A DNA stretch of 50,707 nucleotides from positions 1 through 50,707 of the forward strand of contig CAJFFX010000006.1 in NCBI GenBank assembly GCA_904374485.1, given 5' to 3'. Numbering within the stretch: the first letter of the stretch is position 1; every line of letters begins with the position of its first letter. This DNA comes from Candidatus Pseudoscillospira falkowii. Lineage in GTDB: Bacteria > Bacillota > Clostridia > Oscillospirales > Oscillospiraceae. Position numbers and translations under genes: made by a program. The notes under the pieces were generated by a model. The model was not told where the DNA came from. It did no database searches and saw only the letters and a program-made list of their open reading frames with translations. This document shows, piece after piece, positions 1 to 50,707 of this stretch.

Positions 1-2330
1 GCGTTGAGGGAAGGCTGACTCGTCAGGGAAGACATGGAGGAGATGGCGGCGTCCACGATGTCCACGCCCTCCTCGGCGGCCATGAGCAGGGCGGCCACCT
101 GATTGCCGGAGGTATCGTGGGTGTGGAGCTGGATGGGGATATCCAGGGCGTCCTTCAGGGCCTTGACCAGCTCCCGGGCAGCGTAGGGCTTCAGCAGGCC
201 CGCCATATCCTTGATGGCCACGGCGTGGCAGCCGCGTCTCTGCAGCTCCTTGGCCATGTCCACATAATATTTCAGCGTGTACTTTTCGCGGCTGGTGTCG
301 GACACGTCGCCGGTGTAGCAGATGGTGCCTTCGGCGAACTTGCCCTGCTTGACGACCTCGTCCAGCGCCACCTCCATGCCGGGCATCCAGTTTAGAGAGT
401 CAAAGACGCGGAACACGTCGATGCCACCCTGGGCCGCCAGACGCACGAATTCGCGGATGACGTTGTCGGGGTAGTTGGTGTAGCCCACGGCGTTGGCGCC
501 GCGCAGCAGCATCTGGAAGGGGATATTGGGAATCGCTTTGCGCAGCACGTCCAGCCGTTCCCAGGGGGACTCGTGGAGAAAGCGGTAGGCCACGTCGAAG
601 GTGGCGCCGCCCCACATTTCCAGGGAGAAGCAGCCGCTGAGGATCTTGGCCGTACCGTCGGCGGCGCGCATCATATCGCGGGTGCGCACCCGGGTGGCCA
701 GCAGAGACTGATGGGCGTCGCGCATGGTGGTGTCGCAGATCAGCAGGCGCTTTTCGTTCATCACCAGCTTGGACAGGGCCTCGGGGCCGTTCTGATCCAG
801 ATACTGCTTGAAGCCTGCGGGGATTTCGCCCTCCACATAGGGCACCCGGGCGGGCTCATACATTTTCGCACCGGCCACGGGGTCGTTGACCACCAGGTTG
901 CCGATGTATTCCAGCAGCTTGTTGGCCCGGTTGCGGGACTCGGAAATGTCGAACAGCTCCGGCGTTTCGTCGATGAATTTCGTGTAGCACTTGCCGGCCT
1001 GGAAGACGGGGTTCGTCAGGATATTGGCGATGAAGGCAATGTTGGTCTTCACGCCGCGCACGCGGGTCTCGCTCAGGGCGCGCAGGGCCTTGTGGCAGGC
1101 GCCGATGAAGGTGTTGTCGCAGCAGGTGATCTTCACCAGCAGGGAATCGTAATAGGGAGAGATGTAAGCGCCGGAGTAACCGTTGCCGCCGTCGAGACGG
1201 ATGCCGTAGCCGCCGGAGGAGCGGTAGGCCGTGATCTTGCCGGTGTCGGGGGCAAAGTTGTTGGCCGGGTCCTCGGTGGTCACGCGGCACTGGATGGCGT
1301 AGCCCCGGGGACGCACATCCTCCTGGCAGGTGATGCCGATCTCCGGATCGCTGAGGGGCTTGCCGGAGGCGATGAGCAGCTGGGCGCGCACCAGGTCCAC
1401 GCCGGTGACCATTTCGGTGACGGTGTGCTCCACCTGGATGCGGGGATTCATCTCGATGAAATAGTGGTGGCCCTGATTGTCCACCAGGAACTCCACGGTG
1501 CCGGCATTGACATAGTCCACGGCCTTGGCGATCTTCACCGCGTCGGCGCAGAGGGCCTGGCGCACCTTTTCATCCACGGAGAAGGCGGGGGTGAACTCCA
1601 CCACCTTCTGGAAGCGGCGCTGCAGGGAGCAGTCGCGCTCGTGAAGGTGGACCACATTGCCGTACTGGTCGGCCAGGATCTGCACCTCGATGTGCTTGGG
1701 CCGCTCCAGGAATTTTTCAATGAAGATGTCGGCGTTGCCGAAGGCTTTGGCGGCCTCGCCCTGGACCAGGTTGAAGGCGGGGATGACCTCCTCCTCGCTG
1801 TCGCAGCGGCGCATGCCGCGGCCGCCGCCGCCGGCGGCTGCCTTGAGCATGATGGGGAAGCCGTATTCCCTCGCTTTTTCCAGCGCTTCCTCGCCGTTCT
1901 TGAGAGGTTCAGTGCTGCCGGGGATGATGGGCACACCGCAGCGGATGGCCATTTCCTTGGCCGCCAGCTTGTCGCCCATCTGGGCCAGCACATGGGAGGG
2001 CGGGCCCACGAAGACGATGCCGTTTTCCTCGCAGGCGCGGGCAAACTCGGCGTTTTCAGACAAAAAGCCGTAGCCGGGGTGGATGGCGTCCACATGGCGG
2101 CGCTTGGCCAGATCGATGATAGCGGGAATATTCAGATAGGCGCCCAGGGGGCCCAGTTTTTCACTCATCTGGTAGGATTCGTCGGCCTTGGTGCGGAACA
2201 GGCTGTAGGTATCCTCTTTGGAATACATCGCCACAGTGCGCAGATCCAGGTCCGCGCAGGCGCGGAACACGCGGATGGCGATCTCGCCGCGGTTGGCCAC
2301 CAAAACTTTCTTGATCGGATGCTCGCTCAA
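1..2330 (-). CDS. pyc: Pyruvate carboxylase, 3' end outside window
   Basis: Biotin-dependent carboxylation of pyruvate to oxaloacetate, a cytoplasmic anaplerotic step. About 776 of the usual ~1150 residues are visible. The biotin carboxylase half (about residues 1-450) shows VANRGEIAIR near the start, HPGYGFLSEN near residue 80, the ATP-grasp glycine loop GGGGRGM near 165 and EMNPRIQVEHTVTE. The carboxyltransferase half begins around 520 with CDTTMRDAHQSL and runs to HTHDTSGN near 733. The biotinyl domain would lie beyond the left edge. The start is a TTG (2328-2330) nine bases after AAAGGAG; it gives the expected N-terminus, and no upstream ATG does. The order biotin carboxylase then carboxyltransferase in one chain separates it from acetyl-CoA carboxylase and from two-subunit oxaloacetate decarboxylase systems. 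It is transcribed alone from its own promoter. Confidence 0.97.
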   Translation of the reverse strand, partial: MSEHPIKKVLVANRGEIAIRVFRACADLDLRTVAMYSKEDTYSLFRTKADESYQMSEKLGPLGAYLNIPAIIDLAKRRHVDAIHPGYGFLSENAEFARACEENGIVFVGPPSHVLAQMGDKLAAKEMAIRCGVPIIPGSTEPLKNGEEALEKAREYGFPIMLKAAAGGGGRGMRRCDSEEEVIPAFNLVQGEAAKAFGNADIFIEKFLERPKHIEVQILADQYGNVVHLHERDCSLQRRFQKVVEFTPAFSVDEKVRQALCADAVKIAKAVDYVNAGTVEFLVDNQGHHYFIEMNPRIQVEHTVTEMVTGVDLVRAQLLIASGKPLSDPEIGITCQEDVRPRGYAIQCRVTTEDPANNFAPDTGKITAYRSSGGYGIRLDGGNGYSGAYISPYYDSLLVKITCCDNTFIGACHKALRALSETRVRGVKTNIAFIANILTNPVFQAGKCYTKFIDETPELFDISESRNRANKLLEYIGNLVVNDPVAGAKMYEPARVPYVEGEIPAGFKQYLDQNGPEALSKLVMNEKRLLICDTTMRDAHQSLLATRVRTRDMMRAADGTAKILSGCFSLEMWGGATFDVAYRFLHESPWERLDVLRKAIPNIPFQMLLRGANAVGYTNYPDNVIREFVRLAAQGGIDVFRVFDSLNWMPGMEVALDEVVKQGKFAEGTICYTGDVSDTSREKYTLKYYVDMAKELQRRGCHAVAIKDMAGLLKPYAARELVKALKDALDIPIQLHTHDTSGNQVAALLMAAEEGVDIVDAAISSMSSLTSQPSLN

Positions 2331-2385
2331 TCGTATCGTCTCCTTTCAGTTTGTGCCGGGCAATTCCCGGCTGTTTTTTCGCAAA

Positions 2386-2408
2386 CCGCCGCGCTTCCTG
2401 CGCGGCGG
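2386..2408 (-). other. GC-rich hairpin in pyc leader
   Basis: A 9-bp perfect stem (2386-2394 with 2400-2408) with a 5-base loop lies in the roughly 120-base untranslated leader of pyc, between its promoter and start. On the minus strand it is followed by TTTGCG and then an A-run, so it is not a convincing terminator. A second short stem (AGCCGGG/CCCGGC) follows just before the ribosome site. It may be a regulatory leader structure, but the sequence alone does not show its role. Confidence 0.4.
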
Positions 2409-2459
2409 ATACATCATTTTTCCGCACCCGGCTCCGCCGGACGCCGCATGTTATTTCAT

Positions 2460-2488
2460 AGTTTACCATACTAAATCGCATTCTGCAA
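2460..2488 (-). promoter_or_regulatory. Sigma-A-type promoter of pyc
   Basis: On the minus strand TTGCAG and TAAACT are separated by 17 bases, upstream of a leader of about 120 bases before the TTG start of pyc. The flanking 2410-2640 stretch is AT-rich and carries no plausible gene on either strand. Confidence 0.7.
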
Positions 2489-2690
2489 CACTAACATCCC
2501 AAAATTGCAAATTTTGCACGTTTTGACGAACCTATCCCTGCATTTTTGACGAATTATGCAGAATCGAACTTATTTTCCTGCTCCATCCGCCTTTCTGCAT
2601 CAAATTTCCATCAAAATTTCGTCCACCATGCGCGTCAAATCCTCCGTCCCAGGCAGACAAAAGGGTGGGGACAGCCCTTAAAACGATTGA

Positions 2691-2728
2691 AAAGACCTCG
2701 CCGCGCTTTTGCGCGGCGAGGTCTTTTT
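2691..2728. terminator. Strong hairpin terminator, works on either strand
   Basis: A 15-bp perfect stem (2692-2706 with 2711-2725) with a TTTT loop, flanked by A-runs on the left and T-runs on the right. It is the last of three hairpins between the ferredoxin gene and pyc. The 2331-2913 gap (583 bases) holds only these hairpins and the pyc promoter and leader. Confidence 0.75.
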
Positions 2729-2754
2729 ATCCTCCCCCCAAAGAAATGCGTCAA

Positions 2755-2786
2755 CAAAAAATTCCGCCGCCCGCAGGCGGCGGAAT
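2755..2786 (-). terminator. Intrinsic terminator of larA-molybdoenzyme operon
   Basis: An 11-bp stem (2761-2771 with 2776-2786, loop 4) is followed on the minus strand by a six-T run. It is the second hairpin downstream of the polyferredoxin gene. Confidence 0.7.
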
Positions 2787-2840
2787 CAATTAAAATCCGT
2801 CATTTTCAAGGACATGGGCCTCGGAAATGACTCCCTGCAT

Positions 2841-2878
2841 AAAAAACGGGCCGACAATTTCGCTTGCGAAATCGAGGC
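2841..2878 (-). terminator. First terminator after polyferredoxin gene
   Basis: The hairpin ATTTCG/CGAAAT (2857-2872), extended by GCC/GGC, is followed on the minus strand by six T. It sits 36 bases past the ferredoxin stop. Its stem is weaker than those of the two hairpins further downstream. Confidence 0.55.
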
Positions 2879-2913
2879 TTTTTTTCCATGAAAACCCCGC
2901 TTTTTTGAAAACG

Positions 2914-3342
2914 TCAGTTCGGCTCCCACTCCAGCGCCTGCTGGGGGCAGGATTCCACGCACACGGGCACCAGACCCCGGCGCACCCGGTCGATGCAGCC
3001 GTCGCACTTCTGGATGACGTGGTTCACATCGAAAAACACAGCGCCGAAGGGGCAGGCCGCCGCGCACTTTCCGCAGCCGATGCAGGGGGCGTTGTCGTGG
3101 ATGACGATGCCCGTTTCCGTATCCCGCAGGATGCTGCCCGTGGGACAGACGGTGGCGCAGCGGGTGGTGACGCAGTGGAAGCAGCTCTGGGAGTTGAAGT
3201 CCAGCTGCAGCTCGCCGCCCTCCACGCGCTCCTTGCGCACGATCTTGCGCAGCAGGGGCGGCTGGATGTCCTTTTCATCCATGCAGGCCACGGCGCAGGC
3301 GCCGCAGCCGGTGCATTTGCGCACCTCGCAGTGAATGCCCAT
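2914..3342 (-). CDS. 4Fe-4S polyferredoxin, electron-transfer subunit of molybdoenzyme
   Basis: Small (142 aa) iron-sulfur protein of the HycB/FdhB/DmsB type that passes electrons to or from the catalytic molybdopterin subunit. Cysteine groups are CTGCGACAVAC (about 10-20), CFHC...C..VC (54-66), CIGCGKCAAAC (87-98) and CDGC...C...C (113-130), enough for four [4Fe-4S] clusters. There is no signal peptide or membrane anchor, so it should be cytoplasmic. The start follows GGAGG on the minus strand, and the gene begins 12 bases after the stop of the molybdoenzyme, so the two are co-translated. Its own electron partner (hydrogenase, NADH module or menaquinone subunit) is not encoded nearby. Confidence 0.9.
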   Translation of the reverse strand: MGIHCEVRKCTGCGACAVACMDEKDIQPPLLRKIVRKERVEGGELQLDFNSQSCFHCVTTRCATVCPTGSILRDTETGIVIHDNAPCIGCGKCAAACPFGAVFFDVNHVIQKCDGCIDRVRRGLVPVCVESCPQQALEWEPN

Positions 3343-3354
3343 AGAAACACCTCC

Positions 3355-5457
3355 TTACGCTTTGCTGATCCGGCAGCTCATGGCCCGCAGGGCCGGGATG
3401 CCGGAGCAGGGATCGACAACGTTTTCCGGCAGGATGGCACAGATGTCCGCCTCCTCGTAATCCGGCAGCACCGCCGCCATGCCCCGCTGGATGCTGCGGG
3501 TCAGCTGGGCCAGCATCTGCACGGCCCCCAGGGGCGTGCGGATCTCCACCATGTCGCCCTGAGCGATGCCCAGGACCTTGGCGTCGTCGGGGTGCAGTTC
3601 CACCGCCGGGGCGGGCTGCATAGCCCGGATCCAGGCGATGCGGTGGGTGCGGGAATGGAAGCCGAAGGTCTGGCGGTTGCCCACCGACAGCAGGAAGGGC
3701 CAGTCCCGACTCTCCCCAGCGCTCCGGGGCGGGACATACTCCGGCAGCGCATCAAAGCCTGCCCGGCTCATCAGCGTGGAGCGCAGCTCATAGCGGCCGC
3801 TGGGCGTATGGAAGCCGGCGGCGGTATACTCGCCGGGAATGTAGGGCTCCTGGGCCAGCTGAATGGGCTCAGGGGCGTTTTTCAGAATATCCAGGGACAG
3901 GTCCATCCGGGAGAGCCACTCGTCGTAAAGATGGGACGGTCCGGCGCACAGCAGCCGGTCCTCCGGCGTGATGCGGCGGGCCAGCGCACAGAGGATGTCC
4001 AGATCGCTGCGGGCGTCGCCCAGGGGGGCGATCACCGCGGGAGTGTAATAGATTTTGTGCTCCGGTGTGACATGGAGCATCTCCCGCTCGAACGAGGAGC
4101 AGGCCGGCAGCACGATGTCGGCATACTTTGCCGTGCGGGTCATGAACAGATCCACGTCCACGAAGAAATCCAGCGACTGCAGGGCGTCGGCCCAGCTGCC
4201 GTCGTTGGGAAATTCGCTCATATTGAGGCCCAGGGCGCACAGGGCGCGGATAGGGTACGGCGTCCCCTGGCGGATCTGGCGGGGCAGGTCCGCCATGTGG
4301 CACTGGCCGGTGAAGCGGGTGAACAAGGGGTAATGGCCCGCCCCCGCCGGGGCGCGGGCGCCCTCGCCGGGCGCGCCCTCGGCATAGCCGCTGACAAATT
4401 TCCGCAGCACCCGGTCCTCCAGGGCGGGGCGCATCTGGGGCAGCATGCCGCCGCGCACATCGTAATTGCCGGTGATGACGCACAGCGCCTCGATGGCCCG
4501 GCAGGTCTGCACGCCGCCGCGCATCTGGGAAAAGGCTCCCTCGGACACGATCATAGCCAGCGGGCCGTTGCGCATGATCATGTGGGCCGCCGCCTCCAGC
4601 TGCTGGGCGCTGACCCCCGTCAGCTCCTCCACCCGCTCGGGGGTAAAATCGCTGACATAGGCGCGGTATTCAAAATAGCCCTGGACATGCTGTTCCACAT
4701 AATTTTTGTCCACCCAGCCGTTTTCGATGAAGATGCGGCCCAGGCCGCACGCCAGGGCAGCGTCGGTCCCCGGGCGGGGACGCAGGTGCAGGTCCGCCAG
4801 ACGGCAGGTGCTGACGGTGACCCGGGGGTCCACGGCGATGACCTTGGCGCCCCGCTTTTGGGTGAGCACCGGGTTGACCACGGTGTTGCCCTTGTTGTAG
4901 GGGTTGCAGCCCCACATGATCACCACGCCGGCATGCTCGATGTCCGGCCGGCAGGTGCAGCCCGCCGCCGCCTGGGATGCGATGGCCACTCCGGCGCGCT
5001 GGCACTGCCAGCTGCTGCCGTAATTCACGCTGCCAAAGGACCGGGCCATGCGCTGCAGCACCGCCCGGTTCCAGGGGTTGCCGCCGCTGGTGAAGGCCAC
5101 GGCGCTGCCGTCGTAGCGCCGGCGGCACCCCAGCAGGCGCTTGCCGACCTCGTCCAGAGCCTCCTCCCAGGAGATGGGCTCGAACTTCCCTTCGCCCCGG
5201 CCGCCGCAGCGCCGCAGGGGCGTTTTGATGCGCTCTTCATGGTAGATATAGGGTCGGTTGGCATGGCCCCGGGCACAGAGATACCCGTTGCCGAAGGCCG
5301 GGTCCTTGCAGCCCGTCACCTTGATGACTTTCCCGTTTTCGATATACACGTCGATATTGCACCCGGCGCTGCAAATGTCGCACACCGTGCGGCGGACGCG
5401 AATGCTGTTGTCCGGCGAAGGGATCTTCGCCCCACGATACGGCTTTTTCTCCGTCAT
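3355..5457 (-). CDS. Molybdopterin oxidoreductase (DMSO reductase family)
   Basis: Catalytic subunit (700 aa) of a DMSO-reductase-family enzyme carrying a bis-molybdopterin cofactor and one N-terminal [4Fe-4S] cluster: C-x2-C-x3-C then C about 27 residues on (TVCDICSAGC...LCARG, residues ~25-62). The likely metal ligand is the Cys in SSWQCQRAG near residue 150; there is no in-frame TGA, so it is not a selenoprotein. The C-terminal molydopterin-binding domain (about 580-695) has VELHPDDAKVLGI and GDMVEIRTPLG. No Tat signal is present, so it should be cytoplasmic. I chose the ATG at 5455-5457 because AGGGAGG lies eight bases upstream; an ATG 39 bases further out lacks a site. It resembles the thiosulfate/polysulfide reductase, formate dehydrogenase and acetylene hydratase branches; the substrate cannot be read from sequence. 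Confidence 0.9.
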   Translation of the reverse strand: MTEKKPYRGAKIPSPDNSIRVRRTVCDICSAGCNIDVYIENGKVIKVTGCKDPAFGNGYLCARGHANRPYIYHEERIKTPLRRCGGRGEGKFEPISWEEALDEVGKRLLGCRRRYDGSAVAFTSGGNPWNRAVLQRMARSFGSVNYGSSWQCQRAGVAIASQAAAGCTCRPDIEHAGVVIMWGCNPYNKGNTVVNPVLTQKRGAKVIAVDPRVTVSTCRLADLHLRPRPGTDAALACGLGRIFIENGWVDKNYVEQHVQGYFEYRAYVSDFTPERVEELTGVSAQQLEAAAHMIMRNGPLAMIVSEGAFSQMRGGVQTCRAIEALCVITGNYDVRGGMLPQMRPALEDRVLRKFVSGYAEGAPGEGARAPAGAGHYPLFTRFTGQCHMADLPRQIRQGTPYPIRALCALGLNMSEFPNDGSWADALQSLDFFVDVDLFMTRTAKYADIVLPACSSFEREMLHVTPEHKIYYTPAVIAPLGDARSDLDILCALARRITPEDRLLCAGPSHLYDEWLSRMDLSLDILKNAPEPIQLAQEPYIPGEYTAAGFHTPSGRYELRSTLMSRAGFDALPEYVPPRSAGESRDWPFLLSVGNRQTFGFHSRTHRIAWIRAMQPAPAVELHPDDAKVLGIAQGDMVEIRTPLGAVQMLAQLTRSIQRGMAAVLPDYEEADICAILPENVVDPCSGIPALRAMSCRISKA

Positions 5458-5502
5458 AAAGCCTGCCTCCCTCTTTTGCTGCTCTCTCTTTTCCATTCAC
5501 CC

Positions 5503-6153
5503 TCAGGTCAAAAGGCGCACGCCCCGCCAGGTGCAGTCCGGCAGAACGGCCGCAGCCACAATGGCCCGGGAGCGGATCTTTTCCACGGGCACATAGGGGT
5601 CCGCCCAGGCCCGGCTGTCCTGGGAATTGGTGCGGTTGTCGCCCATCACGAAAATGCACCCCTCGGGCACCTCGAACCGGTCGCTCATGCCGGTGACATA
5701 GGTGCAGCCCTGCATTTCCGGCTGGAGATAATCCTCCTCCAGCGCTTCGCCGTTGACATAGACGTAGCCGCCCTCCAGGGTGACCACGTCGCCGGGCAGG
5801 CCGATGACCCGCTTGACCATCAAATCGCCAAACTGGTCGCTGTAGAACATGACGATGTTCCCACGGTCCGGGGTGGGATCGCCGAAGAAATAGGGCAGCC
5901 GCCAGCCCAGAAAACCGGAGCCTTTGGGCAGCGTGGGCTCCATGGACGACGACGGCACCCAGGCCGCGGAAAAAATGACGCCCAGCAGCAGACACATGGT
6001 CACGATGGGCACGATGATATAGCCCGTCGCATCCCAGATGCGGCGCAGCGCCGCCTTTTGGGCCGATTCCTCCGGCGCGGCGGCGGTCTGGGCCGTCTTT
6101 GCCTCCGTCTGCTGCGCCCGGGCGCTCTGTTTCGTTTTCTTCTGATGACTCAT
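5503..6153 (-). CDS. lepB: Signal peptidase I
   Basis: Membrane serine protease (216 aa) that removes signal peptides from exported proteins. After a hydrophilic Q/A/E-rich N-terminus of about 40 residues there is one transmembrane segment (about 44-64). The catalytic serine is Ser70 in PSSSMEP and the general-base lysine is Lys114 in VKRVIGLPGD. The conserved GDNRTNSQDSR box is present near the end. Length and single membrane pass fit Gram-positive SipS-type enzymes. It lies between larA (42-base gap) and the molybdoenzyme (45-base gap) in the same direction. Neither partner needs export, so the linkage is probably one of shared transcription rather than function. Confidence 0.96.
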   Translation of the reverse strand: MSHQKKTKQSARAQQTEAKTAQTAAAPEESAQKAALRRIWDATGYIIVPIVTMCLLLGVIFSAAWVPSSSMEPTLPKGSGFLGWRLPYFFGDPTPDRGNIVMFYSDQFGDLMVKRVIGLPGDVVTLEGGYVYVNGEALEEDYLQPEMQGCTYVTGMSDRFEVPEGCIFVMGDNRTNSQDSRAWADPYVPVEKIRSRAIVAAAVLPDCTWRGVRLLT

Positions 6154-6195
6154 GGCAAAAAAGATCCTTTCGGGAATTTGTTTCGCTGCATGCCC

Positions 6196-7452
6196 TCAGG
6201 GCTGCACGCAGGGCAGGGTGCTGCCGCCATAGGGCATGGCCAGCACCGCGGCTTCCGGCCCGCATTTTGCAAGGGCCGCGTCCAGCGCCGCCTGAGCCGA
6301 GGGGAAGGGCGTCATGAAAAGGCCGCGCACATCCGCGTCTTTCCAGTCGCTGACGAGGTAAATGTCACAGCGCTCCTCCACCAGAGCGATGGCCGCAGCC
6401 TTGTGGCCGCCCAGGGTAAAGTCGGCCCGCAGGCGCTCGATGAGGGCGCGGGGGCTTTTCGCCGTCCGGAACCACTCCTCGAACACGGCCTCGCCGAAGC
6501 CCTCCTTGGCGCAGCCGATGAGCACGATGACGCCGCCATCCTTCACGGCATGAGCCGCGTTGTCCAGGGCCTTCTGCAGCTGATAGAGGTTCGCGTCCTT
6601 GGGCGCGCCGCCCTGGCTCACCAGGACGATGTCCGCCTTGGCGGGGATGGGGGCGCGGTAGAACTTCTCCAGAAACGCGCAGCCTGCCCGGTGGGCCTGC
6701 GTCACATCGCCGGCCACGGCGTGGACGATGTGCTTGTGGGCGTCCAGCACCACGTTGACGATGTAGTCCGCCCCCACGATGGCCGCGGCCTCCTCCAGAT
6801 CCTCCCGCACGGGGTTGCCCTCCAGCACGCCGGCTTTCGCACCGGGCTCGGCCATGTGGCTGTGGTTGCAGCGGATGGCCGCCCGGGTGGAAACGCCGGG
6901 CATCAGGGCCTTGGCCCCGCCGCTGAAACCGGCGAAATAATGAAACTCGATATTGCCCAGCAGGATGCGCCGGTCGGCCTCTGCCACGGCGCGCATGATC
7001 TCCACGGGCGTGCCCCGGCGGGTGACGCCAACGGTGACGGTGTCCTCCGGATCGGAATCGACGCAGGCGATCTTCCCCCAGGCTGCTTCGCCGGCCAGAC
7101 GGCGGCGCTCCTCCTCCGTGTGGGCGCGGTGGACGCCCCGGGCGAACACCAGCGTCACGTCCTCCGGCGCGGCCCCGGCGGCCCACAGCTCCTCCAGCAC
7201 CGCCGGCAGCACCTTCCAGGTAGGCATGGGGCGGGAAACGTCCGAGGTGACGATGGCGATCTTCTCCCCGGGCCGGACCACGGCGCGCAGAGCCGGCGCG
7301 CCGATGGGGTTTGCCAGGGCGGCGCGGACGATATCCTCCTCTGCGCCCGCCGCCGGCGCAGCGGCGCCCTGGGGCTCCAGCACGGCCAGCAGCCGCTCTT
7401 CCGGCACCGTCACGTGCTGCACCGTCGTATCGTATCCGAATTCCAGTTCCAT
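6196..7452 (-). CDS. larA: LarA-family nickel-pincer 2-hydroxyacid racemase
   Basis: Lactate racemase family (DUF2088), 418 aa, interconverting D and L forms of lactate or another 2-hydroxyacid with a nickel-pincer nucleotide cofactor. The residues known in Lactobacillus plantarum LarA have clear equivalents: His108 (GVHR), His171 (EFHYFAGF), Lys181 (GGAKALMPG, the cofactor-linked lysine) and His197 (CNHSHM). The start at 7450-7452 is chosen because AAAGGAG lies nine bases upstream; an in-frame start 66 bases further out has no site. The cofactor synthesis genes larB, larC and larE are not in the window. LarA homologues act on several 2-hydroxyacids, so lactate is likely but not proved. Confidence 0.88.
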   Translation of the reverse strand: MELEFGYDTTVQHVTVPEERLLAVLEPQGAAAPAAGAEEDIVRAALANPIGAPALRAVVRPGEKIAIVTSDVSRPMPTWKVLPAVLEELWAAGAAPEDVTLVFARGVHRAHTEEERRRLAGEAAWGKIACVDSDPEDTVTVGVTRRGTPVEIMRAVAEADRRILLGNIEFHYFAGFSGGAKALMPGVSTRAAIRCNHSHMAEPGAKAGVLEGNPVREDLEEAAAIVGADYIVNVVLDAHKHIVHAVAGDVTQAHRAGCAFLEKFYRAPIPAKADIVLVSQGGAPKDANLYQLQKALDNAAHAVKDGGVIVLIGCAKEGFGEAVFEEWFRTAKSPRALIERLRADFTLGGHKAAAIALVEERCDIYLVSDWKDADVRGLFMTPFPSAQAALDAALAKCGPEAAVLAMPYGGSTLPCVQP

Positions 7453-7508
7453 GGTCCGCCGCTCCTTTATGCCCCGGAGGGGACAAAACTTTGTTGATAA
7501 TTTATCAT

Positions 7509-7537
7509 AGTATAGCAAAACAAGTTTCCGCTGTAAA
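7509..7537 (-). promoter_or_regulatory. Sigma-A promoter of larA operon
   Basis: Minus-strand TTTACA, 17-base spacer, TATACT with an extended TG before the -10. It lies about 55 bases before the larA start and should drive larA-lepB-molybdoenzyme-ferredoxin as one transcript, because the gaps are 12-45 bases. Confidence 0.8.
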
Positions 7538-7599
7538 GAAAGGCAGGGCGGGCGGGAGAAGAAAATTTTGACGATTTTTTTATATTGCGATCTGCGGCT

Positions 7600-7628
7600 T
7601 TACTCCGCCGCCGTCTTCGTGCTATAAT
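7600..7628 (+). promoter_or_regulatory. Promoter of radical SAM/hemZ operon
   Basis: Plus-strand TTACTC, 17-base spacer, consensus TATAAT preceded by TG. It is divergent from the larA promoter and about 85 bases upstream of the first gene. Confidence 0.7.
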
Positions 7629-7711
7629 AAATAATGTATTGCCATCCCCCGGGACGGCGGACGCTTCCGGCGGCAGCCGGAACACCTTTTACGATACGGG
7701 AAGTGCAAACA

Positions 7712-8308
7712 ATGACCATTACCTACAGTTATGGAACGAATCTCTACGTCAACACCACCAACCGCTGCGATATGCACTGCGATTTCTGCCTGCGCCAAAG
7801 CGGCGACGGGGTGGGAGAAGCCGACAGCCTCTGGCTCGAGCGGGAACCCACCCGGGAGGAGATCCTTGCCGACATTCAAAAGCGGGACCTCTCCCAATAT
7901 AAGGAGCTGGTGTTCTGCGGCTACGGCGAACCTTCCTACCGCCTGCACGACATTCTCTGGGTCTGCGACCGGGTGAAGGAAGTTTCCGCCATCCCCATCC
8001 GCATGGACACCAATGGCCACGCGAACCTGATCTGGGGTGAGGACGTGGCGCCCCTTTTTCAGGGCCGGTTCGACACCGTGTCCATCTCCCTCAACGCCCG
8101 GGACGCCGCGACTTATGAAACGCGCTGCGCGCCGGACTACCCCGGCAGCTACGAGGCCATGCTGGCTTTTGCCAAAGAGATCCAGACCTATGTGCCCCGG
8201 GTGATCCTCTCCGTGGTGGACTGCATCAGCCCCGCGGAGATCGAGGACTGCCGGAAAGTCTGCGCCGAAACCGGCGCGGAATACCGGGTGCGCGTTTTCG
8301 GCAGCTGA
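7712..8308 (+). CDS. TatD-associated radical SAM protein
   Basis: Short (198 aa) radical SAM protein with the cluster motif C-x3-C-x2-C at Cys19, Cys23 and Cys26 (TNRCDMHCDFC), followed by GYGEPSYR and RMDTNGHANL, typical of the small family usually found fused or adjacent to TatD nucleases. Here no tatD gene is adjacent; the next gene is a metallo-beta-lactamase fold hydrolase. The ATG at 7712 was chosen because the radical SAM fold begins right after it, although the ribosome site is weak (GGGAAG). The reaction catalysed by this family is not established. Confidence 0.85.
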   Translation: MTITYSYGTNLYVNTTNRCDMHCDFCLRQSGDGVGEADSLWLEREPTREEILADIQKRDLSQYKELVFCGYGEPSYRLHDILWVCDRVKEVSAIPIRMDTNGHANLIWGEDVAPLFQGRFDTVSISLNARDAATYETRCAPDYPGSYEAMLAFAKEIQTYVPRVILSVVDCISPAEIEDCRKVCAETGAEYRVRVFGS

Positions 8309-8343
8309 AGGAACGAGCGAACGATCGAAGGAGGACGACTTTT

Positions 8344-8967
8344 ATGGAAGTGAAACGGTTTCAGGTGGGCCCCATCGGCACAAACTGCTATTTCGTGGGC
8401 GACGAGGCCACAAAGCGCGGCTGCATCATCGACCCCGGCGACGAGGGCGAGCGCCTGGTCCAGGAATGGCAAAAATTCGGCTACGCCTGCGACGCCATCC
8501 TGCTGACCCACGGCCACTATGACCACACCACCGGCCTTGCGGCCGTCAGCGCGGCTTTCCCCGCCGCGCCCGTCTATATCCACGACGCCGACGTGTGCCG
8601 CGGCGGCAATCCCGCCTTTTACCAGTGCGCGGCCCTGCCCGCTATGAAGCACATCAAGGACGGCGACCTGATCAGCGTGGGCAGCATCGTGTTCACCGTG
8701 CTGGAAACGCCGGGCCACACCCCCGGCAGCGTGGTCTTCCGCGCCAGCCGCGCCCTGTTCACCGGCGACACCCTCTTCGCCGGCAGCTGCGGCCGGGTGG
8801 ACTTCCCCGGCGGCGACTGGGGCGAGATGTGCGCCAGCCTGCGCCGCCTGGCGGACCTGCCCGGCGACTATCAGGTCTATCCCGGCCACGAGGGGACCAG
8901 CACCCTGGAGACCGAACGGCTGAGCAACCCCTTCATGCGCTCTGCCATGCAGCTGGGCCGGGCATGA
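8344..8967 (+). CDS. Metallo-beta-lactamase fold hydrolase (glyoxalase II-like)
   Basis: Zinc hydrolase of 207 aa. Metal ligands are visible in THGHYDH (His56, His58, Asp60, His61), TPGHTPGS (near 123), TGDTLF (near 141) and PGHEG (near 181), the usual order in the glyoxalase II / YcbL group. These enzymes cleave thioesters such as S-lactoylglutathione or other thiol conjugates, but the substrate here is unknown. It is translated from a good AGGAGG site, 35 bases after the radical SAM gene, and its stop overlaps the hemZ start as ATGA, so the genes are translationally coupled. Confidence 0.92.
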   Translation: MEVKRFQVGPIGTNCYFVGDEATKRGCIIDPGDEGERLVQEWQKFGYACDAILLTHGHYDHTTGLAAVSAAFPAAPVYIHDADVCRGGNPAFYQCAALPAMKHIKDGDLISVGSIVFTVLETPGHTPGSVVFRASRALFTGDTLFAGSCGRVDFPGGDWGEMCASLRRLADLPGDYQVYPGHEGTSTLETERLSNPFMRSAMQLGRA

Positions 8968-10484
8968 AACTCGAACTCACCGGCCACAATTATCAATATG
9001 CCGCCGAGCAGATCATGACGGTGCTCTTCCCCGGCGAAAAGCCCGTTTACGGCCCCGTGGGGCCGGAGGACGAGGACTGGGCCCGCATCCGCCTGTCCGT
9101 GGGCGGGACCTATGCCGTGGCTGTGACGGTCCTGCACCGGGCGGGGAAAGAGACCCGGGGCGAAAGCCGCGTCCGGGCCTGCCGCCTGGAGGAGGACGCC
9201 CTGGCCCGGGACCGGCTGGGCCAGCGCATCGTGAAGCTGAGCTTTTTCAAGGCCGCCGCGGCCCTCACTGGCCAGCGCCCCCCCTGGGGCGCGCTGACGG
9301 GTATTCGCCCGGCGCGGCTGGTCACCCAGATGCTCCAGCGGGGCATGACCGAGGGCCAGGCCGTGGCGGAGATGACCAGGGAACTGTTCGTCTCCCCCCG
9401 GCGGGCAAGGCTCTGCCTCTCCACCGCCCGGGCAAGCCGGAAGGCGGAGGCGGACCTTCTGCCCGAGGACATCTCTCTCTATGTGGGCATCCCCTTCTGT
9501 CCCACCCGCTGCGCTTACTGCTCCTTTGTCAGCGCGTCGGTGGAAAAGACCTTTTCCATGATGGAACCCTATGTGGATGCCCTGATCGGCGAGATCTCCC
9601 TGATGGGGGAAAGCGTCCGCCGCCTGGGTCTTCGCATCAAGTCCGTCTATATGGGCGGCGGCACGCCCACTACCCTGCCCGCGCCCCTGATGGCGCGGCT
9701 GCTGAACGCGCTGGAGACCCACTTTGACCTTTCCAGCCTCGCCGAATACACGGTGGAGGCCGGCCGGCCCGACACGGTGACGGCGGAAAAGCTGGCCGTG
9801 CTGAAAGCCTACGGCGTCAGCCGCGTCAGCATCAATCCCCAAACCATGGAAGATCGGGTGCTCCAGGCCATCGGACGCCGCCACACCGCTGCGGACGTGC
9901 TGCGGGCCATGGACATCGCCCAAAAATCCGGCATCCCCCACATCAATATGGACCTGATCGCTGGCCTGCCCGAGGACACGGCGGCGGGCTTCCGCCGCTC
10001 CCTCGACAGCTGCATCGCCCTGGCGCCCGCCAACATCACCGTCCACACCCTGGCCCTTAAAAAGGGGGCCCGCATCCTGCTGGACGGCCTGGCCGTGCCG
10101 CCGGCGGAGGCGGTGAGGGAAATGCTGGACTACGCCGAAGAGCGCCTGACCGCCGCGGGCTACGCGCCCTATTACCTCTACCGCCAGAAATATATGTCCG
10201 GCAATTTTGAAAATGTGGGCTGGAGCCTGCCCGGGGCCGAGGGGCTCTACAATATTTATATCATGGAGGAGCTGCACACCATCCTGTCCCTGGGCGCCGG
10301 CGGCTCCACAAAGATGGTGGACCCCCGCCGGGGATACATCGAGCGGTACTTCAACTGTAAATTCGCCAAGGAATACATGGAAAAGCCGGAAAAGCTCCGC
10401 GCCGACCGGCAGCATTTCGAAACATTCATGGGCGGCCTGATGGCATCCTATCGGGCCGGAGAAGGGAGCAGGGCAGATGGATAA
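8964..10484 (+). CDS. hemZ: Oxygen-independent coproporphyrinogen III dehydrogenase HemZ
   Basis: Radical SAM enzyme (506 aa) of the HemN/HemZ family, proposed to oxidise coproporphyrinogen III without oxygen. After a ~165-residue N-terminal region typical of HemZ there is GIPFCPTRCAYCSF (about 175-188) with the C-x3-C-x2-C cluster motif, then the MGGGTPT box and INPQTM. The C-terminal part contains YYLYRQKYMSGNFENVGW, a HemZ signature that helps separate it from HemW. ATG 8964 overlaps the preceding stop. No other haem pathway genes are here, so a role in haem cannot be taken for granted. Confidence 0.92.
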   Translation: MKLELTGHNYQYAAEQIMTVLFPGEKPVYGPVGPEDEDWARIRLSVGGTYAVAVTVLHRAGKETRGESRVRACRLEEDALARDRLGQRIVKLSFFKAAAALTGQRPPWGALTGIRPARLVTQMLQRGMTEGQAVAEMTRELFVSPRRARLCLSTARASRKAEADLLPEDISLYVGIPFCPTRCAYCSFVSASVEKTFSMMEPYVDALIGEISLMGESVRRLGLRIKSVYMGGGTPTTLPAPLMARLLNALETHFDLSSLAEYTVEAGRPDTVTAEKLAVLKAYGVSRVSINPQTMEDRVLQAIGRRHTAADVLRAMDIAQKSGIPHINMDLIAGLPEDTAAGFRRSLDSCIALAPANITVHTLALKKGARILLDGLAVPPAEAVREMLDYAEERLTAAGYAPYYLYRQKYMSGNFENVGWSLPGAEGLYNIYIMEELHTILSLGAGGSTKMVDPRRGYIERYFNCKFAKEYMEKPEKLRADRQHFETFMGGLMASYRAGEGSRADG

Positions 10485-11427
10485 TATGCAGTTCTGGAAA
10501 ACGATGGACGCCGCCCGGGAATGGGCGGCGGAGGGCGCGCAGCAGCTGGGCCGCGCCGCCGCCGGCGCAGCGGAGACCGTGCGCGCCAACCTGTCCGCCG
10601 GCGCCCATCTGCCCTACGGCGCCTACCGCGCCAGCGCCGATTTCCTGCGCGAAAAGCTGGGGGACTTCTCCCCGGAGGTGCTGATGATCCTGGGCAGCGG
10701 CCTGGGCTTCCTCGGCGACGAGGCCGAGGACCCCATTTTCGTCGATTACGCCGACATCCCCTATTTCAAGCACTCCACCGCCCCCGGCCACAAGGGCCGC
10801 TTCGTGTTCGGCCATCTCGCCGGCAAGCGGGTGGCCGTCATGCAGGGGCGGCTCCACACCTACGAGGGCTACACCATGGAGGAAGCAGCCTACGCCGTGG
10901 GCGTCGCGCGCCTGCTGGGGGCCGACAGGATGATCGTCACCAACGCCGCCGGCGCCATCCGGGAGGATCTGGCCCCCGGCGACATCATGATGATCCGCGA
11001 CCACATCAAGCTCTTCGCCGGAAGCCCCCTGACGGGGCCGAACGTGGCTGAGCTGGGCCCCCGCTTTCCCGACATGACCCGCGCCTACGACCCGGAATTC
11101 TGCGCCGTCGCCCGCGCCTGCGCCGCGGAGCTGGGCCTGCCGCTGCAGGAGGGCGTCTACATGTTCTTCCCCGGCCCCCAGTTTGAAACGCCGGCGGAGA
11201 TCCGCGCCGCCCGGATCCTGGGTGCCGACGCGGCGGGCATGAGCACGGTGCCCGAAGTCATCGCCGCGGCCCACTGCGGCATGCGCACCCTGGGCTTCAC
11301 CCTCTGCGCCAACATGGCGGCGGGCATCCTGGACCAGCCCCTCAGCGAGCAGGAGGTGCTGGACGCGGCCGAGGCCGCCCGGGAGCCCTTCTCCGCCCTG
11401 GTGCGCGCCTGCCTTGCAAAAATTTGA
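10477..11427 (+). CDS. punA: Purine-nucleoside phosphorylase, trimeric type
   Basis: Phosphorolysis of inosine/guanosine to base plus ribose 1-phosphate in purine salvage. Of 316 aa, the catalytic fold starts near residue 45; phosphate and base contacts are visible in GSGLGFL (~73), GHKGRFVFG (~104), GRLHTYEGY (~127), TNAAGAI and GAD.AGMSTVPE. The length exceeds the usual ~275 because of an alanine-rich extension of about 40 residues at the N-terminus. The start ATG overlaps the hemZ stop by eight bases and has GGGAG eight bases upstream. A second in-frame ATG lies three codons on. Together with the downstream MTA/SAH deaminase it forms a nucleoside salvage pair. Confidence 0.95.
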   Translation: MDNMQFWKTMDAAREWAAEGAQQLGRAAAGAAETVRANLSAGAHLPYGAYRASADFLREKLGDFSPEVLMILGSGLGFLGDEAEDPIFVDYADIPYFKHSTAPGHKGRFVFGHLAGKRVAVMQGRLHTYEGYTMEEAAYAVGVARLLGADRMIVTNAAGAIREDLAPGDIMMIRDHIKLFAGSPLTGPNVAELGPRFPDMTRAYDPEFCAVARACAAELGLPLQEGVYMFFPGPQFETPAEIRAARILGADAAGMSTVPEVIAAAHCGMRTLGFTLCANMAAGILDQPLSEQEVLDAAEAAREPFSALVRACLAKI

Positions 11428-11452
11428 GCGAAAAACGAAAGAAGGCTTTGCA

Positions 11453-12748
11453 ATGAATATCCTCATTTCCCACGCGACGGTCCTGTGCATGGACGAGGCC
11501 AACACCGTTCTTTCCGACGGCTTTGTGCTGGTGAAGGGCCGGGAGATCGCCTATGTGGGTCCCATCCGCCCCGCGGAGGCCGTGGACCGGGAGATCAACG
11601 GCACCGGAAAGGTGCTCATGCCCGGCTTTGTGGACTGCCACACCCACCTGACCATGTCCCTGATGCGGGGCTACGGCGGCGGCCACGACCTGCAGACCTG
11701 GCTCAACGACTACATCTTCCCCGTGGAGGCCAAGCTGGACAACCGGGCCGTCCGGGCCGGCACAGCCCTGGCATTGGCCGAGGCCATCTCCTGCGGCATC
11801 ACATCGGTGTCCGACATGTACTACTTCTGCGACGACATCATCGCCGAGGTGGTGAAAAGCGGCATCAGCGCCAACATCGCCCGGGGCGCCACCGTGTTCA
11901 CCGATGATTTCGACCCCCATACCTATCCCGCCTGCGCCGAAAGCGTGGCCCTGGCGGAAACGTGGCACAACTATAACGACGGGCAGATCAAGATCGACGC
12001 CTGCATCCACGGCGAGTACACCTCCAACCCCAAGCTGTGGGCCTGGATGGCGGACTTCGCCGGGAAATACGGTCTTCAGATGCACGTCCACCTCTCCGAA
12101 ACGAAGAGCGAGCACACCGCCTGCCTCCAGCGCTGGGGCAAGACCCCCGCGGCGGTCTTTGAGGAATACGGCCTGTGGAACACCCCGGCCATCGCCGCCC
12201 ACTGTGTGTGGACGACGCCCGAGGACTGGGAGATCTTCAAGCGCCATGGCGTCACGGCGGTCCACAACCCGGCCTCGAACATGAAGCTGGCCTCCGGCGC
12301 CGCGCCGGCGGCGGCCATGCTGGACGCCGGCGTCAACGTGGCCCTGGGCACCGACGGCATGAGCTCCAACGACAACCACGACATGTTCGAGGAAATGAAG
12401 CTGGCAGCCCTGCTGGCCCGGGTCTCCTCCATGGACCCTATGGCCCTGTCCGACGCAGCCGTGCTGAAAATGGCCACGGTGAACGGCGCGAAGGCCCAGG
12501 GGCGCAATGCCGGCGTAGTGAAGGCCGGCGCCCAGGCCGACCTGATCCTGGTGGACTTCCGCAGTCCCAACCTGCAGCCCTGCCACGACGTTTCGGCCAA
12601 CCTGATCTACTCCGCCCACGGCAGCAACGTCTGCATGAATATGGCGCGGGGCAGCGTCATATATGAAAACGGGAACTTCCTGACGCTGGACCTCGATGAG
12701 ATCTACCGGGAAGTAGAGCGCTACGCCATTCCCAAATTGTTCCGCTGA
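11453..12748 (+). CDS. mtaD: 5'-methylthioadenosine / S-adenosylhomocysteine deaminase
   Basis: Amidohydrolase (431 aa) of the MtaD/SsnA branch that deaminates the adenine of MTA or SAH to the inosyl form. Metal-binding signatures are in order: DCHTHLTMSLMRG (near 60), HVHLSETKSEH (near 205), AHCVW (near 245) and GTDGMSSNDNHDMFEEMK (near 300). NPASNMKLASG is diagnostic for this subgroup. ATG 11453 is preferred because AGAAGG is seven bases upstream. The gene lies 25 bases after punA. The product S-inosyl compound could feed back to purine salvage. Dedicated MTA nucleosidase genes are not seen in the window. Confidence 0.9.
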   Translation: MNILISHATVLCMDEANTVLSDGFVLVKGREIAYVGPIRPAEAVDREINGTGKVLMPGFVDCHTHLTMSLMRGYGGGHDLQTWLNDYIFPVEAKLDNRAVRAGTALALAEAISCGITSVSDMYYFCDDIIAEVVKSGISANIARGATVFTDDFDPHTYPACAESVALAETWHNYNDGQIKIDACIHGEYTSNPKLWAWMADFAGKYGLQMHVHLSETKSEHTACLQRWGKTPAAVFEEYGLWNTPAIAAHCVWTTPEDWEIFKRHGVTAVHNPASNMKLASGAAPAAAMLDAGVNVALGTDGMSSNDNHDMFEEMKLAALLARVSSMDPMALSDAAVLKMATVNGAKAQGRNAGVVKAGAQADLILVDFRSPNLQPCHDVSANLIYSAHGSNVCMNMARGSVIYENGNFLTLDLDEIYREVERYAIPKLFR

Positions 12749-12770
12749 AGCGGGAAAGGATCCACTGCAC

Positions 12771-14372
12771 ATGGCAAAAAACAGGCAGTCACAGAATTTT
12801 CTGGGCGGTGTGGCCGTGCTGGCGGCGGCGGCCGTCATCGTCAAACTCATCTCCGCCGTCTACAAGATCCCTCTGGGCAATATCCTCGACGACGAGGGCA
12901 TGGGCCATTTCAACATGGCCTACAATGTGTATAATTTCCTGCTGCAGCTGTCCACGGCGGGCTTTCCCCTGGCCCTGTCCAAGCTGACCAGCGAAGCCCT
13001 GGCCCTGGGCCGGGGCAACCAGGTGCGCCGCCAGTTTCGGGTGGCGGCGGGGCTTTTCTTCGTGCTGGGCCTGACGGCTTCGGCCATCATGTTCTTCGGC
13101 GCCGCGCCCCTTTCCGAGCTGATGCACGACTCCCTGGCCTACTACCCCATCCGGGTGCTCTCCCCCGCGGTGTTCTTCGTGTGCCTCATCGGCTGCTGCC
13201 GGGGCTATACCCAGGGCCGGGGCAACATGGTGCCCACGGGCTTATCCCAGATCCTGGAGGCCGCCTGCAAGCTGGTGGTGGGTCTGGGCCTTGCCTGGTA
13301 TGTGATGAAGGTCCTGCGCGCGCCGGTGGAGATCGGCGCCGCGGCGGCCATCTTCGGCGTCACCACCGGCTCGGTGGTGGCCATGCTGGTGCTGGGCGTG
13401 TGGCTGCTGCGCCACCGCCTGCGGGGCAATTTTGACGACCGCCCCGACGGCAGCGGCGCCATTCTGAAGCGCCTGCTGATCATCGGCGTGCCCATCACAG
13501 CGGGTTCCAGCGTCATGAGCATCATCACCCTGGTGGACCAGACCGTGGTCATGGCCCGGCTGCAGAACGCCCTGGGCTTCGCCGAAGATGCCGCCGCGGC
13601 CCTGTACGGCCAGTACACCTTCGGCATGACCCTCTTCAACCTACCCCCCACCTTCGTCTATCCCGTCACCATCAGCCTGATCCCCGCGGTGAGCGCGGCG
13701 CTGACACGGAAAAACGATTTGCAGGCCCACCGGCTGATCTCTTCATCCTTCCGGCTCATCGCCATGCTGGCCCTGCCGGCGGGCATCGGCCTTTCGGTGC
13801 TGGCCGGGCCGATCCTGCAGCTGCTCTATCCCGCCGTGCCCGACACGGCGGCCGCCGCGGCGTATCACCTGCAGATCCTGGGCGTGGCCGTGATCTTCGT
13901 GTGCCTGATGATCCTGACCAACGCGATCCTGCAGGCCTGCGGCCGGGTGTATATCCCCATCGTCACCGCCGTCATCGGCGGCGCGGTGAAGATCGCCACC
14001 ACCTACACCCTCTGCGGAAACCCCGACTTCGGCATCAAGGGTGCGCCCATCAGCACCCTTTTGTGCTATGTTGTCATCGCGTCCCTGAACCTGGCGGCTG
14101 CGGCGGCGGTGCTGGGCAAAAACCGGCCCAACTATCTGCGCCTGTTCGCAAAGCCCGTGGCGGCCACGGCCCTCATGGGTCTCTTCGCCCATTTCGGCTT
14201 CGGTGCCCTCGTGGGTCTGGGCCTCTCGCCGAGCCTGGCGGTGCTGGCGGATATTGCCGCCGCCGCCGTGCTGTACGGCATCCTGGTGTTGGCCCTGCGC
14301 ATGGTCACCCGGGAGGATCTTCTGCTGATGCCCAAGGGCGAAAAGATCGCCCGCTGGCTGCGCATCCGCTGA
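12771..14372 (+). CDS. spoVB: SpoVB/MurJ-like polysaccharide or lipid II flippase
   Basis: Multi-pass membrane protein of 533 aa (about 14 hydrophobic segments), MVF/MOP superfamily. The N-terminus (ISAVYKIPLGNILDDEGMGHFNMAYNVYNFLLQLS) matches the SpoVB / YabM group that flips lipid-linked cell-wall or spore-cortex precursors. In Bacillus subtilis yabM directly precedes yabN (mazG), yabO, yabP, yabQ, divIC and yabR, and the same order is seen here, which supports YabM/SpoVB identity. It starts 22 bases after mtaD and probably ends the operon that began at 7712. Confidence 0.88.
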   Translation: MAKNRQSQNFLGGVAVLAAAAVIVKLISAVYKIPLGNILDDEGMGHFNMAYNVYNFLLQLSTAGFPLALSKLTSEALALGRGNQVRRQFRVAAGLFFVLGLTASAIMFFGAAPLSELMHDSLAYYPIRVLSPAVFFVCLIGCCRGYTQGRGNMVPTGLSQILEAACKLVVGLGLAWYVMKVLRAPVEIGAAAAIFGVTTGSVVAMLVLGVWLLRHRLRGNFDDRPDGSGAILKRLLIIGVPITAGSSVMSIITLVDQTVVMARLQNALGFAEDAAAALYGQYTFGMTLFNLPPTFVYPVTISLIPAVSAALTRKNDLQAHRLISSSFRLIAMLALPAGIGLSVLAGPILQLLYPAVPDTAAAAAYHLQILGVAVIFVCLMILTNAILQACGRVYIPIVTAVIGGAVKIATTYTLCGNPDFGIKGAPISTLLCYVVIASLNLAAAAAVLGKNRPNYLRLFAKPVAATALMGLFAHFGFGALVGLGLSPSLAVLADIAAAAVLYGILVLALRMVTREDLLLMPKGEKIARWLRIR

Positions 14373-14394
14373 CAATCGGTAAAAAATGGCAGGC

Positions 14395-14425
14395 GCTTTG
14401 CGGGGCGTTTTCCGCCCCGCAAAGC
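14395..14425. other. 13-bp perfect hairpin between spoVB and mazG
   Basis: Stem 14395-14407 with 14413-14425, loop of five. No T-run follows on the plus strand (next bases CGCTCCGCCG), and the minus strand has T's only eight bases on. It may stop transcription in a factor-dependent way or protect the spoVB 3' end. Confidence 0.5.
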
Positions 14426-14494
14426 CGCTCCGCCGTTCTGTTGCCATAAAAAATTGGGCAAAAATGGAAAAACTGTTGCAAAGAGTGAAAAATT

Positions 14495-15316
14495 ATGATA
14501 AATTTTGAATTCCAGGACCACTATACCTTTGAGGACCTGCGCAGGATCGTGGCGATCCTGCGCCACCCGGGGGGCTGCCCCTGGGACCGGGAACAGACCC
14601 ACGAGAGCCTGCGCCGCTGTACGCTGGAGGAGACCTGCGAGGTGCTGGAAGCCATCGACCGCAAAGACGACGCGCTGCTCTGCGAAGAGCTGGGAGATCT
14701 TTTATTGCAGGTGGTGTTCCACGCTTCCCTGGCCGAGGACGGCGGCCGCTTCACCCTGGACGACGTGGCCGACGGCATCTGCAAAAAGATGATCTACCGC
14801 CATCCCCACGTCTTCGGCACGGCGCAGGCCGACACCTCTGAGCAGGTGCTGCAGAACTGGGACGTTCTCAAGCGTGCAGAAAAAGGCCAGACCAACGATA
14901 CCGACACGCTCCGCGCCGTGGCGCGCACGCTGCCGGCCCTGTGGCGGGCGGAAAAGATCCAGAAAAAGGCGGCCAAGGCCGGCGTCACGGTGCCGGACAC
15001 CGCCGCAGCAGCGGACGAGCTGTCCGCCGCGCTGGAGGCGTTCCGCCGTGCTGAAGCAGAAGGCCGCGGCGTCCGGCAGGCGCTGGGAGAGGTGCTGTTC
15101 GCGGCGGTGGCTGCGGCGCGCCTGGCGGGCGAAGACCCCGAGGAGGTCCTGAACGAGGCCAGCGACGCCTATATCGCCCGCTTCGCACTGGCCGAGCAGG
15201 AAGCCGCGCGGCAGGGCCGCGCCCTTTCAGACCTCGCACCGGAGGAAACGGTCCGGATATGGAAACAGACAGAACAACAACAGGATGTACGACAGGAGGA
15301 AAACAGACATGAATAA
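14495..15316 (+). CDS. mazG: MazG nucleoside triphosphate pyrophosphohydrolase
   Basis: House-cleaning enzyme (273 aa) hydrolysing NTPs to NMP and pyrophosphate. The first MazG domain (about 10-120) has the entry [16 protein letters not shown] and the metal-binding helices [11 protein letters not shown] and [14 protein letters not shown]. The second domain (about 170-250) is recognisable ([33 protein letters not shown]), but its first metal helix reads ALGE instead of ELGD, so it looks catalytically weakened, as in many two-domain MazG proteins. This is the yabN position of the Bacillus order. The last codons overlap the hup start by eight bases. Confidence 0.95.
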
Positions 15317-15584
15317 ACAGGAACTGATCAGCGCTGCCGCCGAAAAGACCGGCTTTTCCAAAAAGGATACCGAGGCCATGCTGAACGCCGTGCTGGACAC
15401 CATCGTCAGCGCCCTGGAGGAGGGCGAGAAGGTGCAGCTGGTGGGCTTCGGCTCCTTCGAAGTCAAGCAGCGCGCCGCCCGCATCGGCCGCAACCCCAAG
15501 ACGAAGGAAGCCATTGAGATCCCCGCGTCCAAGGCCCCTGCCTTCAAGCCCAGCAAGGCCCTCAAGGACGCCCTGGCAAAATAA
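15309..15584 (+). CDS. hup: DNA-binding protein HU
   Basis: Histone-like nucleoid protein, 91 aa, the standard length. It has [14 protein letters not shown] at the start, the [11 protein letters not shown] turn, the DNA-contacting arm [22 protein letters not shown] and the C-terminal helix. ATG 15309 has a perfect AGGAGG site seven bases upstream; an earlier in-frame ATG has none. Placing hup inside the mazG-rqcP-yabP series ties a highly expressed nucleoid protein to the sporulation/division string. Confidence 0.97.
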
Positions 15585-15588
15585 GGCC

Positions 15589-15843
15589 ATGCGGCTGGAC
15601 AAGTACCTGAAGGTCTCCCGGCTCATCAAGCGGCGCACCGTGGCCAACGAGGCCTGCGACGCCGAGCGCGTCAGCGTCAACGGCCGCGTCCAGCGGGCGT
15701 CCTACGACGTGAAGGTGGGCGACCGGATCTCCATCCGCTTCGGCGAAAAGACCGTCACGGTGGAAGTCCTGGCCGTCAGCGAAACGGCCGGCAAGGCCGA
15801 CGCCGGCGCCCTGTACCGCGAAGTGGCCGCCGCAGATTCATAA
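15589..15843 (+). CDS. rqcP: S4-domain RNA-binding protein RqcP (YabO)
   Basis: Small (84 aa) S4 RNA-binding protein. RLDKYLKVSRLIKRRTVANEAC and VNGRVQRASYDVKVGD are the S4 core. In Bacillus RqcP works with RqcH on stalled 50S subunits, holding peptidyl-tRNA during C-terminal alanine tailing. It starts four bases after the hup stop, so translation is coupled. The Hsp15 name applies to longer proteobacterial relatives; the size here fits RqcP. The rqcH gene is not in the window. Confidence 0.92.
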   Translation: MRLDKYLKVSRLIKRRTVANEACDAERVSVNGRVQRASYDVKVGDRISIRFGEKTVTVEVLAVSETAGKADAGALYREVAAADS

Positions 15844-15850
15844 AGCGAAC

Positions 15851-15896
15851 GATCCCTTCATAAACTGAGGTTGAGCCTTGAGTTTATGGAGGGATC
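15851..15896 (+). promoter_or_regulatory. Hairpin covering yabP ribosome binding site
   Basis: Left arm 15851-15866 and right arm 15881-15896 pair over 16 consecutive positions with a single G-U, and three more pairs (AGG/CCT) are possible in the loop. The yabP Shine-Dalgarno GGAGGG (15888-15893) lies wholly inside the right arm, leaving only TTTC between the stem and the ATG. There is no T-run of terminator quality. The simplest reading is a translational block on yabP when the message is read from upstream. Confidence 0.7.
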
Positions 15897-15900
15897 TTTC

Positions 15901-16185
15901 ATGATGTACGGAGAAAACAGCCCCCAGGCCGTTCAGCACGCGCTGCGCCTGGAGGGGCGGGAGCAGCTGACTGTGTCCGGGGTGGAGGACGTGGGCCGCT
16001 TCGACGAAACGGGCATCGTCATGACCACCAGCGCCGGCACGCTGATCGTCACCGGCAGCAATTTGCATATCGGCCAGCTGAGCCTGGAGGGCGGGGAACT
16101 CCACGTGGACGGGCGCATCGATTCCCTGGCCTATGAGGACGAACCGGCCCGCGGCGGCGGCTTCTTCTCCCGCCTGTTCGGCTGA
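15901..16185 (+). CDS. yabP: Sporulation protein YabP
   Basis: 94 aa, YabP/YqfC family, a beta-rich protein. In Bacillus it is made in the mother cell during sporulation and is needed for spore cortex or engulfment steps. Visible core: LRLEGREQLTVSGVEDVGRFDETGI, TLIVTGSNLHIGQLSLEGGELHVDGRID. The start ATGATG follows GGAGGG by about seven bases; that site is buried in a hairpin. The next gene yabQ starts two bases after the stop. Expression is expected to be sigma-E dependent in relatives, but I cannot point to a clear sigma-E promoter here. Confidence 0.93.
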   Translation: MMYGENSPQAVQHALRLEGREQLTVSGVEDVGRFDETGIVMTTSAGTLIVTGSNLHIGQLSLEGGELHVDGRIDSLAYEDEPARGGGFFSRLFG

Positions 16186-16187
16186 CC

Positions 16188-16847
16188 ATGGAGATCTACA
16201 TTGCCGAGCAGGTGCGCCTGCTGTGCGGCGCGGCAGCCTTGGGCGCCGCTTTGGGACTGGCCTACGACCTGCTGCGTGCCGTGCGCAGGCGCATCCCGGC
16301 CCTGCTGATCCCCTGCGACCTGCTGTTCTGCGCCGCCGTGGCCGCCGGCGTCATCGGCTACGCCCTCGCCGCCGGCGACGGGGAGCTGCGGCTCTATCTC
16401 CTGCTGGGAACGCTTTTGGGCAGCGTGTTCTATTTCTGCCTCTGCAGCGCGCCGCTGCGCCCGCTGTGGGACTTCTGGATGGATGCGGCGGTGTCCTTCG
16501 GCCGCCTGAGCGTGCTCCCGCTGCGTCTGGGCGCAAAATTTTTGCAAAAAATCGCCCGGCGGGCGAAAAAACTCTTTCATTTTTGGAGCAAATGGGTTAA
16601 AATATCTAATTACAGATGGGAGTTTGTCCTGATCCACCGCCAGCGGGAAAGGAGCCGGTCACATGAAGCGCGAAAAACGGGAAAAGGCAAAAGCGCCCCT
16701 GGGCGCAGCCGGCATCCTGGCCAGGGTCATCCTGATCGTCCTGCTGGTATACGGCGCCGTCACGCTGTACAACCTGCAGCAGCAGATCCAGTCGGCGAAG
16801 GAACAGGAGACCCAGCTCACCGCCCAGGTCCAGGATCTGGAAGATAG
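16188..16847 (+). CDS. yabQ: Sporulation membrane protein YabQ with long overlap into divIC
   Basis: Polytopic membrane protein needed for spore cortex in Bacillus. Residues 1-130 have the family pattern: EQVRLLCGAAALGAALGLAYDLLRAVRRR, then hydrophobic segments near 45-62 and 66-85, and a basic amphipathic tail ending ...AKKLFHFWSKWVKISNYRW near residue 144. The frame then stays open for another ~75 codons of R/G/P-rich, low-quality sequence and stops only at 16847, overlapping divIC by 185 bases. The tail looks like out-of-frame divIC, so the true functional protein probably ends near residue 150 and the natural stop may have been lost by mutation or sequencing error. Confidence 0.8.
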   Translation: MEIYIAEQVRLLCGAAALGAALGLAYDLLRAVRRRIPALLIPCDLLFCAAVAAGVIGYALAAGDGELRLYLLLGTLLGSVFYFCLCSAPLRPLWDFWMDAAVSFGRLSVLPLRLGAKFLQKIARRAKKLFHFWSKWVKISNYRWEFVLIHRQRERSRSHEARKTGKGKSAPGRSRHPGQGHPDRPAGIRRRHAVQPAAADPVGEGTGDPAHRPGPGSGR

Positions 16848-16971
16848 AAACAGCGCGCTGCGCGCCGATATCGCCGCTGCCGGCGACCAGGAAAAACTGG
16901 AGGACGTAGCGCGGGACGAACTGGGCATGGTGAAAAGCGGCGAAAAGGTGTTTTACGACACCAATTACTGA
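16663..16971 (+). CDS. divIC: Septum formation initiator DivIC/FtsB
   Basis: 102-aa single-pass divisome protein. Basic cytoplasmic N-terminus (1-15), one transmembrane segment (about 17-37), then a coiled coil with heptad hydrophobics (LQQQIQSAKEQETQLTAQVQ..., about 40-78) and the short DivIC-like end VARDELGMVKSGEKVF. AAGGAG lies nine bases before the ATG. It scaffolds FtsL/DivIB at the septum. It lies inside the yabQ open frame in another reading frame, and its codon pattern is the clear coding one of the two. Confidence 0.92.
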   Translation: MKREKREKAKAPLGAAGILARVILIVLLVYGAVTLYNLQQQIQSAKEQETQLTAQVQDLEDRNSALRADIAAAGDQEKLEDVARDELGMVKSGEKVFYDTNY

Positions 16972-17037
16972 CCGCCGCGCGCCCCAGCAGAAAGATCAGA
17001 CAGGCCCGGCCTGGCGAAGGGAGAAAAATCAAACAGT

Positions 17038-17511
17038 ATGGAGTTTGACGTAGGGAGCATTCTGGAAGGAAAAGTAACGGGGATCACGAAATTCGGCGCC
17101 TTTGTGTCTTTGGGAGAGCACAAATCCGGCCTGGTACACATCTCCGAGATCGCAAACACGTATGTCAACGATATCCACGACCATCTGCAGGAAGGGCAGA
17201 CGGTGAAAGTCAAGGTGCTGGCGGTGGATGAAAACGGGCGCATCAATCTGTCCATCAAGCGCGCCCAGCCGGCGCCCCAGGGCGCCGCGCAAAGCGGCGG
17301 CCGCAGTGCCGGCGCGCACGGCCCTCGCCGTCCGTCCCAGCAGCATCCGGCCGCCGGCGTCCGCCACGGCCACGGCGCAGCCGTGCAGAGCGCCGCGCCC
17401 ATGACGGCGGAGGAGTCCTTCGAGGCCAAGCTCAAGGCCTTTATGACCGAATCCGAAGGCCGCATCTCCGATTGGAACCACGCCATGGACAAGCGCGGCC
17501 GCAAAAGATAA
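17038..17511 (+). CDS. yabR: S1-domain RNA-binding protein YabR
   Basis: 157 aa. The S1 domain (1-75) has VGSILEGKVTGITKFGAFVSLGEHKSGLVHISEIA and VKVKVLAVDENGRINLSIK. A low-complexity Q/G/H/R linker (80-125) and a conserved tail SFEAKLKAFMTESEGRISDWN follow. In Bacillus YabR associates with ribosomes or RNA; its exact job is unsettled. It is the last gene of the mazG-yabR operon and is followed by a strong terminator. Confidence 0.93.
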   Translation: MEFDVGSILEGKVTGITKFGAFVSLGEHKSGLVHISEIANTYVNDIHDHLQEGQTVKVKVLAVDENGRINLSIKRAQPAPQGAAQSGGRSAGAHGPRRPSQQHPAAGVRHGHGAAVQSAAPMTAEESFEAKLKAFMTESEGRISDWNHAMDKRGRKR

Positions 17512-17520
17512 CGGTTTTTC

Positions 17521-17556
17521 GAAATGCACAGCTCCGTGCTGTGCATTTCTTTCTTT
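17521..17556 (+). terminator. Terminator of mazG-yabR operon
   Basis: 12-bp stem 17521-17532 with 17538-17549, loop of five, followed by TTTCTTT. It begins 10 bases after the yabR stop. Confidence 0.85.
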
Positions 17557-17611
17557 GCATCGGTTTCCCGATCCGATCTCATCCTTTGTCCCACTGAAAG
17601 GAGGCTGCGCC

Positions 17612-18772
17612 GTGCGCATTGTCAACGCCCGCCTGCTCCCCATGGAGGGGGCCCCCATCCCCTGCGGATACCTGATCGCCGAGGGCGCGAAGATCGCCGC
17701 CCTGGGCCCCATGGACGCCGCCCCGGCCGCCGCGCCGGGGGAGGAGATCCTGGACGCCGAAGGCGCTTTCGTGCTCCCCGGCTTTGTGGACGCCCACTGC
17801 CACATCGGCATCTGCGGCGACAGCACCGGCGTCGAGGGGGACGACTGCAACGAAATGAGCGAACCCGTCACGCCCCAGCTGCGGGCCATCGACGGCGTGA
17901 ACCCCTTTGACCGCTGTTTTGCCGAGGCCGCCGCCGCGGGCGTCACTTCGGTGCTCACTGGCCCGGGCAGCGCCAACGCTATCGCCGGCCAGTTCCTGGC
18001 CATGAAGACCGTGGGCCGCTGTGTCGACGATATGGCTGTCAAGGGCGCGGCCTGCATGAAATTCGCCCTGGGCGAAAACCCGAAAATGACTTATGGCGAA
18101 AAACGGGAGACGCCCATGACCCGCATGGCCACCGCCGCCCTCATCCGCGAATCCCTGTACAAAGCCCGGCAGTACGGCGAAAAACTGCGCCGTGCCGCCG
18201 CTGACGGCGAGGCCGATCCCCCGGATTACGACGCCGCCCTGGAAGCTCTGCTGCCCGTTCTGGAGCGGAAGCTGCCCGCCCATTTCCACGCCCACCGCGC
18301 CGACGATATCCTGACGGCCCTTCGCATCGCCAAAGAATTCGATCTCGATTACGTCATCGTCCACGGTACCGACGGCCACCGCATCGCCGATATCCTGGCC
18401 GGGGAGCACGCCCGGGTCATCTGCGGCCCCTTGCTCACCGACCGCAGCAAGCCGGAGCTTTCCCACCAGTGCATCGAAAATCCCGCCCTGCTGGACCGCG
18501 CCGGCGTGGAGACCGCCATCTGCACGGATCACCCGGAGCTGCCCGTCCAGTACCTGCCCCTGTCGGCGGCCATGGCCGTGCGCGCCGGCATGGACGAGGA
18601 CGCCGCCCTGCGCGCCATCACCATCACCGCGGCCCGCATCGCCGGCATCGACAGCCGGGTAGGCTCCCTGAAGCCCGGAAAGGATGCGGACATCCTGGTC
18701 TGCGCCGCCCACCCCCTGTCTCTGGACAACCGGCTCCGCGCCGTGTTTGTCGACGGCCGGCGCATCCGCTGA
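17612..18772 (+). CDS. Imidazolonepropionase-like amidohydrolase
   Basis: Metal-dependent amidohydrolase (386 aa, COG1228-like). The metal ligands are seen as DAHCHIG (near 57), AHFHAHR (near 225), VHGTDGHR (near 250) and ICTDHPELP (near 305); a lysine in AACMKFALGEN may be the bridging carboxylated residue. The C-terminal KPGKDADILVCAAHPLSLD is standard for the superfamily. The GTG start is chosen because AAAGGAGG lies seven bases before it and the fold begins there. The substrate is not known; the genes around it give no clear hint. It is followed 47 bases later by fumarase alpha. Confidence 0.85.
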   Translation: MRIVNARLLPMEGAPIPCGYLIAEGAKIAALGPMDAAPAAAPGEEILDAEGAFVLPGFVDAHCHIGICGDSTGVEGDDCNEMSEPVTPQLRAIDGVNPFDRCFAEAAAAGVTSVLTGPGSANAIAGQFLAMKTVGRCVDDMAVKGAACMKFALGENPKMTYGEKRETPMTRMATAALIRESLYKARQYGEKLRRAAADGEADPPDYDAALEALLPVLERKLPAHFHAHRADDILTALRIAKEFDLDYVIVHGTDGHRIADILAGEHARVICGPLLTDRSKPELSHQCIENPALLDRAGVETAICTDHPELPVQYLPLSAAMAVRAGMDEDAALRAITITAARIAGIDSRVGSLKPGKDADILVCAAHPLSLDNRLRAVFVDGRRIR

Positions 18773-18819
18773 CTGGTCGCGGCCAGAACCGAAATCAAAA
18801 GAAAAGAAGGAAACAAACC

Positions 18820-19662
18820 ATGCGGCAAATCGATTGTGAACAGATCATCGCGGCAGTGAAGACCCTCTGCATCAACGCCAACTGTCTTTTGCCCGGAGAC
18901 GTGCGCAAAAGTCTCTGCGCCGCCCGGGAAACCGAGCCTTCGGAGGTGGGCCGCTCCATTCTCGGGGACCTGGTGGACAATTACCGCCTGGCCGATCAAG
19001 AGCGCCTGCCCATCTGCCAGGACACCGGCATGGCCGTTCTGTTTGTGGAACTGGGCCAGGACGTCCACATCACCGGCGGCTATCTGGAGGACGCGCTGAA
19101 CGAGGGCGTGCGCCGGGGCTATGTGGACGGGCTGCTGCGCCTGAGCGTGGTAGCCGATCCCATCCGCCGGGGCAACACCAACGACAACACCCCCGCCGTC
19201 ATCCACCTGCGCATCGTCCCCGGCGATCAGCTGAAGATCACCGTGGCCCCCAAGGGCTTCGGCAGCGAGAATATGAGCGTGCTCAAAATGTTCAAGCCCG
19301 CCGCCACCGTGGAGCAGATCGAGGACTTCATCGTTTCCGCCGTGGAGACCGCCGGCTCGAACCCCTGTCCGCCCATCGTGCTGGGCGTGGGCCTGGGCGG
19401 CACGTCGGAGCAGGTGATGGAGCTGGCCAAGCGCGCCCTGCTGCGAAAGGTGGGCAGCCGCCACGCCGACCCCTTCTACGCCGACATGGAAGCCCGGCTC
19501 CTGGAGAAGATCAACCGCCTGGGCATCGGCCCCCAGGGCCTCGGCGGCGGCACCACCGCCCTGGCCGTCCATATCGAGACCGCCCCGACCCATATCGCAG
19601 GGCTGCCCTGCGGGCTGAATATGAGCTGCCACGTGCTGCGCCACGCCGAAACGATTCTGTAA
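18820..19662 (+). CDS. fumA: Fumarate hydratase class I, alpha subunit
   Basis: 280 aa, the N-terminal (iron-sulfur) half of the two-subunit [4Fe-4S] hydratases that convert fumarate to malate, or tartrate to oxaloacetate in the TtdA branch. Cysteines suited to cluster binding lie in PICQDTGM (~65), GSNPCPPIVLG (~185) and CGLNMSCH near the end. NTNDNTPAVIHLRIVPGD and APKGFGSENMS are family blocks. The beta subunit normally lies next to this gene but is missing here; a terminator and a convergent gene follow at once, so it must be elsewhere in the genome. Confidence 0.93.
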   Translation: MRQIDCEQIIAAVKTLCINANCLLPGDVRKSLCAARETEPSEVGRSILGDLVDNYRLADQERLPICQDTGMAVLFVELGQDVHITGGYLEDALNEGVRRGYVDGLLRLSVVADPIRRGNTNDNTPAVIHLRIVPGDQLKITVAPKGFGSENMSVLKMFKPAATVEQIEDFIVSAVETAGSNPCPPIVLGVGLGGTSEQVMELAKRALLRKVGSRHADPFYADMEARLLEKINRLGIGPQGLGGGTTALAVHIETAPTHIAGLPCGLNMSCHVLRHAETIL

Positions 19663-19703
19663 AACAAAAAAAGAAGGCCCCAAGGCCTTCTTTTTTGTTT
19701 TTT
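19661..19703. terminator. Bidirectional terminator between fumA and nitroreductase
   Basis: A-rich arm plus GAAGGCC (to 19679), loop CCAA, GGCCTTC plus T-rich arm. T-runs exist on both strands, so it can serve fumA (plus) and the nitroreductase gene (minus). Confidence 0.85.
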
Positions 19704-19721
19704 CCGCCACGCGGCAGTTTT

Positions 19722-20234
19722 TTACAGATACTGTACCATATCCTCCATCGGGATGCTGACTTCGTGGAGCTTAGCGGGATGGGCCGTTTCGGCAGGGTAG
19801 CCCAGGGCGATGAGGGCCATGATGTGGATATGCTCGTCCATGGGAAATTCCTCCGCCAGCTTCGCCGGATCGTAGTAGCCGATCCAGCAGCTACCCAGGC
19901 CCAGGTCGGCCGCCGCCAGCATGATCTGGGTGGCAGCGATGGAGGCATCGATCTCGCCGTGGTCCTTGCCGTCGAACTCCCGTTTCCAGCTGACGCGGTC
20001 GTCATAGCCCACCATCAGCACGCAGGGCTCGCCGAAATGGCAGCTGGTGCAGCGATCGATCTTTTCGATCAGCTCCGGCCGGTTCAGCACAAAAATGCGC
20101 TGGGGCTGGAGATTGTGGGCCGTGGGAGCGCACAGCGCCGCCTCCAGCACCATGTTCAGCGCCACGGCGCCCACAGCCTCCGGCGCGTATCTGCGCACGG
20201 AATAGCGCTGCTTTGCCAGTTCCTGAAAATCCAT
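19722..20234 (-). CDS. Nitroreductase-family flavoprotein
   Basis: 170 aa, FMN-dependent nitroreductase fold: N-terminal QRYSVRRYAPE, LEAALCAPTAHNLQPQR, and the C-terminal GLGSCWIGYYDP and LIALGYPAE. Such enzymes reduce nitro groups, quinones or flavins with NAD(P)H, and the physiological substrate is usually unknown. It starts with ATG after GGAG on the minus strand. It is a single-gene transcript between its own promoter and the shared terminator. Confidence 0.92.
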   Translation of the reverse strand: MDFQELAKQRYSVRRYAPEAVGAVALNMVLEAALCAPTAHNLQPQRIFVLNRPELIEKIDRCTSCHFGEPCVLMVGYDDRVSWKREFDGKDHGEIDASIAATQIMLAAADLGLGSCWIGYYDPAKLAEEFPMDEHIHIMALIALGYPAETAHPAKLHEVSIPMEDMVQYL

Positions 20235-20352
20235 TGCTTCATTCTCCTTTTTCTTATTGTTCTATTTTACGATTTTCTGTTTCCTAATCGTTTTTCGGGC
20301 CCGTCTTTCCGCTTTGCGGCGGGCCGCCGTTTTCCTGTTGAGAACGCCTTTT

Positions 20353-20381
20353 ATTATAAAATGTGTCCGCCCCGCCGTCAA
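20353..20381 (-). promoter_or_regulatory. Promoter of nitroreductase gene
   Basis: Minus-strand TTGACG, 17-base spacer, consensus TATAAT. It implies an untranslated leader of about 110 bases with GC-rich stretches; no known riboswitch was recognised in it. Confidence 0.8.
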
Positions 20382-20400
20382 CCGCTTTTCCGCCGCCGTA

Positions 20401-20429
20401 TTGACAGCGGGCGCGGCGGCGGGTATGCT
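20401..20429 (+). promoter_or_regulatory. Promoter of zinc-ribbon gene
   Basis: Perfect TTGACA, 17-base spacer, TATGCT, about 30 bases before the start codon. It is back-to-back with the nitroreductase promoter. Confidence 0.8.
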
Positions 20430-20462
20430 ATAAACAGCAACTGCCAAAGGAAGGTCTTTTCC

Positions 20463-21635
20463 ATGTTCTATTGTCGTTTCTGCGGCGCGGCGCTGCCCGA
20501 TGACGCCCGCTTCTGTCACCTCTGCGGCCGGGAAGTGGAACGCGCGCCCCGCTGCCCCCGCTGTGGCGCCTCTCTGCCCGAGGGCAGCCGCTTTTGCAGC
20601 TATTGCGGCGCGGCGCTGGAAAGCGCGCCGCCGCAGCAGGAGGCCCCGCGCCTGCGCGGCGCCCATCAGGGCCGCCCGCCGGAGATCCCTCTGGGCGGCG
20701 GGCGCACTATCCGCATCCCCGCGCCGGAAAAAGCCGCGCCGGCGGCTTATCAGCCCGTGGCGGCTCCCGCCGGCGCGCCCCTCGACGGCGTGCGCGTGCC
20801 CGCCGTCTGCAATCCCCACCCCTTTAGCGGTTCCGTCCAGCGCTTTTTCGGCGCTGACGGCAGCTTTTACACCTTCCGCGGAACGGGGATGTACGGCTTC
20901 CTCGAACCCTTCTCCATGAATTACGCCGGCGGCCAAGGCCCCATCGAAAAGGGCGGCGGGCAGTGGTTTTTCCACAGCGCCACCGGCGCGCCGGAGCAGG
21001 AGGTTGAAGCCCTGCGCGGCGTTCAGATCCTCTCTTCCGCCCCCGAGGGGATGTATTTCTACCGCGCGCCCACGATCTATTTCGCCGACCGGGAAGGCCG
21101 GGTGTACCCCTTTATGGAGGCCGCCGAAACGCTGACGGACCTGCTCTGCTGGCGCAGCTGGCTGTTTGTGACCTATCTCGGCCCCTTTGAGGAGCACACG
21201 GAGAAAAACGGCGCGGCGGCTTACCGCGACCGGTCCTATGTGGTGGTCTACGACCGCGCCAGCGGCGGCGCAGCCGCCATTTTAGAGCGCTGTGCCGGAG
21301 TGTTCTATATCGACGAAAACGTGGCCGTCCTCTGCGACCTGCTCGACGGCGGCGAGATCCGCCGCAATGTGTACAAGGTGCCCGTCCGCGGCTGGACGGA
21401 GGAAGGGCTGAAAGCCCTGGCCAACTACGGCGGCCGTATCCGCGGGAGCACGGCCTTTTCCCGCCTGCTCTTCGATGCCTGCGGGGCGGACAACCACTGG
21501 AAAAACGCCGCCGAGTGCACCGCCGACCTGCGCTGCTGCGACTGGAAGCGCAAGCGCCTGGGCTACCAGAAAAAGGGCGTGCTGATTTGGCGCGCCTTCT
21601 CCGGCGCGCCTCTCAGTGGCGGAGACCCCTTATAA
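20463..21635 (+). CDS. Double zinc-ribbon protein of unknown function
   Basis: 390 aa. Two zinc ribbons open the protein: CRFCGAALPDDARFCHLCG (4-22) and CPRCGASLPEGSRFCSYCG (29-47). A proline/alanine linker (50-115) follows and then a ~270-residue region rich in aromatic residues that I do not recognise, with short strand-like repeats (GMYFYRAPTIYFADREGRVYPF; SYVVVYDRASGG) that could be beta-propeller blades. No signal peptide or membrane segment is seen, so it is probably cytoplasmic. ATG 20463 has AAGGAAGG upstream and a strong promoter. No partner gene is obvious; a decayed histidine-kinase end lies convergently behind it. Confidence 0.8.
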   Translation: MFYCRFCGAALPDDARFCHLCGREVERAPRCPRCGASLPEGSRFCSYCGAALESAPPQQEAPRLRGAHQGRPPEIPLGGGRTIRIPAPEKAAPAAYQPVAAPAGAPLDGVRVPAVCNPHPFSGSVQRFFGADGSFYTFRGTGMYGFLEPFSMNYAGGQGPIEKGGGQWFFHSATGAPEQEVEALRGVQILSSAPEGMYFYRAPTIYFADREGRVYPFMEAAETLTDLLCWRSWLFVTYLGPFEEHTEKNGAAAYRDRSYVVVYDRASGGAAAILERCAGVFYIDENVAVLCDLLDGGEIRRNVYKVPVRGWTEEGLKALANYGGRIRGSTAFSRLLFDACGADNHWKNAAECTADLRCCDWKRKRLGYQKKGVLIWRAFSGAPLSGGDPL

Positions 21636-21663
21636 GCCGCATTGCAAAGTGCCCGAGCGATCG

Positions 21664-21795
21664 TCACAGCACCAGCTGCAGGCAAAACCAGCCCTCTTCC
21701 TGAGTGAAGCGGCAGACGGCCCCGTGCTCTTTGCAGAACACGGCGATGGACTGCACGCCCGGGCCGTGACCATGCTGCAGCGCTTCTGCCTGTGA
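21664..21795 (-). pseudogene. Remnant of a GHKL histidine kinase C-terminus
   Basis: On the minus strand about 36 residues read GHGPGVQSIAVFCKEHG followed by a CRF...EGWFCLQLVL end and a stop at 21664-21666. This is the G2 box and last strands of a GHKL ATPase domain, as at the end of AgrC/VirS-type sensor kinases. Everything upstream, including the N, G1 and dimerisation parts, is missing; the frame runs into the sbcC terminator. It is best read as the stump left by a deletion. A response-regulator partner is not seen. Confidence 0.65.
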
Positions 21796-21818
21796 CCTGT
21801 TCGCCGGCGCAAAAAAAT

Positions 21819-21857
21819 AAAAAGGGATGGGACCGTGCTCCGGTCCCATCCCTTTTT
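21819..21857. terminator. Bidirectional terminator after sbcC
   Basis: 17-bp stem (21819-21835 with 21841-21857), loop TGCTC, with T-runs on both strands. It ends the sbcDC transcript on the minus strand and can stop reads from the zinc-ribbon gene on the plus strand. Confidence 0.88.
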
Positions 21858-21872
21858 TCAATGTTCCGTTTT

Positions 21873-24632
21873 TCAGGCCCGGACCGTCACGCGGCTGCCG
21901 CCGGCCGGGTCTTTCGTCACCACGATCTGGCGGTCGATGCGCTCCTTGAGCTCCGCCACATGGGAGATGATCGCCACCAGACGGCTGCCCTCCGTCAGGG
22001 CGCTGAGGGCGCGGATGGCCTGCTCCAGCGATTCCTCATCCAAAGAGCCGAAGCCCTCGTCCACAAACATGGTGTCCAGCCGGATGCCGCCGGCGCAGGA
22101 CTGGATCTCGTCGGAAAGGCCCAGGGCCAGGGCCAGGGAGGCCTTGAAGGATTCGCCGCCCGAAAGGGTCTTCACGCTGCGCTCCGTGCCGTTGTAATGG
22201 TCGATCACGTCCAGCTCCAGGCCGCTCTGGCTGCGCTGATTCTCCGCGCCGATGCGGCGCTTCAGTTCGTACTGCCCGCCGGTCATGGCCATCAGGCGCA
22301 CGTTGGTGCGGCGGAGGATGCGATCGAAATACGCGGTCTGGACATAGGTCTCCAGCATGATCTTGTCCCGGCCGCTGAGGGTGCCGTTCACCGTGGCGGA
22401 CAGGGCGCCCATCCACTGCCATTCCCGCTGGGCCTGCTCCAGCTGTTCGGCACTGCCCCGGAGTTCCTCCGCCGCGCGGCGGTTGACGCCCATGCGCCCG
22501 GCCAGCGTCTCTTTGCGCGCGCGCAGGGCCTGCCGGGCCGCGCGCAGCTCCTCCAGGGCCGCCTGCAGCGCCGGCGCATCCTCTTCCGCCGCGCCGGAGA
22601 GCTGTTTTTCCAGCGTGTCGATGCGCCCGCGCTCCTCCGTCAGGCGGCTGCGGCAGTCCTCGCGTTCTTTCTCCGCCGCCTGCAGGGCCGCCGCCAGGGC
22701 GTCCTTTTCCCGGCGCAGTTCGTCCAGCCGCGCCCGGGCCGCCGCGGCGCTTTCAAATTCCAGGCCCTCCGCCACCGTCTGCCGCCGGGCCCGCAGGCCC
22801 TCCAGCGTCACCCGGCCGTCGGCGGCAGTAGTGCGGAGCGTTTCCGCCGCGCGTTCCAGCGCCGCCAGATCCTCCTCCGCTTTCGGGAGCATCCCTTCCA
22901 GCTTTTCCCGCAGGGCCGCCTGCTGTTCCAGGGCGGCGCGGCGGGCCGCCTGCTTTTTCAGCGTTTCCTCAGCGTCCGCCAGGCGTTCCGCCGCGCTGGC
23001 GCCGCCTTCGCCCAGCAGCGCCGCGCGCTGCCGGGCCAGCTGCTCCTCCGCCGCCCGGACCTGGCCGCCCAGGCTGTGGGCGGCGCGGCTCGCCTCACCG
23101 GCGGTCCGGTCCGCCGCGTCCGCCGCCGCCCGGGCTTCCTCCAGGGCGTCCTGGGTGGGGCTTTCTTCCGGCAGGGCCGCCGGGGCGGGATGGTGCAGCG
23201 CGCCGCACACCGGGCAGGGCGCGCCGTCCGCCAGCGTTTGGGCCAGAACGCCCGCCTGGGCGTCCAGAAATGCGCGCTCCAGCCGCAGGGCTTCAGCGTG
23301 CCGCGCCGCCGCGGCGTCCCGCTTTTCCTCATACTGCCGCCGGGCCTGATCCAAAGCCGCGCGGGCACGCGCCGTTTCCTCCTCCTGGCGGCACAGGGCG
23401 CTCAACTCCTGCCGCATCCGCAGCAGATCTGCCTGCGCCCCCCGAACGCGCTCCAGCTCCGCCCCGACGGCAGAGAGGACCGCCCACTGCCGGCGCAGAT
23501 TTTCCAAATGCCGCCGGGCCGTTTCCGTATGCTCCCCATTTTCCTCCAGGGCCGTCCGGGCCGCGGCGAGGTCGTGCTCCGCCTGCTGTTCCTGCCGGCG
23601 CAGGTCCTCCAGCGTCTGATAATCCGCCAGGCCGCCGGCGATGCGGTCGATCTCCAGCGCCAGGGCCGCGCCCGTCTCCTCCCGGCTGCAGGCCGCGGCA
23701 TACTGTTCTTCCGCCTCCGCCAGCTCTTTCTCCAACGCGGCGGCGTTTTCCGCAGCGCGATCCAGCGCCGTGCGGGCGCGCGCTTCGTTTTCGGCCCGGC
23801 CCAGCCGGCGGTCCAGGGCCGTGATCTGCTCTTCCAGGGCATGCTGCTGCGCGTCCAGCGCATCTCCGGCAGCGGCGTCCTCCGCCAGCAGTTCCTCCGC
23901 CAGGGCCACAAGCTCCGCCGCGCTGGCCACCGCGGCGGCCTCCCGGGCCGCCTGCAGCCGCCCGGAAAGGGGGCTTCCTTCCGCGCAGCGCAGGCTGTCT
24001 GCCGACTGGCGGATGGCGGCGCTGAGGGCCTGATACCGTTCGGCCCGCCGGCGGGTCTCGGCCTTGAGCCGCTCCTGCAGGATCTGGTAGCGCCCGGTGC
24101 CGAACAGCTCCCGGAAAATCTTGCTGCGTTCCTCGGTTTTGGCGTGGAGGAGCTTGAGGAACGCCCCCTGGGCGATCATGGCCACCTGGGTGAACTGGCC
24201 CCGGTCCAGGCCCGTCAGCTCCGTCACGGCCCGGGTCACTTCCCGGCTTTTCGTCACCGGGGGGCGGCCGTCAAAAAAAGTCAGCTCCGCGTCGGCGCGC
24301 TCCATCGTCATGCCTTCGCCGCGGCCCTTGGGCCGCTGATACTCCGGGTTGCGGCGGATGCGGTATGTTTTTCCGCGGCAGAGAAACTCCATCTCCACAT
24401 AAGTGGGCGTTTTGGCGTCGGCGTATTTGCTGCGGAGCATGTCCGCCTCCCGCTCCGCGCCGCTGGCCTCGCCGTAAAGGGCGAAGGTGATGGCGTCGAA
24501 GATCGTCGTCTTTCCCGCGCCGGTGTCGCCGGTGATGAGATACAGCCCCCGGTCCCCCAGCTTTGTCAAATCGATCTCCGTCTTTCCCGCGTAGGGGCCG
24601 AAGGCGGAGAGAATCAGCTTTGTCGGTCTCAC
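21873..24632 (-). CDS. sbcC: SbcC nuclease ATPase subunit (Rad50-like)
   Basis: 919 aa SMC/Rad50-type ATPase that, with SbcD, cuts DNA hairpins and processes blocked DNA ends. Walker A GDTGAGKTT at 35-43, long coiled coils on either side of a zinc hook CPVC near residue 472, ABC signature LSGGESFKASLALAL near 820 and Walker B TMFVDEGFGSLDEE near 854. The start is GTG, overlapping the sbcD stop as GTGA, so the two are translationally coupled. Length and layout are complete. Confidence 0.97.
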   Translation of the reverse strand: MRPTKLILSAFGPYAGKTEIDLTKLGDRGLYLITGDTGAGKTTIFDAITFALYGEASGAEREADMLRSKYADAKTPTYVEMEFLCRGKTYRIRRNPEYQRPKGRGEGMTMERADAELTFFDGRPPVTKSREVTRAVTELTGLDRGQFTQVAMIAQGAFLKLLHAKTEERSKIFRELFGTGRYQILQERLKAETRRRAERYQALSAAIRQSADSLRCAEGSPLSGRLQAAREAAAVASAAELVALAEELLAEDAAAGDALDAQQHALEEQITALDRRLGRAENEARARTALDRAAENAAALEKELAEAEEQYAAACSREETGAALALEIDRIAGGLADYQTLEDLRRQEQQAEHDLAAARTALEENGEHTETARRHLENLRRQWAVLSAVGAELERVRGAQADLLRMRQELSALCRQEEETARARAALDQARRQYEEKRDAAAARHAEALRLERAFLDAQAGVLAQTLADGAPCPVCGALHHPAPAALPEESPTQDALEEARAAADAADRTAGEASRAAHSLGGQVRAAEEQLARQRAALLGEGGASAAERLADAEETLKKQAARRAALEQQAALREKLEGMLPKAEEDLAALERAAETLRTTAADGRVTLEGLRARRQTVAEGLEFESAAAARARLDELRREKDALAAALQAAEKEREDCRSRLTEERGRIDTLEKQLSGAAEEDAPALQAALEELRAARQALRARKETLAGRMGVNRRAAEELRGSAEQLEQAQREWQWMGALSATVNGTLSGRDKIMLETYVQTAYFDRILRRTNVRLMAMTGGQYELKRRIGAENQRSQSGLELDVIDHYNGTERSVKTLSGGESFKASLALALGLSDEIQSCAGGIRLDTMFVDEGFGSLDEESLEQAIRALSALTEGSRLVAIISHVAELKERIDRQIVVTKDPAGGSRVTVRA

Positions 24633-25759
24633 GGTTCTTCCTCCCAGATCTTTTCGATCAGCGCCCGGGCAAAATCGCGCTGCTGCGGCGCCAGGGGCCG
24701 CCCGTTCTGCGCCTCGTAAAACTCCTCCAAAAGCGCCAGGGGCGTCTTTTCCGGCGCGGCCGGGCCCTCGGCCGCCGTCTCCGCCGCCGTGCGGCGGTTG
24801 TCATAACTCAGGCGCATCAGGTTGGGATAGATGGTGCGCAGCTTGGCCGCCGCGTCGGGCACCTCCTCTTCGTCGGTGAGGATGATGTGGAGGTAATCCT
24901 CCACCGCCGTGCCCGCATAATTGTCCCGGCAGGTCAGGTCGAGGTAGCTGCCTCGCACTTCCCGCAGATCCCGCCGGGGCGTCAGCGGCACGGTGCGGAC
25001 GGCAAGGCTGCCCTTCTCCCCCAGCTCCGCAATGGTGACGGATTTCTGCTGCTTGGCCTCGGAAAAAGAGTATTTCAGCGGCGTGCCGCAATAGCGGGCA
25101 TTGAAAGACACGTTCTGGGGGCCGTGGAGGTGGCCCAGGGCCACATAGTCGAAAGGGGCGTAGATCTCCGCATCCACATTGTCCAGCCCGCCCACGCTGA
25201 CCTCCTCGGATTCACAGCGCGCCGCACCTGTGACGAACTGGTGGGACAGCAGCACGTGGCGCGCATCCGGCCGCAGGGCGATGTGGGCGACGGCGCAGCG
25301 CAGAGCGTCGTTATAGCTTTCGATCTCCTCCTCCGGCCAGGCGTGGCGCACAGCGGCGGGCTTGAGGAAGGGCAGCAGGTGGATCTCCACCGGCCCACAA
25401 CCGTCCTCCAGCGTCACGGAGCGCACCGCGCCGTCGTACACCGGCGCCACATAGACGCCCCGGCCGTCCAGCAGTGCCGCGCCGAAGGCCAGGCGCTCGG
25501 CGGAATCGTGGTTGCCGCTGATGAGAAAAACGGGGATGCGCTCTTTTGCCAGGGCGGTCAGAAAGCGGTCGAACAGCGTCACCGCCTCCGCCGGCGGCAC
25601 AGTCTTGTCGTAAACGTCCCCGGCGATGAGCACGGCGTCCGGTTTTTCCGCGCGGACGATGGAGACGATCTCCCGGAGGATGTGATCCTGATCCTCCAGC
25701 ATGGAAAATTCATTGACCCGCTTGCCCAGGTGCAGGTCGGAAAGATGCAGCAGTTTCAT
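24629..25759 (-). CDS. sbcD: SbcD exonuclease subunit (Mre11-like)
   Basis: 376 aa manganese-dependent nuclease. Metallophosphoesterase motifs in order: LSDLHLGK (7-14), AGDVYDK (~48), SGNHDSAER (~83), LLSHQFV (~175) and GHLHGPQ (~217). The start at 25757-25759 is preferred because GGGAGAA lies upstream and HLSDLHLGK begins four residues in; an in-frame start 60 bases earlier lies outside the normal fold. It heads the sbcDC operon. Confidence 0.97.
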   Translation of the reverse strand: MKLLHLSDLHLGKRVNEFSMLEDQDHILREIVSIVRAEKPDAVLIAGDVYDKTVPPAEAVTLFDRFLTALAKERIPVFLISGNHDSAERLAFGAALLDGRGVYVAPVYDGAVRSVTLEDGCGPVEIHLLPFLKPAAVRHAWPEEEIESYNDALRCAVAHIALRPDARHVLLSHQFVTGAARCESEEVSVGGLDNVDAEIYAPFDYVALGHLHGPQNVSFNARYCGTPLKYSFSEAKQQKSVTIAELGEKGSLAVRTVPLTPRRDLREVRGSYLDLTCRDNYAGTAVEDYLHIILTDEEEVPDAAAKLRTIYPNLMRLSYDNRRTAAETAAEGPAAPEKTPLALLEEFYEAQNGRPLAPQQRDFARALIEKIWEEEP

Positions 25760-25790
25760 CGCGCTTCTCCCTTTGCTTCCGTTTTCCCCC

Positions 25791-25819
25791 ATCATAGCAT
25801 GGCGCGCCCCGTTTGGCAA
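25791..25819 (-). promoter_or_regulatory. Promoter of sbcDC
   Basis: Minus-strand TTGCCA, 17-base spacer, TATGAT with extended TG, about 30 bases before the sbcD start. Confidence 0.8.
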
Positions 25820-25832
25820 CGCCGCCGCGCCC

Positions 25833-25861
25833 TTTACAGCCGCCGCCGGCGCTGATATAAT
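25833..25861 (+). promoter_or_regulatory. Promoter of greA-like operon
   Basis: Plus-strand TTTACA, 17-base spacer, consensus TATAAT with extended TG, about 40 bases before the gene and divergent from the sbcDC promoter. Confidence 0.83.
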
Positions 25862-25902
25862 ACGAAAGGCAGCCCCTCTGCCGCGAAAGGAGCCGGAAGT
25901 GG

Positions 25903-26406
25903 ATGTATGACGAGCTGACCCAGGTGGACATCGACAAAATGAAAGAAGAGATCACCTACCGCAAAACGGTGCTCCGCCCGAAGCTGATCGAGGACGTGCA
26001 GATCGCCCGGGGCTTTGGCGACCTGAGCGAAAATTTTGAATACAAGTGCGCCAAGCGGGACAAAAACCGCAACGACAGCCGCATCCGCTATCTCGAGCGC
26101 ATGATCGCCACCGCCAGGGTCATCGACGGCGGCAGCGGCGGCGAGGGCATCGGCCTTTTCGACAAGGTGACCATGTTCAATGAAAAACTGCAAAAGGAGC
26201 AGACCATTCAGCTGGTCACCACCCTGCGCCAAAATCCCCTCAAGGGGCTGATCAGCAAAGAATCCCCCGTGGGCAAAGCGCTGCTGGGACACAAAGCGGG
26301 CGAGCGGGTGGAGATCACCGTCAGCCCGGAGATGAAATACACTGTGGAAATCCGCACCGTGGAAAAAGGCGAGGACGACGCCTCCATGGACATCAGCGCC
26401 TATTGA
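25903..26406 (+). CDS. GreA/GreB-family transcription factor paralogue
   Basis: 167 aa. The N-terminal coiled coil (about 8-80) carries the acidic tip GDLSENFEY, whose Asp/Glu pair lets Gre factors reach the RNA polymerase secondary channel and trigger transcript cleavage. The FKBP-like C-domain follows: ISKESPVGKALLGHKAGERVEITV. It is slightly longer and more divergent than housekeeping GreA (KCAKRDKNRNDSRIRYLE in place of the usual helix), so it may be a second Gre paralogue. AAGGAG lies about ten bases upstream. The adjacent ATPase starts right at its stop. Confidence 0.85.
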   Translation: MYDELTQVDIDKMKEEITYRKTVLRPKLIEDVQIARGFGDLSENFEYKCAKRDKNRNDSRIRYLERMIATARVIDGGSGGEGIGLFDKVTMFNEKLQKEQTIQLVTTLRQNPLKGLISKESPVGKALLGHKAGERVEITVSPEMKYTVEIRTVEKGEDDASMDISAY

Positions 26407-26411
26407 CCGCC

Positions 26412-27281
26412 ATGACGGTTTATCTGCGCTCATTCACCCTGGCCAGCCAGGCCCAGGAAGAAAATTTCTGGGATTTTTCCAATCCCAAGGCCCGGCGCAC
26501 CTGCTACACCACCCATTACCCCTTCGGCGTGTTCCGCCGCCGCGCGCCGGGGACGTTCACGTTCGCCCCCATCACGATTTTTTACGGCGGCAACGGCAGC
26601 GGCAAATCCACTCTGCTCAATGTGATCGCCGCGGCGCTGGAAGTCCGGCGCGGCGCGGTCTATAACCGCACGGACTTTTTCGGCGACTACGTTTCCCTGT
26701 GCGCCTGGGAGGGCGCCGCGCCCGCGGGCAGCCGCATCCTGACCAGCGACGATGTGTTCGATCATGTGCTGGGCATCCGGGAGCTGAACGAGGGCATCCA
26801 CCAAAAGCGCGCAGCACTGTTTGAAGAGTATACACAGGCGCGGCATGCAGCCGTGCAGCTGGGCTCCCTGGCAGACTACGAAGCTTTTTCCAAAATGGTG
26901 GATGCCCAGCGCAAAAGCGCATCCCGCTATGTTCAGGGCCGCCTGATGGACAATATGCCCGAGCGCTCCAACGGAGAAAGCGCCATGGAATTCTTTACCG
27001 GAGCCATCGACGAGAACGCCCTCTATCTGCTGGACGAACCGGAAAACAGCCTGTCTCCCCAGCGGCAGCTGGAGCTGAAGCAGTTTTTGGAGGATTCCGT
27101 CCGCTTTTACCACTGCCAGCTGGTGATTGCCACCCATTCCCCTTTTCTGCTTTCCCTGTCCGGCGCAAAGATTTACGACCTGGATGAAAGTCCTGCCGCC
27201 GTCAAACACTGGACAGAACTCGAGAGCGTGCGCACTTATTCCGACTTTTTCCGCCGCCACGCCGGCGAATTTGCGAAATGA
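26412..27281 (+). CDS. AAA/ABC-type ATPase of unknown role
   Basis: 289 aa stand-alone ATPase of the RecF/OLD-like AAA group without membrane segments. Walker A GGNGSGKST (about 58-66), an ABC-like signature region RSNGESAMEFF (near 190), Walker B ALYLLDEPENSLSPQRQLEL (near 205) and a switch His in VIATHSPFLLS. A TTG at 26403 overlapping the gre stop is an alternative start; neither has a Shine-Dalgarno, so translation is probably coupled to the gre gene. Relatives are found as single genes or in defence contexts; no toxin or nuclease partner is seen here. Confidence 0.8.
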   Translation: MTVYLRSFTLASQAQEENFWDFSNPKARRTCYTTHYPFGVFRRRAPGTFTFAPITIFYGGNGSGKSTLLNVIAAALEVRRGAVYNRTDFFGDYVSLCAWEGAAPAGSRILTSDDVFDHVLGIRELNEGIHQKRAALFEEYTQARHAAVQLGSLADYEAFSKMVDAQRKSASRYVQGRLMDNMPERSNGESAMEFFTGAIDENALYLLDEPENSLSPQRQLELKQFLEDSVRFYHCQLVIATHSPFLLSLSGAKIYDLDESPAAVKHWTELESVRTYSDFFRRHAGEFAK

Positions 27282-27314
27282 CCGGCCAAGGCGCCGGTGC
27301 CAAGGAGAATTTTT

Positions 27315-28211
27315 ATGAGCCGAACCTTCACGCCATGCCAGATCGCCGAGCGGAGCATCCAGAAAAAATACCGTCGGGAGCTGTGGGGACCCTTTGTAGC
27401 CGCCATCAAGCGCTACGAACTGATCCAGGAAGGGGACCGCATCGCCGTGTGCATCTCCGGGGGCAAGGATTCCATGCTCCTGGCCAAACTGATGCAGATG
27501 CTCCAACGCATCAGCGACGTGTCCTTCGACCTTTCGTTTCTCGTGATGGACCCGGGCTACGCCCCGGCCAACCGGGCGCGCATCGAGGAAAACGCCGCGC
27601 GCCTTGAGATCCCCATCCGCATTTTCGAGAGCAACGTCTTCGCCGTGTCCGAGCGCATGGACGCGCGCAAGCCCTGCTACCTGTGCGCCAAGATGCGCCG
27701 GGGGTATCTCTACCACCACGCCCAGTCCATCGGCTGCAACAAGATCGCCCTGGGCCACCATTTTTCCGACGTAGTGGAGACCACAGTCATGGGCCTGCTC
27801 TACGGCGGCCAGATCCAGGCCATGCGCCCCAAGCTCCACAGCAACAACTTCCCCGGCATGGAGCTGATCCGCCCCCTGTTCTGCGTCCACGAGGAGGACA
27901 TCATCGCCTGGCGCAACTACAATCATCTCGAATTCCTCCAGTGCGCCTGCCGCTTCACCGAGCACTGCGCCACCGGCGAGGGGGACTCCAAGCGCCAGGA
28001 GATCAAAATGCTGCTGCGCGCCCTGCGCGCCAACTGCCCCCAGCTGGAGAAAAACATTTTCAACGCCATCCACGATGTGAACGTGGACACCCTCCTGGGC
28101 TTCAACTACCACGGCAAAGGCCCCGATTTTCTCACCATGTTCGACGAGGAAGCGGAAAAACTGGCGCGCCTGCGCGCCGGGGAAAGCGGCGAAAAAAGCG
28201 CTGAACGCTAA
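27315..28211 (+). CDS. ttcA: TtcA-like tRNA 2-thiocytidine synthase
   Basis: 298 aa PP-loop ATPase. SGGKDS (about 47-52) binds ATP; the pair CYLCAKMRRGYLY (near 122) and a later C-x-C (LQCACRF, near 212) suit the [4Fe-4S] cluster used by TtcA for thiolation of cytidine 32 in tRNA. GHHFSDVVETTVMGLLYGG is a family block. AAGGAG lies upstream of ATG 27315. In Firmicutes this TtcA/TilS-related group is less studied than the enterobacterial enzyme, so the tRNA target is inferred. Confidence 0.82.
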   Translation: MSRTFTPCQIAERSIQKKYRRELWGPFVAAIKRYELIQEGDRIAVCISGGKDSMLLAKLMQMLQRISDVSFDLSFLVMDPGYAPANRARIEENAARLEIPIRIFESNVFAVSERMDARKPCYLCAKMRRGYLYHHAQSIGCNKIALGHHFSDVVETTVMGLLYGGQIQAMRPKLHSNNFPGMELIRPLFCVHEEDIIAWRNYNHLEFLQCACRFTEHCATGEGDSKRQEIKMLLRALRANCPQLEKNIFNAIHDVNVDTLLGFNYHGKGPDFLTMFDEEAEKLARLRAGESGEKSAER

Positions 28212-28218
28212 GCGAAAG

Positions 28219-28250
28219 CGCCCGGCTTCCTTCCGGGCGTTTTTTGTTTT
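28219..28250 (+). terminator. Terminator after ttcA
   Basis: 7-bp GC stem CGCCCGG/CCGGGCG (28219-28225 with 28233-28239) followed by TTTTTTGTTTTT. Confidence 0.85.
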
Positions 28251-28260
28251 TCGGATAATA

Positions 28261-28279
28261 TTTATTGTTTTACGATAAA
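28261..28279. promoter_or_regulatory. Imperfect palindrome, possible operator
   Basis: TTTATTGTTTTACGATAAA, an inverted repeat with 5-base perfect ends, lies directly upstream of the -35 box of the DUF2975/HTH operon. It is the most likely site for the HTH protein encoded two genes down, or for an activator. Confidence 0.45.
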
Positions 28280-28285
28280 TTTTTC

Positions 28286-28314
28286 TTGACATTCGGATAA
28301 ACCCGCCGTATACT
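28286..28314 (+). promoter_or_regulatory. Promoter of DUF2975-HTH operon
   Basis: Perfect TTGACA, 17-base spacer, TATACT, 50 bases before the first start codon. Confidence 0.85.
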
Positions 28315-28363
28315 GGCCTTGCAGGCGATCCATTTCTTTTCTTGATCGACAGGAGGTCATCCC

Positions 28364-28843
28364 ATGGAACAAAAAACCCTTTCCCTTGTTTTGAAACTGG
28401 TGCTCGCGGGCTTCGCGGTCGCGGGGGCCATCGTGTATTTCTGGGTGCTGCCCGTGCTCGGGGCCGAGTTTGCCGCCGCCTACCCGGAATTTGCCCGCTG
28501 CTACTGGCCCTGGCTGATCTTTTTGTGGCTCACCGCCGTGCCCTGCTATATCACCCTCTTTTTCGGCTGGAGCATCGCGGCGGAGATCGGGCGGGACAAT
28601 TCCTTTTCCATCAAAAACGCCGTTTCCCTGCGCAATATCGCCCTGCTGGCCGCAGGAGACGCCCTGTTTTTCTTCGCGGGCAACGTTCTCTACCTTTTCC
28701 TGAACATGAACCACCCTGCTATTTTTCTCGTTTCCTGTTTCGTGGTCTTCCTCGGCGTGGCCGTCGCCGCGGCGGCGGCCTGCCTTTCCCATCTGGTATA
28801 CAAGGCCGCCAAGATCCGCGAAGAAAACGATCTCACCATCTGA
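28364..28843 (+). CDS. DUF2975 membrane protein
   Basis: 159 aa with four transmembrane segments (about 8-30, 45-68, 88-110 and 118-142). The block RDNSFSIKNAVSLRNIA fits the DUF2975 family, which in Firmicutes is almost always followed by a small Cro/CI-type regulator, as here 12 bases later. The function is unknown. GGAGGTCATCCC precedes the ATG. Confidence 0.82.
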   Translation: MEQKTLSLVLKLVLAGFAVAGAIVYFWVLPVLGAEFAAAYPEFARCYWPWLIFLWLTAVPCYITLFFGWSIAAEIGRDNSFSIKNAVSLRNIALLAAGDALFFFAGNVLYLFLNMNHPAIFLVSCFVVFLGVAVAAAAACLSHLVYKAAKIREENDLTI

Positions 28844-28855
28844 GGAGGGCGCGCC

Positions 28856-29062
28856 ATGATTGTGATCAATATTGACGTGATGCTGGCCCGGCGCAAAATG
28901 AGCGTGACGGAGCTTTCCGAGCGCGTGGGCATCACCCTGGCCAACATGTCCATTCTGAAAAACGGAAAGGCCAAAGCCATTAAAATTGAAACCCTGGATA
29001 AAATCTGCCGCGCGCTGGACTGCCAGCCCGGCGACATTCTGGAATGGAGGGACGAACCATGA
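28856..29062 (+). CDS. Small Cro/CI-type HTH regulator (YozG-like)
   Basis: 68 aa, nothing but an HTH: NIDVMLARRKMSVTELSERVGITLANMSILKNGKAKAI then ETLDKICRALDCQPGDILEW. Partner of DUF2975 in most genomes and probably an autoregulator of this operon. Its stop overlaps the next start as ATGA. Confidence 0.9.
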   Translation: MIVINIDVMLARRKMSVTELSERVGITLANMSILKNGKAKAIKIETLDKICRALDCQPGDILEWRDEP

Positions 29063-29838
29063 CCGCGCCCAAAAACAGCGCCGCCAGTACGCTTTACCTG
29101 GTTCTGGCAATCCTCGCCGCCCTGGGCTGCCTGCTCACGATTTACGAAGGCATTTTGATCAGCACCGCGCCTTTTTACGGCCGCTGCGTTCTGTCCGCCC
29201 TGCCGGCGGCGGTGTTCTTCTTTCTGTGGTGGTTTTCCCGCCGCGGCTGCTTTCGAAGCGCCCTGGCCATGGTCCTTTCCTTGGCGCTGGCCCTGGTGTT
29301 GGCCGCGGGCGGGGCGGTCAATCTGCTGCTGATCGAGCTGGAGCGCACACCCGTCAGCGCTGCCGATCTCCCCTGGGGAGCCGCCCGCCTGCGCCAGGAA
29401 GTGTCCAAAACCCTCGCCCTCGATTTGAAAAACTGCACCATCGCTGCCCACACCGATACCCACGGCGGCTTCCACGGCGATGGAGAAACCGTCGCCATCT
29501 TCACCTGGGAGGACAAAAGCGCCATTGAAAATCAGATCACCCGGAACGACGCCTGGAAGCCCCTGCCGCTTCCGGACGAACTGACCGCCGTATTTTACGG
29601 TTTGGAATACGAAAAGGATGGCATGACCTACGGTCTCGGCCCCCTGGCCGCCGACGAGGACCGCACCCCCCTGTTCCCCACCGTGGAAAACGGATACTAC
29701 TTTTTCCTGGACCGCAGCGACGAAAGCCGGGACCAGCACAGCACCGAAGGACTGTGGGACCGCTATTCCTTCAACTTCACCGCCGCCCTGTACGATACCG
29801 ACAGCGGCGCACTCTATTACTACGCGCTGGACACCTGA
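29059..29838 (+). CDS. Membrane protein of unknown function
   Basis: 259 aa. Three hydrophobic segments (about 13-34, 46-62 and 70-95) are followed by a ~160-residue domain that should lie outside the membrane, with no cysteine motif or enzyme signature I recognise. GGAGGG lies eight bases before the ATG, which overlaps the HTH stop, so it belongs to the DUF2975-HTH operon. The soluble part has alternating aromatic/charged strands, possibly a sensor or binding domain. Confidence 0.75.
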   Translation: MTAPKNSAASTLYLVLAILAALGCLLTIYEGILISTAPFYGRCVLSALPAAVFFFLWWFSRRGCFRSALAMVLSLALALVLAAGGAVNLLLIELERTPVSAADLPWGAARLRQEVSKTLALDLKNCTIAAHTDTHGGFHGDGETVAIFTWEDKSAIENQITRNDAWKPLPLPDELTAVFYGLEYEKDGMTYGLGPLAADEDRTPLFPTVENGYYFFLDRSDESRDQHSTEGLWDRYSFNFTAALYDTDSGALYYYALDT

Positions 29839-29844
29839 AACGAA

Positions 29845-29892
29845 CAAGCGCGCGCAAGCCAAAAGGCTTGCGCGCGCTTGGTTTTATCTTTG
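29845..29892 (+). terminator. Terminator of DUF2975-HTH operon
   Basis: 16-bp perfect stem (29845-29860 with 29865-29880), loop AAAA, followed by GTTTTATCTTT. Confidence 0.85.
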
Positions 29893-30087
29893 TCACCAGG
29901 CCGGGCGGCGGACCTGCATGGCGCGGTACTGGCGGGTCACCTGGCCGCACAGCGCCTGGTAAAACCGCAGGTACTGCTTTTTGGCCTCCCGCGTTTCGCG
30001 CTGGGCCTGCTGGAACTGCTTCCACTGGGCGCAGGTCTTGTGGCAGCCCGGGCAAAAGGACGGGCAGGACGATTGACACGGCAGCAT
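29893..30087 (-). CDS. Small cysteine-motif protein
   Basis: 64 aa. CQSSCPSFCPGCHKTCAQW at 4-22 is a compact cysteine cluster likely to hold zinc, followed by a basic, helix-forming stretch rich in R/Q/K. It resembles short cysteine-containing proteins common in Firmicutes and their phages, all of unknown role. AGGAGG lies eight bases before the ATG used here; an overlapping ATG in another frame sits too close to the site. TATACT on the minus strand at 30136-30141 is a possible -10, without a good -35. Confidence 0.65.
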   Translation of the reverse strand: MLPCQSSCPSFCPGCHKTCAQWKQFQQAQRETREAKKQYLRFYQALCGQVTRQYRAMQVRRPAW

Positions 30088-30205
30088 GGGACATTCCTCC
30101 TGAGAATCAAGTGCAAGGGTTTTTGCTTCGCACTCAGTATATCCCCTCCCGCCGCCGCGGCGCTACCATATCGCGGTTAGGTTTCTGTAAAATTTCGCGC
30201 CCGCC

Positions 30206-30367
30206 TCAGCGGCGGATCACTGGCTTGCCCTCGCTGTCCAGCAGCGGCGTGAAGCCCGCCGCCGGGCCGCTTGCATGGTACAGATAGCAGACGCCCGTTT
30301 CCGTGTCGACCCAGATCTCAAAAAGATCGACCACGCCCTGTTTGTAAATCCTCTGAAAGCGTTCCAT
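30206..30367 (-). CDS. DUF6440-like small protein
   Basis: 53 aa: MERFQRIYKQGVVDLFEIWV, DTETGVCYLYHASGPAAG and LLDSEGKPVI, a short beta-rich protein seen singly in many Clostridia. Function unknown. AGGAGG lies seven bases before the ATG. A longer in-frame reading upstream is basic and unlike the family, so I left it out. It follows the 30390-30899 gene by 22 bases in the same direction, so they may share a transcript. Confidence 0.72.
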   Translation of the reverse strand: MERFQRIYKQGVVDLFEIWVDTETGVCYLYHASGPAAGFTPLLDSEGKPVIRR

Positions 30368-30389
30368 GCTGTTTCCTCCTGTCAAAACT

Positions 30390-30899
30390 TTATTTTTCGC
30401 GGCGCTCCGGCGGCTGCGGTTTTTCTTCCTCGTCCGCTTCTTGGTCCAGCTGTTTCTGGCGTCTTTCATACTCCCGCAGAGAGACCCATAGCAGAACATA
30501 GGTCAGCATAAAAGTCGCGACGCCGCTGATGGCCGCGGTGATCACGCCCGCCAGGGGATAGAGGTCCCACCAGCGCACCGTCATGAACAGGAAAAAGACG
30601 AACACGATCAAGCCCGCCGCCAGGGCGGCCAGCACATTGTTTCTGCGGGTGGGGGCGATATTGCGGCTCCACACGCCGGCGCGGAGCGAGGCGATGATCT
30701 CATAAAAACACAGGATCATCAGCAAAATGAATTCGCCGCCGATGACCTTCCAGTCGTATCCGAACAGAAAAAGCTCGATCAGAAACAGCGCCAGCAATCC
30801 GAAAATGGCTATGCGGCTGATATTGCGCTCGATCCTGGCCAGCTTCTGCTCCTGCATTTCATCCAGCTTGCTTTTCGTCAGCCGTTCAAACAGTTTCAT
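30390..30899 (-). CDS. Membrane protein paired with XRE regulator
   Basis: 169 aa with a short charged N-terminus (KLFERLTKSKLDEMQEQKLARIERNISRIA), four hydrophobic segments (about 30-48, 54-75, 90-110 and 118-140) and an acidic/basic C-tail that ends in a stretch of E and K. GGAGG lies nine bases before the ATG at 30897-30899, which overlaps the regulator gene by 14 bases. Such regulator-plus-membrane pairs are frequent in Clostridia, with unknown function. Confidence 0.78.
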   Translation of the reverse strand: MKLFERLTKSKLDEMQEQKLARIERNISRIAIFGLLALFLIELFLFGYDWKVIGGEFILLMILCFYEIIASLRAGVWSRNIAPTRRNNVLAALAAGLIVFVFFLFMTVRWWDLYPLAGVITAAISGVATFMLTYVLLWVSLREYERRQKQLDQEADEEEKPQPPERREK

Positions 30900-31101
30900 C
30901 ACTCTCATCCTCCCAGAACAGTTCATCCAAAGATTTGCCCAGCGTGCGGCAGATGGCGCGGCAGAGCTTGATGGTGGGATTGTATTCGCCCTTTTCAATG
31001 GCGTTGATGGTCTGTCGGGACACGCCCACCGCGGCGGCCAGATCCTTCTGCGTCATATCCCGCTCGGCTCGGGCGGCCTTGAGCTTCAAATTTTTCGCCA
31101 T
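30886..31101 (-). CDS. XRE-family transcriptional regulator
   Basis: 71 aa HTH: KNLKLKAARAERDMTQKDLAAAVGVSRQTINAIEKGEYNPTIKLCRAICRTLGKSLDELFW. This is the small YgzD/XRE type usually found before a DUF membrane protein. The ATG at 31099-31101 follows GAGGTGAG. It is transcribed from a strong promoter, and direct repeats in that promoter may be its own binding sites. Confidence 0.92.
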   Translation of the reverse strand: MAKNLKLKAARAERDMTQKDLAAAVGVSRQTINAIEKGEYNPTIKLCRAICRTLGKSLDELFWEDESDETV

Positions 31102-31118
31102 GGTCTCACCTCGTCTGT

Positions 31119-31147
31119 ATCGTAGCATATATCAAACCATAAGTCAA
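31119..31147 (-). promoter_or_regulatory. Promoter of XRE/membrane operon with TCAAACCAT repeats
   Basis: Minus-strand TTGACT, 17-base spacer, TACGAT. The 9-base sequence TCAAACCAT occurs at 31132-31140 (inside the spacer) and again at 31187-31195, 55 bases away, with AT-rich sequence between. These may be operator sites. Confidence 0.75.
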
Positions 31148-31198
31148 GTATATATTACTTTTTATTTGCTATATTTGATATTTCTGTCAAACCATCAA

Positions 31199-31228
31199 GC
31201 GCCCCCGGCGAACATCCGCCGGGGGCGC
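31199..31228 (-). terminator. Hairpin terminator after zincin gene
   Basis: 12-bp perfect GC stem (31199-31210 with 31217-31228), loop of six, six bases past the stop of the zincin gene on the minus strand. The T-tract after it is poor (TTGATGG), so efficiency is uncertain. Confidence 0.55.
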
Positions 31229-31233
31229 GCGAT

Positions 31234-31635
31234 TCAGCTTTCGTCTTTTCCGTAGTGTTCCCGATAATAGGCCCGAAACTCCGCCAGCTCCTGCTCGTCC
31301 TTGCGGTCGAGGCCGTTTTCCAGGGCCAGGCCCTCGATGTGGTGGGTGAACTCGTGGGCCAGGGTGGTGTAGAGCTCGTCCTCCCAGTCCTCCCGCGTCC
31401 AGTCCTCTTTCTCCGCCAGGGCCGCGAAGGAGCCGTAATAGAGATTGATATAAAGCCCCATCTGGTCGTTGCAGTATTCGCCCATGATGTAGATCTCGCC
31501 GGGCGGGAACTCCGGGTCCTCCACCGCCTCGGGCAGCAGGGAGATGCCGCCGTTCAGGTCCCGGTAAAATACCTCCGGGAAGGTTTCGGCCATCTCGTCG
31601 AGAATTTCGCCCACCTCGTCAAAGGACAAAATCAT
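31234..31635 (-). CDS. Zincin-like metallopeptidase family protein
   Basis: 133 aa, small zinc-peptidase fold (PF06262-like): an N-terminal FPEVFYRDLNGGISLLPEA and the zinc motif LAHEFTHHIEGLA near 92, where HExxH supplies two ligands; a downstream acidic residue would be the third. Intracellular, substrate unknown. Its ATG lies just behind the stop of the HTH-membrane gene (TAAATG) with AGGAGG eight bases upstream, so the two are co-translated. Confidence 0.88.
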   Translation of the reverse strand: MILSFDEVGEILDEMAETFPEVFYRDLNGGISLLPEAVEDPEFPPGEIYIMGEYCNDQMGLYINLYYGSFAALAEKEDWTREDWEDELYTTLAHEFTHHIEGLALENGLDRKDEQELAEFRAYYREHYGKDES

Positions 31636-32697
31636 TTATTGCGCCTCCTCTTTTTGTTTTTTTCGCCCCAGGCACTCCGCGATGCCGCAGAGGATGCCGC
31701 CCAGGGGAAAGACCACCCAGGCGACGGCCCAGGCGCTGAACAGAAAACCTGCCAGCAGGAAAATCCCGGTGGCCGCGAGCATGATGGCCCCGTCCCAGTC
31801 GGGCCCCGCCGCGGCGGCGTACTCCTGCCGCATCGCCCGGCCCAGTTCCCGGTCCACCTGCTCTTCGATGGCCGCGGCAATCCCTTCGTCCATATCATCC
31901 TCGTCGGGCAGGATCAGGCCCCACTGCCGCCGCTCCGGAAAATACTTGCCGTGCTGGATGCCGAGATACACCAGAACGCTGACGCCGCCGGCCACGGCCA
32001 TCAGAAACGCCGCCGCGGCCGCGTTCTCCCCCAGCCGGTCCTCCCCCAGCACCAGAAGCGCCACAGCCAGAAGGATCACCACCACGCCCACGGCGATGCC
32101 GGGGCCGAATAATTTTTGAAAGCGCGCCTTCTCCTCCGCCCCGTAGAGATCCGGCACCGCGGGGAACGTCCGCCAGAAGGCGCTCTCCGCCGTGCCGGCG
32201 GTGATGAACAGCACCACCGCCGCTGCGATAAAGGACAGCAGGGCAAAGACGCCGATCCCTTCGCTGCGCGTTTCCAGCAGCAGCAAGGCCGAAACGCCCG
32301 TGAGGATCAGGGCGACGCCCACGGCGATTTTCAGGGCAAAGCGGTTTTTGTGGGCGTCGTAATTTTCAAAGGCCAGGCGGCCTTCCGGGCTTTCGCAGAA
32401 ACGGGCCGCCGCGGCGGCGGGGTCTGCCGCCGCTTCCGGCGCGGCCGCGGCCCCTTCCCGATCGCCGTTCTCCGGCTCCGCCGCGCTTTCCGGCTCTTCC
32501 GCGCCGCGCAGCAGCGCATCCAGGGAGCAGTGCAGCATGTCGGCCAGGGGCGGCAGCTTCTCCGCCTCGGGGTAAGCCGCGCCCGCCTCCCATTTTCCCA
32601 CTGCCTGGCGGGAGACGCCCAGCGCCTCGGCCAGGGCCTCCTGGGTCAGTCCGGCGGCGCGGCGGTAGCGGGTCAGATTTTTTCCAAATGTGGTCAT
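31636..32697 (-). CDS. HTH-membrane fusion protein
   Basis: 353 aa. An XRE-type HTH (5-58: FGKNLTRYRRAAGLTQEALAEALGVSRQAVGKWEAG) is followed by an alanine/glutamate-rich linker (70-115) and four to five hydrophobic segments (about 125-145, 150-170, 205-225, 235-255 and 315-340). A regulator with its own membrane part may sense the envelope directly. The start at 32695-32697 follows AAAGGAG by nine bases. Its short gap to the zincin gene suggests that the peptidase acts on it or with it, which is untested. Confidence 0.8.
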   Translation of the reverse strand: MTTFGKNLTRYRRAAGLTQEALAEALGVSRQAVGKWEAGAAYPEAEKLPPLADMLHCSLDALLRGAEEPESAAEPENGDREGAAAAPEAAADPAAAAARFCESPEGRLAFENYDAHKNRFALKIAVGVALILTGVSALLLLETRSEGIGVFALLSFIAAAVVLFITAGTAESAFWRTFPAVPDLYGAEEKARFQKLFGPGIAVGVVVILLAVALLVLGEDRLGENAAAAAFLMAVAGGVSVLVYLGIQHGKYFPERRQWGLILPDEDDMDEGIAAAIEEQVDRELGRAMRQEYAAAAGPDWDGAIMLAATGIFLLAGFLFSAWAVAWVVFPLGGILCGIAECLGRKKQKEEAQ

Positions 32698-32825
32698 AGC
32701 CCTTTTCTCCTTTCGCAAAAAGCGTGTTTCCCTGCCTCTATCATGGCAAAAGCGCACTCTCTGCGCCACCAACCGGGCGTTTCTTTCCGTCTTTTTCGCG
32801 CAACCCCAGGTTGCCTGCGGCCCTG

Positions 32826-34982
32826 TCAGGCCGGTTTTTTCATGGTCAGGCTGATGCGGCAGCGCTTTTCGTCCACCTCCAGCACCCAGACCGTCACCAC
32901 GTCGCCCACCGCCAGCTTTTCCGAGGGATGCCGGATAAAGCGATCGCAGATCTGCGAGATATGCACCAGGCCGTCCTGATGGACGCCGACGTCCACAAAC
33001 GCCCCGAAATCCACCACGTTGCGCACGGTGCCCGTCAGTTCCATGCCGGGCTTCAGATCGGCGAGGGACAGCACATCGGTGCGCAGGATGGGCTTTGGCA
33101 GCTCGTCCCGGGGGTCGCGGCCGGGCTTTTGCAACTCCGCCGCGATGTCCAGCAGCGTGGGCACGCCCACGCCGCACCGCTCCGCCAGCGCTTCTTCGCC
33201 CAGGGCCTTCATCTTCTGATCCAAGCCCTCCAGCTTTCCCGCCTTCACGTCCGCCAGGGTGAAGCCGCACAGCGCCAGCAGCGTTTCCGCGGCGCCGTAG
33301 GACTCGGGGTGAACGGCGGTGTTGTCCAGCACGTTGGCGCTCTCGCTGACGCGCAGGAAGCCCGCGCACTGCTCAAAGGCCTTGGGGCCGAGCTTTGGCA
33401 CTTTGCACACCTGTTTGCGGGCGGTAAACATCCCGTTCTCTTCCCGATATTTGACGATGTTTTTCGCCGTGGCGGCGTTCAGCCCCGCCACACGGCGCAG
33501 AAGCGGCGCACTGGCCGTGTTCAGATCCACGCCCACAGCGTTGACGCAGTCCTCCACCACCGCGTCCAGCGCTTCGCTGAGCTGCCCCTGGGGGCAGTCG
33601 TGCTGGTACTGGCCTACGCCGATGGCCTTGGGGTCGATCTTCACCAGCTCCGCCAGCGGGTCCTGGAGCCGCCGGGCAATGGACACGGCGCTGCGCAGGT
33701 TCACATCGTACTCCGGAAATTCCTCCGCCGCCAGCTCCGAAGCTGAATACACCGACGCGCCGGCTTCGCTGACGATCATATAGCTGACATTCCCGCCCAC
33801 GGCACGGATCAGCTCCACGGCCATCTGCTCCGTCTCCCGGCTGGCGGTGCCGTTGCCGATGGCCAGGTGTGCCACGCCGTATTTCCGGATCAGGCGCGCA
33901 AGGGTCTCGATGGCTGCGTTTTTCTGCTTTTCGCCGTAGGTGGGATAGACCACGGCGGTGTCCAGCACCTTGCCTGTGGCGTCAACCACCGCCACTTTAC
34001 AGCCGTTGCGGTAGCCGGGGTCCAGACCCATGGTGACGCGCCCCTTCACCGGCGGCTGCATCAAGAGGGGCCGCAGGTTCAGCGCGAAGGTGCGGATGGC
34101 CCCCTCCTGGGCCCGCTCCGTCAGCTGGCCGCGCACTTCCCGCTCCAGCGAGGGCTCCAGCAGCCGGTCCCAGGCATCCTCCGCCGCGGCGCGGACAAAG
34201 GCCATGGCCGCGCTGCCCGGCTTTACCACCGCCCGGCGCAGGGCGACCAGCGCCTCTTCCCGGTCCAGCGCCGCCTTCACCTTGAGAAAGCCCTCCCGCT
34301 CGCCGCGGTTAATGGCCAGCACCTGATGTCCCTGCACTTTGGATACCGGTGCAGAAAAGTCATAATACAGCCGATAGACACTGTCCTCCGGTTCGCTCTC
34401 TTTCGCGCAGGAAAGGAGCACACCCTGTTTCCAATAGAGCTCACGCAGGGTTTTGCGCAGTGCCGCATCGTCGGAAATCCACTCGGCAATAATATCCGCC
34501 GCTCCGGCCAAAGCCTCCTGCGCCGTCGCCACGCCCTTTTCCTCATCCAGGAACTGCTGCGCCGCCTGCTCAGGATTGGGACAATCTGCCTTTTGGGCAT
34601 AGAGCACCTGCGCCAAAGGTTCCAACCCTTTCTCCCGGGCCGCTGTGGCGCGGGTGCGCCGTTTTTGCTTGTAGGGGCGGTATAAGTCCTCCACCTCGGC
34701 AAGGGTTTCCGCGCTGTCAATGGCAGCCGCCAGTTCCTCCGTCAGTTTTCCCTGTCCTTCAACGGCACTTTTGACCTCTTCGCGCCGTTTCTCCAAATTC
34801 CGCAAATACTGCAGCCGCTCTTCCAACGTCCGCAGTGCGGTATCATCCATACCGCCGTGCAATTCTTTGCGATAACGGGCAATGAACGGAATGGTATTGC
34901 CCTCATCAATCAGCCGCACCACGTTTTGCACGTATGTGAGCGGCTGCTTTAATTCTTCTGCCAAACGTTCTGTAAGTTCCAT
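32826..34982 (-). CDS. tex: Tex-family RNA-binding protein
   Basis: 718 aa. Order: helical N-terminal Tex domain (1-200, containing IPFIARYRKELHGGMDD), YqgF/RuvX-like nuclease fold (about 315-450, MGLDPGYRNGCKVAVVDATG), helix-hairpin-helix motifs (about 490-560, LNAATAKNIVKYREENG) and a C-terminal S1 domain (about 640-715, TGTVRNVVDFGAFVDVGVHQDGLVHIS). Tex affects transcription and RNA metabolism through RNA polymerase or ribosome contacts. Composition changes within the gene: I count 29 of 60 G+C at 34861-34920 (N-terminal part) but 44 of 60 at 33121-33180. The switch is near 34310-34330, around codon 220, which suggests a recombination point. Confidence 0.95.
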   Translation of the reverse strand: MELTERLAEELKQPLTYVQNVVRLIDEGNTIPFIARYRKELHGGMDDTALRTLEERLQYLRNLEKRREEVKSAVEGQGKLTEELAAAIDSAETLAEVEDLYRPYKQKRRTRATAAREKGLEPLAQVLYAQKADCPNPEQAAQQFLDEEKGVATAQEALAGAADIIAEWISDDAALRKTLRELYWKQGVLLSCAKESEPEDSVYRLYYDFSAPVSKVQGHQVLAINRGEREGFLKVKAALDREEALVALRRAVVKPGSAAMAFVRAAAEDAWDRLLEPSLEREVRGQLTERAQEGAIRTFALNLRPLLMQPPVKGRVTMGLDPGYRNGCKVAVVDATGKVLDTAVVYPTYGEKQKNAAIETLARLIRKYGVAHLAIGNGTASRETEQMAVELIRAVGGNVSYMIVSEAGASVYSASELAAEEFPEYDVNLRSAVSIARRLQDPLAELVKIDPKAIGVGQYQHDCPQGQLSEALDAVVEDCVNAVGVDLNTASAPLLRRVAGLNAATAKNIVKYREENGMFTARKQVCKVPKLGPKAFEQCAGFLRVSESANVLDNTAVHPESYGAAETLLALCGFTLADVKAGKLEGLDQKMKALGEEALAERCGVGVPTLLDIAAELQKPGRDPRDELPKPILRTDVLSLADLKPGMELTGTVRNVVDFGAFVDVGVHQDGLVHISQICDRFIRHPSEKLAVGDVVTVWVLEVDEKRCRISLTMKKPA

Positions 34983-35010
34983 GCCTGCTCCTTTTAATTA
35001 AATATGGCCC

Positions 35011-35016
35011 ATTATA
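35011..35016 (-). promoter_or_regulatory. Extended -10 promoter of tex
   Basis: Minus-strand TGCTATAAT, about 30 bases before the tex start. The -35 region is poor, so it depends on the extended -10. Confidence 0.55.
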
Positions 35017-35104
35017 GCAAAGATTGCCGGCAAAGGGAAGTGCAGCCGCTCCCTTTATGGCTTCACTTTTCTCTGTTAATACGATTCAAGCCGCATCAGC
35101 GGCA

Positions 35105-35135
35105 CAAAAAAGGGGCAACCGTTTGCGGCTGCCCC
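35105..35135 (-). terminator. Terminator of crp/fnr gene
   Basis: 10-bp stem with one G-U (35112-35121 with 35126-35135), then six T on the minus strand, 37 bases past the stop. Confidence 0.85.
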
Positions 35136-35171
35136 CTCTGCCTTCCGCTGCAGACACCGTGCAAAATTCTT

Positions 35172-35900
35172 TTATTTCCCGGCAGCGTAATAGCCTCCAT
35201 ATTTAGAAATCTTTTCCAGCCCTTCCTGGTCCAGCACCGTGATGGCACCCCGGGCACACTGAATGAGACCCTTGTTTTTAAAGTCCGCACAAATGCGGGC
35301 AATCTGAATGCGGGAAGCATTGACTGCGGAAGCCAGCTCGTCTTGGGTCAAAAAAATCGCATTGCTTCGGGTATCCCCCTGTTGACGGCGATACCGCAGA
35401 AACAGGCACAAAAAAGTTGCCAAACGCGCCGACGCATCACACACGCTGTTGCTCTCGGCATCAAAACACATCAGGCGGAGCACACTGCCGTAATAGCGCA
35501 CCAGATCCTCCATAAACCGCGGATCCGCTTTGCCCGCAGCACGCAGTTCCTGCCAGCTCACCGGCAGCACTTCCACCGGTGTGATGCTTTCAATGGTCAC
35601 CACCGCACTCTTTTCCCCGCACAAGCAGTCCATGGCAAAAAATGTATTGTTCCGGTGGTAGCCTAAAATCCGGATATACCCATTGGGATTGACCGTATAC
35701 ACCTTCACAATGCCCTCCAGCAGAAAGTACATCTGCGGACTGATTTCTCCGCTGCGGCTGAAAATCGTGTCCTTTGAATAGGCATATTTTGTTGTGCAGA
35801 TCGGCAGGAATAAATTCCGATAGGCTTCCATATCATTTTCGATGACATAGCTGATCTGCGGATCGATGATTGTCTGTGTCTGTTTCATGCTCACCATCAT
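35172..35900 (-). CDS. Crp/Fnr-family regulator
   Basis: 242 aa. Cyclic-nucleotide-binding-like beta barrel (about 25-140: SRSGEISPQMYFLLEGIVKVYTVNPNGYIRILGYHRNNTFFAMDC) and a winged HTH (about 165-235: LTQDELASAVNASRIQIARICADFKNKGLI). It has no FNR-type N-terminal cysteine cluster, so the inducer is unknown. Three in-frame ATGs lie close together at the start; ATG 35900 is the first and the third (MKQ) is possible. It is divergently transcribed from a flavoenzyme gene, and the palindrome in the 211-base gap between them is its probable site. Base composition is clearly AT-richer than the window average. Confidence 0.9.
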   Translation of the reverse strand: MMVSMKQTQTIIDPQISYVIENDMEAYRNLFLPICTTKYAYSKDTIFSRSGEISPQMYFLLEGIVKVYTVNPNGYIRILGYHRNNTFFAMDCLCGEKSAVVTIESITPVEVLPVSWQELRAAGKADPRFMEDLVRYYGSVLRLMCFDAESNSVCDASARLATFLCLFLRYRRQQGDTRSNAIFLTQDELASAVNASRIQIARICADFKNKGLIQCARGAITVLDQEGLEKISKYGGYYAAGK

Positions 35901-35987
35901 CGCCCCTTTGTAATTTTTGCAAGATTATTCCTTTCGTTTATGAGCATTCTGTACAAAAAATAAAAAAATCAAAGTTTTCTTTTATCT

Positions 35988-36016
35988 AATATATCATATG
36001 ATATTTTAATTTTCAA
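35988..36016 (-). promoter_or_regulatory. Promoter of crp/fnr gene with embedded palindrome
   Basis: Minus-strand TTGAAA, 17-base spacer, TATATT. The perfect palindrome ATATCATATGATAT (35991-36004) lies across the spacer and -10, where a bound regulator would block or tune this promoter. Confidence 0.7.
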
Positions 36017-36022
36017 CGAGAA

Positions 36023-36051
36023 TTGTTAAAAATTAAGCTATAGCATATGGT
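36023..36051 (+). promoter_or_regulatory. Promoter of flavoenzyme gene
   Basis: Plus-strand TTGTTA, 17-base spacer, TATGGT, about 60 bases before the start. The ATATCATATGATAT palindrome ends 18 bases upstream of the -35, a position suited to an activator. Confidence 0.6.
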
Positions 36052-36111
36052 TGATATGGATGAAGGTTTTTGCAATCCACAGTGTGTTAAAAAACAAGGA
36101 GGTTTTTCAGT

Positions 36112-38052
36112 ATGGCAAACATGTTCCCCCATCTTTTCACCCCGGGCAAAATCGGCAATCTCGAAATCAAGAACCGCATCTGCAAAGCGCCCCAGTCCTC
36201 CGGTATGAACAACAAGGACGGCACGGTTTCCGAGCGCGCCATCCGCTATTACCGTGACCAGGCTGCCGGCGGCACAGGTATGATTATTGTGGAATATGCT
36301 TATGTAGATGATATCGGCGCCAAATCCGCCCATTGCCATCTGGGCATTTCCAACGATGAACATATTCCCGGCCTCGCATGGCTGGCAGAAAATATCCGTG
36401 AAATGGGTGCTGTTCCTGCAATCCAGATCGAACACTGCGGCCGTCAGAAATTCCTCGGCACACAGCCTATCAAGGCACCTTCTGCCATTCCGTGGCCCAA
36501 GCTCTATGCACAGCACGGCCTGGAAGCTGTGCCTCAGGAACTGACCATTCCCGAAATTCACGAAATCGTAAAATGCTTCGGCGATGCCGCACTGCGTGCC
36601 AAGATCGCCGGTTTTGAACTGGTGGAGATCCACGGTGCCCACGGCTATTTGCTCACCAATTTCTTCTCCCCCACCACGAACCACCGCACTGATATGTATG
36701 GCGGCACTTTGGAAAACCGCTGCCGCATCTATTTTGAAATCATTGAGGATGTCCGCAAAAAGGTCGGCCCCGATTTCCCCGTCACCATTCGTTTGAGCGG
36801 CACCGACTACGAGCCCGACGGATTCAGCATTGAAGATACCATTTATCTGGCCAAGGGTTTGGAAGCACGCGGCATCGACGCCATCGACGTCTCCGGCGGC
36901 GACCACCACACCATGATTCATCAGACCAGCCCCATGGCCATCGAAGTCTGCCACAATGTATGGGCAGCAGAAGCATTGAAGAAAGAACTGTCTATCCCCA
37001 TCATGGCCTCCGGCTCCATCACGCTGCCTGAATACGCAGAAGACATTCTCTCCAGCGGCAAGGGTGACTTTGTCGTACTCGGCCGTCCGCTGTGGGCAGA
37101 CCCCGAATGGGCCAAGAAGGCAGAAGAGGGCCGTCCGGAAGACATCCGTCCCTGCATCCGCTGCAATGAAGGCTGCCTGGAGCGCACCTTCTATAACTAC
37201 AAAGCAGTTACCTGCGCCCTCAACCCCGTCATCAGCCGTGAGGGTGAGCTGAAAATCCATCCCGCGGACACCAAGAAAAAGGTCGCCGTCATCGGCGGCG
37301 GTGCCGCCGGCATGGAAGCTGCCCGGGTTGCAAAGCTCCGCGGCCATGATGTGACCATCTTTGAGGCTCAGAAAAAGATGGGCGGATTGCTGAACGAGGC
37401 CGCTGCACCGGAGTTCAAATCTGATATCCGTCATTTCCAGAAATATCTGGAAACTCAGATCCAGAAGCTGGATATCCCCGTCATCCACAAGATGACCACT
37501 GCAGCTGATCTGGGAGACTTCGATGCTGTGATCAGCGCCACTGGTTCCACCCCGGTCAAGCCCAAAATCCCCGGCGCAGACAAGGCGATTGCCATGGATG
37601 CCCTGGAAGCCATCAACAACACCAATAAGGTCGGCAAGAAAGTCGTGGTCATCGGCGGCGGCCTGGTCGGCACCGAAACCGCTTTGGATCTGGCTGAAAA
37701 CGGCCACAGCGTCACCGTTGTTGAAATGCTGCCCCAGATTATGAACGACGTCGCCGCCACCGACTTTATGGTGTACAGCGAGCGGATCGCCAAAACCGAT
37801 ATGAAGGCCCTTACCAACACCCGCCTGGAGGAAGTGACCGACACAGGCGTTCTGGTTTCCAACAAGAAGCAGGGTACCTTCGCATTGGATGCAGACACTG
37901 TCATCCTCGCGCTCGGCTTCCGGAGCTGCCAGGATCTTTACCAGGAGCTGAAAGCCGCAGGCAAAGAGGTTTACTTAGTAGGTGACGCTGTGAAACCCGG
38001 CAAGATTATGGATGCAATCCATACTGCTTATCGGGTAAGCGTTAAACTTTGA
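36112..38052 (+). CDS. BaiCD/enoate-reductase-like FAD/FMN oxidoreductase
   Basis: 646 aa NADH:flavin oxidoreductase of the 2,4-dienoyl-CoA reductase / BaiCD / 2-enoate reductase group. The FMN TIM barrel (1-340) shows IEIHGAHGYL-type and FFSPTTNHRTDMYGGTLENR motifs. A [4Fe-4S] site follows (C-x2-C-x3-C-x12-C at CIRCNEGC...C, about 345-365), then an FAD site VAVIGGGAAGMEAARVA and an NAD site VVVIGGGLVGTETALDLAE. Such enzymes reduce C=C bonds next to a carbonyl in steroids, enoates or diet-derived phenolics. AGGAGG lies upstream. The divergent Crp/Fnr gene suggests induction by an oxidised substrate. Composition is lower in GC (32 of 60 at 36541-36600). Confidence 0.92.
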   Translation: MANMFPHLFTPGKIGNLEIKNRICKAPQSSGMNNKDGTVSERAIRYYRDQAAGGTGMIIVEYAYVDDIGAKSAHCHLGISNDEHIPGLAWLAENIREMGAVPAIQIEHCGRQKFLGTQPIKAPSAIPWPKLYAQHGLEAVPQELTIPEIHEIVKCFGDAALRAKIAGFELVEIHGAHGYLLTNFFSPTTNHRTDMYGGTLENRCRIYFEIIEDVRKKVGPDFPVTIRLSGTDYEPDGFSIEDTIYLAKGLEARGIDAIDVSGGDHHTMIHQTSPMAIEVCHNVWAAEALKKELSIPIMASGSITLPEYAEDILSSGKGDFVVLGRPLWADPEWAKKAEEGRPEDIRPCIRCNEGCLERTFYNYKAVTCALNPVISREGELKIHPADTKKKVAVIGGGAAGMEAARVAKLRGHDVTIFEAQKKMGGLLNEAAAPEFKSDIRHFQKYLETQIQKLDIPVIHKMTTAADLGDFDAVISATGSTPVKPKIPGADKAIAMDALEAINNTNKVGKKVVVIGGGLVGTETALDLAENGHSVTVVEMLPQIMNDVAATDFMVYSERIAKTDMKALTNTRLEEVTDTGVLVSNKKQGTFALDADTVILALGFRSCQDLYQELKAAGKEVYLVGDAVKPGKIMDAIHTAYRVSVKL

Positions 38053-38108
38053 CCTCCCATTTTGCCCCCTAAATCGTTTTCTCTTCCATCATTCAGCCTT
38101 GTTACAGC

Positions 38109-38147
38109 GAAAGCGGGCGGCGCACAAAATGTGCGCCGCCCGCTTTC
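38109..38147. terminator. Hairpin between flavoenzyme and dus genes
   Basis: 17-bp perfect stem (38109-38125 with 38131-38147), loop AAAAT. It sits between two convergent genes; the T-tracts are modest (CGTTTCCTC on plus). Confidence 0.65.
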
Positions 38148-38157
38148 CGTTTCCTCT

Positions 38158-39105
38158 TCATACCCAGCCCGGCTGGGGTTTTCCCCGCAGGGGCAGCGTG
38201 TCGTAGACCATCGCCGCCGCGCTGCGGTATTCCGCGCCGCTGGCGGCGCGGCGGATGCGCTTGGCCAGCTTCTCCCCGTCTTCAAACAGGTGGATGTGGT
38301 AAAACCACACCTCCTTCATGCGCATCACCGCGTTGCGCTCATTGCCGAACATGGCGCAGTATTCTTCATAAAGCGCCTCGTGGAACATGCGCAGGGTCTC
38401 CCGGCTGCGCTTTTCCGGAACCAGCAGGGCCGGGTCGGCGATGAGTCCCCGGCCGATCATCACCCGCTCCACCTGGGGAAAGCGCGCCAGCAGGGCGGCG
38501 CAGTCCTCCCGGCTCAGCAAATCGCCGTTGTAGCACACCGGGCAGCGGATACCCGGCAGCGCCGCGGCAAAGGCCTCCATGCGCACGGGGGCCTTGTAAA
38601 AATCCCGGCGCACCCGAGGGTGGATGATGAGCTCGGACAGCGGATAGCGACCGTACAGCGCCGCCAGGGCTTCAAACTCCGCCGGGTCGGCAAAGCCCAG
38701 GCGCGTTTTGATGGAGATCGGCCCCTCCAGGGCGGAAAAAACCGTGTCGAGAAACCGCTCCAGCTCCTCGGGATGGGCCAGAAAGCCCGCGCCCTTGCCC
38801 TTGGCCGTCACCGTGCCCGAGGGGCAGCCCAGGTTCAAATTGATCTCTTTGTAACCCAGCTCCCGCAGAGCCCTGGCCGCCCAGATGAAGCCCTCGGCGT
38901 CCTTGCCCAGAAGCTGGGGCACCAGATCGCCGGCGGTATTGTGCTCCGGGCAGAGGTCCTGCCACTCCCTGCGGGAAAAGGCGCGGCTCTGGCCGACGGA
39001 CACAAAGGGGAGATAATAGCGGTCCGCGCCGCCGAACACGGCGCGGTGCAGATTGCGGTAGACATAGCCGGTGACGCCCTCCATCGGCGCAAAATCACAG
39101 TGCAT
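38158..39105 (-). CDS. dus: tRNA-dihydrouridine synthase
   Basis: 315 aa FMN enzyme that reduces uridine to dihydrouridine in tRNA loops. Family blocks: FAPMEGVTGYVYRNL at the start, NLNLGCPSGTVTAKGKGAGF (near 95, catalytic Cys in GCP), IKTRLGF, HPR and VMIGRGLIADP. AAGGAG lies about eight bases before the ATG. Whether it is DusB or a Gram-positive paralogue is not decided. Confidence 0.93.
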   Translation of the reverse strand: MHCDFAPMEGVTGYVYRNLHRAVFGGADRYYLPFVSVGQSRAFSRREWQDLCPEHNTAGDLVPQLLGKDAEGFIWAARALRELGYKEINLNLGCPSGTVTAKGKGAGFLAHPEELERFLDTVFSALEGPISIKTRLGFADPAEFEALAALYGRYPLSELIIHPRVRRDFYKAPVRMEAFAAALPGIRCPVCYNGDLLSREDCAALLARFPQVERVMIGRGLIADPALLVPEKRSRETLRMFHEALYEEYCAMFGNERNAVMRMKEVWFYHIHLFEDGEKLAKRIRRAASGAEYRSAAAMVYDTLPLRGKPQPGWV

Positions 39106-39137
39106 GGCGCTGCTCCTTTTCGATCAAGTCAGCAGAT

Positions 39138-39167
39138 ATGATACCACAGCCCCCCGCCGCCGCGCAA
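39138..39167 (-). promoter_or_regulatory. Promoter of dus gene
   Basis: Minus-strand TTGCGC, 18-base spacer, TATCAT, about 32 bases before the start; the -35 is weak. Confidence 0.5.
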
Positions 39168-39194
39168 GCGGCCGGACCCTTTTTTCTTCCGCTG

Positions 39195-40550
39195 TCAATG
39201 CACCAGGGACATGTGCTCCCACCGGCTGCCCCGGTAGCGGAGGAGAAAAAAGGGGATGCGCACCGCCCAGTCCAGGATCATGGCGATCCACACACCCAAA
39301 ATGCCCAGGCCGAAATAAGCGCCCAGCAGGTAGCCGCAGCCGATGCGCACCACCCACATCACCAGCACGCTGACGACCATGGTGTAGCGGGCGTCGCCGG
39401 CGGCGCGCAGGGTGTTGGGCAGGGTGAAGGCCATGGGCCAGATGAGGCAGGCCATGCCGCCGTGGAGCAGGATGCACCGGACGGCATAGGCGTCCGCCTC
39501 CGCCGACACATTGTAAAGGCGCAGGATCAGCGGCATCAGCGCCAGCGTCACAACCACCATGATGACAAGGAACAGATAGCTCAGCTTCATCAGTTTGCGG
39601 GTGTAGCGGCGCACCTTTTCATAATCCCCCGCGCCGACGCACTGGCTGACCACGGTGACCATGGCAATGCCCACGGACATCCCGCCCAGGATCTGGTACT
39701 GGGCAAAGTTGTTGGCGATGGCGTTGGCCGCGATGGAGGCCGTGCCGAAGGAGGCGATCAGGCTGAGCATCAGGATCTTGCCCAGCTGGAAAAGGCTGTT
39801 TTCCACGCCGTTGGGAATGCCCACGGACATGATATTGCGGATCATGTTCCAGTCCGGCCGGAGGGACATGCTCCGCTCGAAATGGATCTCGTGCTTTGCG
39901 CTGCACAAAAGGCCCAGAATGACCGCCGCCGCCACGATGCGGGACACCAGCGTCGGAATGGCGACACCCGCCACCCCCAGGTGAAAACCAAACACCAGCA
40001 GCGCGTTGCCGCCCACATTGATCCCATTCATCAGCAGGGCCACCAGCATGGAAACACGGGAGTTGCCCATAATGCGGAACAGCGCCGCCCCCGCGTTATA
40101 CAGTGCGATGAAGGGGATGGACGCGCTGACGATCAGAAGATACGTCCGGGCGTAGCCCTCCACCTCCGCTGTGATGCTGCCGAAGACCACGTTGAGCAGG
40201 AAATCGCTGATGCCGTACATCAGCGCCATCACGGCGACGGAAAACACCGCCATGAACAGCGTCAGCTGCTGGCCCGCCTTGCAGGCTTTTCGGCTCTCCC
40301 GGCAGCCGATATACTGCCCCGCCACAATGGCGCCGCCGGCGGCCAGGGCCGCGAACACCTGCAGCAGCAATACGTTGACGCAGTCCACCAGCGACACCGC
40401 CGAAACTGCAGCCTCGCCCACGGTGGACACCATCAGCGAATCCATCATGCCCACGGTGCAGTTGAGCAGCTGTTCGATCAGCAGCGGCACGATCAGCCGC
40501 CGCAGATCCCGATTGGAAAACGAGATTTCTTTTCCCTGCAGCGTTTCCAA
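39195..40550 (-). CDS. MATE-family efflux transporter
   Basis: 451 aa, about 12 membrane segments in two similar halves, cation-coupled antiporter (MatE). N-terminal RRLIVPLLIEQLLNCTVGMMDSLMVSTVGEAAVSAVSLVD is typical. The TTG start at 40548-40550 is chosen because AGAAGG lies eight bases before it and the next in-frame ATG would remove the first helix. Substrate unknown (drug, organic cation or flavin). It is transcribed as a single gene. Confidence 0.93.
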   Translation of the reverse strand: METLQGKEISFSNRDLRRLIVPLLIEQLLNCTVGMMDSLMVSTVGEAAVSAVSLVDCVNVLLLQVFAALAAGGAIVAGQYIGCRESRKACKAGQQLTLFMAVFSVAVMALMYGISDFLLNVVFGSITAEVEGYARTYLLIVSASIPFIALYNAGAALFRIMGNSRVSMLVALLMNGINVGGNALLVFGFHLGVAGVAIPTLVSRIVAAAVILGLLCSAKHEIHFERSMSLRPDWNMIRNIMSVGIPNGVENSLFQLGKILMLSLIASFGTASIAANAIANNFAQYQILGGMSVGIAMVTVVSQCVGAGDYEKVRRYTRKLMKLSYLFLVIMVVVTLALMPLILRLYNVSAEADAYAVRCILLHGGMACLIWPMAFTLPNTLRAAGDARYTMVVSVLVMWVVRIGCGYLLGAYFGLGILGVWIAMILDWAVRIPFFLLRYRGSRWEHMSLVH

Positions 40551-40697
40551 ACCTACGGCCTTCTTTCCTGAAATATCCTTATTTTACTATACGCCCCTTT
40601 TCCCCTGCGCTCCATAGCGCATCTCTACAAAAAGCCCAAAAAGTGGCCATTGTTTTTATGCAGAATTACAAAATCGTTTTTTTGTTCTATTTACTGA

Positions 40698-40726
40698 TTG
40701 ACTTTTGAAAACGTATGTTCTATAAT
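40698..40726 (+). promoter_or_regulatory. Strong promoter of small membrane protein gene
   Basis: Plus-strand TTGACT, 17-base spacer, consensus TATAAT, 60 bases before the start. Confidence 0.85.
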
Positions 40727-40785
40727 CCGCAATACAGAAACAAGAGTTCTACTATTGAGCTTTGCCAGGAAATGAGGGATGGTTG

Positions 40786-41154
40786 ATGAGGATCAGTTAT
40801 GAAACCGCAGCGAAAAAGTTGGAATACGCCGCGCCGGATGTGATCAATTACAGCGATGTGCATCCGCACGACCCGAAAAAGGTGATCGCCTTTTCCGCGC
40901 CGGCCGCCGCGCCCCATCCTTCCATGCGCAGCCGCCACCGCCGCATGGCGCGGCGCGCCCTGCGCATGCAGAAGCTGCTGGTGGCCTATCCCCGCTACGC
41001 CTGCGTGGCGCTGCTGGCGCTGTTCCTCTACCTGCGCATCGCCGTGTTTCCGGAAAGCGGCGCAGCGGGCCTGGGCGCGCTGTGGATCGGCGCGTATCTG
41101 TTGGCCGGCCTCAGCTTTGTCTTTGCCCGGCGCCTGAAAGCCGACGGGCAGTGA
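40786..41154 (+). CDS. Small membrane protein of unknown function
   Basis: 122 aa. Soluble, histidine/alanine-rich N-terminal half (RISYETAAKKLEYAAPDVINYSDVHPHDP) with a strongly basic stretch (RSRHRRMARRALRM), then two hydrophobic segments (about 69-85 and 96-114) and a basic end. It matches no family I recognise. ATG 40786 is preferred; a TTG 24 bases earlier is possible. It has a near-consensus promoter and its own terminator, so it looks like a real single-gene unit. Confidence 0.7.
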   Translation: MRISYETAAKKLEYAAPDVINYSDVHPHDPKKVIAFSAPAAAPHPSMRSRHRRMARRALRMQKLLVAYPRYACVALLALFLYLRIAVFPESGAAGLGALWIGAYLLAGLSFVFARRLKADGQ

Positions 41155-41198
41155 GGGCGCGCCCTTGGGCACAGACCGCGCGCCAACGCAAAAATATT

Positions 41199-41238
41199 CC
41201 CCGTCGCGCCGCATCCTGCGGCGCGACGGGGATCTTTT
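41199..41238 (+). terminator. Terminator of small membrane protein gene
   Basis: 14-bp perfect stem (41199-41212 with 41218-41231), loop ATCCT, then ATCTTTTTTT. A second hairpin CCGCGG...CCGCGG with TTTCTTTTTT follows near 41250-41280, a double stop between convergent genes. Confidence 0.85.
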
Positions 41239-41290
41239 TTTCTGAATACGCCGCGGCGCCGGGCCGCGGTTTCTTTTTTGCGCCGCCCTT

Positions 41291-42298
41291 TCAGCAAACG
41301 CCCGGAGAGATCTCCCCCACCAGGTTCGCGGAAAACCACTTGGCCACTTCCAGCCGGTCGCAGGTGCGGCCCAGGACCCACATCAGCTTTGTCACCGCCG
41401 CTTCGCTGGTCATGTCGAAAGTCTGGATCACGCCCTGCTCCAGGGCCCGCTGCCCCACCTCGTACAGGGAAAAATCGCTGCGCTCATACAGGCACTGGGA
41501 GCACACCACCACGCTGACGCCGTTGTGGATGGCCTCGTGCAGCTTGGCCGTCAGATCCCGGCGGATGAACTGCACGCCGCCGGCGCCGAAGGCCTCGATG
41601 ACGATGCCCCGGATGCCCAGGTGCAGCAGCGCATCGAAAATGCGCGGGTCCACGCCGGGCACCAGCTTGAGCAGAAACACGTCCCGGCACAGGCCGTCCT
41701 GCAGGGGGAAGTGGGGATCGCAGCCGGGCAGCACCGCTTCGTTCACCACCAGGCCGTGGGCGTTGACCTCCGCGGCAAAGGGGGCGTTGACACTGTCGAA
41801 AGCGCCGAAATCCATGGTGTGGGTCTTGACGGCCCGGGTGCCCAGGATCACCCGCCGGTCAAAGGCCAGATAAACACCGCCATAGCCCGCCGCCGCCATG
41901 GCGAAGGCCGTGCGCAGATTGTCGGTGGCGTCGCTCAAAGGGTGGGTGATGGGCAGCTGGGCCCCCGTCAGCACCACCGGGATGGGGATGCCTTGCAGCA
42001 TGAAGCTCAGGGCCGCGGCTGTGTAACTCATAGTGTCGGTGCCGTGGGTGATGACAATGCCGTCGAAGGCCCGGCGGTTTTCATACACGTTTTTTGCGAT
42101 GAACTCCCATTCCTCCGGCTGCATATTGGAGGAATCCAGGTGCAGGATGTCCCGCACCGTCACGTCGAAGGCGTCCAGCATGCTGCCCACGAAGGCGCGC
42201 AGGCCCTCGCCGGTGATGGTGGGCGCCAGGCCGCCCTCCGTATGCTGAGAGGCGATGGTGCCGCCGGTGGTTAAAAGCAGGATCTTTTTCTTTTTCAC
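41291..42298 (-). CDS. ansA: L-asparaginase, type I
   Basis: 335 aa cytoplasmic asparaginase (asparagine to aspartate and ammonia). Catalytic threonines: LLTTGGTIAS at 9-18 and ITHGTDTMSYTAA near 88; Gly-rich GGVQFIRRDL and the SQCLYERSDFS block fit type I. No signal peptide, supporting the cytoplasmic type. GTG start with GGAGG eight bases upstream. It lies 71 bases after the ybaK-type gene, probably on one transcript. Confidence 0.93.
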   Translation of the reverse strand: MKKKKILLLTTGGTIASQHTEGGLAPTITGEGLRAFVGSMLDAFDVTVRDILHLDSSNMQPEEWEFIAKNVYENRRAFDGIVITHGTDTMSYTAAALSFMLQGIPIPVVLTGAQLPITHPLSDATDNLRTAFAMAAAGYGGVYLAFDRRVILGTRAVKTHTMDFGAFDSVNAPFAAEVNAHGLVVNEAVLPGCDPHFPLQDGLCRDVFLLKLVPGVDPRIFDALLHLGIRGIVIEAFGAGGVQFIRRDLTAKLHEAIHNGVSVVVCSQCLYERSDFSLYEVGQRALEQGVIQTFDMTSEAAVTKLMWVLGRTCDRLEVAKWFSANLVGEISPGVC

Positions 42299-42369
42299 AG
42301 CGCGTTCCTCCCCATTCTTCCGGTCCCTTTTTCCCGGCCTGCCGCCGCGTTTCTCTTCCGCCGGCGTCC

Positions 42370-42843
42370 TCAGGCCTCCCAGCCCTTGCAGACGTCCACC
42401 CAGTCCTCGGCGCCGGAATAGCGCTCCAGCTCCGGCAGCGTCAGCTCGATGGCGGAATTGGCGCTGCCGCAGGCGGGGAACACCGTTTCAAAGCGCCGGA
42501 GGGATTCGTCCAGGAACACCCGCACCCCCGGGCGCACCGCAAAGGGGCACACGCCGCCCACGGCGTGGCCCACCATAGTCTCCGCCTGCTCAGGCGAAAG
42601 CATTTTCGCCTTGGCGCCGAAGCGCGCCTTGTATTTCGGGTTGTCGATGCGCGCGTCCCCGGCAGCCACCACCAGGATGGCCCCGTCATTCAGCAGGAAC
42701 GACAGCGTTTTCGCAATGCGTTTCGGGGCGCAGTGCAGCGCCTGGGCCGCCAGCTCCACCGTGGCGCTGGATTCCGAAAGCTCCTGAATGCGCTCTTCCA
42801 TGCCGAAGGCGCGGAAATATTCTTTGACCTGTTCGATCGCCAT
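42370..42843 (-). CDS. YbaK/EbsC-family aminoacyl-tRNA deacylase
   Basis: 157 aa single-domain editing protein that hydrolyses misacylated tRNA, usually Cys- or Ala-tRNA(Pro). Blocks: ELSESSATVELAAQALHCAPKRIAKTLSF, the basic pocket KYKARFGAKAKML and VGGVCPFAV, and the SANSAIELTLPEL end. AGGAA precedes the ATG. Specificity cannot be told from sequence. Confidence 0.92.
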   Translation of the reverse strand: MAIEQVKEYFRAFGMEERIQELSESSATVELAAQALHCAPKRIAKTLSFLLNDGAILVVAAGDARIDNPKYKARFGAKAKMLSPEQAETMVGHAVGGVCPFAVRPGVRVFLDESLRRFETVFPACGSANSAIELTLPELERYSGAEDWVDVCKGWEA

Positions 42844-42869
42844 GACCGTTCCTCTCCTTTTCTCTGTTC

Positions 42870-42900
42870 AAAAAATCCCGGCCGCGCGCTGCGCGGCCGG
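42870..42900 (-). terminator. Terminator of activase/dehydratase pair
   Basis: 9-bp GC stem (42878-42886 with 42892-42900) followed on the minus strand by six T, just past the stop of the dehydratase-like gene. Confidence 0.8.
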
Positions 42901-42905
42901 TTTTT

Positions 42906-44228
42906 TCAGCGGACAGTCTCAGCCGCCTTTGTCTCTTCCTGCTGTGCCGCGGCAGAGGCCGCGCGCTGGCGCTTCATTTTCTGGCGCGCGTTGGCCAGCA
43001 TCAGCTTGATGCGGTTTTCCTGGTTGATGGCCGTGGCCGAGGGGTCGTAGTCGATGGCCACGATGTTGCTGTCGGGGTAATCGTCCTTCAGCGGGCGGAT
43101 CATGCCCTTGCCCACGATGTGGTTGGGCAGGCAGCCGAAGGGCTGCGTGCAGACGATATTGGGCACCCCGTCGTGGATCAGTTCCAGCATTTCGCCGGTG
43201 AGCAGCCAGCCCTCGCCCATCTTGTTGCCGTCGCCCAGGTATTCGTGGACGCTCTTGTGGATCTCTTCAAAATGGGTGGGCGCACGGAAGCGGGACTTGC
43301 CGATGATGTCGATCATCACGTTCTGCCGCCGGACCACATACTCCATCAGCGCCTTGCAGGCGACGTACTTCGCCTTGCTGCCGCCGTAGAGCTCGATATC
43401 GGTGATGCGGTTGAAGATCTTGAAAATGATGAAGTCCGTCAGGCCCGGCACAATGACCTCGCAGCCCTCGCTGAGGAGGAACTGCTCCAGGTTATTATTG
43501 CCCAGCGGGGAGAACTTTACATAGATCTCGCCCACAACGCCGACCTTGATCTTCTCTTCCTGCCGCACGGGGATGGACTCGAAATCCGCCACGATCTCCT
43601 TGATGGTCTTCACGAACTGGGGGAAGCGCATCCGGCGGCCCTTGCCGAAGCTCTCCACCAGCTCGTTTTCCCAGCGCTCGGTCATGGCGTCGGCCGCGCC
43701 GGCGTTGACTTCATAGGGCCGGACCTGGTTTGCCAGGTTGACGATCACGTCGCCGTAGAGCATGGCGTAGGCCAGCTTGCGGATCAGGCTCAGGGACAGC
43801 TTGAAGCCCGGGTTCTTCTCCACGCCGAAGCTGACGGAGATCACGGGGATATAGTCGTAGCCCGCCTTGTGCAGCGCCTTGCGCAGCAGATGGATATAGT
43901 TGGAGGCGCGGCAGCCGCCGCCGGTCTGGGTGATGAGCAGGGCCACCTTGTGGGGATCGTAGCCGCCGTTTTTCACCGCATCGATCAGCTGGCCGATGAC
44001 CAGCAGCGCCGGGTAGCAGGTGTCGTTATGTACATACTTCTGCCCCTCCTCCACGATAGCGTGGTGGCGGGTCATCAGCATATCCACCTTATAGCCCTCC
44101 ATCTGCAGCATTTTCTGAAACATGCCGAAGTGGACCGGCAGCATCTGGGGCATCAGCAGGGTATATTCTCTTTTCATCTCCTGGGTGAACAGGAGGCGTC
44201 CGTCTTTGTCGTAAACCAATTCCGCCAT
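42906..44228 (-). CDS. HgdB-like 2-hydroxyacyl-CoA dehydratase family protein
   Basis: 440 aa, partner half of a widespread but uncharacterised system whose larger half is the next gene upstream. Blocks: LMPQMLPVHFGMFQKMLQMEGYKV, CYPALLVIGQLIDA, TQTGGGCRASNY, VGEIYVKFSPLGNNN and CTQPFGCLPNHIVGKGM. Cysteines in CYP, GGCR and FGCLP suit a [4Fe-4S] cluster. It is not close enough to HgdA/HgdB to assign a hydroxyacyl-CoA. AAGGAG lies ten bases before ATG 44226-44228. Confidence 0.85.
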   Translation of the reverse strand: MAELVYDKDGRLLFTQEMKREYTLLMPQMLPVHFGMFQKMLQMEGYKVDMLMTRHHAIVEEGQKYVHNDTCYPALLVIGQLIDAVKNGGYDPHKVALLITQTGGGCRASNYIHLLRKALHKAGYDYIPVISVSFGVEKNPGFKLSLSLIRKLAYAMLYGDVIVNLANQVRPYEVNAGAADAMTERWENELVESFGKGRRMRFPQFVKTIKEIVADFESIPVRQEEKIKVGVVGEIYVKFSPLGNNNLEQFLLSEGCEVIVPGLTDFIIFKIFNRITDIELYGGSKAKYVACKALMEYVVRRQNVMIDIIGKSRFRAPTHFEEIHKSVHEYLGDGNKMGEGWLLTGEMLELIHDGVPNIVCTQPFGCLPNHIVGKGMIRPLKDDYPDSNIVAIDYDPSATAINQENRIKLMLANARQKMKRQRAASAAAQQEETKAAETVR

Positions 44229-44262
44229 GTGGGAAATGCTCCTTCCTTTTGCCGCGGCAGCC

Positions 44263-47200
44263 TCAAAGCTCCCAGGGCTTCTTTTCGGGCTGCGCATCGG
44301 TCCGTTCCTGTTTCTCCGCTTCGGCCTTGCGCGCCGCCTCCTCCTTCTGCCGGGCTTCCCGGGCCTCGATGGCTGCCAGCAGGGAGCGGATACGGATGCG
44401 CACCGCGCCCAGATTGGAGATCTCGTCGATCTTCAGCTGGGTATAGAGCTTGCCGCGCTTTTCCAGAATGGCGCGCATCTCGTCACCGGTGATGGCGTCG
44501 GTGCCGCAGCCAAAGGAGACCAGCTGCACCACTTCCATGTCCGGCTGCTTGCAGACATAACGGGCAGCGTTGTACATCCGGGCCTGATAGGTCCACTGGT
44601 TGAGCACCGTGCGCTTCTGGTACTTCATGTGGTCGAACACGGCGTCCTCGGTGACGATGACGAAGCCGTATTCGGCGCAGAGCTCGTCGATGCCGTGGCT
44701 GATCTCGGGATCGATGTGGTAGGGCCGGCCGCAGAGCACCAGAATGCGGCTGCCCTGCTGGCGGGCCTCTTCGATGATGCGCGCGCCGGTCCGGTCGATG
44801 TTCCGGCGCCATTTCTGATAGGCTTTGTAGGCCATGTCCGTGGCGATGCCGATCTGGTCGTAGCCCACGTTCATTTCCTTCTTGAAATATTTGGCCGCGT
44901 GCTTCTTAAAGTCCGCCGGCCGGTGCAGGCCGAAATAGGGCATGAGGAATTTCGTCTTTTTCAGCCCCGGGATATTGGCGGCCAGAAGCTCCGGATAATA
45001 GGCCACCACCGGGCAGTTGTAGTTGTTGTCGCTGTCGCCCTCGTCGAAGTTATAGGGCATGCAGGGATAGAAAATGTAATCTACGCCCTTTTCCATCAGG
45101 CTGATGATGTGCCCGTGGGCCAGCTTGGCGGGGTAGCACACCGTGTCCGAGGGGATGGTGCGCTGGCCCTTGATATAAAGCGCCCGGGAGGACTCGTCGG
45201 AGAGCACCACCTCGAAATTGAGGGCCGTGAAAAACTGGAACCAGAAGGGCAGGTTCTCATACATATTCAGGCACAGCGGGATGCCGATGGTGCCCCGGGT
45301 GCCGTTGCCCCGGCCCTTGCCCTGCATCCGGCGCAAAGCGGCGTATTTCAGGGCGTACATATTCGGCGTGGATGCCTTTTCCCGGCCCAGGGGGCGGGAG
45401 CAGCGGTTGCCGGAGATATAGCTGCGGCCGCCGCTGAATTTGTTGATGGTCAAAGCGCAGTTGTTGGTGCAGAGATGGCAGGTGGCGGGCTTGGCCGTGT
45501 GGGTGAAGTCCTCCAGGTCGCCGGCGGAAAGCAGCATCGGCGCGTCGATCCGGCGGGCTTTGGCCGTCAGCGCCGCGCCGAAGGCGCCCATGAGCCCGGC
45601 GATGGTGGGCCGGGTGACATTGCGGCCGATCTCCAGCTCAAAGCTGCGCAGCACGGCGTCGTTGAGGAAGGTGCCGCCCTGGACCACGATGTTCTGGCCC
45701 AGATCGTCGGCGCTGGAAGCGCGGATGACTTTGTAGATGGCGTTTTTCACAATGGAGATGGACAGGCCCGCGGAGATATCCTCCACCGGCGCGCCGTCCT
45801 TCTGGGCCTGCTTGACCGAGGAGTTCATAAACACCGTGCAGCGGGAGCCCAGGTTGGCCGGGGCCTTGGCAAACAGGCCCAGCTTTGCAAAGTCGCCGAT
45901 GGTGTAGCCCATGGCCTTGGCAAAGGTTTCGATAAAAGAGCCGCAGCCGGAGGAGCAGGCCTCGTTGAGCATGATGGAATCCACGGCGTTGTTGCGGATC
46001 TTGAAGCACTTCATATCCTGGCCGCCGATGTCGATGATGTAGTCCACCTTGGGGTCAAAATACTGGGCGGCAGCCAGATGGGCCACGGTCTCCACCAGTC
46101 CCAGATCGCAGCGGAAGGCGTTTTTGATCAGGTCCTCGCCGTAGCCGGTGACGGCGCTGCCGGCGATCTGAATGCGCTTGCCGCACAACTCGTAAATTTT
46201 CCGCAGCTGCTCGAGCACGATATGCACGGGGTTTCCTTCGTTGGAGCCGTAATAGGAGAAGAGGATGCTGCTGTCCTCGGCGATGAGCACCATCTTCGTG
46301 GTGGTGGAGCCGGCGTCGATGCCGAGGTAGGCCATGCCGGTATAGGTGGAAATGTCCTTTTCCGGCAGGTGGTTCTGGTTGTGCCGCGCCACGAATGCGT
46401 CGTACTCCTCCCGGGAGGTGAACAGGGGCGGCAGGGTGTTGATGCTCTGGGTGGCGTCCACGGCTTTTTCCAGACGGTCCAGGGCGTCGTCGAACAGCAG
46501 CTCCGGATAATCCGCCGCGCACATGGCCGCGCCGATGGCGGCGTAGCAGTCGCCGTCGGCGGGGAAGACCGCGTGCTCCTCATCCAGCTGCAGCGTTTCC
46601 ACAAAGCGCGCCCGCAGGCCCCGGAGGAAATGGAGCGGGCCGCCTAGAAAGACGATCTTGCCCGTCAGTTCCCGGCCCTGGGTCAGGCCGGAGATGGTCT
46701 GGTCCACCACGGCCTGGAAAATGGAGGCGGCGATGTCCTCCTTCAGTCCGCCCTGGTTGAGGATGGGCTGAATGTCGCTCTTGGCGAACACGCCGCAGCG
46801 GGAGGCGATGGGATAGAGCTTTGTGTGCTTGAGAGACAATTCATCCAGCTCGTCCACCGTCACGTTCAGCAAAGTCGCCATCTGGTCGATGAAGGCGCCG
46901 GTGCCGCCGGCGCAGGAGCCGTTCATGCGCTCCTCCAGGCTGTTGCCGAAGAAGATGATCTTGGCGTCCTCGCCGCCCAGCTCGATGACCGCGTCGGTGC
47001 CGGGGTCCAGGGTGTCCACGGCCTGGGCCGTGGCGTACACCTCCTGCACGAAATCCAGGCCGCTGGCCTTGGCCACGCCCAGTCCGGCGGAGCCGGTGAT
47101 GGTCAATTTGATCTTCTGGCCGCGGTAGTCCCCCTCGATCCGGTGCAGGATCTCGCAGGTCTTTTCGCGCACCTTGGAAAAATGGCGCTCGTAGGAGCGG

Positions 47201-47277
47201 AAAAGCAGATGGTTCGCTTCGTCCAGCACCACCACTTTGACCGTGGTGGAACCGATGTCGATGCCGATATGATACAT
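44263..47277 (-). CDS. Double-BcrA/D acyl-CoA dehydratase activase with DUF2229
   Basis: 1004 aa. Two activase domains of the HgdC/BadF/BcrA type: first GIDIGSTTVK (3-12), GGEDAK (~100) and SCAGGTGAF (~120) with ASRCGVF; second GIDAGSTTTKM (~320), GGQDMK (~420), EACSSGCGSFIE (~440) and GSRCTVF. Each cysteine pair can bridge a [4Fe-4S] cluster between subunits. The C-terminal ~350 residues form the DUF2229 region (IPLCLNMYENLPFWFQFF, VLCGRPYHIDPEI). It acts as an ATP-driven electron injector for the downstream partner. ATG 47275-47277 is preferred with GGAAG upstream; GTG 47283 is possible. The substrate is unknown. Confidence 0.88.
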   Translation of the reverse strand: MYHIGIDIGSTTVKVVVLDEANHLLFRSYERHFSKVREKTCEILHRIEGDYRGQKIKLTITGSAGLGVAKASGLDFVQEVYATAQAVDTLDPGTDAVIELGGEDAKIIFFGNSLEERMNGSCAGGTGAFIDQMATLLNVTVDELDELSLKHTKLYPIASRCGVFAKSDIQPILNQGGLKEDIAASIFQAVVDQTISGLTQGRELTGKIVFLGGPLHFLRGLRARFVETLQLDEEHAVFPADGDCYAAIGAAMCAADYPELLFDDALDRLEKAVDATQSINTLPPLFTSREEYDAFVARHNQNHLPEKDISTYTGMAYLGIDAGSTTTKMVLIAEDSSILFSYYGSNEGNPVHIVLEQLRKIYELCGKRIQIAGSAVTGYGEDLIKNAFRCDLGLVETVAHLAAAQYFDPKVDYIIDIGGQDMKCFKIRNNAVDSIMLNEACSSGCGSFIETFAKAMGYTIGDFAKLGLFAKAPANLGSRCTVFMNSSVKQAQKDGAPVEDISAGLSISIVKNAIYKVIRASSADDLGQNIVVQGGTFLNDAVLRSFELEIGRNVTRPTIAGLMGAFGAALTAKARRIDAPMLLSAGDLEDFTHTAKPATCHLCTNNCALTINKFSGGRSYISGNRCSRPLGREKASTPNMYALKYAALRRMQGKGRGNGTRGTIGIPLCLNMYENLPFWFQFFTALNFEVVLSDESSRALYIKGQRTIPSDTVCYPAKLAHGHIISLMEKGVDYIFYPCMPYNFDEGDSDNNYNCPVVAYYPELLAANIPGLKKTKFLMPYFGLHRPADFKKHAAKYFKKEMNVGYDQIGIATDMAYKAYQKWRRNIDRTGARIIEEARQQGSRILVLCGRPYHIDPEISHGIDELCAEYGFVIVTEDAVFDHMKYQKRTVLNQWTYQARMYNAARYVCKQPDMEVVQLVSFGCGTDAITGDEMRAILEKRGKLYTQLKIDEISNLGAVRIRIRSLLAAIEAREARQKEEAARKAEAEKQERTDAQPEKKPWEL

Positions 47278-47361
47278 GGGCACTCACTTCCGTTATGATT
47301 TGATCTGCAGGTTCTATATCGTTCCCGCCGGGCGGGACTGCGTTCAGATTCCTAATAGGTT

Positions 47362-47390
47362 ATTTTATAATAAATCCCGCCGCAATACAA
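47362..47390 (-). promoter_or_regulatory. Promoter of activase/dehydratase operon
   Basis: Minus-strand TTGTAT, 17-base spacer, TAAAAT, about 85 bases before the start. The 335-base gap 47278-47612 holds this promoter and, on the plus strand, the ferredoxin promoter; no other gene is seen in it. Confidence 0.7.
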
Positions 47391-47549
47391 GAGAGAACCG
47401 CCTTCCAGATCCTGTTTTTGGGGGATATTTTATCGAACCGGGCCGCTTTCCGTCACAAATTGGTAAAAACGTCCATGTCCCGGCCCGGGCGCCGGGCGCT
47501 CACGGCCGGGACGCGGCAAAACGCAGCGCGGCAAAATTCGCCCGCCGCC

Positions 47550-47577
47550 TTGACTTCTCTCCCCCGCTTGCTATAAT
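47550..47577 (+). promoter_or_regulatory. Promoter of ferredoxin-like gene
   Basis: Plus-strand TTGACT, 16-base spacer, consensus TATAAT with extended TG, about 35 bases before the start. Confidence 0.75.
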
Positions 47578-47612
47578 GGCCTTACAAGAAAACTGATGGG
47601 GAGGTTCCCGCC

Positions 47613-47801
47613 ATGATCAAAATCGACAACAGCCGCTGTTGCTGCTGCGGCCACTGCCAGTTTATCCGCATGGTCCTGCCGCTGTTCAAGTCCGAGAACG
47701 GCGTGGACTACTATGAAGACCCCTCCCGTCCGGAGGACCAGAAATTCATTGAAAACATTGCCCTGGAATGCTGGGGCCAGGCCATCACGATCGAAAAATA
47801 A
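47613..47801 (+). CDS. Small ferredoxin-like protein
   Basis: 62 aa. The N-terminal SRCCCCGHC (8-15) gives a C-x2-C-x2-C pattern, and a fourth Cys lies in ALECWGQAITIEK near the end, the arrangement of single-cluster ferredoxins in which CP is replaced by CW. A stretch of charged residues lies between. GGGGAGG precedes the ATG. It is divergent from the dehydratase-activase operon, whose chemistry needs a reductant such as a ferredoxin, so it may be its electron donor; this is an inference. Confidence 0.7.
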   Translation: MIKIDNSRCCCCGHCQFIRMVLPLFKSENGVDYYEDPSRPEDQKFIENIALECWGQAITIEK

Positions 47802-47816
47802 CGCCCGGCGGCAAAG

Positions 47817-47865
47817 CGCGCAGCCCGGTTCGTACCATGGTATGGACCGGGCTGCGCGTATTTAT
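47817..47865. terminator. Terminator between ferredoxin and surface lysozyme genes
   Basis: 13-bp perfect stem (47817-47829 with 47846-47858) with further pairing TACC/GGTA inside the loop, followed by TATTTATTTA. It sits between two convergent genes. Confidence 0.75.
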
Positions 47866-50076
47866 TTACTGATCCAGCCAGCGCATCAGCATCGTGGCGC
47901 ACTCGGCCCGGGTGGCGCCACCCTTGGGATCGAGCTGGCTCTCCCCCTTGCCCTGGAGGATGCGTTGCCCCACGGCCCAGGTCACGCCGTCTTGGGCCCA
48001 GTCGGAGATCCGCGCCGCGTCGGTGAAAACCCCAAGGTCGCCGCTCAGGGGCGCGCTTTCGCCCTTAGCCACGGTGTAGCGGTACAGGATCGTGGCCAGC
48101 TGCTCGCGGCTGACGGGCTCGTTGGGCGAGAACGTCTTTTCGCCGGTGCCGGTGACGATGCCGTTGTTGTAGGCCCAGGTCACCGGGCAGGCATACCAGA
48201 TGTCGGCGGACACGTCGGAGAATTTATTATGGTTGCTGACCGCGGGCTCCCCGGCCTGGCGGTACAGCACCGTCACCAGCATGCCGCGGGTCATGGTGGC
48301 GTTGGGCGCGAAGGTGGTGGGGGAAGTGCCGGCAAACAGGCCGTTCTCCACGGCGTAGGCCACCGCGTCGGCGTACCAGTCCGTGGGCTTGACGTCGGTG
48401 AAAACACTCTCGGGCTGCGTTTCCTCATCCTTTTCAAAGCGCGCCGTCAGGGAGACGGAAGCAGTGACGGTGAAGGTGTAGACGGCGCTGTCCGACACTT
48501 TCTTGCCGGCGGCGTCGTACCAGCCGGCGAAGGTATAGTCCTCGGCGGCCTCCGCCGTCACCGTGGCCGTGCTGCCCACCACGAAGGAGCCGCCGCCGCT
48601 GACGGAGCCGCCCTCGCCGGCGGAAACGCGCACGTCGTAGGACGCCGAAGCGGGATAGACCGTTTCGCTGGTATAGGTGTCATAAGCCGTCCCGTCGATG
48701 GGGTCGCAGATCGTCATGGTCACGAAATATCCCATGCCGGGGAGATACTCCTTGTCGGTGCAGCGGTGGGTCGCGCCGTCGTAAGTCCCCACCTGGGACA
48801 CGTTGCCCGCGGCGTCCCGGCGGTAGACCGTGTAGCTGCCGGCGTATGTACTGCCGCCCCAGGAGAGCTGGGCGCCGGCGGCGGTGCCCGCCGCCTGGAG
48901 GACCGGCGCTTCAAAGTCGAGATATTCCGGCATATAGAGGACGTTGATGTCCGTTTTTCCGGAGGCCTGAGCCCCCTGGACCACGCAGGAGGAACTGTAC
49001 TGCCACATCACCGGGTCCGTGGAGGTGCCGCGGATGGTGTGGATGCTGTTCAGGTCCGGCACGGTGGGATACCAGGCGTACCAGTGGTCCACGCCCATAT
49101 CATTCAAAGAAGACAAGTCCATTTTGGAGAAGAAATTGCCGTTGGCATACACCATGGCGTTCAGGCCCGCGTCCTGCACCGCCGTGCAGAACGTTTCGGC
49201 GATGGCCACCAGCTGCGCGCCGGAAAGGTCGCTGTATTCCTCCAGGTCATAGGCCACAGGAAGGGTCAGGTACTCCTTATAAGGCTCCAGCTGCTTGAGG
49301 CAGTAGGCCGCCTCCCGCCCGGCCTTGGCCGTATCCTTGGCATAGCTGTAATAATACACGCCGAAGGGCATATCGTTGGCGATGGCGCCCTCGATGTTCT
49401 CCACGAAGCGCTTGTCCGTATCGGACTCGCCGTAGCCCACGCGGATCATGACGAATTCGATGTTCTGCTCCTTGAGGGCATCCCAGTCGATCTCATTGTT
49501 CCAGGAGGAAATGTCGATGCCCACATGGGCGCCCACGGTGATGGCGAAGCCCTCGCTCTCGCGGCCGTTGGAGGCGATGACGTGGGTCCGGCCGAAGCCT
49601 TGGGCCGTCACGGTGCCGGAGCCGTTCACTGAAGCCACCGACGAATCGACGCTGCGCCAGGTCACGCTGCCGCCCAGGGAAGACTGCAGGGAGACGCTCT
49701 CCCCCACCCGCAGGGAATAGGAGGGGAAGGCCATCGAAACGTTGATGGTGCAGTTGGCGAACACGCTGCCGTCAGCGGCGGTGGCACGGATGACCACCCG
49801 GCCCTCGGAGAGAGCCGTCACCAGGCCGGTTTCGTCCACGGACGCCACGGCGGTGGTCAGGCTCTGCCAGGTGACGTCCTGGCCGTCGCTGACGCGCGCC
49901 GTGAGCTGCAGCGTATCGCCCGCGGCCATGACCGCCGACGTCTGGCTCAGGGTAATCTCCGGGGCCGCCTTTTCTGGCGTGCCGGACGTTTCATCCGCCA
50001 GGGCCGCCGGGCACAGCAGCGCCGCGCTCAGCGCCGCCGCCAGCAAAAGCGCCGCGATCCTTCTTACAATCTTCAT
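47866..50076 (-). CDS. Secreted GH25 lysozyme with Ig-like and SLH domains
   Basis: 736 aa surface protein. Signal peptide 1-26 (cut after ALA), two Big_2 Ig-like domains (about 35-188), a GH25 muramidase (about 190-385, GIDISSWNNEIDWDALKEQ, MIRVGYGE and the acidic YDLEEYSD), a fibronectin-III-like domain (395-475), an InlB B-type repeat (480-555, YTFAGWYDAAGKKV) and three SLH domains (about 563-736; DVKPTDWYADAVAYAVENGL, DVSADIWYACPVTWAYNNGI, DGVTWAVGQRIL). SLH domains bind pyruvylated wall polymer. It should cut peptidoglycan at the cell surface, in growth or lysis. The start is set by AGGAGG and the signal peptide; a longer open frame upstream is unrelated. Confidence 0.93.
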   Translation of the reverse strand: MKIVRRIAALLLAAALSAALLCPAALADETSGTPEKAAPEITLSQTSAVMAAGDTLQLTARVSDGQDVTWQSLTTAVASVDETGLVTALSEGRVVIRATAADGSVFANCTINVSMAFPSYSLRVGESVSLQSSLGGSVTWRSVDSSVASVNGSGTVTAQGFGRTHVIASNGRESEGFAITVGAHVGIDISSWNNEIDWDALKEQNIEFVMIRVGYGESDTDKRFVENIEGAIANDMPFGVYYYSYAKDTAKAGREAAYCLKQLEPYKEYLTLPVAYDLEEYSDLSGAQLVAIAETFCTAVQDAGLNAMVYANGNFFSKMDLSSLNDMGVDHWYAWYPTVPDLNSIHTIRGTSTDPVMWQYSSSCVVQGAQASGKTDINVLYMPEYLDFEAPVLQAAGTAAGAQLSWGGSTYAGSYTVYRRDAAGNVSQVGTYDGATHRCTDKEYLPGMGYFVTMTICDPIDGTAYDTYTSETVYPASASYDVRVSAGEGGSVSGGGSFVVGSTATVTAEAAEDYTFAGWYDAAGKKVSDSAVYTFTVTASVSLTARFEKDEETQPESVFTDVKPTDWYADAVAYAVENGLFAGTSPTTFAPNATMTRGMLVTVLYRQAGEPAVSNHNKFSDVSADIWYACPVTWAYNNGIVTGTGEKTFSPNEPVSREQLATILYRYTVAKGESAPLSGDLGVFTDAARISDWAQDGVTWAVGQRILQGKGESQLDPKGGATRAECATMLMRWLDQ

Positions 50077-50192
50077 GGGATGCAGTTCCTCCTTTGTATC
50101 TTGTCCCAGGTTTTTCCAATGCGAAAATGCGGAAACGGGGGACAGCTGCCGCCCGTCCCCCGCTCGTTTCAAATCGATCCTTTTGAATAAAA

Positions 50193-50707
50193 TCACATCA
50201 GGTGCATGGTGTAGTACACCGCCAGCACGAACAGCAGCGCGATGCCCGCCCACATGAGGTACAGCGCCGCGGCCGGGGCGAAAATGCCCGCCAGGAGCGC
50301 GGCGGCCGCCAGGACCAGCGCGCCGTATGCCACGGCGTAATTCGTGGCGCCGGAGAAAACGCGCACGGCTTTTTCTCCCTTGCCCCACTTGCCCTCGTTG
50401 CGGCCGATGACCACCGTCAGCGCCAGCAGGATCAGCACCAGCACCAGCAGCACCGCTTCCACCACCATATAACGGCTGCTCCAGGAAGCGCTGCCGGCGG
50501 CCCGGTGGGCCAGCCACATGCCCGCCACCGCCAGGCCCAGGCCCAGACCGCAGCAGAAAAATTCCCGCTGGTACAGGTAATAAACGAAGCCCGCCAGGGC
50601 CAGCAGCGGCACCGCCACGCACATGACCGTGGTGCCGGCGGGATAGATCGCCAGCATCAGCCGCCCGCCGATGAAGAGGACCGCGCCCAGCAGCGCCGCC
50701 CACGCGG
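50193..50707 (-). CDS. Membrane protein, 5' end outside window
   Basis: At least 170 residues, the C-terminal part of a highly hydrophobic protein with about five to six membrane segments (AWAALLGAVLFIGGRLMLAIYPAG at the edge, then VPLLALAGFVYYLY, LGLGLAVAGMWL, VVEAVLLVLVLILLALTVVIG and two more). The frame is open to the window edge, so the start lies beyond 50707. The only soluble loop is GRNEGKWGKGEKAVRVFS. I do not recognise the family. A GC hairpin (about 50137-50161, GGGGGAC/GTCCCCC) follows the stop on the minus strand and may end its transcript. Confidence 0.65.
   Translation of the reverse strand, partial: AWAALLGAVLFIGGRLMLAIYPAGTTVMCVAVPLLALAGFVYYLYQREFFCCGLGLGLAVAGMWLAHRAAGSASWSSRYMVVEAVLLVLVLILLALTVVIGRNEGKWGKGEKAVRVFSGATNYAVAYGALVLAAAALLAGIFAPAAALYLMWAGIALLFVLAVYYTMHLM

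Follow-up and report, generated by a model that had tools for sequence, protein, structure and literature searches.

A hairpin at the predicted sporulation promoter of yabP as a probable insulator against read-through from rqcP

Hairpins that hide a Shine-Dalgarno (SD) sequence on one transcript and not on another are known from both a phage and a bacterium. In phage T4, the long early transcripts of gene e, soc, and I-TevI hide the SD sequence, and translatable RNA comes from late promoters that lie within the hairpin's 5' strand; for the T4 lysozyme, the effect of the hairpin is about 100-fold (PMC3014915, PMC2988022). In B. subtilis, as summarized in a passage of PMC5942855 that cites Masuda 1988 and Sun 1991, a hairpin of 20 or more bp before sigG (spoIIIG) has been proposed to block translation of spoIIGA-sigE read-through RNA, and this hairpin cannot form on the RNA made from sigG's own sporulation promoter. 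The yabPQ genes of B. subtilis are sigma-E-controlled and SpoIIID-repressed (PMC517825).

The window analysed here is the whole 50,707-nt stretch of DNA from Candidatus Pseudoscillospira falkowii. Its source is an incomplete MAG, whose nearest named relatives are Oscillibacter-like Oscillospiraceae. The Pfam order MazG, HU, S4 (RqcP), YabP, YabQ, DivIC, S1 confirms the gene names, and the gap of four bases given for hup-rqcP in the initial annotation is indeed 4 nt. The yabP gene lies 57 nt behind the growth genes mazG-hup-rqcP (Table 1). The hairpin that occupies this interval is quite probably a promoter-straddling insulator, which hides the yabP SD sequence on read-through RNA. Farther downstream, the yabQ frame and divIC (16663-16971) share 185 nt, and most relatives checked likewise have a long overlap there; the out-of-frame overlap may be conserved as such, or high GC may have kept an alternative frame open.

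Table 1. Coordinates of genes, hairpin parts, and predicted promoter elements at the yabP locus
Feature	Position	Strand	Remarks
mazG	14495..15316	+	Pfam PF03819; vegetative-type gene upstream
hup (HU)	15309..15584	+	Pfam PF00216
rqcP (S4 domain)	15589..15843	+	Pfam PF01479; stop codon inside -35 element
-35 element TCATAAA, predicted sigma-E-type	15838-15844	+	spacing to -10 conserved in relatives; overlaps rqcP stop
Hairpin left arm GATCCCTTCATAAACT	15851-15866	+	predicted on read-through RNA only
-10 element CATAAACT, predicted sigma-E-type	15859-15866	+	end of hairpin left arm
Hairpin loop, 14 nt	15867..15880	+	predicted transcription start inside
Hairpin right arm AGTTTATGGAGGGATC	15881-15896	+	contains the SD sequence
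yabP SD sequence GGAGGG	15888-15893	+	read from the sequence; 7 nt before ATG 15901
yabP	15901..16185	+	Pfam PF07873; second in-frame ATG at 15904
yabQ	16188..16847	+	Pfam PF09578; follows yabP in the predicted sporulation unit

Hairpin and predicted promoter upstream of yabP

The initial annotation described 16 consecutive pairs, one of them G-U, enclosing the GGAGGG of yabP. This description is exact: the single G-U pair is U15858-G15889, and the SD sequence lies wholly within the right arm. Folding of the transcript from 15841 to 15910, as that annotation had proposed, returns the same hairpin as the minimum free energy (MFE) structure, at -32.1 kcal/mol with a z of -7.0, and none of 200 shuffles is as good. 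Counting stems of 15 or more pairs that contain no more than one G-U and enclose a loop of 3 to 30, we find 6 in the window, whereas ten Markov-1 random windows matched in dinucleotide make-up contain none at all. The 7-mer GGAGGGA forms an anti-SD duplex of -9.9 kcal/mol. An origin of the hairpin stretch as a repeat element was rejected, as the stretch is single-copy in its own genome. Five more long perfect or near-perfect hairpins are found elsewhere in the window (2688-2729, 21819-21857, 29845-29880, 38109-38147, and 41198-41232); at least the last of these carries a T-run, which makes it a probable terminator.

The initial annotation had overlooked a predicted sigma-E-type promoter whose -10 element lies within the left arm. 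Sigma-E promoters have a -35 element and a CATA-type -10 element separated by a spacer of 13 to 15 bp, and the motif TCATAAA-N14-CATAAACT agrees with this consensus in both boxes and, at 14 bp, in spacing. The promoter is thus predicted to be of the sigma-E type, although the motif alone is also compatible with sigma-K. The bipartite pattern has 2 matches in the window versus 0.10 expected. In the whole genome it has 15 matches versus 10 for a reversed control, which is weakly above background in what is a rough comparison. The second match in the window (35809-35836) has no obvious downstream gene or hairpin. Among related loci, the same two-box motif precedes yabP in 116 of 126 (scored as above the 95% null level), with a median best score of 19.0 versus 11.5 in shuffled sequence, and the two CATA-type cores are almost always exactly 20 bases apart. 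From the position of the -10 element, transcription is predicted to start some 7 nt farther on, at ~15873 (about 15872-15876), in the loop of the hairpin, so that the sporulation transcript would lack the left arm.

The other sigma-E-like sites of the genome were compared in the same respect. Few of the 15 have coupled arms, and the yabP site has the strongest coupling (23.2). The second strongest (16.3) is that of L134 (G000:C4:38789-38816, minus strand), in which a left arm, CCCCCCG, matches as complement the SD region CGGGGGAGG of the downstream gene, which we take to be SipL/DUF3794-like. The coupling of L147 is not above that of its own shuffles, and its meaning is uncertain. No arm coupling is seen at the match that precedes a D-Ala-D-Ala carboxypeptidase-like gene.

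Accessibility of the SD sequence on long and short RNA

Because the number of pairs spanning the transcription start in MFE folds separated native from shuffled sequences poorly, opening energies, arm-coupling energies, and ungapped arm scores were used instead. For RNAs whose 5' ends lie at or upstream of 15850, the computed cost of opening the yabP SD sequence is 17-20 kcal/mol; for 5' ends at 15864-15878, it is about 5-6 kcal/mol. By the same calculation, any 5' end from 15858 onward frees the SD sequence, with a leftover cost on the short transcript (~5.5 kcal/mol) that is above zero. Across 59 loci with an adjacent rqcP, the median SD opening cost is 11.2 on the long RNA versus 4.7 on the short RNA.

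These values suggest how the hairpin would work. RNA polymerase arriving from mazG-hup-rqcP would produce an RNA with both arms, on which the 16-pair hairpin would bury the SD sequence, and yabP would hardly be translated. In the mother cell, RNA polymerase carrying sigma-E would use the promoter whose -10 element is in the left arm; this transcript, beginning in the loop without the left arm, would expose the SD sequence and allow YabP and YabQ to be made.

Ribosomes that finish rqcP might instead melt the hairpin, in which case yabP would be translated together with rqcP. The rqcP stop codon, just 7 nt before the left arm, is well placed for such translational coupling. However, a ribosome terminating there is expected to reach only about 15853, and for an RNA that begins at 15854, the SD sequence still takes 13.9 kcal/mol to open. 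In addition, the rqcP-yabP distance in relatives ranges from about 43 to 150 nt. Coupling of this kind is therefore extremely unlikely.

Complementarity of the arms among relatives

Coupling energy was calculated between a left part, containing the promoter, and a right part, the leader with the SD sequence, and was compared with two controls, one in which the 14-nt spacer alone was shuffled and one in which the left part was taken from another genome. Where rqcP lies directly upstream (n=78), native coupling is 14.8 versus 10.8 with shuffled spacers (p 1.6e-12) and 8.8 with swapped left parts (p 6e-13), phylogeny being outside the model in both tests. Where rqcP is not adjacent (n=104), the corresponding values are 8.4, 7.8, and 6.7. 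The excess is greater at the rqcP-adjacent loci than at the others (p 1e-6). When one representative is taken from each cluster of similar leaders (43 in all), which is a partial remedy for the kinship of the genomes, p stays at ~1e-8. The ungapped arm score likewise falls from 19.2 in native sequences to 15.5 +/- 0.34 when right arms are permuted, none of 200 permutations exceeding 16.6. Part of the complementarity is compositional, arising from C-rich spacers and GGAGG right arms, and for this reason single genomes often fail to reach significance (versus shuffled spacers, 40% fall below the 5% level). Together, these comparisons reveal complementarity beyond that due to composition. The orientation of the upstream gene at loci without an adjacent rqcP, which was based on the longest ORF, was too noisy and was left out. 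In seven genomes of other families, rqcP is ~1.1 kb upstream of yabP, an interval with space for another gene.

The covariation that the initial annotation had proposed to look for is present across relatives. The CATA of the -10 element is invariant and its partner nearly fixed, while at spacer positions and at the variable -10 positions different lineages use several kinds of pair (AT, CG, TA), the variable -10 positions covarying with the right arm. Members of the genus have nearly identical arms and promoter boxes, and their loops and flanks have diverged.

This pattern bears on two other readings of the inverted repeat. Sequestration of an SD sequence in a hairpin is typical of RNA thermometers, riboswitches, and protein-melted hairpins, any of which might control yabP on one long transcript. 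Arm sequences that vary freely between lineages are unlike ligand or protein sites, however, and the loop and surroundings are unconserved even among close relatives that keep arms and promoter. A covariance-model search gave no Rfam match at E up to 1, and a start in the loop would make a switch unnecessary; such a device is very improbable here. Of the three routes of release that the initial annotation had offered, a start inside the hairpin is thus the one that gains support, from a predicted sigma-E-type promoter whose expected start falls within 15866-15885, the range named in that annotation; no evidence was found for an RNA switch, given the Rfam result, or for a melting helper.

The second reading is that the repeat is a DNA operator lying over the sigma-E promoter, for SpoIIID for example, with RNA pairing incidental. 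The SpoIIID repression of B. subtilis yabPQ (PMC517825) would fit, as would the SpoIIID-site-like motifs (GGACA or TGTACAA type) that stand beside the -10 element in many relatives. In the window no such motif stands beside the -10 element, and the arms lack GGACA. Moreover, arms that differ widely between genomes and yet remain complementary would be unexpected for a protein site, and the pairing tracks the rqcP neighbour. It would be quite surprising if an operator accounted for the repeat.

Versions of the slot and comparison with known systems

An insulating hairpin of the kind proposed here is not the only structure found between rqcP and yabP. With classes that depend on thresholds set by us, the 78 rqcP-adjacent loci comprise 47 that sequester the SD sequence without a T-run, 12 with a T-run, and 19 with neither; for the 104 loci without an adjacent rqcP, some of which also carry the hairpin, the numbers are 34, 4, and 66. 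Six genomes, including a sister of the same genus, combine an SD hairpin with a T-run after it. In six other rqcP-yabP genomes, the hairpin straddling the promoter is an intrinsic terminator, and the SD sequence lies outside it.

These versions raise the possibility that the hairpin of the window is a degenerate intrinsic terminator of mazG-hup-rqcP, which overlaps the yabP promoter and SD sequence by chance and blocks transcription. The same-genus relative has TTTTT after the stem, five further relatives have T-runs, six more have a plain terminator at the slot, and the rqcP-yabP interval contains no other terminator. Yet in the window the tail reads TTTCATG, in agreement with the initial annotation, which had noted the absence of a terminator T-run; a terminator scan has no entry here, and a GC-rich stem followed by a T-run is not found. 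Furthermore, rqcP-adjacent relatives with an SD hairpin mostly lack a T-run (47 versus 6). A chance relic of this sort is unlikely. Nevertheless, because several relatives show a T-run or a terminator, the block may act on transcription in addition to translation. What these versions most likely share as a function is insulation against read-through from rqcP, by whichever means; as we envisage it, the slot can hold an SD hairpin with or without a T-run, or else a terminator.

The initial annotation could name no such description for yabP, and none was found in the literature on yabP with Shine-Dalgarno and sporulation; for other genes the architecture is already known (PMC5942855, PMC3014915). 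What yabP offers is an unusually broad comparative record, spanning many gut spore-formers, in which an isolated B. subtilis curiosity, sigG, becomes a comparative pattern, with one slot and two mechanisms, hiding of the ribosome site or ending of transcription. The proposal would explain how a sporulation gene can sit close behind growth genes without being produced in growing cells. On balance, we lean toward a wider reading, namely that in Oscillospirales and neighbouring clostridia the yabP sporulation promoter has repeatedly been placed inside a hairpin that insulates it against rqcP read-through, with lineages switching among SD sequestration, termination, and both; this would be a recurring, perhaps general, solution for sporulation genes behind vegetative operons. 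From the proposed insulator one can further predict which sporulation genes of clostridia should appear transcribed yet untranslated in vegetative RNA-seq.

As with hairpins of the T4 gene e and sigG type, the SD sequence of yabP is predicted to pair, on long transcripts, with an arm lying upstream of it, the promoter start falls between the arms as judged from the motif, and complementarity is kept by covariation. Like sigG, yabP is predicted to have a large hairpin on read-through RNA that is absent from the RNA of its own promoter. However, sigG is another gene in another organism, with a sigma-F/G forespore promoter and sporulation genes upstream, whereas the genes upstream of yabP are mazG-hup-rqcP. 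The 5' arm of the yabP hairpin holds promoter sequence, the predicted -10 element, as with gene e, soc, and I-TevI, but the T4 cases use a phage late promoter rather than a sporulation sigma factor and are not homologous. Finally, like the intrinsic terminators between operons, one of which six relatives use at this very position, the yabP hairpin is proposed to block read-through; unlike them, the hairpin of the window has no T-run and holds the SD sequence.
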